56,773 bases of DNA from Bryobacteraceae bacterium (GCA_028275505.1 JAPWUP010000005.1:1-56773), one strand, 5' to 3'. Shown: positions 1-56,773, numbered from the stretch's first letter. Program-made: numbers and translations. Notes: generated from the sequence alone by a model not told the origin.

Positions 1-15
1 GCGCGGAGGTGAAGC

Positions 16-264
16 GTGCAAGTGCTGTGCCTCGTCTGGGGAATCCTGGCCCTGCTCGGGATGGTTGTGGCGTTCTTCCCCTGTCTGGGCGCGCTGAACT
101 GGATCAACATTCCGTTCTCGGCGATCGGGTTGGTCTTGAGCATCGTCACGGTGGCTACCACGCGCGATCCGCGCAAGGGACCGGCCATCGCCGGTCTGGT
201 GATGTGCGCGCTGGCGGTCGTGTTCGGGACGCTGCGCCTGATTCTGGGCGGTGGCGTAATCTGA
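16..264 (+). CDS. small multi-pass membrane protein (DUF4190-like), GTG start
   Basis: 82-aa ORF with two or three hydrophobic segments separated by TRDPRKGPAIAG; gene edge close to window start. Confidence 0.6.
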   Translation: MQVLCLVWGILALLGMVVAFFPCLGALNWINIPFSAIGLVLSIVTVATTRDPRKGPAIAGLVMCALAVVFGTLRLILGGGVI

Positions 265-455
265 GGCTCGACGCTTCGCGCGCTTCGGGGCGCCGCACTG
301 CGGATCGGCGAGCCGATGACAAGCCGTTGCGGTGCAAGGCTGCGCGGGGCGTCTGCCAGCCGCGCCTGCTGCCTGAAAACCCCAAACTGCGAGCCGGTCG
401 CGGGACCGATCTATGAAAGTCTGGATTGCGCTTTTCGAAGAAGCGGAGTTGGTGA

Positions 456-461
456 TATAAT
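456..461 (+). promoter_or_regulatory. -10-like TATAAT upstream of the TonB-dependent receptor gene
   Basis: Exact TATAAT, weak -35 (TTTCGA, 433-438); implies a leader of about 180 nt before ATG 651. Confidence 0.4.
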
Positions 462-650
462 CCGGGCCAGCCGGCTTGGAACCCGCAAGGTCCCCGGCAG
501 GTAACTGGCTCAGGAATCAACATGATAGGCCAGCGACCCCGGCCGTGCCCGGCTGCCGGGCGCCCGGAGCCGTTTGGCCGCTCGATTGCGGAATGTGAAA
601 CTAGCTGGGTAGCTCCTCGCTACCACTCGGTAAAGTCAGGAGAAGCAGTC

Positions 651-3600
651 ATGACCAAGAGAGCGAATCGGATTGCAAACTTGTTCCTGGCAGCGGTCCT
701 GTGCTCTGCAGGTTTGTCGGCGCAAACCATCTACGGATCGCTGGCGGGCACGGTCTTTGATCCAACGGGCGCCGTGATCCCCAAGGCGAAGGTCGTGGTC
801 CGGAGCCTGGATACGGGCTGGCAGCGGGAACTGACCACGGACGAGGCGGGTTTCTGGCGAGTGCCCGCACTGCTCCAGGGACGCTATGCCGTCGAGGCTT
901 CTGCGCCCGGGTTCGAGACGCTGGTCCGCTCGCCGATTCTGGTTGAACCCACGGTTGAGCGCCGGGTGGACCTGACGCTGAATCCGGGCCAGACCACGGA
1001 AGTGGTAACCGTACAGGCGGAAGCTCCTTTGATCGAGTCCACCAAAGCGCAGCTCAGCCGCGGCGTGGATTCAAGCGCGATCCTGGCGTTGCCGGGTTTG
1101 AACACGCTGAATGGTCTGGCGCTGCTGGCTCCCGGCACCTTGCCCAATGCGCAGGGCCGTCCGGGGTCGGGCTTCGTCGTCAACGGAGCCCGTTCGCGGT
1201 CCAACAACTTCATGATTGACGGGGCCAACAACAACGATCAGTCGCTTTCGACGCCGCGGCAAACCGTGGCTCCCGAAGTTCTGGCCGAGTTCCGCATCAT
1301 CACCAACAACTTCTCGGCGGAATTCGGGCGCAACTCGGGCTCGGTGGTCCAGCAGATCACGCGGTCGGGCACCAATGAGTATCACGGCATCCTGCGGTGG
1401 AGCTGGCTGGGCAACGGGCTGGATGCGCTGACCACGGGCCAGCAGCGGACGTTCAACGCGCAGAAAGCCGCCGGGCGCTCGGATTACGACGCATTGCGCC
1501 GTTCGCGCGGAGTGCTGGTGCGCAATCAGGGCGTAGCCAGCGGCGGAGGGCCGATCAAGAAGAACCACACCTTCTTCTTCACCAGCTACGATTTCGACCT
1601 GCGGCGCAGCAGCGCCTCTCCTGTGGTCACCACCATCTCACCGGAGGGCTATGCCGCGCTGGAAGCCAATCGGGCGGCGTTCGCACCCGGGGCAGTAGAG
1701 TTCCTGAAGAAGTGGTACCCGGTGGCCAACGATCCGACGCCACGCGGCAGCCTGAGTGTGCGGCTGCCGGACGGGCGCACGATCACGGTTCCGCTCCAGC
1801 AGTACAACCGGGCCTCGGCTGAGGGCACGCTGCCTTACGCGCGCAATTTCCACCGCGGCTTCATGAAGGTGGATTCCAAGCTGACCGACAACGACAGCCT
1901 CAGCGTGCGGTACGCCATTGACGACGACTTCGATCCGGGCGCGCCGAACGCGCTCAAGTTCAACCAGATCGGCAGCGCCGGGCGCAATCAGAACGGCGCG
2001 ATCCACCACGTGCGGGTGTTCCGTCCCACACTCATCGCGGAGAACCGCGCCGTCTACGGGCGTCGCTCGTTCCACTTCCCGGAGAACCTTCCGCCCCAGT
2101 TCAGCATCACGGGCAGCGGCTTGCCCGTACTGGGCAACGCGAACTTCCCGCAGTATCGGACGGACAATCTGTACGAATTCAGCAGCACATGGAGCTGGAT
2201 TCGCGGGCGCCACAGCTTCCGCTACGGGGCTCACGTGTTGCGCTACCAGTTGAATTCCTTCTTTGCACCGAACATTCGCGGGACGGTAACTTACCCGAGC
2301 TTCTCCGACTTCCTTTTCGACCGCAATGCTTCCTTCTCCCAATACGCAGGAACCGGTTTGACGCCGGCTCGCACCACCGAGTTTGCGGGCTATTTTGGCG
2401 ATGACTTCCGCGTGACCTCGAGCGTGACGCTAAACCTCGGAATTCGCTACGAGTACACCGGAACGCCGTTCGGCTACTTCTCCAACGCCAGGCCTGACAT
2501 CAACAACTGGGCGCCACGGTTCGGTTTCGCGTGGTCGCCCCGCGGCGGCGGCTGGCTGACGGGCAATGGCAAACTGGCCGTGCGCGGCGGCTATGCCATC
2601 TCCTATGACCAGATCTTCCAAAACATCCTGCTCAACAACTCGCGTAACTATCCGCGCGGAGTTACGGTGACCCTGGACGGCATCAGTGGCCGGCGGCTGT
2701 GGGACCCGGCCAATTTCCCGTCTCCTCCCACGCCCGAGGATTTCGTCCGGCTGGGTGGCAATCCCAACTTGCTTCCTGTCCGCTTGTACTCGCCGGACAA
2801 GCGGGTCGCACAGCCCTACGGTCAACAGTTTTCCTTTGGCATCGAGCGCCAGCTTTACCAGGATTTCGCGCTCAAGATCTTCTATGTTGGCTCGCGGGGC
2901 GTGAAGCTGGTACGCGAAGTCGAAGCCAATCTGGGCTTCACGGCCGCAGCCATCAACGCCAATCCGTCCGTTTACCAAAGCGTGCTGCCCACGCTCAAGC
3001 CGGTGCTTGGCGCGGGTGGCGTCATCACGGCCTATCGCCGTGATCCGGACCGCGGCTCGATCCTGGTGGGCGACGGCTACGCCCAATCCGTGTACCACTC
3101 CTTGCAGGTCAGTTTCGACAAGCGGTTCCGGCGTGGCCTGCAATTCCAGAACAGCTACACGTGGAGCTCGTTCATCAACGACTCGGACGATATCCTGGGA
3201 GGCCAGGCCAATCGGACCCTGCCGTCGAATCCCCTGAATCTGCGCCACGACCGTGGCCGCTCAGGCTATGACCAGCCGCACCGCTTCACCTCCGGCTACA
3301 TCTACGAGTTCCCCAATATCCGCGAGGGTCGCGGCGTGCTGGGCAGGATCGCGGGAGGCTGGTCGCTGTCGGGCGTGACCACGGTGGCTTCCGGAACACC
3401 CTACAGCATCTTCAACAGCTTCAACGCTCTTGGGATTCTGCCCGGCCAGATCTCAACGATCCATCTGTCCCAGCGCGCCAGCTACAACCCGGCAGGCCCT
3501 CCCAGGACCGGAACCAACCCGACCATACCGACGCCCCGGTTCATCGCCAATCCTGCCAACTCGGGGATCGTGGGCAACCTGGGCGCCAACACGGAGCGCG

Positions 3601-3836
3601 TGGGCAGGACCGTGAATTTCGACGCAGCCCTGTCGAAACGGATTACCACCTGGGCTGACCGCGGTCACGCGCTCGAGCTGCGGTGGGAGGTCTTCAACGC
3701 GCTGAACCATCGCAATTTCGTCTTGATTCCGGCCAACACGGTCAGCGCCAACACGGATCCGACCACGTTCATGAACTTGGGCTTCACCGACGTGGGCGGT
3801 CGCAGCATGCTATTCAACGTGCGCTACCACTTCTAG
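651..3836 (+). CDS. TonB-dependent receptor, Oar-like, with N-terminal carboxypeptidase-regulatory-like domain
   Basis: Signal peptide MTKRANRIANLFLAAVLCSAGLSAQ; GSLAGTVFDPTGAVIPKAKVVV domain; plug-like NGARSRSNNFMIDGANNND; C-terminal NVRYHF. Start moved from 522 to ATG 651, which has SD AGGAG. Confidence 0.9.
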   Translation: MTKRANRIANLFLAAVLCSAGLSAQTIYGSLAGTVFDPTGAVIPKAKVVVRSLDTGWQRELTTDEAGFWRVPALLQGRYAVEASAPGFETLVRSPILVEPTVERRVDLTLNPGQTTEVVTVQAEAPLIESTKAQLSRGVDSSAILALPGLNTLNGLALLAPGTLPNAQGRPGSGFVVNGARSRSNNFMIDGANNNDQSLSTPRQTVAPEVLAEFRIITNNFSAEFGRNSGSVVQQITRSGTNEYHGILRWSWLGNGLDALTTGQQRTFNAQKAAGRSDYDALRRSRGVLVRNQGVASGGGPIKKNHTFFFTSYDFDLRRSSASPVVTTISPEGYAALEANRAAFAPGAVEFLKKWYPVANDPTPRGSLSVRLPDGRTITVPLQQYNRASAEGTLPYARNFHRGFMKVDSKLTDNDSLSVRYAIDDDFDPGAPNALKFNQIGSAGRNQNGAIHHVRVFRPTLIAENRAVYGRRSFHFPENLPPQFSITGSGLPVLGNANFPQYRTDNLYEFSSTWSWIRGRHSFRYGAHVLRYQLNSFFAPNIRGTVTYPSFSDFLFDRNASFSQYAGTGLTPARTTEFAGYFGDDFRVTSSVTLNLGIRYEYTGTPFGYFSNARPDINNWAPRFGFAWSPRGGGWLTGNGKLAVRGGYAISYDQIFQNILLNNSRNYPRGVTVTLDGISGRRLWDPANFPSPPTPEDFVRLGGNPNLLPVRLYSPDKRVAQPYGQQFSFGIERQLYQDFALKIFYVGSRGVKLVREVEANLGFTAAAINANPSVYQSVLPTLKPVLGAGGVITAYRRDPDRGSILVGDGYAQSVYHSLQVSFDKRFRRGLQFQNSYTWSSFINDSDDILGGQANRTLPSNPLNLRHDRGRSGYDQPHRFTSGYIYEFPNIREGRGVLGRIAGGWSLSGVTTVASGTPYSIFNSFNALGILPGQISTIHLSQRASYNPAGPPRTGTNPTIPTPRFIANPANSGIVGNLGANTERVGRTVNFDAALSKRITTWADRGHALELRWEVFNALNHRNFVLIPANTVSANTDPTTFMNLGFTDVGGRSMLFNVRYHF

Positions 3837-3864
3837 ACGGCCAGACTGCGGCGTGCTGGCGGAT

Positions 3865-4452
3865 TCAATCCCGAAGCGCCGCTTCGGGAGGAGGGCAGAC
3901 GCGTTGCCGGTAGAGGCGGCGGTCCGCCTGGCGGGCCATGGCCTCGCAATCGAGCGGCATACCGAGGAAGTTCGCAATCCGCCGGGCCTGCTGGAACGGG
4001 TCCGCCAGCACGTCGTGATAACGGACCGTGCACAGAGCGACCCCTGGTATCTGGCGTACCAGCGCCAGCACCTGCTGCTGATGAGCCGCCAGGGCTCGGA
4101 CCAGGGCCTCGCCTTCGAGCGGCGCAGCCCCGCCATGCCGGCGAATCATCGCTACCTGGGACGCAGCCACCTCCGCCAACGGGCGTTCCATGTACAGCAC
4201 GCGGTATTCATACCCTGGCGGCAACGCCCACAGTAGCGAGGAGACGATCTTGACCGCCTTGCCCTCCGCCATCCGGATGAGTTCAGGCTCGCGGGGCAGG
4301 CGTTTGGCAGGCTCCCACTCGAAATAGCCCCGCGGGTTGTCCTCGTCGGCCACGCGCAGCCCGTCGGTGAGCACGGGCAGGCCGCCGGCTTTCAGCATCT
4401 GCATGAGCAGCGACGTGCCCGAACGGGGAAGGCCCGAGACCACGACGATCAC
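3865..4452 (-). CDS. sulfotransferase family protein
   Basis: 5'-PSB loop MIVVVSGLPRSGTSLLMQML; later YRVLYMERPLAEVAAS; GTGA overlap with upstream gene. Confidence 0.85.
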   Translation of the reverse strand: MIVVVSGLPRSGTSLLMQMLKAGGLPVLTDGLRVADEDNPRGYFEWEPAKRLPREPELIRMAEGKAVKIVSSLLWALPPGYEYRVLYMERPLAEVAASQVAMIRRHGGAAPLEGEALVRALAAHQQQVLALVRQIPGVALCTVRYHDVLADPFQQARRIANFLGMPLDCEAMARQADRRLYRQRVCPPPEAALRD

Positions 4453-6449
4453 GTCCGAGTGCTCTCCTGTCGCTCTCGCAAGAGCTGATCATAGCGCAAG
4501 CGGTGCTGGACCGCTTTGCCCGGATCGCCTCCCGGACGCCCGTAGAGCGCAGCCAGCCAGCGATGCGCGCCGGCCAGACCCGGCTGCATGGAGAGGGCGA
4601 GTTCGAAAGCCTGGATGGCGCGCTCGTAACGCCCCAGACGCGCGAGGGCGATGCCCAACAGATAATGGCCCGCGGGCAGAAAGTGCTCCAGCCCCACGGC
4701 CTCCAAAGCCGCTTCCGCAGCTTCCTCGAAGCGCTTCTGACGCAAGCGCACGCGGCACAGACCCAGGTAGGCGGCGGGCAGATCCGCGTCCAGCTCCACA
4801 GCCTTCAGGAAGGCGCGCTCGGCATCCTCCAGCCGACCCAGTCTGAGATAGGCCGAGCCTAGACGGACGTAGAGAGCCGGCAGCCTGCTTTCGTCCTTTT
4901 CCAGGCGAATCAGCCGCTCCAGAGCTTCGTCCGCCCGCTCCTCAAGCAGGTCGGTCATCGCCAGCAGCCATTCAGCCCACGGCCTCCGCTCCTCGCTTTC
5001 GAGCAGGCTTCCGAGGAGCTGGCGGGCGCGTTCGCGCTCCCCCAAGGACAGAAGGCACTGGGCCAGCGGAACCACGTAACGCGGCTCGCCGGCGTGGTCC
5101 CGCACAAGTTCCTCCAGGATTGGCAAGGCCAGGCGCGGCCGCTGCGTATCGAGGTACACCTGGGCCAGATTGAATCGGGACTCGCGGACCGCCATCGCGA
5201 CGGCCTGGGAGCGTTCGGGCGACGGTGGTTCGATGTAGCCCAGCGCCACGAACTGCTGGATCAGGGCCTGTGCCGCTACGGGATCCACCCGCTGATCGGC
5301 GCCGTGCATGCCTGCCTCGCCGGGAACCTCCTCCCAGCTCGGGATCGTTTCCAGGCGGGGAGGTTTCTCGAAGACCTGCAACAGAACCTTCCCGTCCATG
5401 TCGCGCCCGACGGGCAAGCCGAACAAAGCGAGCACGGTCGGCGTAATGTCGAGGACGCTAGCGCCGTAGATCCGTTCGTCGCGGCGAATCCCGGGGCCAG
5501 CCAGACAGAAGATTCCCACCGGCCGGTGGGCGACGGCGGGTCCGGCGGGCTCGCGCGGGATGCGCCGTGGCAACAGCCGACCCGAATGGAAGCCGTGGTC
5601 GGAGACCAGCATGACGGTGGCCTCCGGACCGGCCAGTTCGAGCAGGCGTGCCAGCATCATATCGTGGAAGCGATAGGCCCCGGCCAGTACGTCGCGGTAA
5701 ATCTCGCGGTCGCGTTCGGGCACGCCTTCCATCGCCGGGGGATGATAGGCGGCAAAGGCATGAGAGAAATGGTCCAGCGCGTCGTAGTAGACCGCGGCGA
5801 AGTCCCAGTCCTCGTGCTCCAGGATCCACGTGATCGCGTTGTGCACCGAAACGCACTCGGCCAGGATGATGGCGAAGCCTGCCAGTCGCCTGTCACGGTC
5901 TTGGTCAATCTCGGCAGCACGAGGGATGAAAGGAAGAATCTCTTCTTCCCCGAATTCGCCCGGATGAACGCGAAGAGCGGCGAAGGTTTCGCTCAGTTGC
6001 TCCGGGTGGATCGAGCCCGAGGGCAAGGGCCAAGGCTGCCCATGGGGCGCCGTGGCGCGCTGGAACAGGGGCGAAACCGCGATCCCGCGGATCGGCTCAG
6101 CCGGATGCGTGGCCATCCACGCCACCACGTGGGTGCGCAGGCCTTGCTGCGTCAGGATGTTCCAGACGGCCTTGACCTTGCGGGACTGACTGGATGCAGG
6201 CCGAACGCCTCCGCTCACCGGATCCGGCTCCATGAAGCCGAGAATTCCGTGCTTGTCGGGAAGCTTGCCAGTGGCGATTGAGGTCCAGATGAGGGGCGAA
6301 AGCAGAGGCCGGATGCTGGCGAGATTGCCTATGACCCCGCGCTGGATGAGTCGTTCCAGCGCGGGCATCAAGCCCGCATCCAGCAGGGGATTGATGAACC
6401 GCCAGTCGGCGCCGTCCCAGCCGATCAGCAGGAGCCTGCGGGCGCTCAT
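4449..6449 (-). CDS. alkaline phosphatase superfamily / type I phosphodiesterase domain fused to C-terminal TPR repeats
   Basis: LIGWDGADWRFINPLLDAGLMP, SPLIWTSIATGK, YDALDHFSHAF and VMLVSDHGFHSG metal/nucleophile motifs, then several TPR units (AERAFLKAVELDADLPAAYLGL). Confidence 0.85.
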   Translation of the reverse strand: MSARRLLLIGWDGADWRFINPLLDAGLMPALERLIQRGVIGNLASIRPLLSPLIWTSIATGKLPDKHGILGFMEPDPVSGGVRPASSQSRKVKAVWNILTQQGLRTHVVAWMATHPAEPIRGIAVSPLFQRATAPHGQPWPLPSGSIHPEQLSETFAALRVHPGEFGEEEILPFIPRAAEIDQDRDRRLAGFAIILAECVSVHNAITWILEHEDWDFAAVYYDALDHFSHAFAAYHPPAMEGVPERDREIYRDVLAGAYRFHDMMLARLLELAGPEATVMLVSDHGFHSGRLLPRRIPREPAGPAVAHRPVGIFCLAGPGIRRDERIYGASVLDITPTVLALFGLPVGRDMDGKVLLQVFEKPPRLETIPSWEEVPGEAGMHGADQRVDPVAAQALIQQFVALGYIEPPSPERSQAVAMAVRESRFNLAQVYLDTQRPRLALPILEELVRDHAGEPRYVVPLAQCLLSLGERERARQLLGSLLESEERRPWAEWLLAMTDLLEERADEALERLIRLEKDESRLPALYVRLGSAYLRLGRLEDAERAFLKAVELDADLPAAYLGLCRVRLRQKRFEEAAEAALEAVGLEHFLPAGHYLLGIALARLGRYERAIQAFELALSMQPGLAGAHRWLAALYGRPGGDPGKAVQHRLRYDQLLRERQESTRT

Positions 6450-6458
6450 CCACCGCCC

Positions 6459-7145
6459 TCAGGCCGCGCGTGACTGCGCCTTGCGCTTTCGCCAGAGGGC
6501 AAGACCCGCAAAGCCAAGAGCGAGCAGGCTCAGAGTGCCGGGTTCGGGAACAACGCCGGTGTCGCCCGCCCGGATGCCTGCGCCGGGCGTGTCGTCGTAG
6601 GCCCAGTCCTTGACCGTTGCAGAGATGGTCAGGAGATCGGCGTTAACCGAAACATCCATGCGGACCCAGCCGTAGTGGGTGTTGGGCCCGATCAAGAACC
6701 GCAAGCCCAGATAGCCATCACGCACGTTAGCCCAAGGCCCCCATATGTACCGCCCCCCATAGTAGCGATAGTAGGAGACAGCCGCCATCAGTCCGCTGGC
6801 ACCGAACGGGGCGGCCGGACCGACCGAGTAGCCCGCCGGCAACGGGCTGACCTGAAACCCAGGCGCCACGACGCCATTGGCGCCCACCCGCAGTTGCCGC
6901 ATGTACCAACTGTACGTGACCCATCTGGCCGCTGTCGTGAAGGTGACGTCGGGGCTACCGTCGGAGTTCAGGTCCAACTGAAATCCGGTGTTGGTGTAGG
7001 TGTGATCAGGTGGGTTGACGTAGATCACGCCGGCTTCGGCGGGGGCGCCGGCCGCCAGCATGCCCGCTCCTGCCGCCAGCGCATAAGCAAAGAGCCTCTT
7101 CTCGTGCTTCCTCTCGGGGCTGGTATCGGATTTCGGGACTTGCAT
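6459..7145 (-). CDS. PEP-CTERM sorting domain protein
   Basis: C-terminus VVPEPGTLSLLALGFAGLALWRKRKAQ; N-terminal signal; start taken as MQVPKSD. Confidence 0.88.
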   Translation of the reverse strand: MQVPKSDTSPERKHEKRLFAYALAAGAGMLAAGAPAEAGVIYVNPPDHTYTNTGFQLDLNSDGSPDVTFTTAARWVTYSWYMRQLRVGANGVVAPGFQVSPLPAGYSVGPAAPFGASGLMAAVSYYRYYGGRYIWGPWANVRDGYLGLRFLIGPNTHYGWVRMDVSVNADLLTISATVKDWAYDDTPGAGIRAGDTGVVPEPGTLSLLALGFAGLALWRKRKAQSRAA

Positions 7146-7257
7146 CGCCGGAATTCTAACATTCTTTCTGGCGCTGGGCAAGGATCAGATTAAGGCACCA
7201 GGTACTAGTACTCTCGGTCGGTAGCCCGGATCTCGAGGCGAAACGGTTGGGCCGCAC

Positions 7258-7287
7258 TGGACGGCGCCACCAGCGGTTTGCTACACT
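7258..7287 (+). promoter_or_regulatory. candidate sigma70-type promoter for rplA operon (TGGACG-18-TACACT)
   Basis: -35-like 7258-7263 and -10-like 7282-7287, 18-nt spacer; moderate match. Confidence 0.35.
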
Positions 7288-7315
7288 GTGTGTTTCACCC
7301 GCAGTGAGAGAAACC

Positions 7316-7365
7316 CTCCGTGGGAGGTGATGCCCGAGGCGGGCGTCACCGTTTGTACCAGCGAG
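7316..7365 (+). promoter_or_regulatory. putative ribosomal protein L1-binding leader element
   Basis: GTGGGAGG (7320-7327) plus an 11-bp stem GGTGATGCCCG/AGG/CGGGCGTCACC (7326-7350); possible outer pairing CTC..TGG with CCA..GAG that includes the rplA SD. Confidence 0.5.
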
Positions 7366-7371
7366 GTCATC

Positions 7372-8076
<705 letters not shown>

Positions 8077-8094
8077 GGGACGACGAGGGGCGTC

Positions 8095-8622
8095 ATGAAG
8101 AACAAGCAAGCCAAACAAGAGGAAGTAGAGAGTCTGCGGCGCGAATTGCAGCGCTGCCCTCACGTGTTTCTGACCGGTTTTGACAAGCTGACGGTGGCCC
8201 AGGATTTCGAATTGCGCAAGGCGGTACGGGCGGCCGGCGGTCGCTATCGCGTGATCAAGAACACGCTGGCCGAGCGGGCGGCGGAAGGGACGCCGGCGGC
8301 CAGCCTTTTAAAAGGGCTCACCGGGATGAACTCGCTGGCCTACACGGACGGCGATCCGGTGGCTCTGGCCAAGGCCCTGACCCGGTACGCAAAGGAAAAT
8401 CCGGTGCTGACGTTCAAGGCGGGGATGGTCGAAGGCCGGGTCATTGACGTCAGCGCGATTCAGCAACTGGCCGAGCTGCCGCCTCGCGAAGAGCTCATGG
8501 CCAAGCTGTTGTTCCTGATCCAGGCGCCCGCCCAGCGGTTGGTCACCGCCCTCCAGGCGGTTGGTAGGAATCTGGCGGTGGTGCTGGATCAGGGTGTCAA
8601 GGAGCAAAAGTTTCGGGCTTGA
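8095..8622 (+). CDS. rplJ: 50S ribosomal protein L10
   Basis: L10 family: ELRKAVRAAGGRYRVIKNTLAERAAE; position between L1 and L7/L12. Confidence 0.97.
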   Translation: MKNKQAKQEEVESLRRELQRCPHVFLTGFDKLTVAQDFELRKAVRAAGGRYRVIKNTLAERAAEGTPAASLLKGLTGMNSLAYTDGDPVALAKALTRYAKENPVLTFKAGMVEGRVIDVSAIQQLAELPPREELMAKLLFLIQAPAQRLVTALQAVGRNLAVVLDQGVKEQKFRA

Positions 8623-8678
8623 GGCGCCGAACAGCGGGTCCTCGCCCGATCCGAGTTTTATCAGCAGGAGTTTGAGAA

Positions 8679-9062
8679 ATGGCGGATATCAACGCGATTG
8701 CCGATCAGATCCAGAGCCTGACGCTGCTGGAGGCATCCCAGTTGGTGAAGCTGCTCGAGGAGAGGCTGGGAGTCTCGGCGGCCGCGGCGACGGTGGCAGC
8801 CGTACCTGCGGCGGCTGCGGCCGCGGCTCCGGCGGCGCAGGCTGAGGAACAGACTGAGTTCACGGTCGTGCTCACCTCGGTTGGGCCGAACAAGATCAAC
8901 GTGATCAAGGCGGTGCGCGAGGTCACCAGCCTCGGTCTCAAGGAGGCCAAGGACCTGGTGGAGAGCGCTCCCAAGCCGATCAAGGAAGGGGTGAGCAAGG
9001 AGGAGGCGGAGAAGATCCGGCAGAAGTTTGCCGAGGTGGGAGCGACCGTAGAAATCAAGTAG
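8679..9062 (+). CDS. rplL: 50S ribosomal protein L7/L12
   Basis: Ala-rich hinge and [54 protein letters not shown]. Confidence 0.99.
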
Positions 9063-9127
9063 GGCCCGTGTTCTAAGGATTGCCGGCTCGCGCAGGGTGG
9101 GGTGTCTACCGTGCGCGGGCCCGGCGT

Positions 9128-9157
9128 TTGACGGGCGGTGGTCGGGTCTGCTAAACT
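9128..9157 (+). promoter_or_regulatory. candidate internal promoter for rpoBC (TTGACG-18-TAAACT)
   Basis: Strong -35 (9128-9133) and -10 (9152-9157) in a 421-bp rplL-rpoB gap. Confidence 0.6.
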
Positions 9158-9483
9158 ACGATGCGGGCCTCTTGCGTTACGCAGTCCCCAAGCAGCGATC
9201 AGCGCCCGTGAACCGAGTGAGGGGTAATCCTGTCCCGACTCTATCCCGATTTTGCTTGACCCGTTTCCCCAGCCGCCCTGTGTGTTCGCGCGCCTTGCGG
9301 GTTGTCGCGGACGGCGATGTTTCCGGCGCCGCGACACCCCGGCAGCGGGCGGCCGCGCCCGCCGAGTGCTCCGGCGCACCAAGGGCGGCGGGATCTCGTG
9401 CAGCACCGTTAGAGGTGTCTTGGTTTTGAACGCAATCGTCCGGGACGTGTATCCAGCTTCCAGGTTCCGAGGAGTTTAGAAGC

Positions 9484-13851
<4,368 letters not shown>

Positions 13852-13956
13852 GGATGAACCAGGGCGGAATCGGGAAGGCCCGCGGCTGACGATCCAGCGG
13901 GAGGATCGCGCAACCGGGGCTGTTCCCGAAGCTGCTTGCAGCAGGAAGGAGCTGGA

Positions 13957-18189
<4,233 letters not shown>

Positions 18190-18204
18190 AAGGACGTCTT
18201 GGGA

Positions 18205-18233
18205 GCTGGCCGAGAGTTCATTCCTCGGCCAGC
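18205..18233. terminator. candidate bidirectional terminator between convergent rpoC and M14 peptidase genes
   Basis: Perfect 10-bp stem GCTGGCCGAG/CTCGGCCAGC with 9-nt loop; no T tract. Confidence 0.5.
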
Positions 18234-20944
18234 CCTGCGGCGCGCGTGCGGGGCGGCGTCCGGAAGACCGCGTTCAGGAACAGTACGTTGAGGCCGTCCA
18301 TGGCGGCCCTGAAATTGGGATCCGCCGTAAACGCGATCACGTAACCCCGGCCTTCGCGGGCCACGATCAGCAACGGCTTGTAGGCGAGTTGCTTGCGGTT
18401 TTCCTCCCACAAGTAGCCGCTGGCCAGCAGTTGATCCGGTCCCAGAAAGACGGCGGCATTCACGCCCCGATCCAGCTTGATCGGCGAGTAAATGGCCCGC
18501 CCGGTGACCATTGCCACCACGGTGTCGCCCAAGCCGGCCGTAATCCAGTGATCGGCGTCCAGGCGCGCGCGAACCATGACTCCGAGAGTGCGATCAGGCA
18601 GTTCGCGCTCGGGCTGGATTTCCTTGAGGTAGTCCTCCTCGCTGGTGAGCAGCTTGCCTGGGACGCGGGGCTCTGCGGCGGCCTCGGGCTTGGCGGCCTC
18701 GGGCTTAGGCGCTTCCGGACGCCGGGCGGTTTCTCCCGGGCGGGCGAGGTATTCCTGGGCCACGGGCAGCAAACCTGTGCGTGAATCCGCCAGGAATCCC
18801 ACCGCGCCGGCGATGCCGATCAGCGTGCCGCCCGAAGACACCCATTCGCGCAGCCGGCGAATGCCGTTGGCGCCGAGCACCTGCGAGTAGCCGTCCCCGA
18901 GGCCCTGGTCGGGCAGGATCACGACATGGAACCGGCTGAGATCGGCCATAGCGAGGGTCTGCGTGCGAACGATTGTCACCGGGTAGTTGTATTCGCGCTC
19001 CAGCACGAAGCGGGCCCAGCCGGCGGAGGTCGAGGAGACGGGGCGGTCCCAGGCCAGCGCGATCGCGGGAGCGCGCATGCGGACCACGTAACGGCTGCCG
19101 AAGTTCACTCCTTCCTCAACCCAGCCCGAGTCCGTACCGAAGACATCAGCACCGCTCTGGCGAGCCAGGCGCGCCATGGTTTCAGCCAGTCCTGCGGGAT
19201 TGTCTTTGACTTTGAAAATGAGAGTGCCCGCAGGATACTTGCGCCCGTTCAGGGTGAAAGGCTTGTCGCTGGAAAGAATGTTGAGCTTTTCCTGGAGTGC
19301 GGCGGTGAGCAGACGGGCAGCCGCTTGCGTTCCCCAAGGAACGAGGAAGGCCACCTGCGCTTTGGGGTTGTCCACCGTTCCCGGCGGGACCCTTTGGGGA
19401 TTGGCGACTTCGAATTTCCCTTGCGATTCCTGCGCAACCGCGACCGCCTCGACGTTGTAGGCCAAGGGCAGCGACCAGGCGGTGACATCGTAAATTTCAT
19501 CGGGAAGTTTCTTGCGACGCCGCCGCTCCTGTTCCTTGATGAACTTTTCGTCCATGGGGACATTGGGATCGAGCAGGTTGCGGATCAGTCGCTTGGCGGG
19601 TTGCGCCAGCGAAATCACATAGCTGCCAGCAGGGAATTCGCGATCGCCGTTGCGGAAAGGCGCCAGAGCGCGTTTGATCTCGATGCCATGTTCGGCGAGT
19701 ACGGCGGCCAGTTTGTCCACGGCGCTGGTGTCGCCGCGGCGCGGCAGGATGTACTCGCGGATTGGTTCCTTGCTGCCCTCTTCGATGGCAGTCCTGCGAA
19801 ACCGGTAGAAAAGGTCGAGAAGTTTCTCCCGTTCGCGGGCCGCGGTTTCCAGAGTGGAGATCGAGCTGACGAACTGCTGGCGGACGGTATCGCGGAAGTG
19901 GAAGACGCGGTCGTCGCTGCGGCGCATGCGCAGGCCGCGGGCGGAGGCCTGCTCGTAGGTCATGGCGATGGCGCCATAGTAAGTGGGCCAACTGGCGCCA
20001 TAGCCCGGGTAAAAAGCATCGTAAACCTCCCGCGTGAAGTAATCGAAGCCGAAACGGTCAAACCAGCGCGCGTTGTTGCGCCCGAACCACTGTAAGGCCT
20101 CCCTTTGTTCCCGTGTGATGTGCGGGTTGAAGGGGTCCGCCTCGGGCGCGAAATAGTAGGTGGAGTCGGAACCCATTTCGTGGAGGTCCACGAAGACCAG
20201 CGGGTACCAGCGCCGGAGCTCGGCGACGAGGCTGCGAATCTCGGGTTGCGTCAGAGGCAGCCAGTCCCGGTTGAGGTCGAACAGGTAGTGGTTGCCACGG
20301 CCGCCGGGCCACGGCTCGATGTGCTCGGCGGCGGCGGGATTCTCGTCCGGGTGCGCACCGACGGTTTGCTCGAAGTGACTGATGAAGCGTTCGCGACCGT
20401 CGGGATTTTGAGACGGGATGAGCAGGAGGACGACCCGGTCGCGGATCTGATCCACCAGGGAATCGTTGCGCGCCGCCAGGAGATGATAGGCGACGAGCAG
20501 GGCTGCGTCAGGCCCGGAGATTTCGTTGCCATGCACGCCATTGGCAAGGCAAACCAGCGCAGGCAGGCTCGCCATGAGCTTCCGCGCCTCGCTTTCCGGC
20601 GTGCGGCGCGGATCGGCCAGCCGCTGGTAGGCCGTGCGGATCTCCTCCAGACGCCGCAGATTGGCCTCCGAAGCTACCACGGCGTAAAAGAGCTTCCGTC
20701 CCTCCCACGTGGTTCCGTATTCAAAAATCCGCACCCGGCCGGTGGCGGACGCAAGTGCCTCCAGATACTGGCGCAAGCCGGCGTAGTGGGTGATTCTTTC
20801 GCCGGGCTCATAGCCGAGCACCTGTTTGTGGGTGGGCACGCGGGGATCGTACGTGGCGCCGGGCCAGAACTCGAAACGCGGTTCTGCGGCCCAGACCGTC
20901 AGGCACAGGAAAGCGAACGTCAGGCGAATGCCGGAGGTTCTCAT
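18218..20944 (-). CDS. M14 family zinc carboxypeptidase-like protein with C-terminal class I glutamine-amidotransferase-like domain
   Basis: Signal peptide; VHGNEISGPDAALLVAYHLL (HxxE); ...FHVVILPDQGLG...LREWVSSGGTLIGIAGAVGFL. Confidence 0.82.
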   Translation of the reverse strand: MRTSGIRLTFAFLCLTVWAAEPRFEFWPGATYDPRVPTHKQVLGYEPGERITHYAGLRQYLEALASATGRVRIFEYGTTWEGRKLFYAVVASEANLRRLEEIRTAYQRLADPRRTPESEARKLMASLPALVCLANGVHGNEISGPDAALLVAYHLLAARNDSLVDQIRDRVVLLLIPSQNPDGRERFISHFEQTVGAHPDENPAAAEHIEPWPGGRGNHYLFDLNRDWLPLTQPEIRSLVAELRRWYPLVFVDLHEMGSDSTYYFAPEADPFNPHITREQREALQWFGRNNARWFDRFGFDYFTREVYDAFYPGYGASWPTYYGAIAMTYEQASARGLRMRRSDDRVFHFRDTVRQQFVSSISTLETAAREREKLLDLFYRFRRTAIEEGSKEPIREYILPRRGDTSAVDKLAAVLAEHGIEIKRALAPFRNGDREFPAGSYVISLAQPAKRLIRNLLDPNVPMDEKFIKEQERRRRKKLPDEIYDVTAWSLPLAYNVEAVAVAQESQGKFEVANPQRVPPGTVDNPKAQVAFLVPWGTQAAARLLTAALQEKLNILSSDKPFTLNGRKYPAGTLIFKVKDNPAGLAETMARLARQSGADVFGTDSGWVEEGVNFGSRYVVRMRAPAIALAWDRPVSSTSAGWARFVLEREYNYPVTIVRTQTLAMADLSRFHVVILPDQGLGDGYSQVLGANGIRRLREWVSSGGTLIGIAGAVGFLADSRTGLLPVAQEYLARPGETARRPEAPKPEAAKPEAAAEPRVPGKLLTSEEDYLKEIQPERELPDRTLGVMVRARLDADHWITAGLGDTVVAMVTGRAIYSPIKLDRGVNAAVFLGPDQLLASGYLWEENRKQLAYKPLLIVAREGRGYVIAFTADPNFRAAMDGLNVLFLNAVFRTPPRTRAAGLAEE

Positions 20945-21009
20945 AAGTTAGCTAGGATACGTCAACCGCAGCCCGTCATACCAGCGAAACTTTCGGGCTC
21001 GGAGCGGGT

Positions 21010-21015
21010 TATACT
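21010..21015 (+). promoter_or_regulatory. -10-like TATACT, 9 nt upstream of start codon
   Basis: TATACT then GGATTGCCC then ATG 21025; no convincing -35. Confidence 0.4.
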
Positions 21016-21024
21016 GGATTGCCC

Positions 21025-24000
21025 ATGAAGTGGATCCGGGGGTTTCTCGCCTGCCTGGTGTTGGCCGGAGGGGCGCTGGCCGCCACCTTCGGTACGGTGG
21101 TCCCCACCGTCGGCGGCCTGCTCGACATCGTGCTGGACGAAGGCCGCAACCGGCTGTACCTGGTCAACCCGTCCTATAACCGCATCGAGGTTTATGCGAT
21201 CGCGCAGCGACGATTCCTGACGCCGGTGGCCGTGGATCGCCTGCCGATTTCCGCGGCGCTTTCGCGCAGCGGCAAGTATCTTTATGTGACCTGCTTTGAC
21301 GGGACATCGCTCAACGTCATTGACTTGGACACGATGACGGTGAGCCGCCGCGTCAGTCTCCCGGCCAAGCCCGAGGGAGTTGCCGTTGGCGCCGACGAGC
21401 GGGTGCTGATCACCACCATCGGCACGGGACCTAATAACCAGGCCTATACTCTCCTGATCTACGATCCCGCTGCGGCCGAGGGGCAGGCGATCGGCAACGT
21501 AGTGATCACGCCTCCCCCGGCTCAGTCACCGCGGCTGCCGCCGCCCAGCGGGAGGCTTGCCCTGGCGGCGCGGAGCCGGCTTGCGTCCACGCCTGACGGG
21601 CGGTACATCATCGGCCTGACGAACATCAACAACAACACGGGCGTCGCTTTCGTCTACGAGACCGCGTCGGCCTCGGTGCTGCGCTCTCGACAGATCGGGA
21701 ATATCTCGACCGTCCTCTCGGTGGCGCCGGATGGTTCGAAGTTCATGGCCGGCTTGACCTTGTTCGACACCGAGACGCTCACGGTCCTGGCCCAGCAGAA
21801 CGCCGCCAACGCGCCGTTCCCCTTCCAGCCCGGGGCCCAGTTCAGCCTGACCGACAACGTGGGCGGCAGCGTGTTTGCCCCCGACGGCAGCTACCTGTAT
21901 TCCGCGTTCAACATCCCGCCCTTGTCCAGCCCGCCGGCGCGCCCGAATGTGAGCCAGTTGCTGATCAACGATCCCGACAACCTCCTGATCCATCTGGCGC
22001 TGCAACTGCCGGAAAACATCGCGGGCAAGATGGTGATCACTTCGGATGGCGGCGTGATTTACGCCATTTCCGAATCGGGCTTCATGATCCTGCCCGTGGG
22101 GCGGCTTCTGGAGTACCCGATCGCCATGCCTGAATCCCGGGTGGTCCTCCTGGCGAACGACCAGTGCGGCGTGGTGGCGAACCAGCGGTCTGCGACCGTG
22201 CGAGTCCAGAATCTGGGCCGCGGTCGGTTGAGCATCACGCCTCAGTTGTTGCAAATTCCGCAGACGCCCCAGGCAGGCATTCCCGGGTTGGGAGGAGGCG
22301 GGCCCGGTGGAGGCGCTCCGGGTGGGACGATCATCATCGTGTTGCCGCCAACTCCCGGCGCCCAGCCCGCTCCGGTCACGGGCGCGGCGCCGGGGGCGCA
22401 GGTGCCCGCGGGACCGGGCCAGCAACAGCCGGCGGTGGCGCAGACCGCGCCGTTGGTGCGGGTACGGCAGGCCGAACAGACGCTCGAGTTCATCTTCAAC
22501 GCCAACGCAGCCCGGGCGCTCGGCACCATCACGCCGCACAACTTCGTGGTTCAGGCGCCCGAAGCGGTCAACATACCGCCGCGCATCCGGGTCTACCAGA
22601 ACAATCGCGACGCGGAGGCGCGTGGTGACATCGTGCCCGTCGAGGTCGGCATCTCGGACCAGGAAGGCCTGGTGGACATGGTGCTGGACACAAAACGAGA
22701 GCGCTTGTACATAGCCAACTCGGGTTTGAACCGCGTAGAAGTGTTCGACCTCCGCAAGCGGCGGCTGCTCGAGCCCATCAAGGTGGGACAGCTTCCGCGC
22801 TCGCTGGCGCTCACTCCGGACGGCAACACGCTGTACGTGGCCAACTCGGGTGGAGAGTCTATCAGCATCGTGGATCCGGACCAGGGGCGCGTGGTGGGTC
22901 GTGTGCGCTTCCCGGCCTTGCCGTTCAACGCCAGCGCTCCGCTGGTGACCCCGAGCGTGATCGCTGCGGGCCTCAGCGGCTTGCAAATCGTGATGAGTAA
23001 CGGCACGCTATGGCAGGTGATCGGCAACGAGGCGGTCCCGCGCCCGCTCAGTCCCACCATCGGCTCGCTGACTGTGCCTGCGCCGCGGACCATGGCGGCT
23101 ACGCCGGGCGGGGAATACATCGTGCTGGTGGCCGGCGCCAACAACACCATGGCCTATCTGTACGACGCCACGGTGGATGAGTACGTCGTGGCGCGTCAGA
23201 TTGTCACCGGCGCCGCGCAGGGATTCCTCGGACCGGTGGCCGCCGGACCGCGCGGACAGTATTACGTGATCAATGGCATGCTGTTCAACCAGTCGCTGAC
23301 GCGCGTTGCCGACGCTCCCTCGGTTCAGGTGCCCGGCCGGGCAGGCCAGACCATGACGATGAACCGGCCAGTCGCGGCCGTGGCCCCGGCCAGCGGCAAC
23401 ACCTATATCCGGTTCATTCAGCCGGTGCTGACTGCCGCTACGGCCCTGCCCAGCGAGCTTCCGGTGGTGGAGGTGGTGGATGCCACGACTGGCGCCGTAC
23501 TGCGTAGTGCTACCGCTCTGGAGGCGCCCCTCTCAACGGTGGTGGGTGCCGGGCGGGCCTTCATCAACGGTCGGACCATGGCACTGGATCCTTCCGGTCA
23601 GGCTGCCTATGTGCTAACCGCGAGCGGACTGAGCATCGTGCCGCTCGACCAGCCGGCCCGCGCCGATCGCCCGACGGTAAACCGCAATGGCGTGGTCAAC
23701 ATGGCCAGCTATACGACCAGCGTGGCGCCCGGCGGACTGATCTCCATCTTCGGCCAGGCTCTGGGAGCTTCGGAAACCGCGACGAGCACGCCGCTGCCTT
23801 ACATCCTTGGCGGAACCTGCGTCACCGTGGCCAACCGCGCGCTGCCTTTGCTGATGACCTCGCCCACTCAAATCAACGCGCAGTTGCCCTTCGATCTCGC
23901 CGCCGGACGGTACACGCTGGTGGTGCGCGCGGTGGATCGGAAAACGGCTTCCGCAGCTTACAACCTGACGGTCTCCAAGTACGCTCCCGCCGTGTTCGTG

Positions 24001-24393
24001 GACCCGGTCACGGACCAGGCCGCGATCTACCACCCTGATGGCCAGCCGGTAACCAAGGAGAACCCTGCCCGCAGAGATCATGTCGTGATCATCTACGCCA
24101 CCGGTCTGGGCCCCACGCACGGTGGGCGGGCTGTGGCGGGCATGCCTGCGCCTTCCGAGCCGCTGGCCGTAACTGATCCGGTCAAGGTGTTCTTCGGCGA
24201 TCCGCGTTACCAGCAATCGGAAATGATCGTGGAGTGGAGCGGGTTGCAGCCCGGCGGCATCGGGGTCTATCAGATCAACGTGCGCGTGCCCGGCTTCCGC
24301 AGTCGCGGCGACGCCCTGCCCGTGACGATCCGCATCGGGGGAGTGGACAGCCCCAGCTCGGCCCCGGTAGTCCCGAAGGTGGCCGTGGACTGA
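21025..24393 (+). CDS. secreted YncE/NHL-like tandem beta-propeller protein with Solibacter C-terminal domain (TIGR03437-like)
   Basis: Repeated LYVANSGxxxVxVFD-type blades; C-terminus GVVNMASYTTSVAPGGLISIFGQALG...VVIIYATGLGPT...YQINVRVP. Confidence 0.82.
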   Translation: MKWIRGFLACLVLAGGALAATFGTVVPTVGGLLDIVLDEGRNRLYLVNPSYNRIEVYAIAQRRFLTPVAVDRLPISAALSRSGKYLYVTCFDGTSLNVIDLDTMTVSRRVSLPAKPEGVAVGADERVLITTIGTGPNNQAYTLLIYDPAAAEGQAIGNVVITPPPAQSPRLPPPSGRLALAARSRLASTPDGRYIIGLTNINNNTGVAFVYETASASVLRSRQIGNISTVLSVAPDGSKFMAGLTLFDTETLTVLAQQNAANAPFPFQPGAQFSLTDNVGGSVFAPDGSYLYSAFNIPPLSSPPARPNVSQLLINDPDNLLIHLALQLPENIAGKMVITSDGGVIYAISESGFMILPVGRLLEYPIAMPESRVVLLANDQCGVVANQRSATVRVQNLGRGRLSITPQLLQIPQTPQAGIPGLGGGGPGGGAPGGTIIIVLPPTPGAQPAPVTGAAPGAQVPAGPGQQQPAVAQTAPLVRVRQAEQTLEFIFNANAARALGTITPHNFVVQAPEAVNIPPRIRVYQNNRDAEARGDIVPVEVGISDQEGLVDMVLDTKRERLYIANSGLNRVEVFDLRKRRLLEPIKVGQLPRSLALTPDGNTLYVANSGGESISIVDPDQGRVVGRVRFPALPFNASAPLVTPSVIAAGLSGLQIVMSNGTLWQVIGNEAVPRPLSPTIGSLTVPAPRTMAATPGGEYIVLVAGANNTMAYLYDATVDEYVVARQIVTGAAQGFLGPVAAGPRGQYYVINGMLFNQSLTRVADAPSVQVPGRAGQTMTMNRPVAAVAPASGNTYIRFIQPVLTAATALPSELPVVEVVDATTGAVLRSATALEAPLSTVVGAGRAFINGRTMALDPSGQAAYVLTASGLSIVPLDQPARADRPTVNRNGVVNMASYTTSVAPGGLISIFGQALGASETATSTPLPYILGGTCVTVANRALPLLMTSPTQINAQLPFDLAAGRYTLVVRAVDRKTASAAYNLTVSKYAPAVFVDPVTDQAAIYHPDGQPVTKENPARRDHVVIIYATGLGPTHGGRAVAGMPAPSEPLAVTDPVKVFFGDPRYQQSEMIVEWSGLQPGGIGVYQINVRVPGFRSRGDALPVTIRIGGVDSPSSAPVVPKVAVD

Positions 24394-24479
24394 GTCGCTC
24401 GCGAGCTCCCCAGCCCGCACGCGGCAGAGCAGCGGTGCATTATCCTGTGTTAAAGGCAAATCGCGGGAGGAAGCTCCGA

Positions 24480-26789
24480 ATGAGAGGCTGCCGGCTGTTG
24501 TTCGTCGTTCTGATCCTCGGCCTGTCGTCGTGCAGCCGCGATCCGGAAGTCGTCAAACGGAAGTATCTGGAGAGCGGCAACCGGTACTTCGAAAAAAAGC
24601 AGTACAAAGAAGCCTCGATCATGTACCGGCAGGCGCTGCGCAAGGATCCCCGTTACGGGGAGGCGTATTATCGGCTCGCGCTTACGCAGCTTCGCCTGAA
24701 CCGGATTCCGGAAGCGATCCGCTCGCTGCGCCGTGCGGTCGAGTTACTGCCGGATCGGCTGGAACCGAAGGTCCAGTTAGGCGATCTTTATTTGACCGGT
24801 TTGGCGTTCACCGCGCCCGGCAATACCCGCCAGATCGAGTATCTGCGCAACGAGATCAAAAACCTGGCGGACCTGCTTCCGCCCTCATCGCCCCACCGGC
24901 ACCGGCTCCTGGGTTACTACTTCCTGAGTCAAAAGCAGCTCAAGGAAGCGCTGGCCGAGTTCCGGCAGGCCCACGAGCTTCAGCCTTTCCGTCCCGAGTT
25001 TACCTTGCCGCTGGTAGAAACGCTGTTCAACGCCGGGCAGGCCGAGGAAGCCGAGAAACTGGGGCGAGCGCTCATCGAAAAGCAGCCGCAACTGGCCGCT
25101 GCTTATGACGTGCTGTATTTGCACTACGTGCGAAGCCAGAGAGACGCCGAGGCGGAGGCGGTACTCAAGGACAAAGCGGCTCATCTGGGCAACCAGGCCT
25201 CCGTATGGCTGCAAATGGCGGCCCATTATTATCGGGCGAAGAAATTCGCGGAAATGCAGCGCGCGCTCGATCACCTCACTTCCAACCTGAAACAATTCCC
25301 GGATGCCTACCAGTTGGCCGGCGATTTTTTCCGTCTCCGGGGAGACCCGGACAAGGCTTTGCGGTACTACGATCAGGGCATTCAGCAGGACGCGGGGCGG
25401 CGGGTGCATTATCAGAAAGCGAAGGCGGCAGTACTGGCGGACGTGGGTCGGAGAACGGAAGCCATCGGTCTGCTGGATGAGATCCTCAAGGCCAACCCGC
25501 GCGACGACGAGGCGCGCTCCATGCGCGCAGCGCTCATCGTGGAAGGCGGGACACCCGATGAACTGCGCACTGCGGTGGCCGAGCTTCAGGCGGCCGTAGG
25601 ACGGTCTCCGCAGAACGCCGTGTTGCGCTTCCACCTCGGGCGGGCGCTGGTGCGGCAAGGTCAGTTGGATCAGGCGCGCGTGCAGTTCGAGGAAGCGATC
25701 AAGCAGCGGCCGAACCTGACGGCCGCGCGACTGGCCCTGGCCGAAGTGCACATGGCCCGGCGCGATTATGCCGCGGCCTTGCAAACGGTGCGAGAGCTTC
25801 TCCAGCTTGATCCGGGAAACCTTCCCGCCAAGCTGTTGCGGCATGCCGCTTTGGTGGCCACAGGCAACCTGGTCCAGGCGCGCGCGGACCTGGAGACCGT
25901 CCTCAAGGAGCATCCTGGCTCGCGCGAGGCGTTGCTGGCTATGGCTTCGCTCAATCTGGCGGAGCGCCGTTATGCGGAGGCCGAGCAACAGTTCCGCAAG
26001 CTTCACGAATCGGCGCCTGCCGGAGACTTGCGCGCTTTGATCGGCTGGACGGAAACCTATGCCGCGCAAGGCCGCTACGATCAGGCGATCGCGGTGTTGA
26101 AGAAGGAGCTGGCGCAGGATGAAAAGCGTTCCGCCGTGCGCCTGGCGCTGGCGAACGCGCTGGCGCGCGCCGGGCAGTGGGACGAGGCCATCGCGCACTA
26201 TTCCCGTCTCATCCAAGAAAACCCGAAGGCTGGGCACCTGTATCTGCGGCTCGGGGAAGCCCAGCGCCGCAAAGGCGATCTTCAGGGCGGCCTGGCCAGC
26301 TTTCGCAAGGCGGTGGAGTTGATGCCCAAGGAGCCTTCCGCCTTGTTAGCTCTGGCCCTGATCCAAGACCAGCTCGGCCAGTACAGGGACTCCCAGCAGA
26401 GCTACGAGCGAATCCTGCAACTCGAGCCGGATCACCCCATCGCATTGAACAACCTGGCTTATTTGCTTGCGGAGCGCGGGGGTGATCTGGACCGTGCGTT
26501 GACGCTGGCCCAGCGGGCGCGCCAGAAACTGCCCCAGGACCACAACGTCGCAGACACTCTCGGCTGGATCTACATCAAGAAGAATCTGGCCGACAACGCC
26601 ATCGAGATCTTCCGTGAGTTGACTCGCAAAGAGCCGGGCAACCCCACGTTCCACTACCACCTGGGAATGGCTTTGTACCAGAAGGGTGACCGAGTGGCAG
26701 CCCGCCAGGCCCTGCAAAATGCCCTGCGCAACAAGCCGGCGCCCGATGAGGCGGCGCGCATCAAAGAGCTGCTGAGCAAGGTGGGCTGA
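24480..26789 (+). CDS. TPR-repeat lipoprotein (resembles PEP-CTERM-system TPR lipoproteins)
   Basis: Lipobox LGLSSC; many TPR units to C-terminus; start at ATG 24480 not 24234. Confidence 0.85.
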   Translation: MRGCRLLFVVLILGLSSCSRDPEVVKRKYLESGNRYFEKKQYKEASIMYRQALRKDPRYGEAYYRLALTQLRLNRIPEAIRSLRRAVELLPDRLEPKVQLGDLYLTGLAFTAPGNTRQIEYLRNEIKNLADLLPPSSPHRHRLLGYYFLSQKQLKEALAEFRQAHELQPFRPEFTLPLVETLFNAGQAEEAEKLGRALIEKQPQLAAAYDVLYLHYVRSQRDAEAEAVLKDKAAHLGNQASVWLQMAAHYYRAKKFAEMQRALDHLTSNLKQFPDAYQLAGDFFRLRGDPDKALRYYDQGIQQDAGRRVHYQKAKAAVLADVGRRTEAIGLLDEILKANPRDDEARSMRAALIVEGGTPDELRTAVAELQAAVGRSPQNAVLRFHLGRALVRQGQLDQARVQFEEAIKQRPNLTAARLALAEVHMARRDYAAALQTVRELLQLDPGNLPAKLLRHAALVATGNLVQARADLETVLKEHPGSREALLAMASLNLAERRYAEAEQQFRKLHESAPAGDLRALIGWTETYAAQGRYDQAIAVLKKELAQDEKRSAVRLALANALARAGQWDEAIAHYSRLIQENPKAGHLYLRLGEAQRRKGDLQGGLASFRKAVELMPKEPSALLALALIQDQLGQYRDSQQSYERILQLEPDHPIALNNLAYLLAERGGDLDRALTLAQRARQKLPQDHNVADTLGWIYIKKNLADNAIEIFRELTRKEPGNPTFHYHLGMALYQKGDRVAARQALQNALRNKPAPDEAARIKELLSKVG

Positions 26790-26798
26790 ATCCGGCGT

Positions 26799-27461
26799 AT
26801 GAGCCGCGCGACCGCCGCCTACGTGGCGCCCTTCGTCGTCTTCGTGCTCCTGATGAGTTTTCTGCCGCTCCTGGGCGTGGGGCCGGAGTTCAGCTATCCC
26901 GCTCGCAGCATGGCGGCGCTTGCCGTCTGGTGGGTGCTCTCGCGAGGGTTGTTCACGTGGCGGCCGCGCCAGGCGCTGGCGTCGGTTGTGCTCGGGGTCT
27001 TCGTCTTTGCAGTGTGGGTGGCGCCCGATGTGTTGTGGCCGGGATACCGTCAGAACTGGCTGTTCGAGAACGCGCTCACGGGGGCCGCGCGGAGCACCGC
27101 CGGCGTTTCCTTGCGCAGCGACCTGGTGTTCCTCGGGTTCCGGGTGCTCGGATCGGTCCTGGTGGTGCCGGTCATCGAGGAACTGTTCTGGCGGGGCTGG
27201 CTGATGCGCTGGCTGGTGCGTTCGGAGTTTGAGCGGGTTCCGCTGGGGGCGTATGCGCCGCGGGCCTTCTGGGTGACGGCAGTCCTGTTCGGGTTGGAGC
27301 ACGGTCCGTACTGGGATGTGGGACTGGCGGCGGGGGTAGCGTACAACTGGTGGATGGTGCGCACGAAGAGTCTGGCGGACTGCGTGCTGGCGCACGGGGT
27401 CACCAACGGCTGTCTTGCGGGGTACGTGCTGGCGGGAGGGGACTGGTCGTACTGGCTCTGA
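26799..27461 (+). CDS. CAAX prenyl protease-related (CPBP/ABI) membrane protease, TIGR03008-like
   Basis: EELFWRGWLMRWL (EExxxR), FGLEH and HGVTN motifs across multiple TM segments. Confidence 0.8.
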   Translation: MSRATAAYVAPFVVFVLLMSFLPLLGVGPEFSYPARSMAALAVWWVLSRGLFTWRPRQALASVVLGVFVFAVWVAPDVLWPGYRQNWLFENALTGAARSTAGVSLRSDLVFLGFRVLGSVLVVPVIEELFWRGWLMRWLVRSEFERVPLGAYAPRAFWVTAVLFGLEHGPYWDVGLAAGVAYNWWMVRTKSLADCVLAHGVTNGCLAGYVLAGGDWSYWL

Positions 27462-27480
27462 GCTTTACCCCGCAAAGTAC

Positions 27481-27509
27481 TTGACAGTTCCGGAGCCCGG
27501 TTTTATCCT
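27481..27509 (+). promoter_or_regulatory. sigma70-type promoter TTGACA-17-TATCCT
   Basis: Perfect -35 27481-27486, 17-nt spacer, -10 27504-27509; ATG 27517 follows 7 nt later. Confidence 0.7.
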
Positions 27510-27516
27510 GTTAGCG

Positions 27517-28128
27517 ATGGCTTCACCTGGCCGCTTGCGCTCCCATCGCAGTTCCCCGCGCTCCATGCACGTCCATGCCTTGGATAACCTGCGCTACATC
27601 CGCGAGACCATGGAGCGCGCGAGCGCGTTCACGGCCATTTCCGGCTGGGGCTTGATTGCGGTCGGCCTGACGGCGCTGGGAGCTGCGGCGCTGGCTTGGG
27701 GAAAGCCGGCGGCGCGCTGGCTGGTGATCTGGCTCGCTGAGGCCGTGATCTCGTTCGCGATCGCGGCCATCTCTACCGTGCGCAAAGCCCGTGCTGCTCG
27801 CATGCCGTTGTTTTCCATGCCAGCGCGGCGTTTTGCCCTCAGTTTCTCTCCCCCGATGGCAGTCGGCGCCTTGCTGACCCTGGCCCTTTACCGGGCGGGC
27901 TTGTGGGATGCGTTGCCGGGGATCTGGCTGTTGCTTTACGGCACGGGAATCGTAACCGGAGGGGCTTTCTCCATCCGGGTTGTGCCCGTGATGGGCTTGT
28001 GCTTCATGTTGCTCGGCGGGCTGACCTTGTTCCTGCCGCCGGCTTGGAGTTGCGCCATGATGGCGGCTGGTTTCGGCGGCCTGCACTTGCTTTTCGGCGC
28101 CTTGATCGTGAGGAGGTACGGTGGCTAA
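27517..28128 (+). CDS. conserved multi-pass membrane protein
   Basis: NLRYIRETMERASAFTAISGWGLIAVGLTALGAAALA and further TM segments; overlaps downstream HTH gene by 8 bp; ATG 27565 is an alternative start. Confidence 0.7.
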   Translation: MASPGRLRSHRSSPRSMHVHALDNLRYIRETMERASAFTAISGWGLIAVGLTALGAAALAWGKPAARWLVIWLAEAVISFAIAAISTVRKARAARMPLFSMPARRFALSFSPPMAVGALLTLALYRAGLWDALPGIWLLLYGTGIVTGGAFSIRVVPVMGLCFMLLGGLTLFLPPAWSCAMMAAGFGGLHLLFGALIVRRYGG

Positions 28129-28504
28129 GGCCAACGTGGTATCGCGGCGTTCGGAAGCCAAGGCTTCCCAAACCGTTCGCTTGCGGGCTGTGGCGGCAGC
28201 CGGCTCGACCCCGCCGGCGCTGGATCGGCTCATTCACGAACGAATCCGGCTGGGCATCGTCAGCGCTCTGGCCGTCAACGAGAAACTGAGTTTCAACGAA
28301 CTGAAGCGCTTGCTGAAAACCACGGACGGCAACTTGAGCGTGCATGCCCGCAAGCTGGAGGAGGCTGAGTATATCGTGTGCACGAAATACTTTGACGGTC
28401 GGGTGCCCAAGACCGAATACCGCCTGACGCCTCTCGGCAGGGAAGCTCTGGAGCGGTACTTGTCCCATATGGAGGCACTGATCCGGGCGATGCGGGAGCG
28501 ATGA
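28121..28504 (+). CDS. winged-helix transcriptional regulator (MarR/ArsR-like)
   Basis: [44 protein letters not shown]...[18 protein letters not shown]. Confidence 0.85.
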
Positions 28505-29307
28505 CGATGGCGGCGGAGGAAATCAAAGGGGCAACCGGATCGCTTTCTGCCGGCGCACCTGCCGGCGGCCTGCACGTTGCCATCATCATGGACGGCAACG
28601 GTCGCTGGGCGACCGCGCGTGGACTGCCCCGGGTGGCCGGGCACCAGGCCGGTGCGGAAGCAGTGCGACGCACGGTGGAGGCGGCTCCGAAACTAGGCAT
28701 CAAGATCCTGACCCTCTACGCCTTCTCCTCGGACAACTGGCAGCGCCCGCCCGAAGAAGTCAATACTTTGATGCGGCTGTTCCACGACTATCTGGAGCGG
28801 CACACGTCCGAGTGCGTCGAACACGGGATCCGCCTCACCGTGATTGGCCGGCGCGACCGTCTCGATCCCCAGCTCCGTCGGGCGATTGAACGCGCCGAGG
28901 CAGCGACCGCGGAAGGGCGCCAGCTCCACCTGCGCATCGCGGTGGATTACTCGGCGCGCGACGCGATCGTGCAGGCCGCTCGTTATGTGAACGGTCGCCC
29001 CGTGGGGCGCGCCGAGTTCGCCCATCTGCTGGGCGAGGCGATTCATGCCGGCGAACCCGTGCCCGACGTGGACCTGCTGATCCGAACCGGCGGTGAGCAA
29101 CGGCTCAGTGATTTCCTGCTCTGGGAGTGCGCTTACGCCGAGCTTTATTTCACCTCGCGCATGTGGCCGGACTTCGACGCGAAGGACCTGGAAGCAGCCG
29201 TGCAGGAATTCCATCGGCGTGAGCGGCGGTTTGGCCGGGTGCCGGCTCCCGGATGCGGCGCCAGCGTACCAGTTCACGCCGACGGCATCGCAGTGGAACG
29301 CGCCTGA
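28501..29307 (+). CDS. uppS: isoprenyl transferase (undecaprenyl diphosphate synthase)
   Basis: [71 protein letters not shown]. Confidence 0.96.
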
Positions 29308-29354
29308 ATCTCCCCTGCGGCCTTGTGCATCCCTTAGAGGGAAGGGAGACTCCT

Positions 29355-29774
29355 ATGCCGGAACTCAAGGGCAGCAAGACGCACGAAAACCTCAAATACG
29401 CATTCGCGGGCGAATCGCAGGCCAATCGCCGTTACCTGTACTTCGCCAAGCAGGCTGACGTCGAGGGTTACCCCGACATCGCCGGGCTGTTCCGGGAAAC
29501 TGCCGAAGGCGAGACCGGGCACGCGCACGGCCACCTGGAGTACTTGAAGCAGGTGGGGGATCCCGCGACCGGACTGCCTATCGGCGACACTATCTCCAAT
29601 CTTAAGGCGGCGATCGCCGGTGAAACCCACGAGTACACGGACATGTACCCGGGCATGGCCAAGGTGGCCCGGGAAGAGGGTTTCCACGAGATCGCCGACT
29701 GGTTTGAGACTCTCGCCAAAGCCGAAAAATCCCACGCTGGCCGTTTCGAGCAGGGCTTGAAGTCCATTACCTGA
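29355..29774 (+). CDS. rubrerythrin-like ferritin-fold protein (no C-terminal rubredoxin domain)
   Basis: [39 protein letters not shown]...[17 protein letters not shown]; ends before any CxxC rubredoxin motif. Confidence 0.92.
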
Positions 29775-29783
29775 GCGTCGTTT

Positions 29784-29816
29784 ACGGGGCAGGGACCATC
29801 GAGGTTCCTGCCCCGT
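29784..29816 (+). terminator. intrinsic terminator-like hairpin after rubrerythrin gene
   Basis: 14-bp stem (one G-T wobble) ACGGGGCAGGGACC/ATCGA/GGTTCCTGCCCCGT followed by TTATCCT. Confidence 0.7.
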
Positions 29817-29829
29817 TTATCCTGATTGC

Positions 29830-31146
29830 ATGATCAAAGGAACGCCGTCTCCCGGTCTGTGCTACAACCCTAACGATCCGAAGTACTGGGACGAGGAAGG
29901 ACTCCGCCAGGAACTGGAACGAGTCTTTGAAGTCTGCAACTGGTGCCGGCTTTGCTTTAACCTCTGCCCGTCCTTTCCTGCTCTGTTTCAGGCAATAGAC
30001 ACGCATGGCGGTGATGTCCGCCAGCTCACCCAAGATGAGACCGCGCGGGTCATTGATCTTTGCTACCAGTGCAAGGTCTGCTACGTTAAGTGCCCTTACA
30101 CGCCCGACGACGGGCACGAGTTCCAACTGGACTTTCCGCGCCTGATGCTGCGGGCTGTAGCGCTGCGGGCGCGCCGCGGCGGCTTCGGCTTGCGTTCGCG
30201 CCTGCTTTCACGCCCTGACAGGATCGGACGGCTAGGCAGCCTGGCCGCACCGTTAGTCAACTGGGCAAACCGCCAGCCCGTGCTGCGCCGCGGGCTCGAG
30301 GCCTTGTTGGGGATCCACCGCGACAAGCGGTTGCCCGTCTACCACCGCGAGACCCTGGAAGCATGGCTGCAACGGCAGGCGCCGCGGCAGGGCCTGGCCG
30401 AGGAAGCGGTTCTGTTTGTGTCCTGCGCCGTCAACTTCAACGCTCCGGAAGTGGGTCGCGATTGCGTCGAAGTGTACGCGCGCAACGGCATCGCGCTTTC
30501 GTGCGCTTCCAACCAGTGCTGCGGGATGCCGGCGCTGGAGGCTGGGGACGTCCGCCTGGCGCAGAAGTTGTGCCGCGAAAACGTCGAGTCGTTGCTGCCC
30601 CATGTGCGCCAGGGCAAGAAGGTAGTGGTTCTCGAGCCGACCTGCGCTTACATGCTGCGGAAGGAATATCCGGAGCTGGCCGGCGTGCCTGAGGCGCGCG
30701 AAGTCGCCGCCGCAACACGCGACGCCTGCGAATTCCTGTTCGAACTCAAGCAGCAGGGCCGCCTGAACCGCGATTTTCGCTCCTCGCCGGGAACCATCGC
30801 CTACCACCTACCCTGCCACCTCAAGGCGCAGAATATCGGCTACCGCTCGCGGGATCTCATGCGACTGATCCCCGGCGCCACCTTGCGCCTGGTGGACCAG
30901 TGCTCGGGGCACGACGGCACGTGGGCTATGAAAAAACAATTTTTCCCCCTCTCGCTGTTAACCGCGCAGAAGGCGTCAGCGCAGATCCAGAGCGGGGACG
31001 TTGACCTGGTGGCCAGCGACTGCATCCTGGCTGGCCTCCACTTGGAGCAGGTCACAGGACGGAAGCCATTACATCCCATCCAGGTTCTGGCGCGGGCCTA
31101 CCGCGAAGACGGCTTTGCACGATCTGGGGAGGAAAGCAAATCGTGA
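29830..31146 (+). CDS. heterodisulfide-reductase/GlpC-related iron-sulfur (CCG-domain) protein
   Basis: [12 protein letters not shown] and [12 protein letters not shown] 4Fe-4S motifs; CSGHDGTW and [16 protein letters not shown]-type motifs. Confidence 0.88.
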
Positions 31147-31712
31147 GACCGATAGACGTCTCGGAAATTCTCGACATCGCAGCTTACGAGCGGGAGCGCA
31201 AGAACCTGCGCCCGCGGATCATGGCGCTCAAAGACCGGCGCCGGATCCGTCTGGGCGATCAGATGAGCATGCTTTTTGAAAATCGCGACACGGTGCGCTA
31301 CCAGATTCAGGAGATGATGCGCATCGAGCGCATCGTGGAGCCGGACGCCATCCGGCACGAAGTGGACACGTACAACGAGCTCATCCCGGGCCGGAACGAA
31401 CTTTCCGCCAGCCTGTTCATCGAATACGAAACCCCGCAGGAGAGGGAAGTATGGCTGCGCGCGTTGCTCGGCCTCGAGCATCACGTGGGAATGGAGGTCG
31501 CGGGCCGAATCGTCAAGGCGCGGTTCGACACGCGACAGATCGCTTCCGACCGGCTCAGCTCAGTTCAGTACATCAAGTTCCCGTTGGATGACGAGCAGGT
31601 AAGACGCTGGAAGGAGGGCGCGCGAATTTTCGTGGACCATCCCCGCTATCAAGCCGAGCACGTTCTCACGCGCGAACAGCTCGAGGAGCTGGCGCGAGAT
31701 TTCGAGGACTGA
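31143..31712 (+). CDS. DUF3501 family protein
   Basis: RPRIMALKDRRRIRLGDQMSMLFENRDTVRYQIQEMMRIERI; GTGA overlap with Fe-S gene. Confidence 0.85.
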   Translation: MRPIDVSEILDIAAYERERKNLRPRIMALKDRRRIRLGDQMSMLFENRDTVRYQIQEMMRIERIVEPDAIRHEVDTYNELIPGRNELSASLFIEYETPQEREVWLRALLGLEHHVGMEVAGRIVKARFDTRQIASDRLSSVQYIKFPLDDEQVRRWKEGARIFVDHPRYQAEHVLTREQLEELARDFED

Positions 31713-31713
31713 A

Positions 31714-33108
31714 TCACGCCGCGCTGGAAACCGGCCCGCTGCCGAACCGATCACCCACCGAGTGCTGCCATTCGGCGAGCATGGCGCGGTGTTCCTCGAG
31801 AATCTTCCGATAACGCGGGTCCCCGGCAAGGTTCACCATCTCGCCGGGGTCTGCTTCGAGGTCCACGAGCGATTCGCGCTGCCGGCCCTCGCTGTAGACG
31901 CAATACTTGTAGCGCTGGCTGCGAACCATCCGGCCTTCCGGTTTGGGCGTGCGTCCTTCCACCGGCGCGCCCTGCACCATCTTGTTACACACCACGATGT
32001 AGCGGCGGGGATCGGAAACCTTCCTGCCGATTGCGGTGTCGTACAGGCTGAGGCCTGGCAAACCCGGCGGAGTTGCAATCCCGGCAAAGCTGCACAGCGT
32101 GGGAATGAGATCCACGCCCGTGTGAACCAGCCGATCGGAAACTTGCGACCGGATCACGCCCTTGTAACTGAGTATGAAGGGCACACGAGCGCTTTCTTCG
32201 TAGAACACCGTCTTTTGGTTCCAGCCGTGCGCGCCCTGACAGTCGCCGTGGTCGGCCAGGAACACGATGAGCGTTCGCTCCTCGAGCTGTGCGTCGCGCA
32301 GTGCGGTGAGCACCTGGCCAATCAGCCGGTCCACCTTCTCCACCAGGCGGTAGTAAGCCCAAAGATACTGCCGCCACTTGCCCGGCGTGAAATTCCCGAC
32401 CGGGAACATTGGCGAGCTCTGGTAGGAACGGCGCATCAGAACCATGATGTCCGGTTCGTCTTTCTGTGGCCCGTGATTGGGCCGGAGCGGTGGGCACTCC
32501 TCGGGAGGAGGCGGCGACCCAATGTCACCGTTCGGCAACGGCTCGCTGCGCGCCCACTGGCAGATGTCGTGCGGGTTGACGAACGAGACGACCGCGAGGA
32601 AAGGCTCGCGAGGCTTTTCGCGCAGGAAACGCGCGGCTGCCTCCGCCACCGCGGTGTCGCCTTTGAGCCTTCCGGGATTGACCAACTGAAAGCCGTGGGT
32701 TTCAGGGCGCGCCTCGCGATACGGCAAGTGCCACTTGCCGAAATAGGCGGTCGAGTAGCCCGCTTTCTGGAACAGCGTCCCCATCAAAGGGAAGCGCTCA
32801 TGATCAATGGGCGTCGTGTCGTTGATCAGCACCCCGGTCTCGGGAGGATAGCGTCCCGTGAACATGGACGTGCGCGACGGAACGCAAAGCGGATTGGCGC
32901 AGTAGGCTCTCGTGAAGACGGCGCCTGACTCCGCAAGGCTGTCCATGTACGGAGTTCGCAGGTAGCGGCTTCCGATCCGGCAGCTCATGATGTCCCAGGA
33001 TTGCTGGTCCGTCATTACGATCAGAATGTTGGGCGGCTTGGCGGCACCGCGCGCGACCCAGGTGGCGCCCGTGGCCGCCGCGCCCAGAACAAAAGTTCTG
33101 CGTTTCAC
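31714..33108 (-). CDS. sulfatase, Tat-type signal, GTG start
   Basis: VKRRTFVLGAAATG; NILIVMTDQQSWDIMS; LCVPSRTSMFTGRYP (C-x-P-S-R formylglycine site); RBS GGAGGAGG. Confidence 0.92.
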   Translation of the reverse strand: MKRRTFVLGAAATGATWVARGAAKPPNILIVMTDQQSWDIMSCRIGSRYLRTPYMDSLAESGAVFTRAYCANPLCVPSRTSMFTGRYPPETGVLINDTTPIDHERFPLMGTLFQKAGYSTAYFGKWHLPYREARPETHGFQLVNPGRLKGDTAVAEAAARFLREKPREPFLAVVSFVNPHDICQWARSEPLPNGDIGSPPPPEECPPLRPNHGPQKDEPDIMVLMRRSYQSSPMFPVGNFTPGKWRQYLWAYYRLVEKVDRLIGQVLTALRDAQLEERTLIVFLADHGDCQGAHGWNQKTVFYEESARVPFILSYKGVIRSQVSDRLVHTGVDLIPTLCSFAGIATPPGLPGLSLYDTAIGRKVSDPRRYIVVCNKMVQGAPVEGRTPKPEGRMVRSQRYKYCVYSEGRQRESLVDLEADPGEMVNLAGDPRYRKILEEHRAMLAEWQHSVGDRFGSGPVSSAA

Positions 33109-35594
33109 CGCTGGGGTCCTCCTCCGGATGATTTTTGCAAATAGTAAGTTTCGCCCGGTTGTGTGGCGAACTCGATGACGCCTTTCCGTTCCTTGGTCTC
33201 CACCACGCGGCCCTGCTGCGTGACGACGCGAACCGGCGTTCCCGGCCACGGATTCACGACCCGGGCCGTTGCGCCTTTCTCGCTGTAAATCTGCACGTCG
33301 CCCACCTGCTTGCCATCCCACGAGGCACTTATCAGGAAAGCTCCCACGGCGCGCAGGCGGTGGAACCGCGCCCGCCCGATGTTCCGGGTATTCGGAAACA
33401 AACGAATGACACCGGAGTAACTTTGCATGAGACACTCGTTGAGCACGGCAGGCAGCGAAAGATTTTCCACCCAGATACCCATTCGCATCATGAAATCGAA
33501 GTCTGTGGTATCGCGATAGCGCCCGCCGATCTGACGGACGCGATCCTGAGCGACGCCGTTGGGCAGAAGGCAGTAGCGCACCTCCTGCTTGAACCAGTCC
33601 AGATCGAGCATCCCGAGCCGGGCACGAATCAAGGGCTGAAAAACGAGGTCATTTCCGCCCTCGAGGCGAACGGTGCGGGCGGTCCGCCGGGCGATCTCCA
33701 GTTCCTGTTGGCCGGTGTCGAGACCAACCTGCTCGCCCGGGAATACCGGGGCCAGCGTGACGGGTATGTTGTAGACGTATTCCGTCGGGGCATCCACCAC
33801 GTCTATCCAGACTTCACCAAAAGGACCGCGAGCCTTGGGATAGGGCGCGACGCGAGACTCGATCTCCAGCCACTGGCGGCGTTCGTCGGAGTCCTGCTTC
33901 AGAATTCGGGCTGCTTCGGCGGCGGCCTTGAACACGAATCGCGCCAGGGCGAGATCCATGATGCAATCGCGGTTCAAGCGGAAATCCACGGTGAATCCCC
34001 AGTTTTCGGGAGATACGGTGGGGATCACATGATAGTAGCCGTCCTCGCCCTTGGTCATGTAAGCGGCCAGAAAGCGGGCGGCTGCGCGCAGCAGCGGGTA
34101 AGCGCGACGCAGGTAACCCTCATCCAGCGTGTAAAGGTAATGCCACCAGAGGCTCTGCACGGTCCAGGGAGTTTCGCAGACTTCGTAACCCCAGGGCGGG
34201 ACGGGATAAGCGATCGTCTTGCTGGGAACCGGGTAGGCAGAGTGCGGAAAGAAAGCGCCTGGCAGCGAAAATTTCTCGCGCGCGAAAGACTCCGCGATGG
34301 GCAGCAGGTTTTCGCATAACTCGACGTAGGGCAGGTGCTGCTCGACGTGATTGGAAGAGAAAACACCCCAGTAGACCTGCTGCGTGTTGTAGTTCATGTG
34401 ATAGTCGCCGTGCCAGGCCGTGCCGATCCGCCCGCTGGTCCAGTTGCCGAACAGCCCGGGTGCGACCTTGCCTTCCCGAAGGCAGCACGCCAGCCAGTAC
34501 TGGTTGTGATACCAGATGCGCTCCAGCTCGCGATCCGCGAATTCTACGGCGGAGCGGGACCAGAACGTGCGCCACCAGGCGGCGGAGGAACGCTGAAGCT
34601 CAGCGACCGGAATCGTCGCCAGGCGGCGTGCCTCGGCCGGGGCCCGGTTCACATTGTCCGGGTCGTCCCGCGTGGTGAAAAGAGTGAGGTCGAGGCGGAA
34701 GGTTTGTGTGTGCCTGCTGGCCAGGAAGACGCGTGCCGAATCGCCCGAGCCGCTTTCGCTTTTCCATTCCCCGTGCAGGCGTCCGCAGAGCGCGAAGCTG
34801 CGGTCCTCGGGGGAGGGCGGCGGGTCGGGTTGCTGATCCGTGGGCGCAATCGCAGGGAAACGTTGCACGCAGACGAACTCCGCATGGTCGGCTTCGCTGC
34901 GGTGACGCAGCTCCGGTGAGGGCAGGCGCGCTTCGCGGTCCGTGTACGGGTAGTAAGCGACCGAAAGGAAGGGGGCGGGTTCGCGCGTGGAGACTGAAAT
35001 GTGACCCGTTTCCTGGTTCACGAAACACAGCACGCGGATGCGCCGAAGCGAGCCGCGCAAATCGTCGTGCTCAAGATCGAGCGTGAGCAGGCCTTCGGAG
35101 ATGTCGAGGACCTGGCGGACCAGGCGAACCATGCGCGAATCCCAGTGGATCCAGACGATGCCGCAGGGCCAGGGACGCGGCCAGGGTTTGGCGTAGGACG
35201 AGCGGACGCGCTGGGTGTACTCGCGGAAGAACTCGATATTGGTTTCCAGATGGAGCATGTCGGGCCGCCCGCGTCGTTTGGCTTCCTCGCTGGCGCGGCG
35301 CCAGAGCTCGAGCAGGTCCTTGAAGTGCAGCACGTGCGGATAGTGATCCTCGCTGACGCGGATGTCCCACGAGTCTTCCTTGCCGATGTGCAAGCCGAGC
35401 GCGTCCGGACGTACGGTGACGCAAAGACCGATGTCTCCGTTACCCAGCAGCATGCCCTCGAAGAAATTAGGCGTCGGAATGTCGCGGACGATGCGATGCC
35501 GGCGCGCGATGCGGACGCCGTCCAGTTGCTGTGCGGGAGCCGGCGCCGCTGCGGCCACTGTGCTTCCCAGAAAGCCTCTTCTCGTGAGCTTCAT
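33105..35594 (-). CDS. GH95-like glycoside hydrolase ((alpha/alpha)6-barrel), Tat-type signal
   Basis: MKLTRRGFLGSTVAAAAPAPAQ; FFEGMLLGNGDIG; GNWTSGRIGTAWHGDYHMNYNTQQVYWG resembles the GH95 catalytic-domain segment. Confidence 0.7.
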   Translation of the reverse strand: MKLTRRGFLGSTVAAAAPAPAQQLDGVRIARRHRIVRDIPTPNFFEGMLLGNGDIGLCVTVRPDALGLHIGKEDSWDIRVSEDHYPHVLHFKDLLELWRRASEEAKRRGRPDMLHLETNIEFFREYTQRVRSSYAKPWPRPWPCGIVWIHWDSRMVRLVRQVLDISEGLLTLDLEHDDLRGSLRRIRVLCFVNQETGHISVSTREPAPFLSVAYYPYTDREARLPSPELRHRSEADHAEFVCVQRFPAIAPTDQQPDPPPSPEDRSFALCGRLHGEWKSESGSGDSARVFLASRHTQTFRLDLTLFTTRDDPDNVNRAPAEARRLATIPVAELQRSSAAWWRTFWSRSAVEFADRELERIWYHNQYWLACCLREGKVAPGLFGNWTSGRIGTAWHGDYHMNYNTQQVYWGVFSSNHVEQHLPYVELCENLLPIAESFAREKFSLPGAFFPHSAYPVPSKTIAYPVPPWGYEVCETPWTVQSLWWHYLYTLDEGYLRRAYPLLRAAARFLAAYMTKGEDGYYHVIPTVSPENWGFTVDFRLNRDCIMDLALARFVFKAAAEAARILKQDSDERRQWLEIESRVAPYPKARGPFGEVWIDVVDAPTEYVYNIPVTLAPVFPGEQVGLDTGQQELEIARRTARTVRLEGGNDLVFQPLIRARLGMLDLDWFKQEVRYCLLPNGVAQDRVRQIGGRYRDTTDFDFMMRMGIWVENLSLPAVLNECLMQSYSGVIRLFPNTRNIGRARFHRLRAVGAFLISASWDGKQVGDVQIYSEKGATARVVNPWPGTPVRVVTQQGRVVETKERKGVIEFATQPGETYYLQKSSGGGPQR

Positions 35595-35610
35595 AACTTC
35601 CTCTCCGCAT

Positions 35611-36495
35611 TCAACCGAGCGCCCAGCACTCTTCAGGGGTCCAGTCGGGCACAGCGCCCGGGCGCGCGGCGATCAGCGCCCCCACACGGTTGGCGAAATC
35701 GGCGATCTTGCCCAGAGGCCAGCCGGAGTCGAGGCCGTGCAGGAAGGCCGCGGCGAAGGCATCTCCTGCTCCCACGGTGTCCACTACTTGCACGCGGTAG
35801 CCTGGCGCCTCGACCCAATCGCCCTGCCTCCAAATCGCGCAGCCTTCCGCTCCGCGCGTGATGGCGACGGCCTCCCAGCCGTAAGCATTCGCAAAGCGCT
35901 CGGCGAACTCGGCGAGGTCACGACAAGATTGGTCGTACATGCGCTGGATTTCGACCGCCTCGGCGTCGTTCAGCTTGACCACGTCGGCTGCCTTCATGAG
36001 TTCCTCGACGAGTTCTGCGGTGTAATTCTGCTTGCGCAGGTTGATGTCATAGAAGCGGCGCGTGTCGGGCAGGGCGTCCATAAGCCGGCGGGTCAGACCG
36101 CGCGCCTGGGGACGCATGGAGTGGAGGGTCCCGAAGCAGAGCCATTGTGGGCGCCAGGCGGAAAGTTCAGCCAGATCGCTGTCGCTCAGCGTGACAAAGT
36201 CGTAGGCAGCGGGACGGTGAATCGTGAAATCCGGCTGTCCGGCAGCGTCGAGCCAGACCGATACCCACCCGGTAGGCTGTCCCCCAATGACTTGAACGAA
36301 CCGCGAGGGCAAGTCGAGCTCGCGCATGCGGTCGAGCGCCGCGCGCCCCCGGGCGTCATCCCCGACGGCGCTGATGAAGTAGACCTCGTGTCCCAGCTTT
36401 CGCGCATGAGCCGCGAGGTTGAAGACGGCGCCGCCCAAGTGCTCGGAGTCCGAGAAAACGTCCCACAGAATTTCGCCGACCGCTGCGATCTTCAT
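35611..36495 (-). CDS. PfkB family carbohydrate kinase (fructokinase-like)
   Basis: MKIAAVGEILWDVF...LGGAVFNLAAHARKLGHEVYFISAVGDDARG; C-terminal VVDTVGAGDAFAAAFLHGL. Confidence 0.93.
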   Translation of the reverse strand: MKIAAVGEILWDVFSDSEHLGGAVFNLAAHARKLGHEVYFISAVGDDARGRAALDRMRELDLPSRFVQVIGGQPTGWVSVWLDAAGQPDFTIHRPAAYDFVTLSDSDLAELSAWRPQWLCFGTLHSMRPQARGLTRRLMDALPDTRRFYDINLRKQNYTAELVEELMKAADVVKLNDAEAVEIQRMYDQSCRDLAEFAERFANAYGWEAVAITRGAEGCAIWRQGDWVEAPGYRVQVVDTVGAGDAFAAAFLHGLDSGWPLGKIADFANRVGALIAARPGAVPDWTPEECWALG

Positions 36496-36545
36496 GGCCG
36501 CGCCCGCAAGCTCCCTATGCTAACAACCTGCGGGCGGGCCGGGGT

Positions 36546-36746
36546 TCAGGCGCCGGTCAGGGAGCGCAAGAGCCGCGCGGGCAGCAGGATCAAGGCTCGA
36601 ATGAGCTCAAGCACGCCTTCAACCGCGATCCCCAGGATCCGGAAAGGCAGAAGCAAGAGCCAGACCAGAGGGTAGAGAATCAACGCAGCCAGCGCCAGCG
36701 GCCAGCAAAGCACCAGTAGAATCAGCCAAGCAAGGAAAGTGAACAT
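36546..36746 (-). CDS. small hydrophobic membrane protein (66 aa)
   Basis: MFTFLAWLILLVLCWPLALAALILYPLVWLLLLPFRILGIAVEGVLELIRALILLPARLLRSLTGA; upstream ORF extension not credible. Confidence 0.6.
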   Translation of the reverse strand: MFTFLAWLILLVLCWPLALAALILYPLVWLLLLPFRILGIAVEGVLELIRALILLPARLLRSLTGA

Positions 36747-36786
36747 GCCTCCTCGTCGTGATACGGAGCCGCCGACGCCAGGTTCC

Positions 36787-38859
36787 CTACTTGAAACCCA
36801 GCTCGGCGAGGAGCCTTTGCGCTCGGTAGACCTTGTCCAGGGCCTCGATGATTGCCTGCGAGGCAACGTGGACCGAGCGGGCCTGCTCTTCGGTGTAGAC
36901 GAAACGATTCGGCAGGCTCTCGAGGTTGCCGTCGAAGAGGATGCCTACGATCTCGCCCCTGGTGTTGACCGTGGGGCTGCCGGAGTTGCCGCCGTGCGTG
37001 TCCGCGGTGGAGACGAAGTTGAACGGCGTTTTCAGGTTCAGCCGGGAGCGCGCTTCGAGCCAGCGTTTGGGCAACCGGTATGGCGGCTTGCCGGTGGCCC
37101 GTTTGTAGAGGCCTTCGAAAGTCGTAGCGTAAGGGACCCAGCGCCCTTTGGAATCCTTGTAACCTTTCACCGCGCCGTAGGTGAGGCGCAGCGTGAAAGT
37201 GGCGTCGGGGTAGGCTTCCTGGCCGAAAATGGCGAAGCGGGCCTGCGCGATTTTGGCCGCGCTGGAGTTGAGAACCGCCTCGACTTCGTCCTCGAACCGT
37301 TTGCGCAAGCTGCGCGCGGGAGCGTCCAGGATGCGCGCCAGCCGGATCATCCCGTCGTCCGAGCGGCGCGTGGCCTCAGCATCGGCGGCCAGGCGCTTGC
37401 GCTCAGCGATATCCTTGAGCCGACTCGTGCTTACGTACTCCTGTGCCGCCTGTTGCGGCGAGCGGCCGTTGAGAATGGCTTTCACCACCGGGTCTTCGGC
37501 CCCCAGTTCGTTGCGGAGGAACTCGAAGTAATCGGTCAGCACGGCCACTTCCATCGAGTCGGTGATGGGCGCGGGCGAGTAAAGCTGCTGCTCGAGACTG
37601 GGCAACGCCGAGTCGCGATACTCTCGCAACCTCTGGTCGTTAGGCTTGAGGCGTTCTTCGGATAACCGCAGGACGTCGCGTGCGATGCGTAGCAGGTCGG
37701 TCCCGCGATGCGGGCTGAACTCCAGTAGCCAGTAGCTCTTGTAGTAATCGCGGAACTTCTGATAGGCGCCGGCCACAGCGTCCCAGGCGTTGCCGAAGCG
37801 GGCGCGACGGTCGGGATCCGCCTCCACGGCCGCGCGCAGCTTGCGTTCCTCGGCGCGCTTCAGTTCCATGATCTTCGGGTTGCGCAAACCGGCGAGGAAG
37901 CCCGTATAAGCCTTGTAACTGTTCTGCTGCGAGAAGAGATTGTCATGGGCGATGCGCTCGTTATCCGGGCTCTGGGCGCTGTATTTTTCCAGCGTTCGGA
38001 TCAGGGACGCCAGCCGACGGTGAATCAACGGGTAGTAATGATCACGCATGAATTCCAGTTGCGCCACCGTCATGAGCCTGCCCGTAGTGCCAGGATTGCC
38101 CGAGACAAAAATGAGCTCTCCTTCCTTTACTCCTTCGCGGCTGAAGGAAAGATAGTGAGGTGTCCGCGCGGGCTTGCCGTTTTCGTAGGCGCGCAGGAAG
38201 GCGATGTCCAGGCAGAAACGCGGGTAAGTGAAGTTATCGGGATCCCCGCCGAAGAAGCCTATTTCCGACTCGGGAGCGAATACCATGCGCAAGTCGGTAT
38301 ATTTCTTGTACTCGTAAAGGTGGTAACGTCCACCGGAGTACAGGGTGACGACGTCGCAGCGGTTGCCGGTTGCGGAAGCGCACTCTTTCTCGATGCGCGC
38401 GATCTCGGCAAGTCGCTGGCGGAGCGCTTCGGCGTCGGACGCGCCGGGTCGCGCGGCGGCCGTGACCCGGTCGGTCACGTCCTGGATCCGCACGAGCTGG
38501 TTGGCCTCCAGATCGGGGCAGGGCTTCTCATCGGCCTGCGTCGGCGCCCAGAAACCGTTGACCACGTAGTTGTGCTCGGCCGTGCTCAGTTTTTGCAAGC
38601 AATCCAGGGCCACGTGATGGTTGGTGAAGATCAGGCCGTCGGGGGAAACGAACGAGCCGGAAGCGCCCACGCGCAGGGAGGCCAGCCGGAGCCGGTCCAG
38701 GAACTGATCGGTAATCTGAAAGCCGTATTTGGCAGTCAGGCGCTGCTTGGGAAACGCTTCGAACAGCCACAGGCCCTCGTCGGCTCTCAGGGCTAGCGAG
38801 GCCCACAGGATCAGAGCGAAGGAGAGAAGCAACGCACGGCGGGTTCTCATGCTTTCCAT
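36787..38859 (-). CDS. S46 family peptidase (DPP7/DPP11-like)
   Basis: Signal peptide; GSFVSPDGLIFTNHHVALDCLQ; GGNSGSPTVNTRGEIVGILFDGN. Confidence 0.93.
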   Translation of the reverse strand: MESMRTRRALLLSFALILWASLALRADEGLWLFEAFPKQRLTAKYGFQITDQFLDRLRLASLRVGASGSFVSPDGLIFTNHHVALDCLQKLSTAEHNYVVNGFWAPTQADEKPCPDLEANQLVRIQDVTDRVTAAARPGASDAEALRQRLAEIARIEKECASATGNRCDVVTLYSGGRYHLYEYKKYTDLRMVFAPESEIGFFGGDPDNFTYPRFCLDIAFLRAYENGKPARTPHYLSFSREGVKEGELIFVSGNPGTTGRLMTVAQLEFMRDHYYPLIHRRLASLIRTLEKYSAQSPDNERIAHDNLFSQQNSYKAYTGFLAGLRNPKIMELKRAEERKLRAAVEADPDRRARFGNAWDAVAGAYQKFRDYYKSYWLLEFSPHRGTDLLRIARDVLRLSEERLKPNDQRLREYRDSALPSLEQQLYSPAPITDSMEVAVLTDYFEFLRNELGAEDPVVKAILNGRSPQQAAQEYVSTSRLKDIAERKRLAADAEATRRSDDGMIRLARILDAPARSLRKRFEDEVEAVLNSSAAKIAQARFAIFGQEAYPDATFTLRLTYGAVKGYKDSKGRWVPYATTFEGLYKRATGKPPYRLPKRWLEARSRLNLKTPFNFVSTADTHGGNSGSPTVNTRGEIVGILFDGNLESLPNRFVYTEEQARSVHVASQAIIEALDKVYRAQRLLAELGFK

Positions 38860-38912
38860 TGTGACGGATCAACTGGGCGTCGCGCAGCCGCCAAGGGCAG
38901 GAACCCGGTTTG

Positions 38913-40220
38913 TCAATCGAGGAAGCCCAGGTTGCGGGGCTCGAAGTTTGCCAGGTTCGGGAAGACGTTGGTCAGTTCTTCAGCGGGAACGCCGAACCAA
39001 CTGGCCAGAGTGGCGCCGTATTGATCGAGCGAGGTAGTGGGAATCCAGACGCCTCGCCCGGTGGCGTCATCCGGGCCGTTGAGCGCCACGGTGGGGTACG
39101 TCCCGTAAAGCGTGCCGCCCTTGACCGCGCCGCCGAGCACGAAGTGGTGCGCTCCCCAGCCGTGATCGGAACCGGCGTTGGCGTTGGCGTTGAGCGTTCG
39201 CCCGAACTCGCTGGCGGTAAACGTGACCACGCGGTCCGCCAGCCCCATTTCTTCGGTGGCCTGGTAGAAAGCAGCCAGTGCGGCGTTCAGCTGGGTCATG
39301 AGCGGAGCGTGGGAAGTCAACAGGCTGACGTGATGGTCCCAACCGCCCAGCGATGCAAAAAAGATCTGGCGCGTGGCGCCCAGTTCCCGTCGCGCGTGGA
39401 TCAAACGGGCGATCTGCTCCATTTGCCGGCCCAGCGTCGTTGCCGGGAAGGGAGTTTTCAGAGGGCTGTTCCCGGTGAGGAGCCGCGTGAGGGTTTGCGA
39501 AATGCGCAAGCCCTCCTTGACTCTGAGATTGGCGGTCCGCACCAGAATCCTCTGGTCCTCGAGGTCGAGAATTTCCAGGAAGGCCTGCAAGCGCGCCTGA
39601 TGCTCGCGTGTGTTGCTGAAGCCGGTCAAGGAAGGCGGGGCGCCGGCATTGAGCGCCATGGACCGCACGCGTTCTCCGTTCAGAAACGTGGCGCTACCGC
39701 CCAGCGACAGGAGGCTGAACTCGCCTGTGGGGACCCGGTCGCCAACACGTCCGCCCCAGCCGGTGCGTGCGTTGCCGCGCAGATCCGCGGTCTGCCAGAG
39801 CAACTGCTGGTCGGAATGGGAGAACAGGTTCACGGGCAGCGGCGCCAGGCGCTGACGGTACTCGTCCCGGGTCGTAGGTCGCACCAGCACGCCGACGTTC
39901 GCGATCACAGCCACGCGGCGCTGGTTGTAAAGCTTCTGGATCTCGGTGAGTTGGGGATGCAGGCCGTAAGTGGCCCCGCGCGCTTCGATGGGCAGCAGGC
40001 TTTGTTGGGCGAGGGCCAGAGGCCCGCGGGAAGCCTGGTAGCTGCGGAAGGGTTCCGGATCCAGAGGCGCGACCGTGTTGTTGCAGTCGTTGCCGCCGAA
40101 CAGGAACACGCACACCAAAGCGCGGTAATCATCGCCTTGCGCTGCCAGCGGCAGGAGCGCGAAGCGCTCCCAGACCGCGGCCGCCGTGCCCATGCGGAGA
40201 AAAGTTCTGCGCGTCAGCAT
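38913..40220 (-). CDS. DUF1501 domain-containing protein, Tat-type signal
   Basis: MLTRRTFLRMGTAAAVWERF; LVCVFLFGGNDCNNTVAPLDP; VVTFTASEFGRTLNANANAGSDHGWGAHHFVLGG. Confidence 0.93.
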   Translation of the reverse strand: MLTRRTFLRMGTAAAVWERFALLPLAAQGDDYRALVCVFLFGGNDCNNTVAPLDPEPFRSYQASRGPLALAQQSLLPIEARGATYGLHPQLTEIQKLYNQRRVAVIANVGVLVRPTTRDEYRQRLAPLPVNLFSHSDQQLLWQTADLRGNARTGWGGRVGDRVPTGEFSLLSLGGSATFLNGERVRSMALNAGAPPSLTGFSNTREHQARLQAFLEILDLEDQRILVRTANLRVKEGLRISQTLTRLLTGNSPLKTPFPATTLGRQMEQIARLIHARRELGATRQIFFASLGGWDHHVSLLTSHAPLMTQLNAALAAFYQATEEMGLADRVVTFTASEFGRTLNANANAGSDHGWGAHHFVLGGAVKGGTLYGTYPTVALNGPDDATGRGVWIPTTSLDQYGATLASWFGVPAEELTNVFPNLANFEPRNLGFLD

Positions 40221-40232
40221 GCCAGCCTCCTG

Positions 40233-42029
40233 TCAATCCTGCACCTGGTAACGATACGAAGCGGCCACCAGGTATGTGGCCGTCTGGGCTTGCAACCCGG
40301 GATCTGCAATCCAGTCCAGGGCGATGAGGATACGATCGCGCATGGGTTCATCCATGCGTCCAAACAGCAGGCCGCGGTTGAGGGCCTCCGTCAAATACCA
40401 CTTGTGAACCGAGGCAAGCTCGATGAGCGGCGTCAGATCCACGTTCACCGCAGGGCCGAGGCGCTGGAAGACGACCGCGTCCGCGAAGTTGGCCCGGATC
40501 AGCGCCGTTGCGGGAGTGAGGATTTCGAGCTCGGGGGCATAGAGACCATCCAGCTCGGGCGGCTGGTAAAGCAGCGAATAGTAATTGAAGACCGAAGGAG
40601 CGAAAAACAGATTCTGGCCCATCGAGGCAGACCACGAAGGCAGGTTGTTGGCTTCGGCGACGGAAGCTCCCAGAGCGCGCAGCAATGCAGCGATGTAGAG
40701 CGCCGGTTCCCGGAGGTGTCCGAACTCGGGAGGGTTGTTCTGCGTGTCCCCGCGCCGGGCCTCGGGATCCAGAAGGATCGCCTTGACCACTGCTTTCAGG
40801 TCACCCCGTTCGCCCCGCGCGTTGGCGTTGAAGGCGCTCGCCACGCGAGCAACATAGGCCGGACTGGGATTGCTGGTAACCAGGGCGCGGATGAGTCGCT
40901 GCGCCACGAAAGGCCCTACATTGGGATGACGGAACAGGTGTTGCAACGCATCGTCGAGGTCCTTTTCCGCGCTCTGGCCGGCGGGTATGACATAGCCGTC
41001 CAGTAACTCCTTGGCGCCGGTGTCATGGTTGCTCTGTGTCGCAACCATGCGTCCCTCGTAATAGGCGGGATTGGTCGCTGCCGGCGGCCGTCCGGGCGTT
41101 GGGGGGTAAGTCCACCCGGTAAAAACGCGCGCCAGGTTTTCGATCGTTTTCTGGTTGTAAGTCGGAACGGGTACGCCGTCCGCATCCAGCACGGGAGTGC
41201 CGTCCAGATTCAGGCGCACTGTGCCGATCGTGAAAAGTTGCATGATCTCGCGCGCGTAGTTCTCGTTCGGACTGATGCCCCGCGCCGGGTTGGCCTTGGC
41301 GTTGTTCACCATGTCCAGATACCGGCCCATGGTGGGATTCAACGTAATTTCTTTCATCAGGGTGAGGTAGTTATCGAACGCCAGCCGGTGCAAGAGGCGC
41401 AGATACGGCGTCATCATGCGAGCCTGACCCGTCTTCAGGCCGGAGACCACCCAGATCTGATGCAGGGCGAAGGCCACGCGCTGGCGCAACTGGTCCTCGC
41501 CGTTGATCGCGTTATAGAAGAAACGGCGTTGCAGCGGGGTGAGCGACTGATTGGCGTCTTCCTCCGGCACCGGCGGATAGTCCGACATCGGAGCCTGGAA
41601 TTGTTCCTCGATCCATCGCTCGAAGCCGAGCTGTCGCACGCGCACCAGGCTCTCGGGACTGGGGCCCCAGGCCGCCTGTTCCAGGAATCGCGCCGCGGCG
41701 CGCCACGAAACCACCGCGCCCGGCACCTGGACCTCCACAACCGCGCGCGTGGAGCCACCGCTGGGATTGCGCACTTCGACCACGGCAAGGCCGCCGAAAG
41801 TGAATTTGAGCGGCGCCTCGATAAGCACGCGGCCCGAGGATGCTTCGCTCACGACCGCCTGCTTGCCTCCTACACGCACGACCGCGCCCGGCTCCAAGCC
41901 ATCCGCCTGTAACTCGATGAACACGGCGCCGCCAGGCTGCGCGGAGGCCTCGAGTTTCCTGACCACGACTTCCGCCGGCAGGGTGGCGACGGCAACTAGG
42001 AAGGAGAGAAACCACTGGGCAGGCTTCAT
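40233..42029 (-). CDS. DUF1800 domain-containing protein with N-terminal IPT/TIG-like domain
   Basis: AARFLEQAAWGPSPESLVRVRQLGFERWIEEQF...NENYAREIMQLFTIG...NLARVFTGWTY; start at MKPAQWFLSFL. Confidence 0.92.
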   Translation of the reverse strand: MKPAQWFLSFLVAVATLPAEVVVRKLEASAQPGGAVFIELQADGLEPGAVVRVGGKQAVVSEASSGRVLIEAPLKFTFGGLAVVEVRNPSGGSTRAVVEVQVPGAVVSWRAAARFLEQAAWGPSPESLVRVRQLGFERWIEEQFQAPMSDYPPVPEEDANQSLTPLQRRFFYNAINGEDQLRQRVAFALHQIWVVSGLKTGQARMMTPYLRLLHRLAFDNYLTLMKEITLNPTMGRYLDMVNNAKANPARGISPNENYAREIMQLFTIGTVRLNLDGTPVLDADGVPVPTYNQKTIENLARVFTGWTYPPTPGRPPAATNPAYYEGRMVATQSNHDTGAKELLDGYVIPAGQSAEKDLDDALQHLFRHPNVGPFVAQRLIRALVTSNPSPAYVARVASAFNANARGERGDLKAVVKAILLDPEARRGDTQNNPPEFGHLREPALYIAALLRALGASVAEANNLPSWSASMGQNLFFAPSVFNYYSLLYQPPELDGLYAPELEILTPATALIRANFADAVVFQRLGPAVNVDLTPLIELASVHKWYLTEALNRGLLFGRMDEPMRDRILIALDWIADPGLQAQTATYLVAASYRYQVQD

Positions 42030-42160
42030 AGCGCCCCTCCGAGTCTCACCCTTGGGACGATGACGACGGTGATAGTAGCACAGAGGCGGATCGGATTTCA
42101 AGTAGCGAGTTCAAGTTCCGTTGCCCTAGCCTCTGGTAAGTCGAACGCCTGAGGTCCAAC

Positions 42161-42237
42161 TGGTGGGCGGTAGAGGACTCGAACCTCTGACCTTCTGCTT
42201 GTAAGGCAGACGCTCTGACCAGCTGAGCTAACCGCCC
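42161..42237 (-). tRNA. tRNA-Val (anticodon TAC), CCA encoded
   Basis: Cloverleaf on minus strand: GGGCGGT acceptor, TTAGCTCAGCTGGT D-arm, loop CTTACAA, GGTTCGAGTCC T-arm, ACCGCCCACCA. Confidence 0.96.
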
Positions 42238-42301
42238 TAGGATACCTTTACGAATGTACCACGGTGGTGCGCCGTTGGACGGGGGCGAAGCACATGAGGG
42301 A

Positions 42302-42388
42302 TGGTGCGGAGAGGGGGACTCGAACCCCCACGGGATTGCTCCCGCTAGCACCTCAAGCTAGTGCGTCTGCCAGTTCCGCCACCTCCGC
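42302..42388 (-). tRNA. tRNA-Leu (anticodon GAG), CCA encoded
   Basis: Class II tRNA on minus strand: GCGGAGG acceptor, CTAGC/TTGAGGT/GCTAG anticodon arm, long variable arm, GGTTCGAGTCC, CCTCTCCGCACCA. Confidence 0.95.
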
Positions 42389-42408
42389 ATCCATCAGAAC
42401 CTTCGAGG

Positions 42409-42849
42409 CTACTTCTTGGGTGCCGGTGATTGCTGTGGCGCCTGACCAGGCGCGGCAGGCACTGGTAACGGCACCGTCTGTACCGGCTGCCCTTGTTCAT
42501 TATAAATCGTCATGCTGGGCTGGCCGCTCGGGGCGCCGGGAACTTGGACCGGAGCCGCTGGCGCCGGCTTGACAGGCTGCGTCTCCAGCACCGTCCTGCC
42601 GGCGCCCGCATGGCGCGTCGCGATGATAGCCAGCGTCAGCGACGTGGCCATGAAGATGCACGCCGCTACCGTGGTCGCCTTGGAAAGCAGCGTTGCCGAG
42701 CCCCGCGGCCCGAAGGCCGTCTGGGAACCCATACCGCCAAAAGCCCCGGCAAGGTCAGCGGCTTTGCCGCTTTGCAGCAACACTACGACCACCAGAAAGA
42801 AGCACACCAAGATGTGGACGATGTACAGCAGAGTAATCAGAATCGCCAT
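42409..42849 (-). CDS. secG: preprotein translocase subunit SecG
   Basis: LLYIVHILVCFFLVVVVLLQSGKAADLAGAFGGMGSQTAFGPRGSATLLSKAT. Confidence 0.96.
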   Translation of the reverse strand: MAILITLLYIVHILVCFFLVVVVLLQSGKAADLAGAFGGMGSQTAFGPRGSATLLSKATTVAACIFMATSLTLAIIATRHAGAGRTVLETQPVKPAPAAPVQVPGAPSGQPSMTIYNEQGQPVQTVPLPVPAAPGQAPQQSPAPKK

Positions 42850-42902
42850 GTCGAACCTGTTCGCGCCGGGGCCGGCCAGGATCTCCCTGCCCCACTGCTT
42901 TC

Positions 42903-42932
42903 AGTATAGGCACGGGGTCGTGCGCCGGTCAA
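42903..42932 (-). promoter_or_regulatory. sigma70-type promoter for secG-tRNA-Leu-tRNA-Val (TTGACC-18-TATACT)
   Basis: On minus strand -35 at 42932-42927 and -10 at 42908-42903; overlaps 3' end of upstream CDS. Confidence 0.6.
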
Positions 42933-43876
42933 ACCCCTCCGGAAGCGCTGGTGGGCGGCGCCAGGCTGTCCACGATCCGCAGAATCTCGCGCATACACTC
43001 GTGCGATTTCTGGAAAAGCTCCGGCCCGAAGATATGCGTCTCCAGCCCGAAGCAGCCCTCGTAGCCATCGCGCGCCATCGCCTGGAAGATCGCGGCCCAA
43101 TCCAGCCGCTGTGGGCCTTCCAGTACGCTGCGCCCTTTGATCTGCACGTTACCGATTCGTTCCTTGGGCAGCAACTGGTATCCGTCAGGGAAGGGCTTCT
43201 CGCCGTGAGCGGCCCCGTTCAGCGCGTCCCAGTTGATGCCCAAGTGCTTGGAGGGAAGCATCTTCATCAACGCCGCAAGCTCGGCGCAGGTGGCCACGTT
43301 GCACGAGCCCTCGTTTTCCACCAGCAGGCGCACGTTCTCGCGCTCAGCCACCGCCACCATCGGCTCGAGGATTTCGGCGATGCGCGGCAAAAGCGCCATA
43401 GGATCTGCGACGCGCGTGAAGGTGAAGATGCGGATCTTGTCCGTGCCGAGAATATGGGCGGCGCGGATGGCTTTGCGAAGATCCTCCATGCGCCGGTCGA
43501 ACTCCGCCTGATCCCGCGCGAGCCGTTTCGCGCGAGCCTCTGGCGTTTCGTTGCGGAATCGGACCGGCTCGGTCCCTGGCATCGGAAACTTCAGCAGCCC
43601 GGTATTGAGAAACGACACCCGCAGGCCGGCATCCGCGAGCTCCCGCGCCGCCGCGCGCAGCTCGTCGTCACTGAGAAACTGGTAATAAGTTTTCGAGCCG
43701 GGGACGGCCCGCAGCTCCACCCATTTCAAACCATACTGTTGTGCGAAGCGGATCGCCTCGGCGGGGGTTGGCGCGATCTCATCGGTGATGGCGCTGATAC
43801 GGGAACGATCAATGCTCCGACCGACCCGCAGCGCCAGGGCAGGCAGGGCAAGCAGTTCACGGCGTGTCATGGTCAC
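42929..43876 (-). CDS. sugar phosphate isomerase/epimerase family TIM-barrel protein, Tat-type signal
   Basis: MTMTRRELLALPALAL; AEAIRFAQQYGLKWVELRAVPG; VRLLVENEGSCNVAT; HLGINWDALN. Confidence 0.85.
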   Translation of the reverse strand: MTMTRRELLALPALALRVGRSIDRSRISAITDEIAPTPAEAIRFAQQYGLKWVELRAVPGSKTYYQFLSDDELRAAARELADAGLRVSFLNTGLLKFPMPGTEPVRFRNETPEARAKRLARDQAEFDRRMEDLRKAIRAAHILGTDKIRIFTFTRVADPMALLPRIAEILEPMVAVAERENVRLLVENEGSCNVATCAELAALMKMLPSKHLGINWDALNGAAHGEKPFPDGYQLLPKERIGNVQIKGRSVLEGPQRLDWAAIFQAMARDGYEGCFGLETHIFGPELFQKSHECMREILRIVDSLAPPTSASGGV

Positions 43877-43910
43877 GCCTTATGATAGCTCGGGCCGGGG
43901 CGCCGGGCTC

Positions 43911-45062
43911 TCAGTCGCCCAGCAGTCTGCCGTAGGGCTCCAGACGCGGTACGTTGTCGCACACGGCTTTGATCGCTGCCGTCAACGGGATCGCAAGGAT
44001 CAGGCCCATCGCTCCCCACAGCGCGCTCCACGCCATCAATGCGACCGTCACCACCAGCGGATTGAGGTGTACGCGAGGTCCCACGATCTTCGGGTACAGC
44101 AAGTTCAGGGCGATCAGGTGGAACAGCGCCACCGCGCCGGCGAGCAACAGATACGGCGTCATCGCATTGTAGACCGGCAACGCTGAAACGATGGCGGGCA
44201 GGATCGCCAGCGGCAAGCCGATGTAGGGAATCAGGCTCAGGAAACCGCTGATGGAGCCCATCAGCAGCGGGTAAGGCAGCCAGAAGGCCCGAAAAAGCAG
44301 CGCGGTGGCAGCCGTCAGCAGAAGCCCGAGCAGAAAATTGCCCAGCATGAACGCGCGGACCATGCGGGCCACGCCGGCCAGACTGCGCGCCACAACGACG
44401 CGCGCGGGTTCGTCGAACAGCTCAAGGAAACGCCGCCGCAACTGTTCCTGCCAGCTCAGCATGAAGTACACCAGGAACGGCACGAAGGACGCCATCAAGG
44501 CGACTTCGTAGACCGATCCCACGTGAGCCGCGAGATAACTCAGCAATGGCTGGCGCTCCTGGCGGATGCGGACCTCCTGTACGGGAGGCGGTAGCACCGG
44601 CTGCGCAGCTACGCGGGAGCGGCGCGTCCTTGGAGGGGGCGGCGCCGGTTCCACTTTCTCCTGTTCCCGGAAGCGCTTGGGCACCACCAGTTGATAAATG
44701 GACTGTTCGACGCTCTCGATGCGGGCCAGCACGCGGTCCACCAGATCGTTGACGCGCTGCTGGTATTTCGGCAAGTCGTCCACCAGATCGGCCAGTTGCG
44801 TATACAGCCCGAGGCCCACCAGATACACCACCAGCAGCGCCAGGGCGCAGACCAGGAAGCTCGCCGTAGCACGCGGGATACGAAGGCGGCCCAGAAGGAC
44901 GACAAACGGCTCCAACAGGAAAGCCACGATAACAGCCGAAATCAGGGTGATGAAAAACGCGCGGCCGAAATAAAGCAGCGCGACGACCACACCCAGACTG
45001 ATCACGACGCCGGCGACGTCCCTGGGCCTGCGCCTGCGGAGGGACTGAACGAGCACCGCCAA
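43911..45062 (-). CDS. AI-2E family transporter (PerM/UPF0118)
   Basis: FFITLISAVIVAFLLEPFVVLLGRLRIPRATASFLV; LMGSISGFLSLIPYIGLPLAILPAIV; PKIVGPRVHLNPLVVTVALMAWSALWGAMGLILAIPLTA. Confidence 0.93.
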   Translation of the reverse strand: MAVLVQSLRRRRPRDVAGVVISLGVVVALLYFGRAFFITLISAVIVAFLLEPFVVLLGRLRIPRATASFLVCALALLVVYLVGLGLYTQLADLVDDLPKYQQRVNDLVDRVLARIESVEQSIYQLVVPKRFREQEKVEPAPPPPRTRRSRVAAQPVLPPPVQEVRIRQERQPLLSYLAAHVGSVYEVALMASFVPFLVYFMLSWQEQLRRRFLELFDEPARVVVARSLAGVARMVRAFMLGNFLLGLLLTAATALLFRAFWLPYPLLMGSISGFLSLIPYIGLPLAILPAIVSALPVYNAMTPYLLLAGAVALFHLIALNLLYPKIVGPRVHLNPLVVTVALMAWSALWGAMGLILAIPLTAAIKAVCDNVPRLEPYGRLLGD

Positions 45063-45148
45063 GGGGATCTCCCTGCGACCGCGTTGCGGGGCCGCGGTCT
45101 ACTACAGCTTACTGTAACACGCCACCGTCGCCCTGATCAGCCAAGACC

Positions 45149-45154
45149 TATAAT
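45149..45154 (+). promoter_or_regulatory. -10-like TATAAT, 12 nt upstream of ruvX GTG
   Basis: Exact TATAAT; no clear -35. Confidence 0.35.
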
Positions 45155-45166
45155 GAAATCGCGGCT

Positions 45167-45616
45167 GTGCAAAGCGAGTCCGCGGTAACCGGCAGGATTC
45201 TCGCCCTGGATCTGGGCGCCCGCCGCATCGGTCTGGCCATCAGCGATCCCTTGGGGATCACGGCGCAGGGCTTGCCAACCTTGGTGCGCACTAGCAAGCG
45301 CAAGGACCTGGAGGCGCTGGCCCGCCTGGCCAGCCAGTACCAGGTGTGCCGTATCGTGGTTGGCTATCCGCTGCATTTGAGCGGAGAGGAGGGAGCGCAA
45401 GCCGTGGCCGCGCGTCGCTTCGCCGAGGAGCTGGCCCGTGTTACCGGCCTCCCCGTCGAGTTGCACGACGAGCGCCTTACTACCGCGCAGGCCGAGCGCG
45501 TACTGCGGGACAGTGGCATCAGCTTGCGCAAGCGGGCACAGGCCGTGGATCAACTCTCCGCCGTGCTGATCCTGCAAAGCTACCTCGAAAGCCGGGCCGC
45601 CCGGGCCGGAGGGTAA
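45167..45616 (+). CDS. ruvX: Holliday junction resolvase RuvX/YqgF family
   Basis: RILALDLGARRIGLAISDPLGITAQGLPTL; VVGYPLHLSGEEG; LHDERLTTAQAERVL; VDQLSAVLILQSYL. Confidence 0.94.
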   Translation: MQSESAVTGRILALDLGARRIGLAISDPLGITAQGLPTLVRTSKRKDLEALARLASQYQVCRIVVGYPLHLSGEEGAQAVAARRFAEELARVTGLPVELHDERLTTAQAERVLRDSGISLRKRAQAVDQLSAVLILQSYLESRAARAGG

Positions 45617-45622
45617 CTCTGC

Positions 45623-46630
45623 GTGCGCAAGTTTAAACTCCTTGCCATCCTGTTGCCAGTGGCGCTGGCATCCCTCGCTTTGGTTTCTCTCTGGCAGCCT
45701 TATGCGGGCTTTGCGGGCGAGACCTTCGTGGATATTCCTGCGCGCACCAGCTCGTGGGAAATCGGCCGCTTGCTGGCCCAGTCCGGAGTCATTCGCTGGC
45801 GATGGCAGTTCTGGCTGGCCCGGGCCTTGAAACCCGGCGTCAAGCTCCATTACGGCGAGTATCGCTTTCAACAACCGGCCTCCACCTGGGCGGTTTTCGA
45901 TCGCCTGGCGCGGGGCGATGTGTTTTACTATTCGCTCACCGTGCCCGAAGGCGCCAACATGTTCGACATCGCCGCGGCGGTCGAGCAGTTGGGTTTGATG
46001 CGCGCGGAAGAATTTCTCCGGGAGGCCCGGGACCCGACTTTGATCCGTGATCTCGCGCCGCGTGCGCCTACTCTGGAGGGTTATCTTTTCCCTGACACAT
46101 ACCGTCTCAGTCGTCACACGACCGCGCGCGAACTCTGTCGCCAGATGACCCGGCGATTCCGGCAGGTGTGGGCTTCCCTGCAAACCAACGCCGACGTGCA
46201 CGAGACCGTCACTCTGGCCTCCCTGATCGAAAAAGAAACCGCGCTGCCGCACGAGCGCCCGCTGGTGGCTTCGGTTTTTCTGAACCGTTTGCGGCGGGGC
46301 ATGCCGCTCGAGTGCGATCCGACCGCCATTTATGCAGCGCTGCTCGAAGAGCGCTATCGCGGCGTGTTGTACCGCTCCGATCTGGAAAGCAAGCAGCGTT
46401 ACAACACATACCAGCATCCCGGCTTGCCTCCCGGGCCGATCGCCAATCCCGGACTGGATGCCATCAAAGCCGCACTCAACCCCGCCCGAACCGATTACCT
46501 TTACTTCGTCGCCTTGCCCGACGGCTCCGGGGCACACCAGTTTTCGCGGGATCTGGCGTCGCACCAGCGCGCCGTAGCGAGGTATCGCCGTGGCCAGAAA
46601 GCGAACCAGCGCGCGAAGTCGCCTGGCTGA
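45623..46630 (+). CDS. mltG: endolytic murein transglycosylase MltG
   Basis: VPEGANMFDIAAAVEQ; LEGYLFPDTYRL; LASLIEKETALPHERPLVASVFLNRLRRGMPLECDPT; NTYQHPGLPPGPIANPGLDAIKAAL. Confidence 0.95.
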   Translation: MRKFKLLAILLPVALASLALVSLWQPYAGFAGETFVDIPARTSSWEIGRLLAQSGVIRWRWQFWLARALKPGVKLHYGEYRFQQPASTWAVFDRLARGDVFYYSLTVPEGANMFDIAAAVEQLGLMRAEEFLREARDPTLIRDLAPRAPTLEGYLFPDTYRLSRHTTARELCRQMTRRFRQVWASLQTNADVHETVTLASLIEKETALPHERPLVASVFLNRLRRGMPLECDPTAIYAALLEERYRGVLYRSDLESKQRYNTYQHPGLPPGPIANPGLDAIKAALNPARTDYLYFVALPDGSGAHQFSRDLASHQRAVARYRRGQKANQRAKSPG

Positions 46631-47087
46631 GTGGCTCGCCCGGCGCCAGCCCGAACGGATTACGGAAGGCCTCTGGCAGGAGTTGCGCGCAGACCTGGCC
46701 GACGTTTCCGAGGACCGGCTTCGTCACCTGCTTCGCGAATCAGGCCTCCCTCTGGACCCGCTGGTCGAGGGCGTGCGGCAGGATAACTTCGAATTGCTCG
46801 AGCGAACTTTGCTGGCCCTGGCGCGGGAATATCAGAGTGCGCTGGAGTCGGGTGACCGCGAGAGAGCGATGCTGTGCCGGCGCCAGGTGATTCAGGCCAA
46901 GGACCGCGCCCGCTGGGTCATCCGGAGCGCTCGAACCAGCCCCCAGAAGAAGGCGGACAAACAGGAGATGCTGTTGTGGATGCTGACCTGGCTGGAGAAC
47001 CCAGGCGTTTTTGCCGACTGGCTCCGCTTGCGCAAGCCCGTCTGGGAAGCTTCCCAGCGGGCGCCGGAAGCGCCTTCCGAGTCGTAG
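46590..47087 (+). CDS. hypothetical protein, overlaps mltG by 41 bp
   Basis: 165-aa ORF continuing the + strand run; Arg/Glu/Leu-rich helical sequence; family not recognised. Confidence 0.65.
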   Translation: MARKRTSARSRLAEWLARRQPERITEGLWQELRADLADVSEDRLRHLLRESGLPLDPLVEGVRQDNFELLERTLLALAREYQSALESGDRERAMLCRRQVIQAKDRARWVIRSARTSPQKKADKQEMLLWMLTWLENPGVFADWLRLRKPVWEASQRAPEAPSES

Positions 47088-47156
47088 CTTGCCGGGAAGG
47101 GACGGCTGGCAGCAGGCGCCAAAACCGACCCGTCCAATCCGGCTTGCGCATTGCCC

Positions 47157-47185
47157 TTGACTTCGCGGTGGCCGGAAAGTAAAAT
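47157..47185 (+). promoter_or_regulatory. sigma70-type promoter TTGACT-17-TAAAAT
   Basis: -35 47157-47162, 17-nt spacer, -10 47180-47185, upstream of TonB-dependent receptor. Confidence 0.65.
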
Positions 47186-47317
47186 ACGGTTCATGCGGTC
47201 GGCGCGCCAGGGGCAGTGCCGGCTACACGTCTGGGATGCGATAGAGGGGAGGGGAAGGCCTGGGCGACCCTCTGCCCCTGACATCTTTCCCCATTTCGAT
47301 AAAGGAGCCACAGTGCA

Positions 47318-50300
47318 ATGAGTGTGCGCAAACTTTCATGGCTGACGTTGTTCCTGGCCGCAGCCTTGGCGGCGCAGGAATACCGGGGGCGCGTCCAAGG
47401 GCTGGTCACCGATCCCAGCCAGGCGGCCATCGTCGGCGCCAAGGTGACGTTGCGCAACGTCAACACCGGGATCGAGACCACCCGTGAGACGGACGCTACC
47501 GGGCGATACCTGTTCGACTTCGTCCAGCCCGGCACTTACACGCTCACCGTGGAGGCAGCCGGGTTCAATCGCTTCGTGCAGGAAAACATCACCGTGCTCA
47601 CCCGAGGCGACGTTACCGTCAACGCACAGTTGACGGTCGGCGCGGTCAGCGAGCAGATCACCGTCACCGAAGTCGTCAGCGGCGTGCAATTCAACACCGG
47701 AACCATGAGCACCACCGTGCAGGGCAACATGCTCCGGGATATTCCCATCCTGGCGCGGAACCCCTTCACGCTGGCGCTGCTCAACCCGGCGGTCATCAAC
47801 CGTTACTGGGACATCGCTCACCGCAATCCGTTTTACATGTGGTCCTCCAACGGACTGGACATCGGAGGACGCACGGGCGGCAAGAACGACATGCTGCTAG
47901 ACGGAGCGGCGCTGGGCGTCTCCGCCCGCGGCTCCTACATGCCCTCGATGGACGGCGTGCAGGAGGTCGTGGTGCACCAGAACGCCGTGGACGCCGAGTA
48001 CGGCTTCAGCGCCGGGGGCGTGCTCAACGTCTCCATGAAGTCCGGCACCAACGAGTATCACGGAACCGCCTATTACTTCGGACGCAATCCCAAACTGAAC
48101 GCGGTCACCAACCGGATTACGCGGGGTTTCAGCGTGGTGCGCAATCACATCTGGGGCGGGACTGTGGGTGGCCCCATCCTCAAGAACCGGCTTTTCTTCT
48201 ACCAGACCTACGAAGGGTGGAGGAGCACGCAGCCACAGACCCGCATTTACACGCTGCCGACCGATCTGGAGCGCACCGGGGATTTTTCGCGCTCGCTCAC
48301 GCCCACGGGCGCTCTGCGTGTCATTTACGATCCGTTCACGACCAAGTTCGATCCGGCGACGGCCACGGTCAGCCGCCAGCCCTTCCCCGGCAACATTCTG
48401 CCCAAGAACCGCATTGATCCGACCGGCCAGAAGATCATGAACGATCTTTGGAAACCCAACAACCCCGGCAACGATCCCTCGGGGATTGACAATTACAAGG
48501 CCACTTACTCATGGTGGCTCAAGTACTGGAACATTTCCAACCGCGTGGATTTCAACATCAGCGACAAATGGCGGATGTACACGCGGTTTTCCAAGTACGA
48601 AACTCGCCTCGACAACCCCAACCATGGCGGCACCATTGCCGTGCGGTCGGACAACGGCGGCCTGATGGACGCTTTGAACGCGGTGGCTGACGGCCTTTAC
48701 ATGCTGAGTCCGAACACGGTGATCAATATGCGCTACGGCGCGGTCTACGTGGAGGACGATTACGATTCGCAGTGGGCCAAGGTGCCTCAGTCAGTCTGGG
48801 CGAACCTCTGGCCGAACGGGTGGTACAAGCCCATCCTGGCGCCTTTGCCCGGCGTCTACTATCCCAACTTCAACTTCAGCGGCAACGGCAGCGTCAGCAC
48901 CGGGGTCGCGAGCTGGTGGCTGGTCCGGGGCCGGTCGCATAACGGCAACGTGAGCGTCACCCACGACCGCGGCATTCATCATATGAAGGTCGGCTGGATG
49001 CTCCGTTACCAATACGACCAGAACGGTTCACCGGGCCCGGGCGGGTTCACCTTCCACGCCATTGACACCGGCGACACCTTCCTCAAGTTCGACGCCCGCC
49101 AGAGCGGCAACATGTTCGCCTCCGCGCTGCTGGGCGTGGTCAACAGCGGAAACGCCCGGATCATGCCCATGGTGGACTCCCACCAGCAGATGTGGGCTTT
49201 CTTCTTCCAGGACGACATCAAGCTCACGCGCCGGATTACCCTCAACCTGGGTATCCGCTACGAACTCGAGACGGCGCCTTCCGAATACAACCGCATGTAC
49301 TCGCGCTATCTCGATCTCAACGACCCCATTCCCGAACTGGCGAACAACCCGCCCAAAATGCCGGACGAGGTCCTGGCCATCGCGCGGATTCCTTACAAGT
49401 GGACCGGCGCCTGGATCTTTACCGACGACAAGCATCCGGGCGTCTTCGACTCCCAAAAGAACGTGTTCCTGCCCCGCGTGGGCGCAGCCTTCCGCATCAA
49501 TGACCTGACGGCCTTGCGCGTGGGCTTCGCGCGCTACGCGGTGCCATGGGTCACGATTTACCCCGAAACCAACTACTGGCCCAAAGACGGCTTCTCCCGC
49601 ACGACTACTGCGCTGGGCCCCATCGAGGGCGTGCCGCGCACCTTGATCAGCGACCCGTTCCCGTCCGGCAGTAACCCGCTGCTGCTGCCGGTGGGCAAGT
49701 CGTTGGGCCGCTACACCAACTTGGGGGACAGCGTGACCTTCTTCCCCCAGAACATGATTCACCCGATCAACGACCGCTATAACGTCACGCTCTCCCGCCA
49801 GCTTCCCCTGCGGGTGCTTACCGAAACCACCTATTTCGTGAACCTGGGCCGCAACGTCCAGGACGCCAGCATGTGGGGCGGCGATTACACTTACAACCTG
49901 AACATGGTGGACCCCAATTACAGCTACACTTACAAGGGCGCTACCACCAAGGCTGTCCCGAACCCGTTCTACCGTTTGCTGCCTCCCGACAAGATGCCGG
50001 GCGTGCTGCGCAACCAGCCGACGGTCACCGTGGGCAGCCTGCTGCGCACTTACCCCCACTACGGCAACATTACTGAGCGATTCCTCCGGGGCAAGGACAG
50101 TCACTACCACTCGATCCAGTTCAAAGCCGAGCGGCCAATGGCCCACGGCGTCTCCTTCACTTTCGGGTATAACTACGCCCGGGAGGCCCGCGACGAATTC
50201 TTCAACGATATTGACACTTACAACAAGAAGTTCACCATGATTGACACGCGCGAGCCGCGCCACTACATCCGCCTGGCGGGGACCTGGGAGCTGCCCTTCG

Positions 50301-50764
50301 GGCGTGGCCGGCAGTTCGCCTCCAACGTCAACCGCTGGGTGGATGCCCTGATCGGGGGTTGGGCCACCAGCCACATTTTCCTGTGGAACAACGGCCCGCT
50401 GCTCACGTTCGGGCAGATGGTCTGCGACGGCAATCCCAAGCTGGACAAGCCCACGTTGTCGCGCTGGTTCGATACCTCGAAGTGCCGGCAGGCAGAGCCG
50501 TACACGCCGCGCACCAACCCGTGGTACTTCGACGGCTTGCGCGGCCCAGGCTTCTGGAACTGGGACGCTACCGCGGTCAAGTACTTCCGGATTACCGAGC
50601 GTGTACGTTTTGAACTCCGCATGGAGTTCTTCAATTTCCCGAACGCGTTCATGCCGGGTCAGCCGAACACCAGCGTCACCAGCGCCAACTTCGGCAAGAG
50701 CACCACGATGGCCGGCGGCAACTACGGCCGCGAGGTGCAGTACACTGGCCGCATCCACTTCTGA
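47318..50764 (+). CDS. TonB-dependent receptor, Oar-like
   Basis: Signal peptide MSVRKLSWLTLFLAAALAAQ; YRGRVQGLVTDPSQAAIVGAKVTLRNVNTGIETTRETDATGRYLF; SD AAAGGAG at 47301; C-terminal beta-strands. Confidence 0.92.
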   Translation: MSVRKLSWLTLFLAAALAAQEYRGRVQGLVTDPSQAAIVGAKVTLRNVNTGIETTRETDATGRYLFDFVQPGTYTLTVEAAGFNRFVQENITVLTRGDVTVNAQLTVGAVSEQITVTEVVSGVQFNTGTMSTTVQGNMLRDIPILARNPFTLALLNPAVINRYWDIAHRNPFYMWSSNGLDIGGRTGGKNDMLLDGAALGVSARGSYMPSMDGVQEVVVHQNAVDAEYGFSAGGVLNVSMKSGTNEYHGTAYYFGRNPKLNAVTNRITRGFSVVRNHIWGGTVGGPILKNRLFFYQTYEGWRSTQPQTRIYTLPTDLERTGDFSRSLTPTGALRVIYDPFTTKFDPATATVSRQPFPGNILPKNRIDPTGQKIMNDLWKPNNPGNDPSGIDNYKATYSWWLKYWNISNRVDFNISDKWRMYTRFSKYETRLDNPNHGGTIAVRSDNGGLMDALNAVADGLYMLSPNTVINMRYGAVYVEDDYDSQWAKVPQSVWANLWPNGWYKPILAPLPGVYYPNFNFSGNGSVSTGVASWWLVRGRSHNGNVSVTHDRGIHHMKVGWMLRYQYDQNGSPGPGGFTFHAIDTGDTFLKFDARQSGNMFASALLGVVNSGNARIMPMVDSHQQMWAFFFQDDIKLTRRITLNLGIRYELETAPSEYNRMYSRYLDLNDPIPELANNPPKMPDEVLAIARIPYKWTGAWIFTDDKHPGVFDSQKNVFLPRVGAAFRINDLTALRVGFARYAVPWVTIYPETNYWPKDGFSRTTTALGPIEGVPRTLISDPFPSGSNPLLLPVGKSLGRYTNLGDSVTFFPQNMIHPINDRYNVTLSRQLPLRVLTETTYFVNLGRNVQDASMWGGDYTYNLNMVDPNYSYTYKGATTKAVPNPFYRLLPPDKMPGVLRNQPTVTVGSLLRTYPHYGNITERFLRGKDSHYHSIQFKAERPMAHGVSFTFGYNYAREARDEFFNDIDTYNKKFTMIDTREPRHYIRLAGTWELPFGRGRQFASNVNRWVDALIGGWATSHIFLWNNGPLLTFGQMVCDGNPKLDKPTLSRWFDTSKCRQAEPYTPRTNPWYFDGLRGPGFWNWDATAVKYFRITERVRFELRMEFFNFPNAFMPGQPNTSVTSANFGKSTTMAGGNYGREVQYTGRIHF

Positions 50765-50777
50765 CGGACACCATGAC

Positions 50778-50801
50778 GGGCCCGGTCAGCGGGCCGGGCC
50801 C
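50778..50801 (+). terminator. GC-rich hairpin between two TonB-dependent receptor genes
   Basis: Perfect 8-bp stem GGGCCCGG/CCGGGCCC with 8-nt loop; no T tract. Confidence 0.4.
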
Positions 50802-50836
50802 GCCTCTTGCCCGCACGTCGCGACTATAATCTCTTC

Positions 50837-53095
50837 TTGCTGCGGCTGACGCTACTTTGGACCCTCGGGGTTGGGTTCATGGCTGCGCAGCCCCACGGGC
50901 TGGTCAGCGGCGTGGTGCTCGATGCGCAGACGGGTGAGCCGCTGGCGCGCGTCCGCCTGTCGCTCGTCGGCGCCCCGTGGCAGACGCAAAGCGACGCGCA
51001 GGGCCGTTTTTCGCTTACCGGCATCCCGGCGGGCCAGTACACGTTGCAGGCAGCTACCGTCGGATACCGGATGGTACGCAAGACGTTCAGTCTGGCCGAG
51101 GGGCAACAGGTCGAATTCGAAATCGTTCTCAGCCCCGATACTTTCCGGCACTCGGATTCCGTAGAAGTCCGCGGCGACGTCTTCGAACCTGTCAAAGCCG
51201 ACAGCCCGTCGCAACTGACGCTCGAAGGCAACGAAGTCAAGAACCTGGGCAGCGTCCTGGCGGACGATCCTCTACGCGCGGCTCAGGCCCTGCCCGGCGT
51301 CAGTTCCAACGACGACTTCGACAGCAGATTCTCCCTGCGCGGCGCTTCCTGGGAACGCATCGGCCTTTATTTGGACGACGTGCTGCTTCACGTGCCTTTC
51401 CACACCCTGCAAGGCGAATCGGCCACCGGCTCCATGACCTTGTTCAACGGCGACATGGTGGATGCGCTCGTGCTCCACGCTGCTGCGCCGCCTGCCCGCT
51501 TCGGCGATCGCACGGCAGGCATCCTCGAGGTGACCACGCGCGAAGGCAGCCGCACGCGGCGCAGCTTCCGCGTCACGGCCAGCGCCTCCAACGCGGGCTT
51601 CATGGCCGAAGGACCCATCGGGCGCAGCCGCCGCGGCGCCTGGCTGGTCAGCGCCCGCAAGAGTTACTTCCAGTACATCATCCGCCGCACCGCCACGACC
51701 GAGCCCACGCTGGCCTTCGGCTTCAGCGACGTGCAGGGCAAGCTTACGTTCGACGTGACCCCGCACCAGCAGATCAGCCTCGGCCTCATCGAAGGCCTGT
51801 CCGACCTCGATCGCACGCGCTCGCGCCCGCGGCTGGGCGTCAACTCCGTGATGCTCGCAGATAACCACATCACACTGGCCAGCCTGGGCTGGCGATACAC
51901 GCCCGCCTCCCGTTTCGTGGCCTCCAGCCGCGCCGCCTGGATGCGCGAACGCTTCGACAATCGGAGCCGGGACGAGCTGCCGCTGGCGGGCGGCTATTAC
52001 GGCGAATGGGCGTGGACCTCGAGCGCGACCTGGCTTTGGCGGGACGATGCCCCGCTCGACGCCGGGGCTTCCCTCCGGCGCTTGCGCGCCGATGGTTTCA
52101 TCTACCGATACCAGTTCAATCCCTTCGTAACCCGGCGGCTGGACGAGTATCGCGGCACAGCCCTGCGTGGCGGCGGCTACTTACAGCAGTCCTTCCGCCC
52201 CTGGCAGGGTCGCTTCCAGCTCGTGATGGGCGCCCGGTGGGATCGGCACGACGCCACCGGGACCTCCACTTACTCCCCCTTCCTGTCCCTCTCGCTTGCT
52301 CCCGAGCCTCGGACTCGAATCCACTTGGGTTGGGGCGAGTATGCGCAGTTCCCGGATTTGCACTGGCTGTTCTCGTTTCTTGGCGGCACGCACTTGTTGC
52401 CGGAACGCGCCGTCCATTACACGGCCGCGATCGAACGGCGACTGGGCGAGCGGTCGCGCGTGCGTGCCGAGGTTTACGAGCGTCGGGACCGCGACCTGCT
52501 CTTTCGCCCGCTCTATGAGCCGCGTCTTGTCACCGGACGCATCCTCCCGCAGCGCTTGGACGCGCCCGTAGTGAATTCCTTGCGTGGACGGGCGAGGGGC
52601 TTCGAAGTCTTCTTCCAGCAACGGACGGCAAATCGCCTCACCGGCTGGATCGCCTATTCCTGGGGGCACACCCGGATGCGCGATGGAGCAAGCGGCGCCG
52701 AATTCCCGTCGGATTTCGACCAGAAGCACGGTGTGAACGTCTACGTAAGCTACCGCGTCCGGCCCACTGTGAATCTGAGCATGCGGTGGATTTACGGAAG
52801 TGGATTCCCGATACCGGGCTTTTTCCGCAAGGAGGGCGACCGTTACTTCCTGGCCGCTGAACGAAACCGTGTGCGCCTGCCTTCTTACCACCGGGGCGAT
52901 TTTCGCATCAACAAGGCCTTCGTTTTCGATCGCTGGAAACTTACCCTGTACGGTGAAATCGTCAACCTGACCAATCACGCCAATTACCGCTTCGACAGTT
53001 TCAACGGCTACAACGCGCGCACCGCCCAGGCTTTCCTGACCCTGGACAAGATGTTTCCTGTCATTCCTTCGGCAGGGCTGCTGCTCGAGTTTTGA
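50837..53095 (+). CDS. TonB-dependent receptor with carboxypeptidase-regulatory-like domain; probable TTG start
   Basis: LLRLTLLWTLGVGFMAAQPHGLVSGVVLDAQTGEPLARVRLSL; plug FSLRGASWERIGLYLDDVLL; C-terminal LLLEF; start uncertain (50807 or 50837). Confidence 0.88.
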   Translation: MLRLTLLWTLGVGFMAAQPHGLVSGVVLDAQTGEPLARVRLSLVGAPWQTQSDAQGRFSLTGIPAGQYTLQAATVGYRMVRKTFSLAEGQQVEFEIVLSPDTFRHSDSVEVRGDVFEPVKADSPSQLTLEGNEVKNLGSVLADDPLRAAQALPGVSSNDDFDSRFSLRGASWERIGLYLDDVLLHVPFHTLQGESATGSMTLFNGDMVDALVLHAAAPPARFGDRTAGILEVTTREGSRTRRSFRVTASASNAGFMAEGPIGRSRRGAWLVSARKSYFQYIIRRTATTEPTLAFGFSDVQGKLTFDVTPHQQISLGLIEGLSDLDRTRSRPRLGVNSVMLADNHITLASLGWRYTPASRFVASSRAAWMRERFDNRSRDELPLAGGYYGEWAWTSSATWLWRDDAPLDAGASLRRLRADGFIYRYQFNPFVTRRLDEYRGTALRGGGYLQQSFRPWQGRFQLVMGARWDRHDATGTSTYSPFLSLSLAPEPRTRIHLGWGEYAQFPDLHWLFSFLGGTHLLPERAVHYTAAIERRLGERSRVRAEVYERRDRDLLFRPLYEPRLVTGRILPQRLDAPVVNSLRGRARGFEVFFQQRTANRLTGWIAYSWGHTRMRDGASGAEFPSDFDQKHGVNVYVSYRVRPTVNLSMRWIYGSGFPIPGFFRKEGDRYFLAAERNRVRLPSYHRGDFRINKAFVFDRWKLTLYGEIVNLTNHANYRFDSFNGYNARTAQAFLTLDKMFPVIPSAGLLLEF

Positions 53096-53108
53096 AGATT
53101 TCGCCGAC

Positions 53109-53897
53109 TCAGTAACTCACGTAGACCTCGTAGTCCGTCACCGCGCGATAGCCCAGCCTCTCGTACAGACGCAGCCCGGCGGGGGTGGATTGCAAAACGC
53201 TGGTCTCGATTCCGGAGGTCGTCTGGGCTTGCTGCAAGGCATGGCGCACCGCTGCCTCCGCGCACCCTTGTCCGCGGAAGGCCGGCAGCGTACCAACCGC
53301 ATAAAGACCCACTACGCCCGCCGCCACCCGCGTGGCCGCCGTGGTCACGGCCATGCCTTCCAGGTAACCCACCCAGCCGGTGAACCCGTCCCGCCACGTA
53401 GCCTCGGCGCCGTAGATCTGCCGAGCGATCGCCGAGGGTACTTCGAAGGTTGCGGTCATGATTTCTGCGAAAGCGCGGCGGGTCGTCTCGTCCTCGACCT
53501 TTCGGAACGCCAGCTCTGGCAAGGGGCGTGAGGGCGGGCGCAGCCGTTCGGCCACCATGGCCGGCATGCGGACGAGCAGGCGCAATCCCGCGGCTTCCAG
53601 GACCTTGCGGGCCCTTCGACGCAAATTTCTGCCCAGCCAGGACTGGCACAGCCACAGCGACCACGGCAAGCCGCGCTCGCCAAAGTAGTCACGCGCCCGT
53701 CGCACGCGTGCGCCCAGCTCCTCCTCGGAATCCGCCGGATCCGTCAGCAGCACGGCGTTGAACGTGCTGAACCGCACTCCTGAGCAGATGAGTTCGAGGC
53801 CCGGCAGCTCACGCACCTCGCCGTCCGGATGCGCCCGGCTGAAAACGCCGAGCGCGGCGCGCAGATTCAGCTCGAGCACTTCGAAGCTGAAGATCAC
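53109..53897 (-). CDS. GNAT family N-acetyltransferase
   Basis: VVGLYAVGTLPAFRGQGCAEAAVRHALQQAQ...TSVLQSTPAGLRLYERLGYRAVTDYEVY. Confidence 0.9.
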   Translation of the reverse strand: MIFSFEVLELNLRAALGVFSRAHPDGEVRELPGLELICSGVRFSTFNAVLLTDPADSEEELGARVRRARDYFGERGLPWSLWLCQSWLGRNLRRRARKVLEAAGLRLLVRMPAMVAERLRPPSRPLPELAFRKVEDETTRRAFAEIMTATFEVPSAIARQIYGAEATWRDGFTGWVGYLEGMAVTTAATRVAAGVVGLYAVGTLPAFRGQGCAEAAVRHALQQAQTTSGIETSVLQSTPAGLRLYERLGYRAVTDYEVYVSY

Positions 53898-53948
53898 CGC
53901 TTGACGCTCCCGCTTGCACCAGCCTCGCGCCCCCGCATCGCCCTCCCC

Positions 53949-56432
53949 TCAGAGCAAGCTGACAGGGTCCACGTCAATCACCATGGCCGTGGCCGGCCAC
54001 TCCTGCTGCTGCGCGAATTGCCGGACCGCTCCCAGGACCTCGCTCAGCTTCCGGCGGCTGGCCGCCTTGAGCAGCAACTGGTAACGGTATTCGCTCTTCA
54101 GTCTGGGCACGGGCGCTTCCGCCGGCCCCAGCACTTTCACGCCCTCCGGCGCGGGCGTCAAGAAACGACCCAGCTCCGCGCTCATGCGGAACGCTTCCTC
54201 CTGTCGCCGGCTGCGCAGCAGCACGCTGGCCAGAGCGCTGAACGGCGGATACCGCATCATGCGCCGGAACTGAAGTTCTTTCTCGTAGAAGAGCTCGTAA
54301 TCCTGAAGGGCCGCGAAGCGAATGGCATAGTGGTCCGGATTGATCGTCTGAATGATTACCGTGCCCGGCAGCTCGCCGCGACCCGCGCGTCCCGCCACCT
54401 GCGTGAGCAACTGGAAAGTCCGTTCGGCCGCGCGGAAATCGGGCACGCCGAGTCCCGTGTCAGCCGAGACCACGCCGACCAGCGTCACGTTGGGAATGTC
54501 GTGGCCCTTGGCGATCATCTGCGTGCCCACCAGGATGTCGAAACGCCCCTCGCGGAAGGCCGACAGGATGCTCTCGTACTGCCGGCGACCCGCAACGGTA
54601 TCCCGGTCCATGCGCGCCACGCGCGCCTTCGGAAAGTGGCGGTGGATTTCTTCTTCGATACGCTCCGATCCGACGCCGACGTAGTAAAGATATTCGCTCC
54701 CGCACTTGGGACAGGCGCTGGGCGGCGGCTCGGCGTAGTTGCAGTAGTGGCAGAGCAGGCGGTGATCGCGCCGGTGGTAGGTCAGCGTCACCGCGCAGTT
54801 GACGCACTCCACGCGGTGGCCGCAGGAGCGGCAGGCGACAAAGCAGGCGAAACCGCGCCGGTTCAGCAGCAGCATGGTCTGCTCGCCCTTCTCGAGCCGT
54901 GCCCCGATTTCCTCGAGCAACCGTCGCGAGAACGTCGCCTGTTTGCGCGTCTCCAGAAACTCGGCTCGCATGTCCACCAGCTCGACGCGGGGCAGCGGGC
55001 GCTGCTCGATCCGCTCCGGCAGGAGGAGCCGGACGTACTTGCCGCGCTGCGCGTTGTAACGGCTTTCCAGGCTGGGGGTCGCCGAACCCAGTACCACGCA
55101 AGCGCCCGCCATCTGGGCCCGGACGATGGCCACGTCGCGCCCGTGGTAGCGCGGCGTCTCTTCCTGCTTGTAACTGTGGTCGTGTTCCTCGTCCACGACG
55201 ATCAGGCCCAAATCGCGTACGGGCGCGAAGACGCCGGAACGCGTGCCCACCACCACCGGCGCCGCGCCCGAGCGAATCCTCCGCCACTGGTCGGCCCGCT
55301 CGGCATCGCTGAAAGCCGAATGAAGAATGGCGACGCGATCCCCGAACCTCTGGAAGAAGAGGGCGGCGACGGCGGGCGTGAGTGCGATCTCGGGCACCAG
55401 CAGGAGCGCTCCACGGCCCAGGGCCAGGGCTGCCTCGATGGCACGCAGGTAGACCTCGGTTTTGCCCGATCCCGTGACGCCCTGCAACAGAAACACGCGA
55501 AATTGTTTTTCTTGGAGCGCGGTCCGGATGGCGTCATAAGCGGCCTGCTGGTGCGCATTGAGGACCACCGGCGGGCGGTCCGGCGCCTGGGTGCTCAACG
55601 GGCGCTCCATGAAGATCCGCACCAGCCCGCGTCGTGCCAGCGATCGCGCCGCCGAGCCGGCGTACGGCAGGCGCTGCTCCAGCTCGCGCAGGTTGTGGCT
55701 GCCGGGATGCAACTCCAGGTACGCGAGCAGCTCGCGCTCGGGCTTTTTGAACTTCCCCTCTGGCCGCGGCCCGGTCAGTTCCACGCGCAGCCGCTCGGAG
55801 GGCGAGCGGAATGGGTCGCGCAGCGCCTCCACGTCTTCCACCTGGACGAAGCCGCGTCGCACCAGCTCGCGCAACGCGGCCTCGGCCTTGACGACCTTGC
55901 GGGCGATGGTGCTCTCGGCCAGGGGACGGAACTCGAGCAGGCGCATCACTTGGATCGCGGGACTCTGGTCATCCGGCACGCCGGTCAGCCGGCGCAGCGC
56001 ATCGCGACCCGATTCGGTGAGCGAATAGACCTTCCCGCGCCGCAGGTCGCTCCCCAGCGGCGCCATGGCGCGCAACGTCTCCCCCAGCGGCGCGCAGTAG
56101 TAGGAAGCGATCCAACGCCCGAGCTCGAGCAGGTCCTCGCTGAGCGCCGGTTCTTCGTCGAGCAGGCGCAGCGCCTCGCGCACGTTCACTTCGGGCTTCT
56201 CGTTGTGGCAGCGCAAGACGATGCCGACGAGCTTCCGGGGGCCGAAGGGCACCAGAAGACGGCAACCCGGGCGCACGCGATGCCGCAGGGTTTCGGGCAA
56301 CGCGTAGGTGAAGGCCTGATCGAGCGGGACCGGCAGGCTGACGTCGCAGTAGGCAGGCAGCGGCGCCTGGCCCGGCTGGTCAGCGGCAGCCATTTCCGGC
56401 TCTGGCATAATTGGACGTGCCGCTTGCGGCAC
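53949..56432 (-). CDS. priA: primosomal protein N' (replication restart helicase PriA); start may be internal
   Basis: FLLQGVTGSGKTEVYLRAIEAAL; VVDEEHDHSYKQEETPRYHGRD; paired CxxC zinc sites CFVACRSCGHRVECVNCAVTL; GTQMIAKGHDIPNVTLVGVV. Confidence 0.96.
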   Translation of the reverse strand: MPQAARPIMPEPEMAAADQPGQAPLPAYCDVSLPVPLDQAFTYALPETLRHRVRPGCRLLVPFGPRKLVGIVLRCHNEKPEVNVREALRLLDEEPALSEDLLELGRWIASYYCAPLGETLRAMAPLGSDLRRGKVYSLTESGRDALRRLTGVPDDQSPAIQVMRLLEFRPLAESTIARKVVKAEAALRELVRRGFVQVEDVEALRDPFRSPSERLRVELTGPRPEGKFKKPERELLAYLELHPGSHNLRELEQRLPYAGSAARSLARRGLVRIFMERPLSTQAPDRPPVVLNAHQQAAYDAIRTALQEKQFRVFLLQGVTGSGKTEVYLRAIEAALALGRGALLLVPEIALTPAVAALFFQRFGDRVAILHSAFSDAERADQWRRIRSGAAPVVVGTRSGVFAPVRDLGLIVVDEEHDHSYKQEETPRYHGRDVAIVRAQMAGACVVLGSATPSLESRYNAQRGKYVRLLLPERIEQRPLPRVELVDMRAEFLETRKQATFSRRLLEEIGARLEKGEQTMLLLNRRGFACFVACRSCGHRVECVNCAVTLTYHRRDHRLLCHYCNYAEPPPSACPKCGSEYLYYVGVGSERIEEEIHRHFPKARVARMDRDTVAGRRQYESILSAFREGRFDILVGTQMIAKGHDIPNVTLVGVVSADTGLGVPDFRAAERTFQLLTQVAGRAGRGELPGTVIIQTINPDHYAIRFAALQDYELFYEKELQFRRMMRYPPFSALASVLLRSRRQEEAFRMSAELGRFLTPAPEGVKVLGPAEAPVPRLKSEYRYQLLLKAASRRKLSEVLGAVRQFAQQQEWPATAMVIDVDPVSLL

Positions 56433-56463
56433 CTTTTATCGTAGCCGCCGCAAAGGAGGCAAG

Positions 56464-56773
56464 GTGGAGTATCGCTTCATCCCGGATCTTCGCGCGGAAA
56501 TCACGCCGCCGGCGGACGGCATCCTGAGCCGTACCCTGCATAACGACGATCAGCTCAAGGTCGTGCTGTTCGGCTTCGCCCCGGGTGAGGAGCTGTCCGA
56601 GCACACGGCAGCCAGCCCGGCAATCCTGCACGTGCTGGACGGGGAAGTGAGCTTGACGTTGGGCAAGGACGCACACCGCGTCCGTGCGGGCGCCTGGGTC
56701 TGGATGCCTCCGCAGTTGCCGCACAGCGTCAAGGCACACACTGCCGCTGTCCTCGTGCTGATGCTGATCAAGA
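56464..56773 (+). CDS. cupin-domain protein, truncated by window end, GTG start
   Basis: VEYRFIPDLRAEIT...GFAPGEELSEHTAASPAILHVLDGEVSLTLGKDAHRVRAGAWVWMPPQLPHSVKA; read directly as it is not in the ORF track. Confidence 0.8.
   Translation, partial: MEYRFIPDLRAEITPPADGILSRTLHNDDQLKVVLFGFAPGEELSEHTAASPAILHVLDGEVSLTLGKDAHRVRAGAWVWMPPQLPHSVKAHTAAVLVLMLIK

Follow-up and report, generated by a model that had tools for sequence, protein, structure and literature searches.

Three genes lie close together on the minus strand of the window, the stretch of 56,773 nucleotides from a Bryobacteraceae bacterium (GCA_028275505.1, JAPWUP010000005.1) that was analysed as a whole. They encode an exported PEP-CTERM protein, an alkaline phosphatase-superfamily (AP) hydrolase with TPRs (AP-TPR) and a small sulfotransferase (ST), and ORF calling confirmed them at the positions given in Table 1. 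A 9-bp gap (6450-6458) separates the PEP-CTERM gene from the AP-TPR gene, and a 4-bp overlap (4449-4452), read as GTGA on the coding strand, joins the latter to the ST gene. The initial annotation had described the same layout, with coordinates that agree with the ORF calls, and the family names that it gave were all matched by profiles (PF07589; PF01663 and TPR models; PF13469). Upstream of the genes is a divergent rplA-like gene of a ribosomal-protein operon on the plus strand and downstream is a convergent TonB-dependent/OAR-like gene (522-3836, plus strand). Since the flanking genes are divergent and convergent, the three genes form a free-standing unit, which by its layout is a candidate operon. 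AP-TPR and ST, two polypeptides in the window, are probably translationally coupled. A sigma70-like site (7181-7153, minus strand) scores little above chance, and its end lies 8 bp upstream of the start codon (ATG 7145); it is weak evidence for a promoter, which at this place would give an almost leaderless mRNA.

Table 1. Genes and features of the three-gene unit (positions counted from the first letter of the window)
Feature	Position	Strand	Remarks
Compact PAPS-type sulfotransferase (ST)	3865..4452	-	195 aa, GTG 4452; in most relatives one polypeptide with AP-TPR
3'-phosphate-binding motif R90...S98	4159..4185	-	R90 invariant, S98 nearly invariant
5'-phosphosulfate-binding loop GLPRSGTS	4411..4434	-	R10, G12, T13, S14 invariant in family
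AP-superfamily hydrolase with C-terminal TPRs	4449..6449	-	666 aa, ATG 6449; no signal peptide predicted
TPR region	4530..5177	-	about residues 425-640
Phosphodiest/AP domain	5205..6449	-	family-invariant catalytic-type residues D12, S51, D226/H230, D284/H285, H308
Exported client-like protein (PEP-CTERM)	6459..7145	-	228 aa, ATG 7145; signal peptide, new all-beta core domain and PEP-CTERM tail
PEP-CTERM sorting tail	6480..6551	-	residues 199-222
Mature core domain	6558..7031	-	residues 39-196; predicted beta-sandwich; DLNxDGxxDF / YGWxR / YAYE motifs
Signal peptide region	7032..7103	-	residues 15-38, EKRLFAYALAAGAGMLAAGAPAEA; family signal [KR][KR]LxxY[AS]xxA[GAS]A...AxA
Tyr21 codon, family tyrosine of the signal peptide	7083..7085	-	Tyr in all 112 aligned relatives, Phe in none; the count covers only core proteins whose signal could be aligned

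The product of the middle gene matches PF01663 (Phosphodiest; E 5e-30) and several TPR models (E 1e-17). D12, S51, D226, H230, D284 and H285 of its AP domain are invariant in an alignment of 47 rows, and S51 aligns with the nucleophile of the phosphonoacetate hydrolase PhnA. By profile, nucleophile position and metal ligands the AP head is a member of PF01663, for which hydrolase or transferase activity is predicted. It belongs to the same superfamily as PhnA and other PF01663 proteins and conserves the alignable catalytic positions, but it has Ser at the nucleophile position, appears to be cytosolic and is followed by TPRs and then usually by ST. Only about 4-19 residues stand ahead of the AP core, so there is no room for a signal peptide on the AP-TPR enzyme. 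Judged from their sequences, both enzymes lack a signal peptide and are thus predicted to be cytosolic.

The ST protein matches PF13469 (Sulfotransfer_3) with an E value of 1e-13, above the cut-off, and R10, G12, T13, S14 and R90 are invariant in an alignment of 61 rows. Sulfotransferase folds top the PDB ranking for its predicted model (pLDDT 92.5); these matches include glycopeptide and small-molecule sulfotransferases (StaL, Teg12/14, CurM), SULTs and tyrosylprotein sulfotransferases, among which TPST1/2 match no better than the small-molecule enzymes. The predicted model thus confirms a sulfotransferase fold, but it does not tell a protein acceptor from a small-molecule acceptor. With a 5'-phosphosulfate-binding motif, a 3'-phosphate-binding motif and a predicted P-loop fold, the protein belongs to the PAPS sulfotransferases. 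It resembles the PF13469 sulfotransferases (StaL, Teg12/14, the CurM ST and, by fold, the TPSTs) in the P-loop PAPS-binding fold and in both cofactor motifs, but window-type ST, at ~190 aa, is shorter than the PDB matches listed. A PDB sequence search found no close relative of ST.

The exported protein, termed the client here, carries a true PEP-CTERM tail with a PEP motif, a hydrophobic stretch and a basic end (PF07589, E 4e-7, 30.2 bits against a cut-off of 20.7; TIGR02595, 24.8 bits against a cut-off of 16), and the genome of the window (G000) has three exosortase (PF09721) loci above the cut-off. Conservation in the client family is confined to a signal region at the N-terminus and a core of some 160 residues with the motifs of Table 1, and does not extend to the tail. 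Homologous cores carry PEP-CTERM (TIGR02595), IPTL-CTERM (TIGR04174) or T9SS type A (TIGR04183) tails depending on the lineage, each above its curated NCBIfam cut-off, and the family is thus one of exported domains with varied anchors. The PEP-CTERM tail was rejected as the conserved element for this reason. The initial annotation was therefore right to call the window protein an exosortase-sorted PEP-CTERM protein, but the tail is incidental. The same holds for comparison with the known sorting systems (PEP-CTERM/exosortase, IPTL-CTERM/XrtH and T9SS type A tails): the window has a PEP-CTERM tail and exosortase genes, whereas client tails are interchangeable between lineages and neither AP-TPR nor ST partners an exosortase. 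In Terriglobia, core proteins (L009, L013, L015, L034) end in PATLGxLAxGAxxLxxWRR, a tail outside the curated families that is possibly an undescribed sorting signal. The core domain matches no Pfam or NCBIfam family. Its AlphaFold model is all-beta and beta-sandwich-like (mean pLDDT 91.4), and homology to a solved fold was rejected, as no PDB match reached E <= 0.001 (best 0.057, TM < 0.25).

The AP-TPR protein was scanned against 84,980 species genomes and the best 80 loci, about 39-64% identical, were kept. These loci were chosen by similarity to the window AP, so fractions among them describe close relatives, and most are MAGs in which mis-binning is possible; one, L071, is from Botrimarina colliarenosi Pla108, a cultured host of the system. 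They come from Acidobacteriota, Bacteroidota, Verrucomicrobiota, Planctomycetota, Nitrospirota and Myxococcota/delta-proteobacteria, with one pseudomonadotal, one cyanobacterial and one actinobacterial MAG; the system thus spans eight phyla or more. The window is placed in Acidobacteriota by the AP tree and by neighbours. ST is part of the AP-TPR ORF (about 850-940 aa), C-terminal behind the TPRs, in 56 of the 80 loci; ST directly follows as a separate gene in four, a contig ends at the ST position or within 600 bp in five, and ST is not adjacent in the remaining 15. Five long proteins were examined with Pfam, and Phosphodiest followed by TPRs was found in all five and a C-terminal Sulfotransfer_3 domain in four; in the long protein of L061 the ST part is marked only by the ST profile built in this analysis. 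Acidobacteria carry AP-TPR and ST split. By comparison of sequences, the window thus has in two pieces an enzyme that most relatives make as a single chain.

In 68 of the 80 loci client homologues are found no more than 1.3 kb from the enzyme and on its strand, usually just upstream and sometimes in two to five tandem copies. Thus, the three families whose co-occurrence the initial annotation had proposed to check are neighbours in related genomes, and their recurrence across phyla makes the layout more than an accident of one genome. The 80-locus gene-order listing, which was not annotated exhaustively, showed no recurring glycosyltransferase, biosynthetic or transport genes beside the module, and a glycan operon was rejected since no recurring glycosyltransferase neighbour was noticed there.

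The association also holds where the genes are not adjacent. ST is encoded elsewhere, in exactly one high-scoring copy, in all ten acidobacterial genomes checked whose AP locus has no adjacent ST, some of these loci being cut by contig ends; in the phylum as sampled, 36 of 199 genomes have ST, and this comparison is free of circularity. The client core profile has hits in 36 of the 38 genomes that bear the enzyme (1-32 copies), a co-occurrence that is partly circular because the profile was built from these loci. Two observations on the core are not circular: cores are found elsewhere in nine of ten genomes whose AP locus has no neighbouring core gene, and G313, found only in a random sample of Planctomycetota, has the enzyme, ST and cores. 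A pooled Fisher test of the co-occurrence gave ~1e-47, a value that ignores relatedness and the circularity of the profile. In 199 genomes sampled from the phylum of the window, the core occurs only in the window's own genome, which is also the only one with this AP subfamily (673 bits in the window, at most 377 bits elsewhere). Six of 199 Planctomycetota have the core; two of these have the AP family at > 550 bits, three have none at the threshold used, and the sixth has AP genes that are divergent (344-371 bits), including one that directly follows a core gene. Close STs occur in other Acidobacteria that lack the AP-TPR family or the client core, so the presence of ST does not by itself mark the system.

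A general acidobacterial surface operon was rejected, the core being so rare in the phylum. The co-occurrence that the initial annotation proposed to look for in Acidobacteriota is thus no general trait of the phylum, while the core is met again in MAGs of Terriglobia and in Bacteroidota, Verrucomicrobiota, Planctomycetota, Nitrospirota and others. Taken together, a functional link between enzyme and client is very probable. That the genes merely travel together on mobile DNA would fit their patchy distribution and the interleaving of phyla in the AP tree, but fusion, split pairs kept in trans, invariant catalytic residues and clients in up to 32 copies far from the enzyme speak against it, and with unlinked co-occurrence largely refuting it this explanation is very improbable.

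Other arrangements of these families were seen. The acidobacterial genome G203, from which L013 comes, has 32 core-domain matches, many of them in tandem and far from the enzyme genes (for example L174 and L175). In five other Acidobacteriota (L162, L163, L164, L166 and L167 in G059, G184, G117, G107 and G191) the same small ST is encoded close to another kind of AP-superfamily protein. In the two loci read in detail, L162 and L163, that protein seems to be exported (a signal- or lipobox-like stretch and no TPR) and lies beside a membrane protein of ~290 aa; this arrangement seems to be a second association of AP and ST. AP-domain paralogues of about 450-1200 aa, as many as seven in one genome, occur in many Acidobacteriota (L088-L116), and the short stretches retrieved around them show neither ST nor a core gene adjacent.

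No other stretch of the client is as conserved as the signal peptide, and its tyrosine has no exception among the relatives counted in Table 1. Another 21 core rows are mostly truncated, and about six of them are intact relatives without the whole signal motif. In the same alignment, aromatic columns of the mature domain mix Tyr with Phe or Trp and no mature-domain Tyr is invariant. No further Tyr occurs in the 17 residues after the signal Tyr. A profile of the signal finds almost only core genes at E < 1e-3 in 15 whole genomes; the matches without a listed core match are a 109-aa frame (G219:C93:4347-4448) and one contig-edge fragment. A signal common to other exported proteins was therefore rejected, as the matches apart from that frame are core genes, fragments or chance-level. 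The conservation of the signal Tyr suggests that the enzyme recognises or chemically marks its clients before export.

Signal Tyr and ST show some covariation. Genomes that lack ST (G212, G214, G272, G347) have only Tyr-less clients, and two of them, G212 and G214, keep AP-TPR. The client of G338, which has ST and no AP-TPR at threshold, carries the Tyr, as does that of the ST-bearing G313. Five genomes (G338, G313, G272, G347, G316) were checked for ST only after the state of the Tyr had been seen, and four agreed with the predicted link while G316 has the Tyr and no ST that could be found. Conversely, Tyr-less clients lie beside ST in L061, L068, L025 and the second module of L020. The ST-less loci L072, L077 and L086 form one clade of the AP tree with the second AP of L020, so the independent events of Tyr and ST change are few. 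A Fisher test gave p = 0.0016 for the link, ignoring kinship and counting two N-terminally truncated genes as Tyr-less. The sequences are thus suggestive only: the signal Tyr tends to be absent where ST is absent, with exceptions.

We propose that cytosolic AP-TPR-ST acts, probably by sulfation, on the client precursor, which it would recognise by the signal, before Sec export and anchoring; as a whole this reading is held at somewhat less than even confidence. An AP hydrolase, a TPR scaffold and a PAPS-dependent ST would make up a two-headed cytosolic enzyme, one polypeptide in most lineages and two here. The two heads would be in the cytosol, where PAPS is made, so the client could be met only before export. 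The Arg/Lys-Leu-x-x-Tyr signal helix of the precursor probably docks in the TPR groove, and we infer physical contact between enzyme and client at this step. ST would transfer sulfate from PAPS to the precursor, and the AP head would either take the sulfate off again or dispose of PAP, the product. Once exported, the core would be anchored by the system of the host, be it exosortase, XrtH/IPTL or T9SS. That the client is sulfated at all is about an even call. The signal Tyr is the leading candidate acceptor and yet an improbable one; a tyrosine in a cleaved signal peptide is lost on maturation and would be an odd acceptor. The specific version in which the fused hydrolase-TPR-ST sulfates this Tyr, and so marks or gates precursors before export, is rather unlikely.

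The signal Tyr may be only a docking residue. It could be read by the TPR domain while ST modifies the client at a different residue, or a different molecule brought to it, an explanation that we consider unlikely overall, if the best of the alternatives. TPRs typically bind peptides, signal peptides are discarded after cleavage, and positions -7 and -3 of the signal are mostly L or F/W, so that L, L and Y lie on one helix face (L-7, L-3, Y0). Against this explanation, an obligatory Tyr acceptor in the mature domain would be expected to be invariant, and no Tyr there is; moreover, the signal Tyr is missing from most ST-less genomes, including two that retain AP-TPR (G212, G214).

Less likely again is a pathway in which AP-TPR-ST makes or trims a sulfated metabolite or glycan that the exported core protein then binds, or to which it becomes attached, at the surface. 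The fold of the ST model lies as near to StaL, Teg12/14 and CurM as to SULTs and TPSTs, AP-superfamily enzymes act on many esters, and the predicted beta-sandwich of the core could bind a ligand. However, the gene-order listing has no conserved neighbours of the kind that such a pathway would use, and the conservation of the signal peptide is left unexplained. The initial annotation had suggested decoration of an exported protein or its glycan. An exported protein does co-occur with the enzymes, but their predicted cytosolic location argues for its precursor and not for surface glycans as the target.

A switch for export was also considered, in which sulfation of the signal Tyr by ST blocks translocation and the AP head releases the block, gating secretion of the client. 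The two heads are predicted to be cytosolic and are usually fused, and the invariant Tyr sits where the n and h regions of the signal peptide meet, a place at which charge would hamper insertion. However, sulfate monoester hydrolysis by a Ser-type AP domain of the phosphodiesterase family is not established and the switch is a purely mechanistic construct, which makes it quite doubtful.

Returning to sulfation of the client precursor as the preferred reading, the nearest described case is RaxST of Xanthomonas, a PAPS sulfotransferase that sulfates tyrosine in vitro, is encoded beside export genes and has as its proposed target a leader-bearing peptide that is yet to be secreted (PMC4216712). 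The likeness lies in a sulfotransferase encoded with a leader-bearing exported substrate. The secreted substrate of RaxST is RaxX. RaxST lacks AP and TPR domains and belongs to type I secretion of a small peptide in a single pathogen genus, whereas the system of the window has an AP-TPR-ST enzyme, a family of clients with a 180-aa beta domain and varied anchors, and a spread over at least eight phyla. The type I secretion genes raxA and raxB are absent beside the window ST, whose neighbours are a TonB-dependent receptor and ribosomal/RNA polymerase genes. The initial annotation had known of no described system with this composition, and a search of the open-access literature likewise gave nothing relevant and no published description that combines these families. 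The AP-TPR-ST and client system is thus apparently undescribed. To our knowledge, very few instances of protein sulfation have been described in bacteria. If the proposed reading is true, it would add a system that is widespread and had no name before, with an enzyme that is easily recognised and a large client family that has no known fold match. It would also mean that signal peptides of Gram-negative-type bacteria can carry a dedicated recognition tag, and its signal-Tyr version is a one-residue hypothesis that is directly testable.
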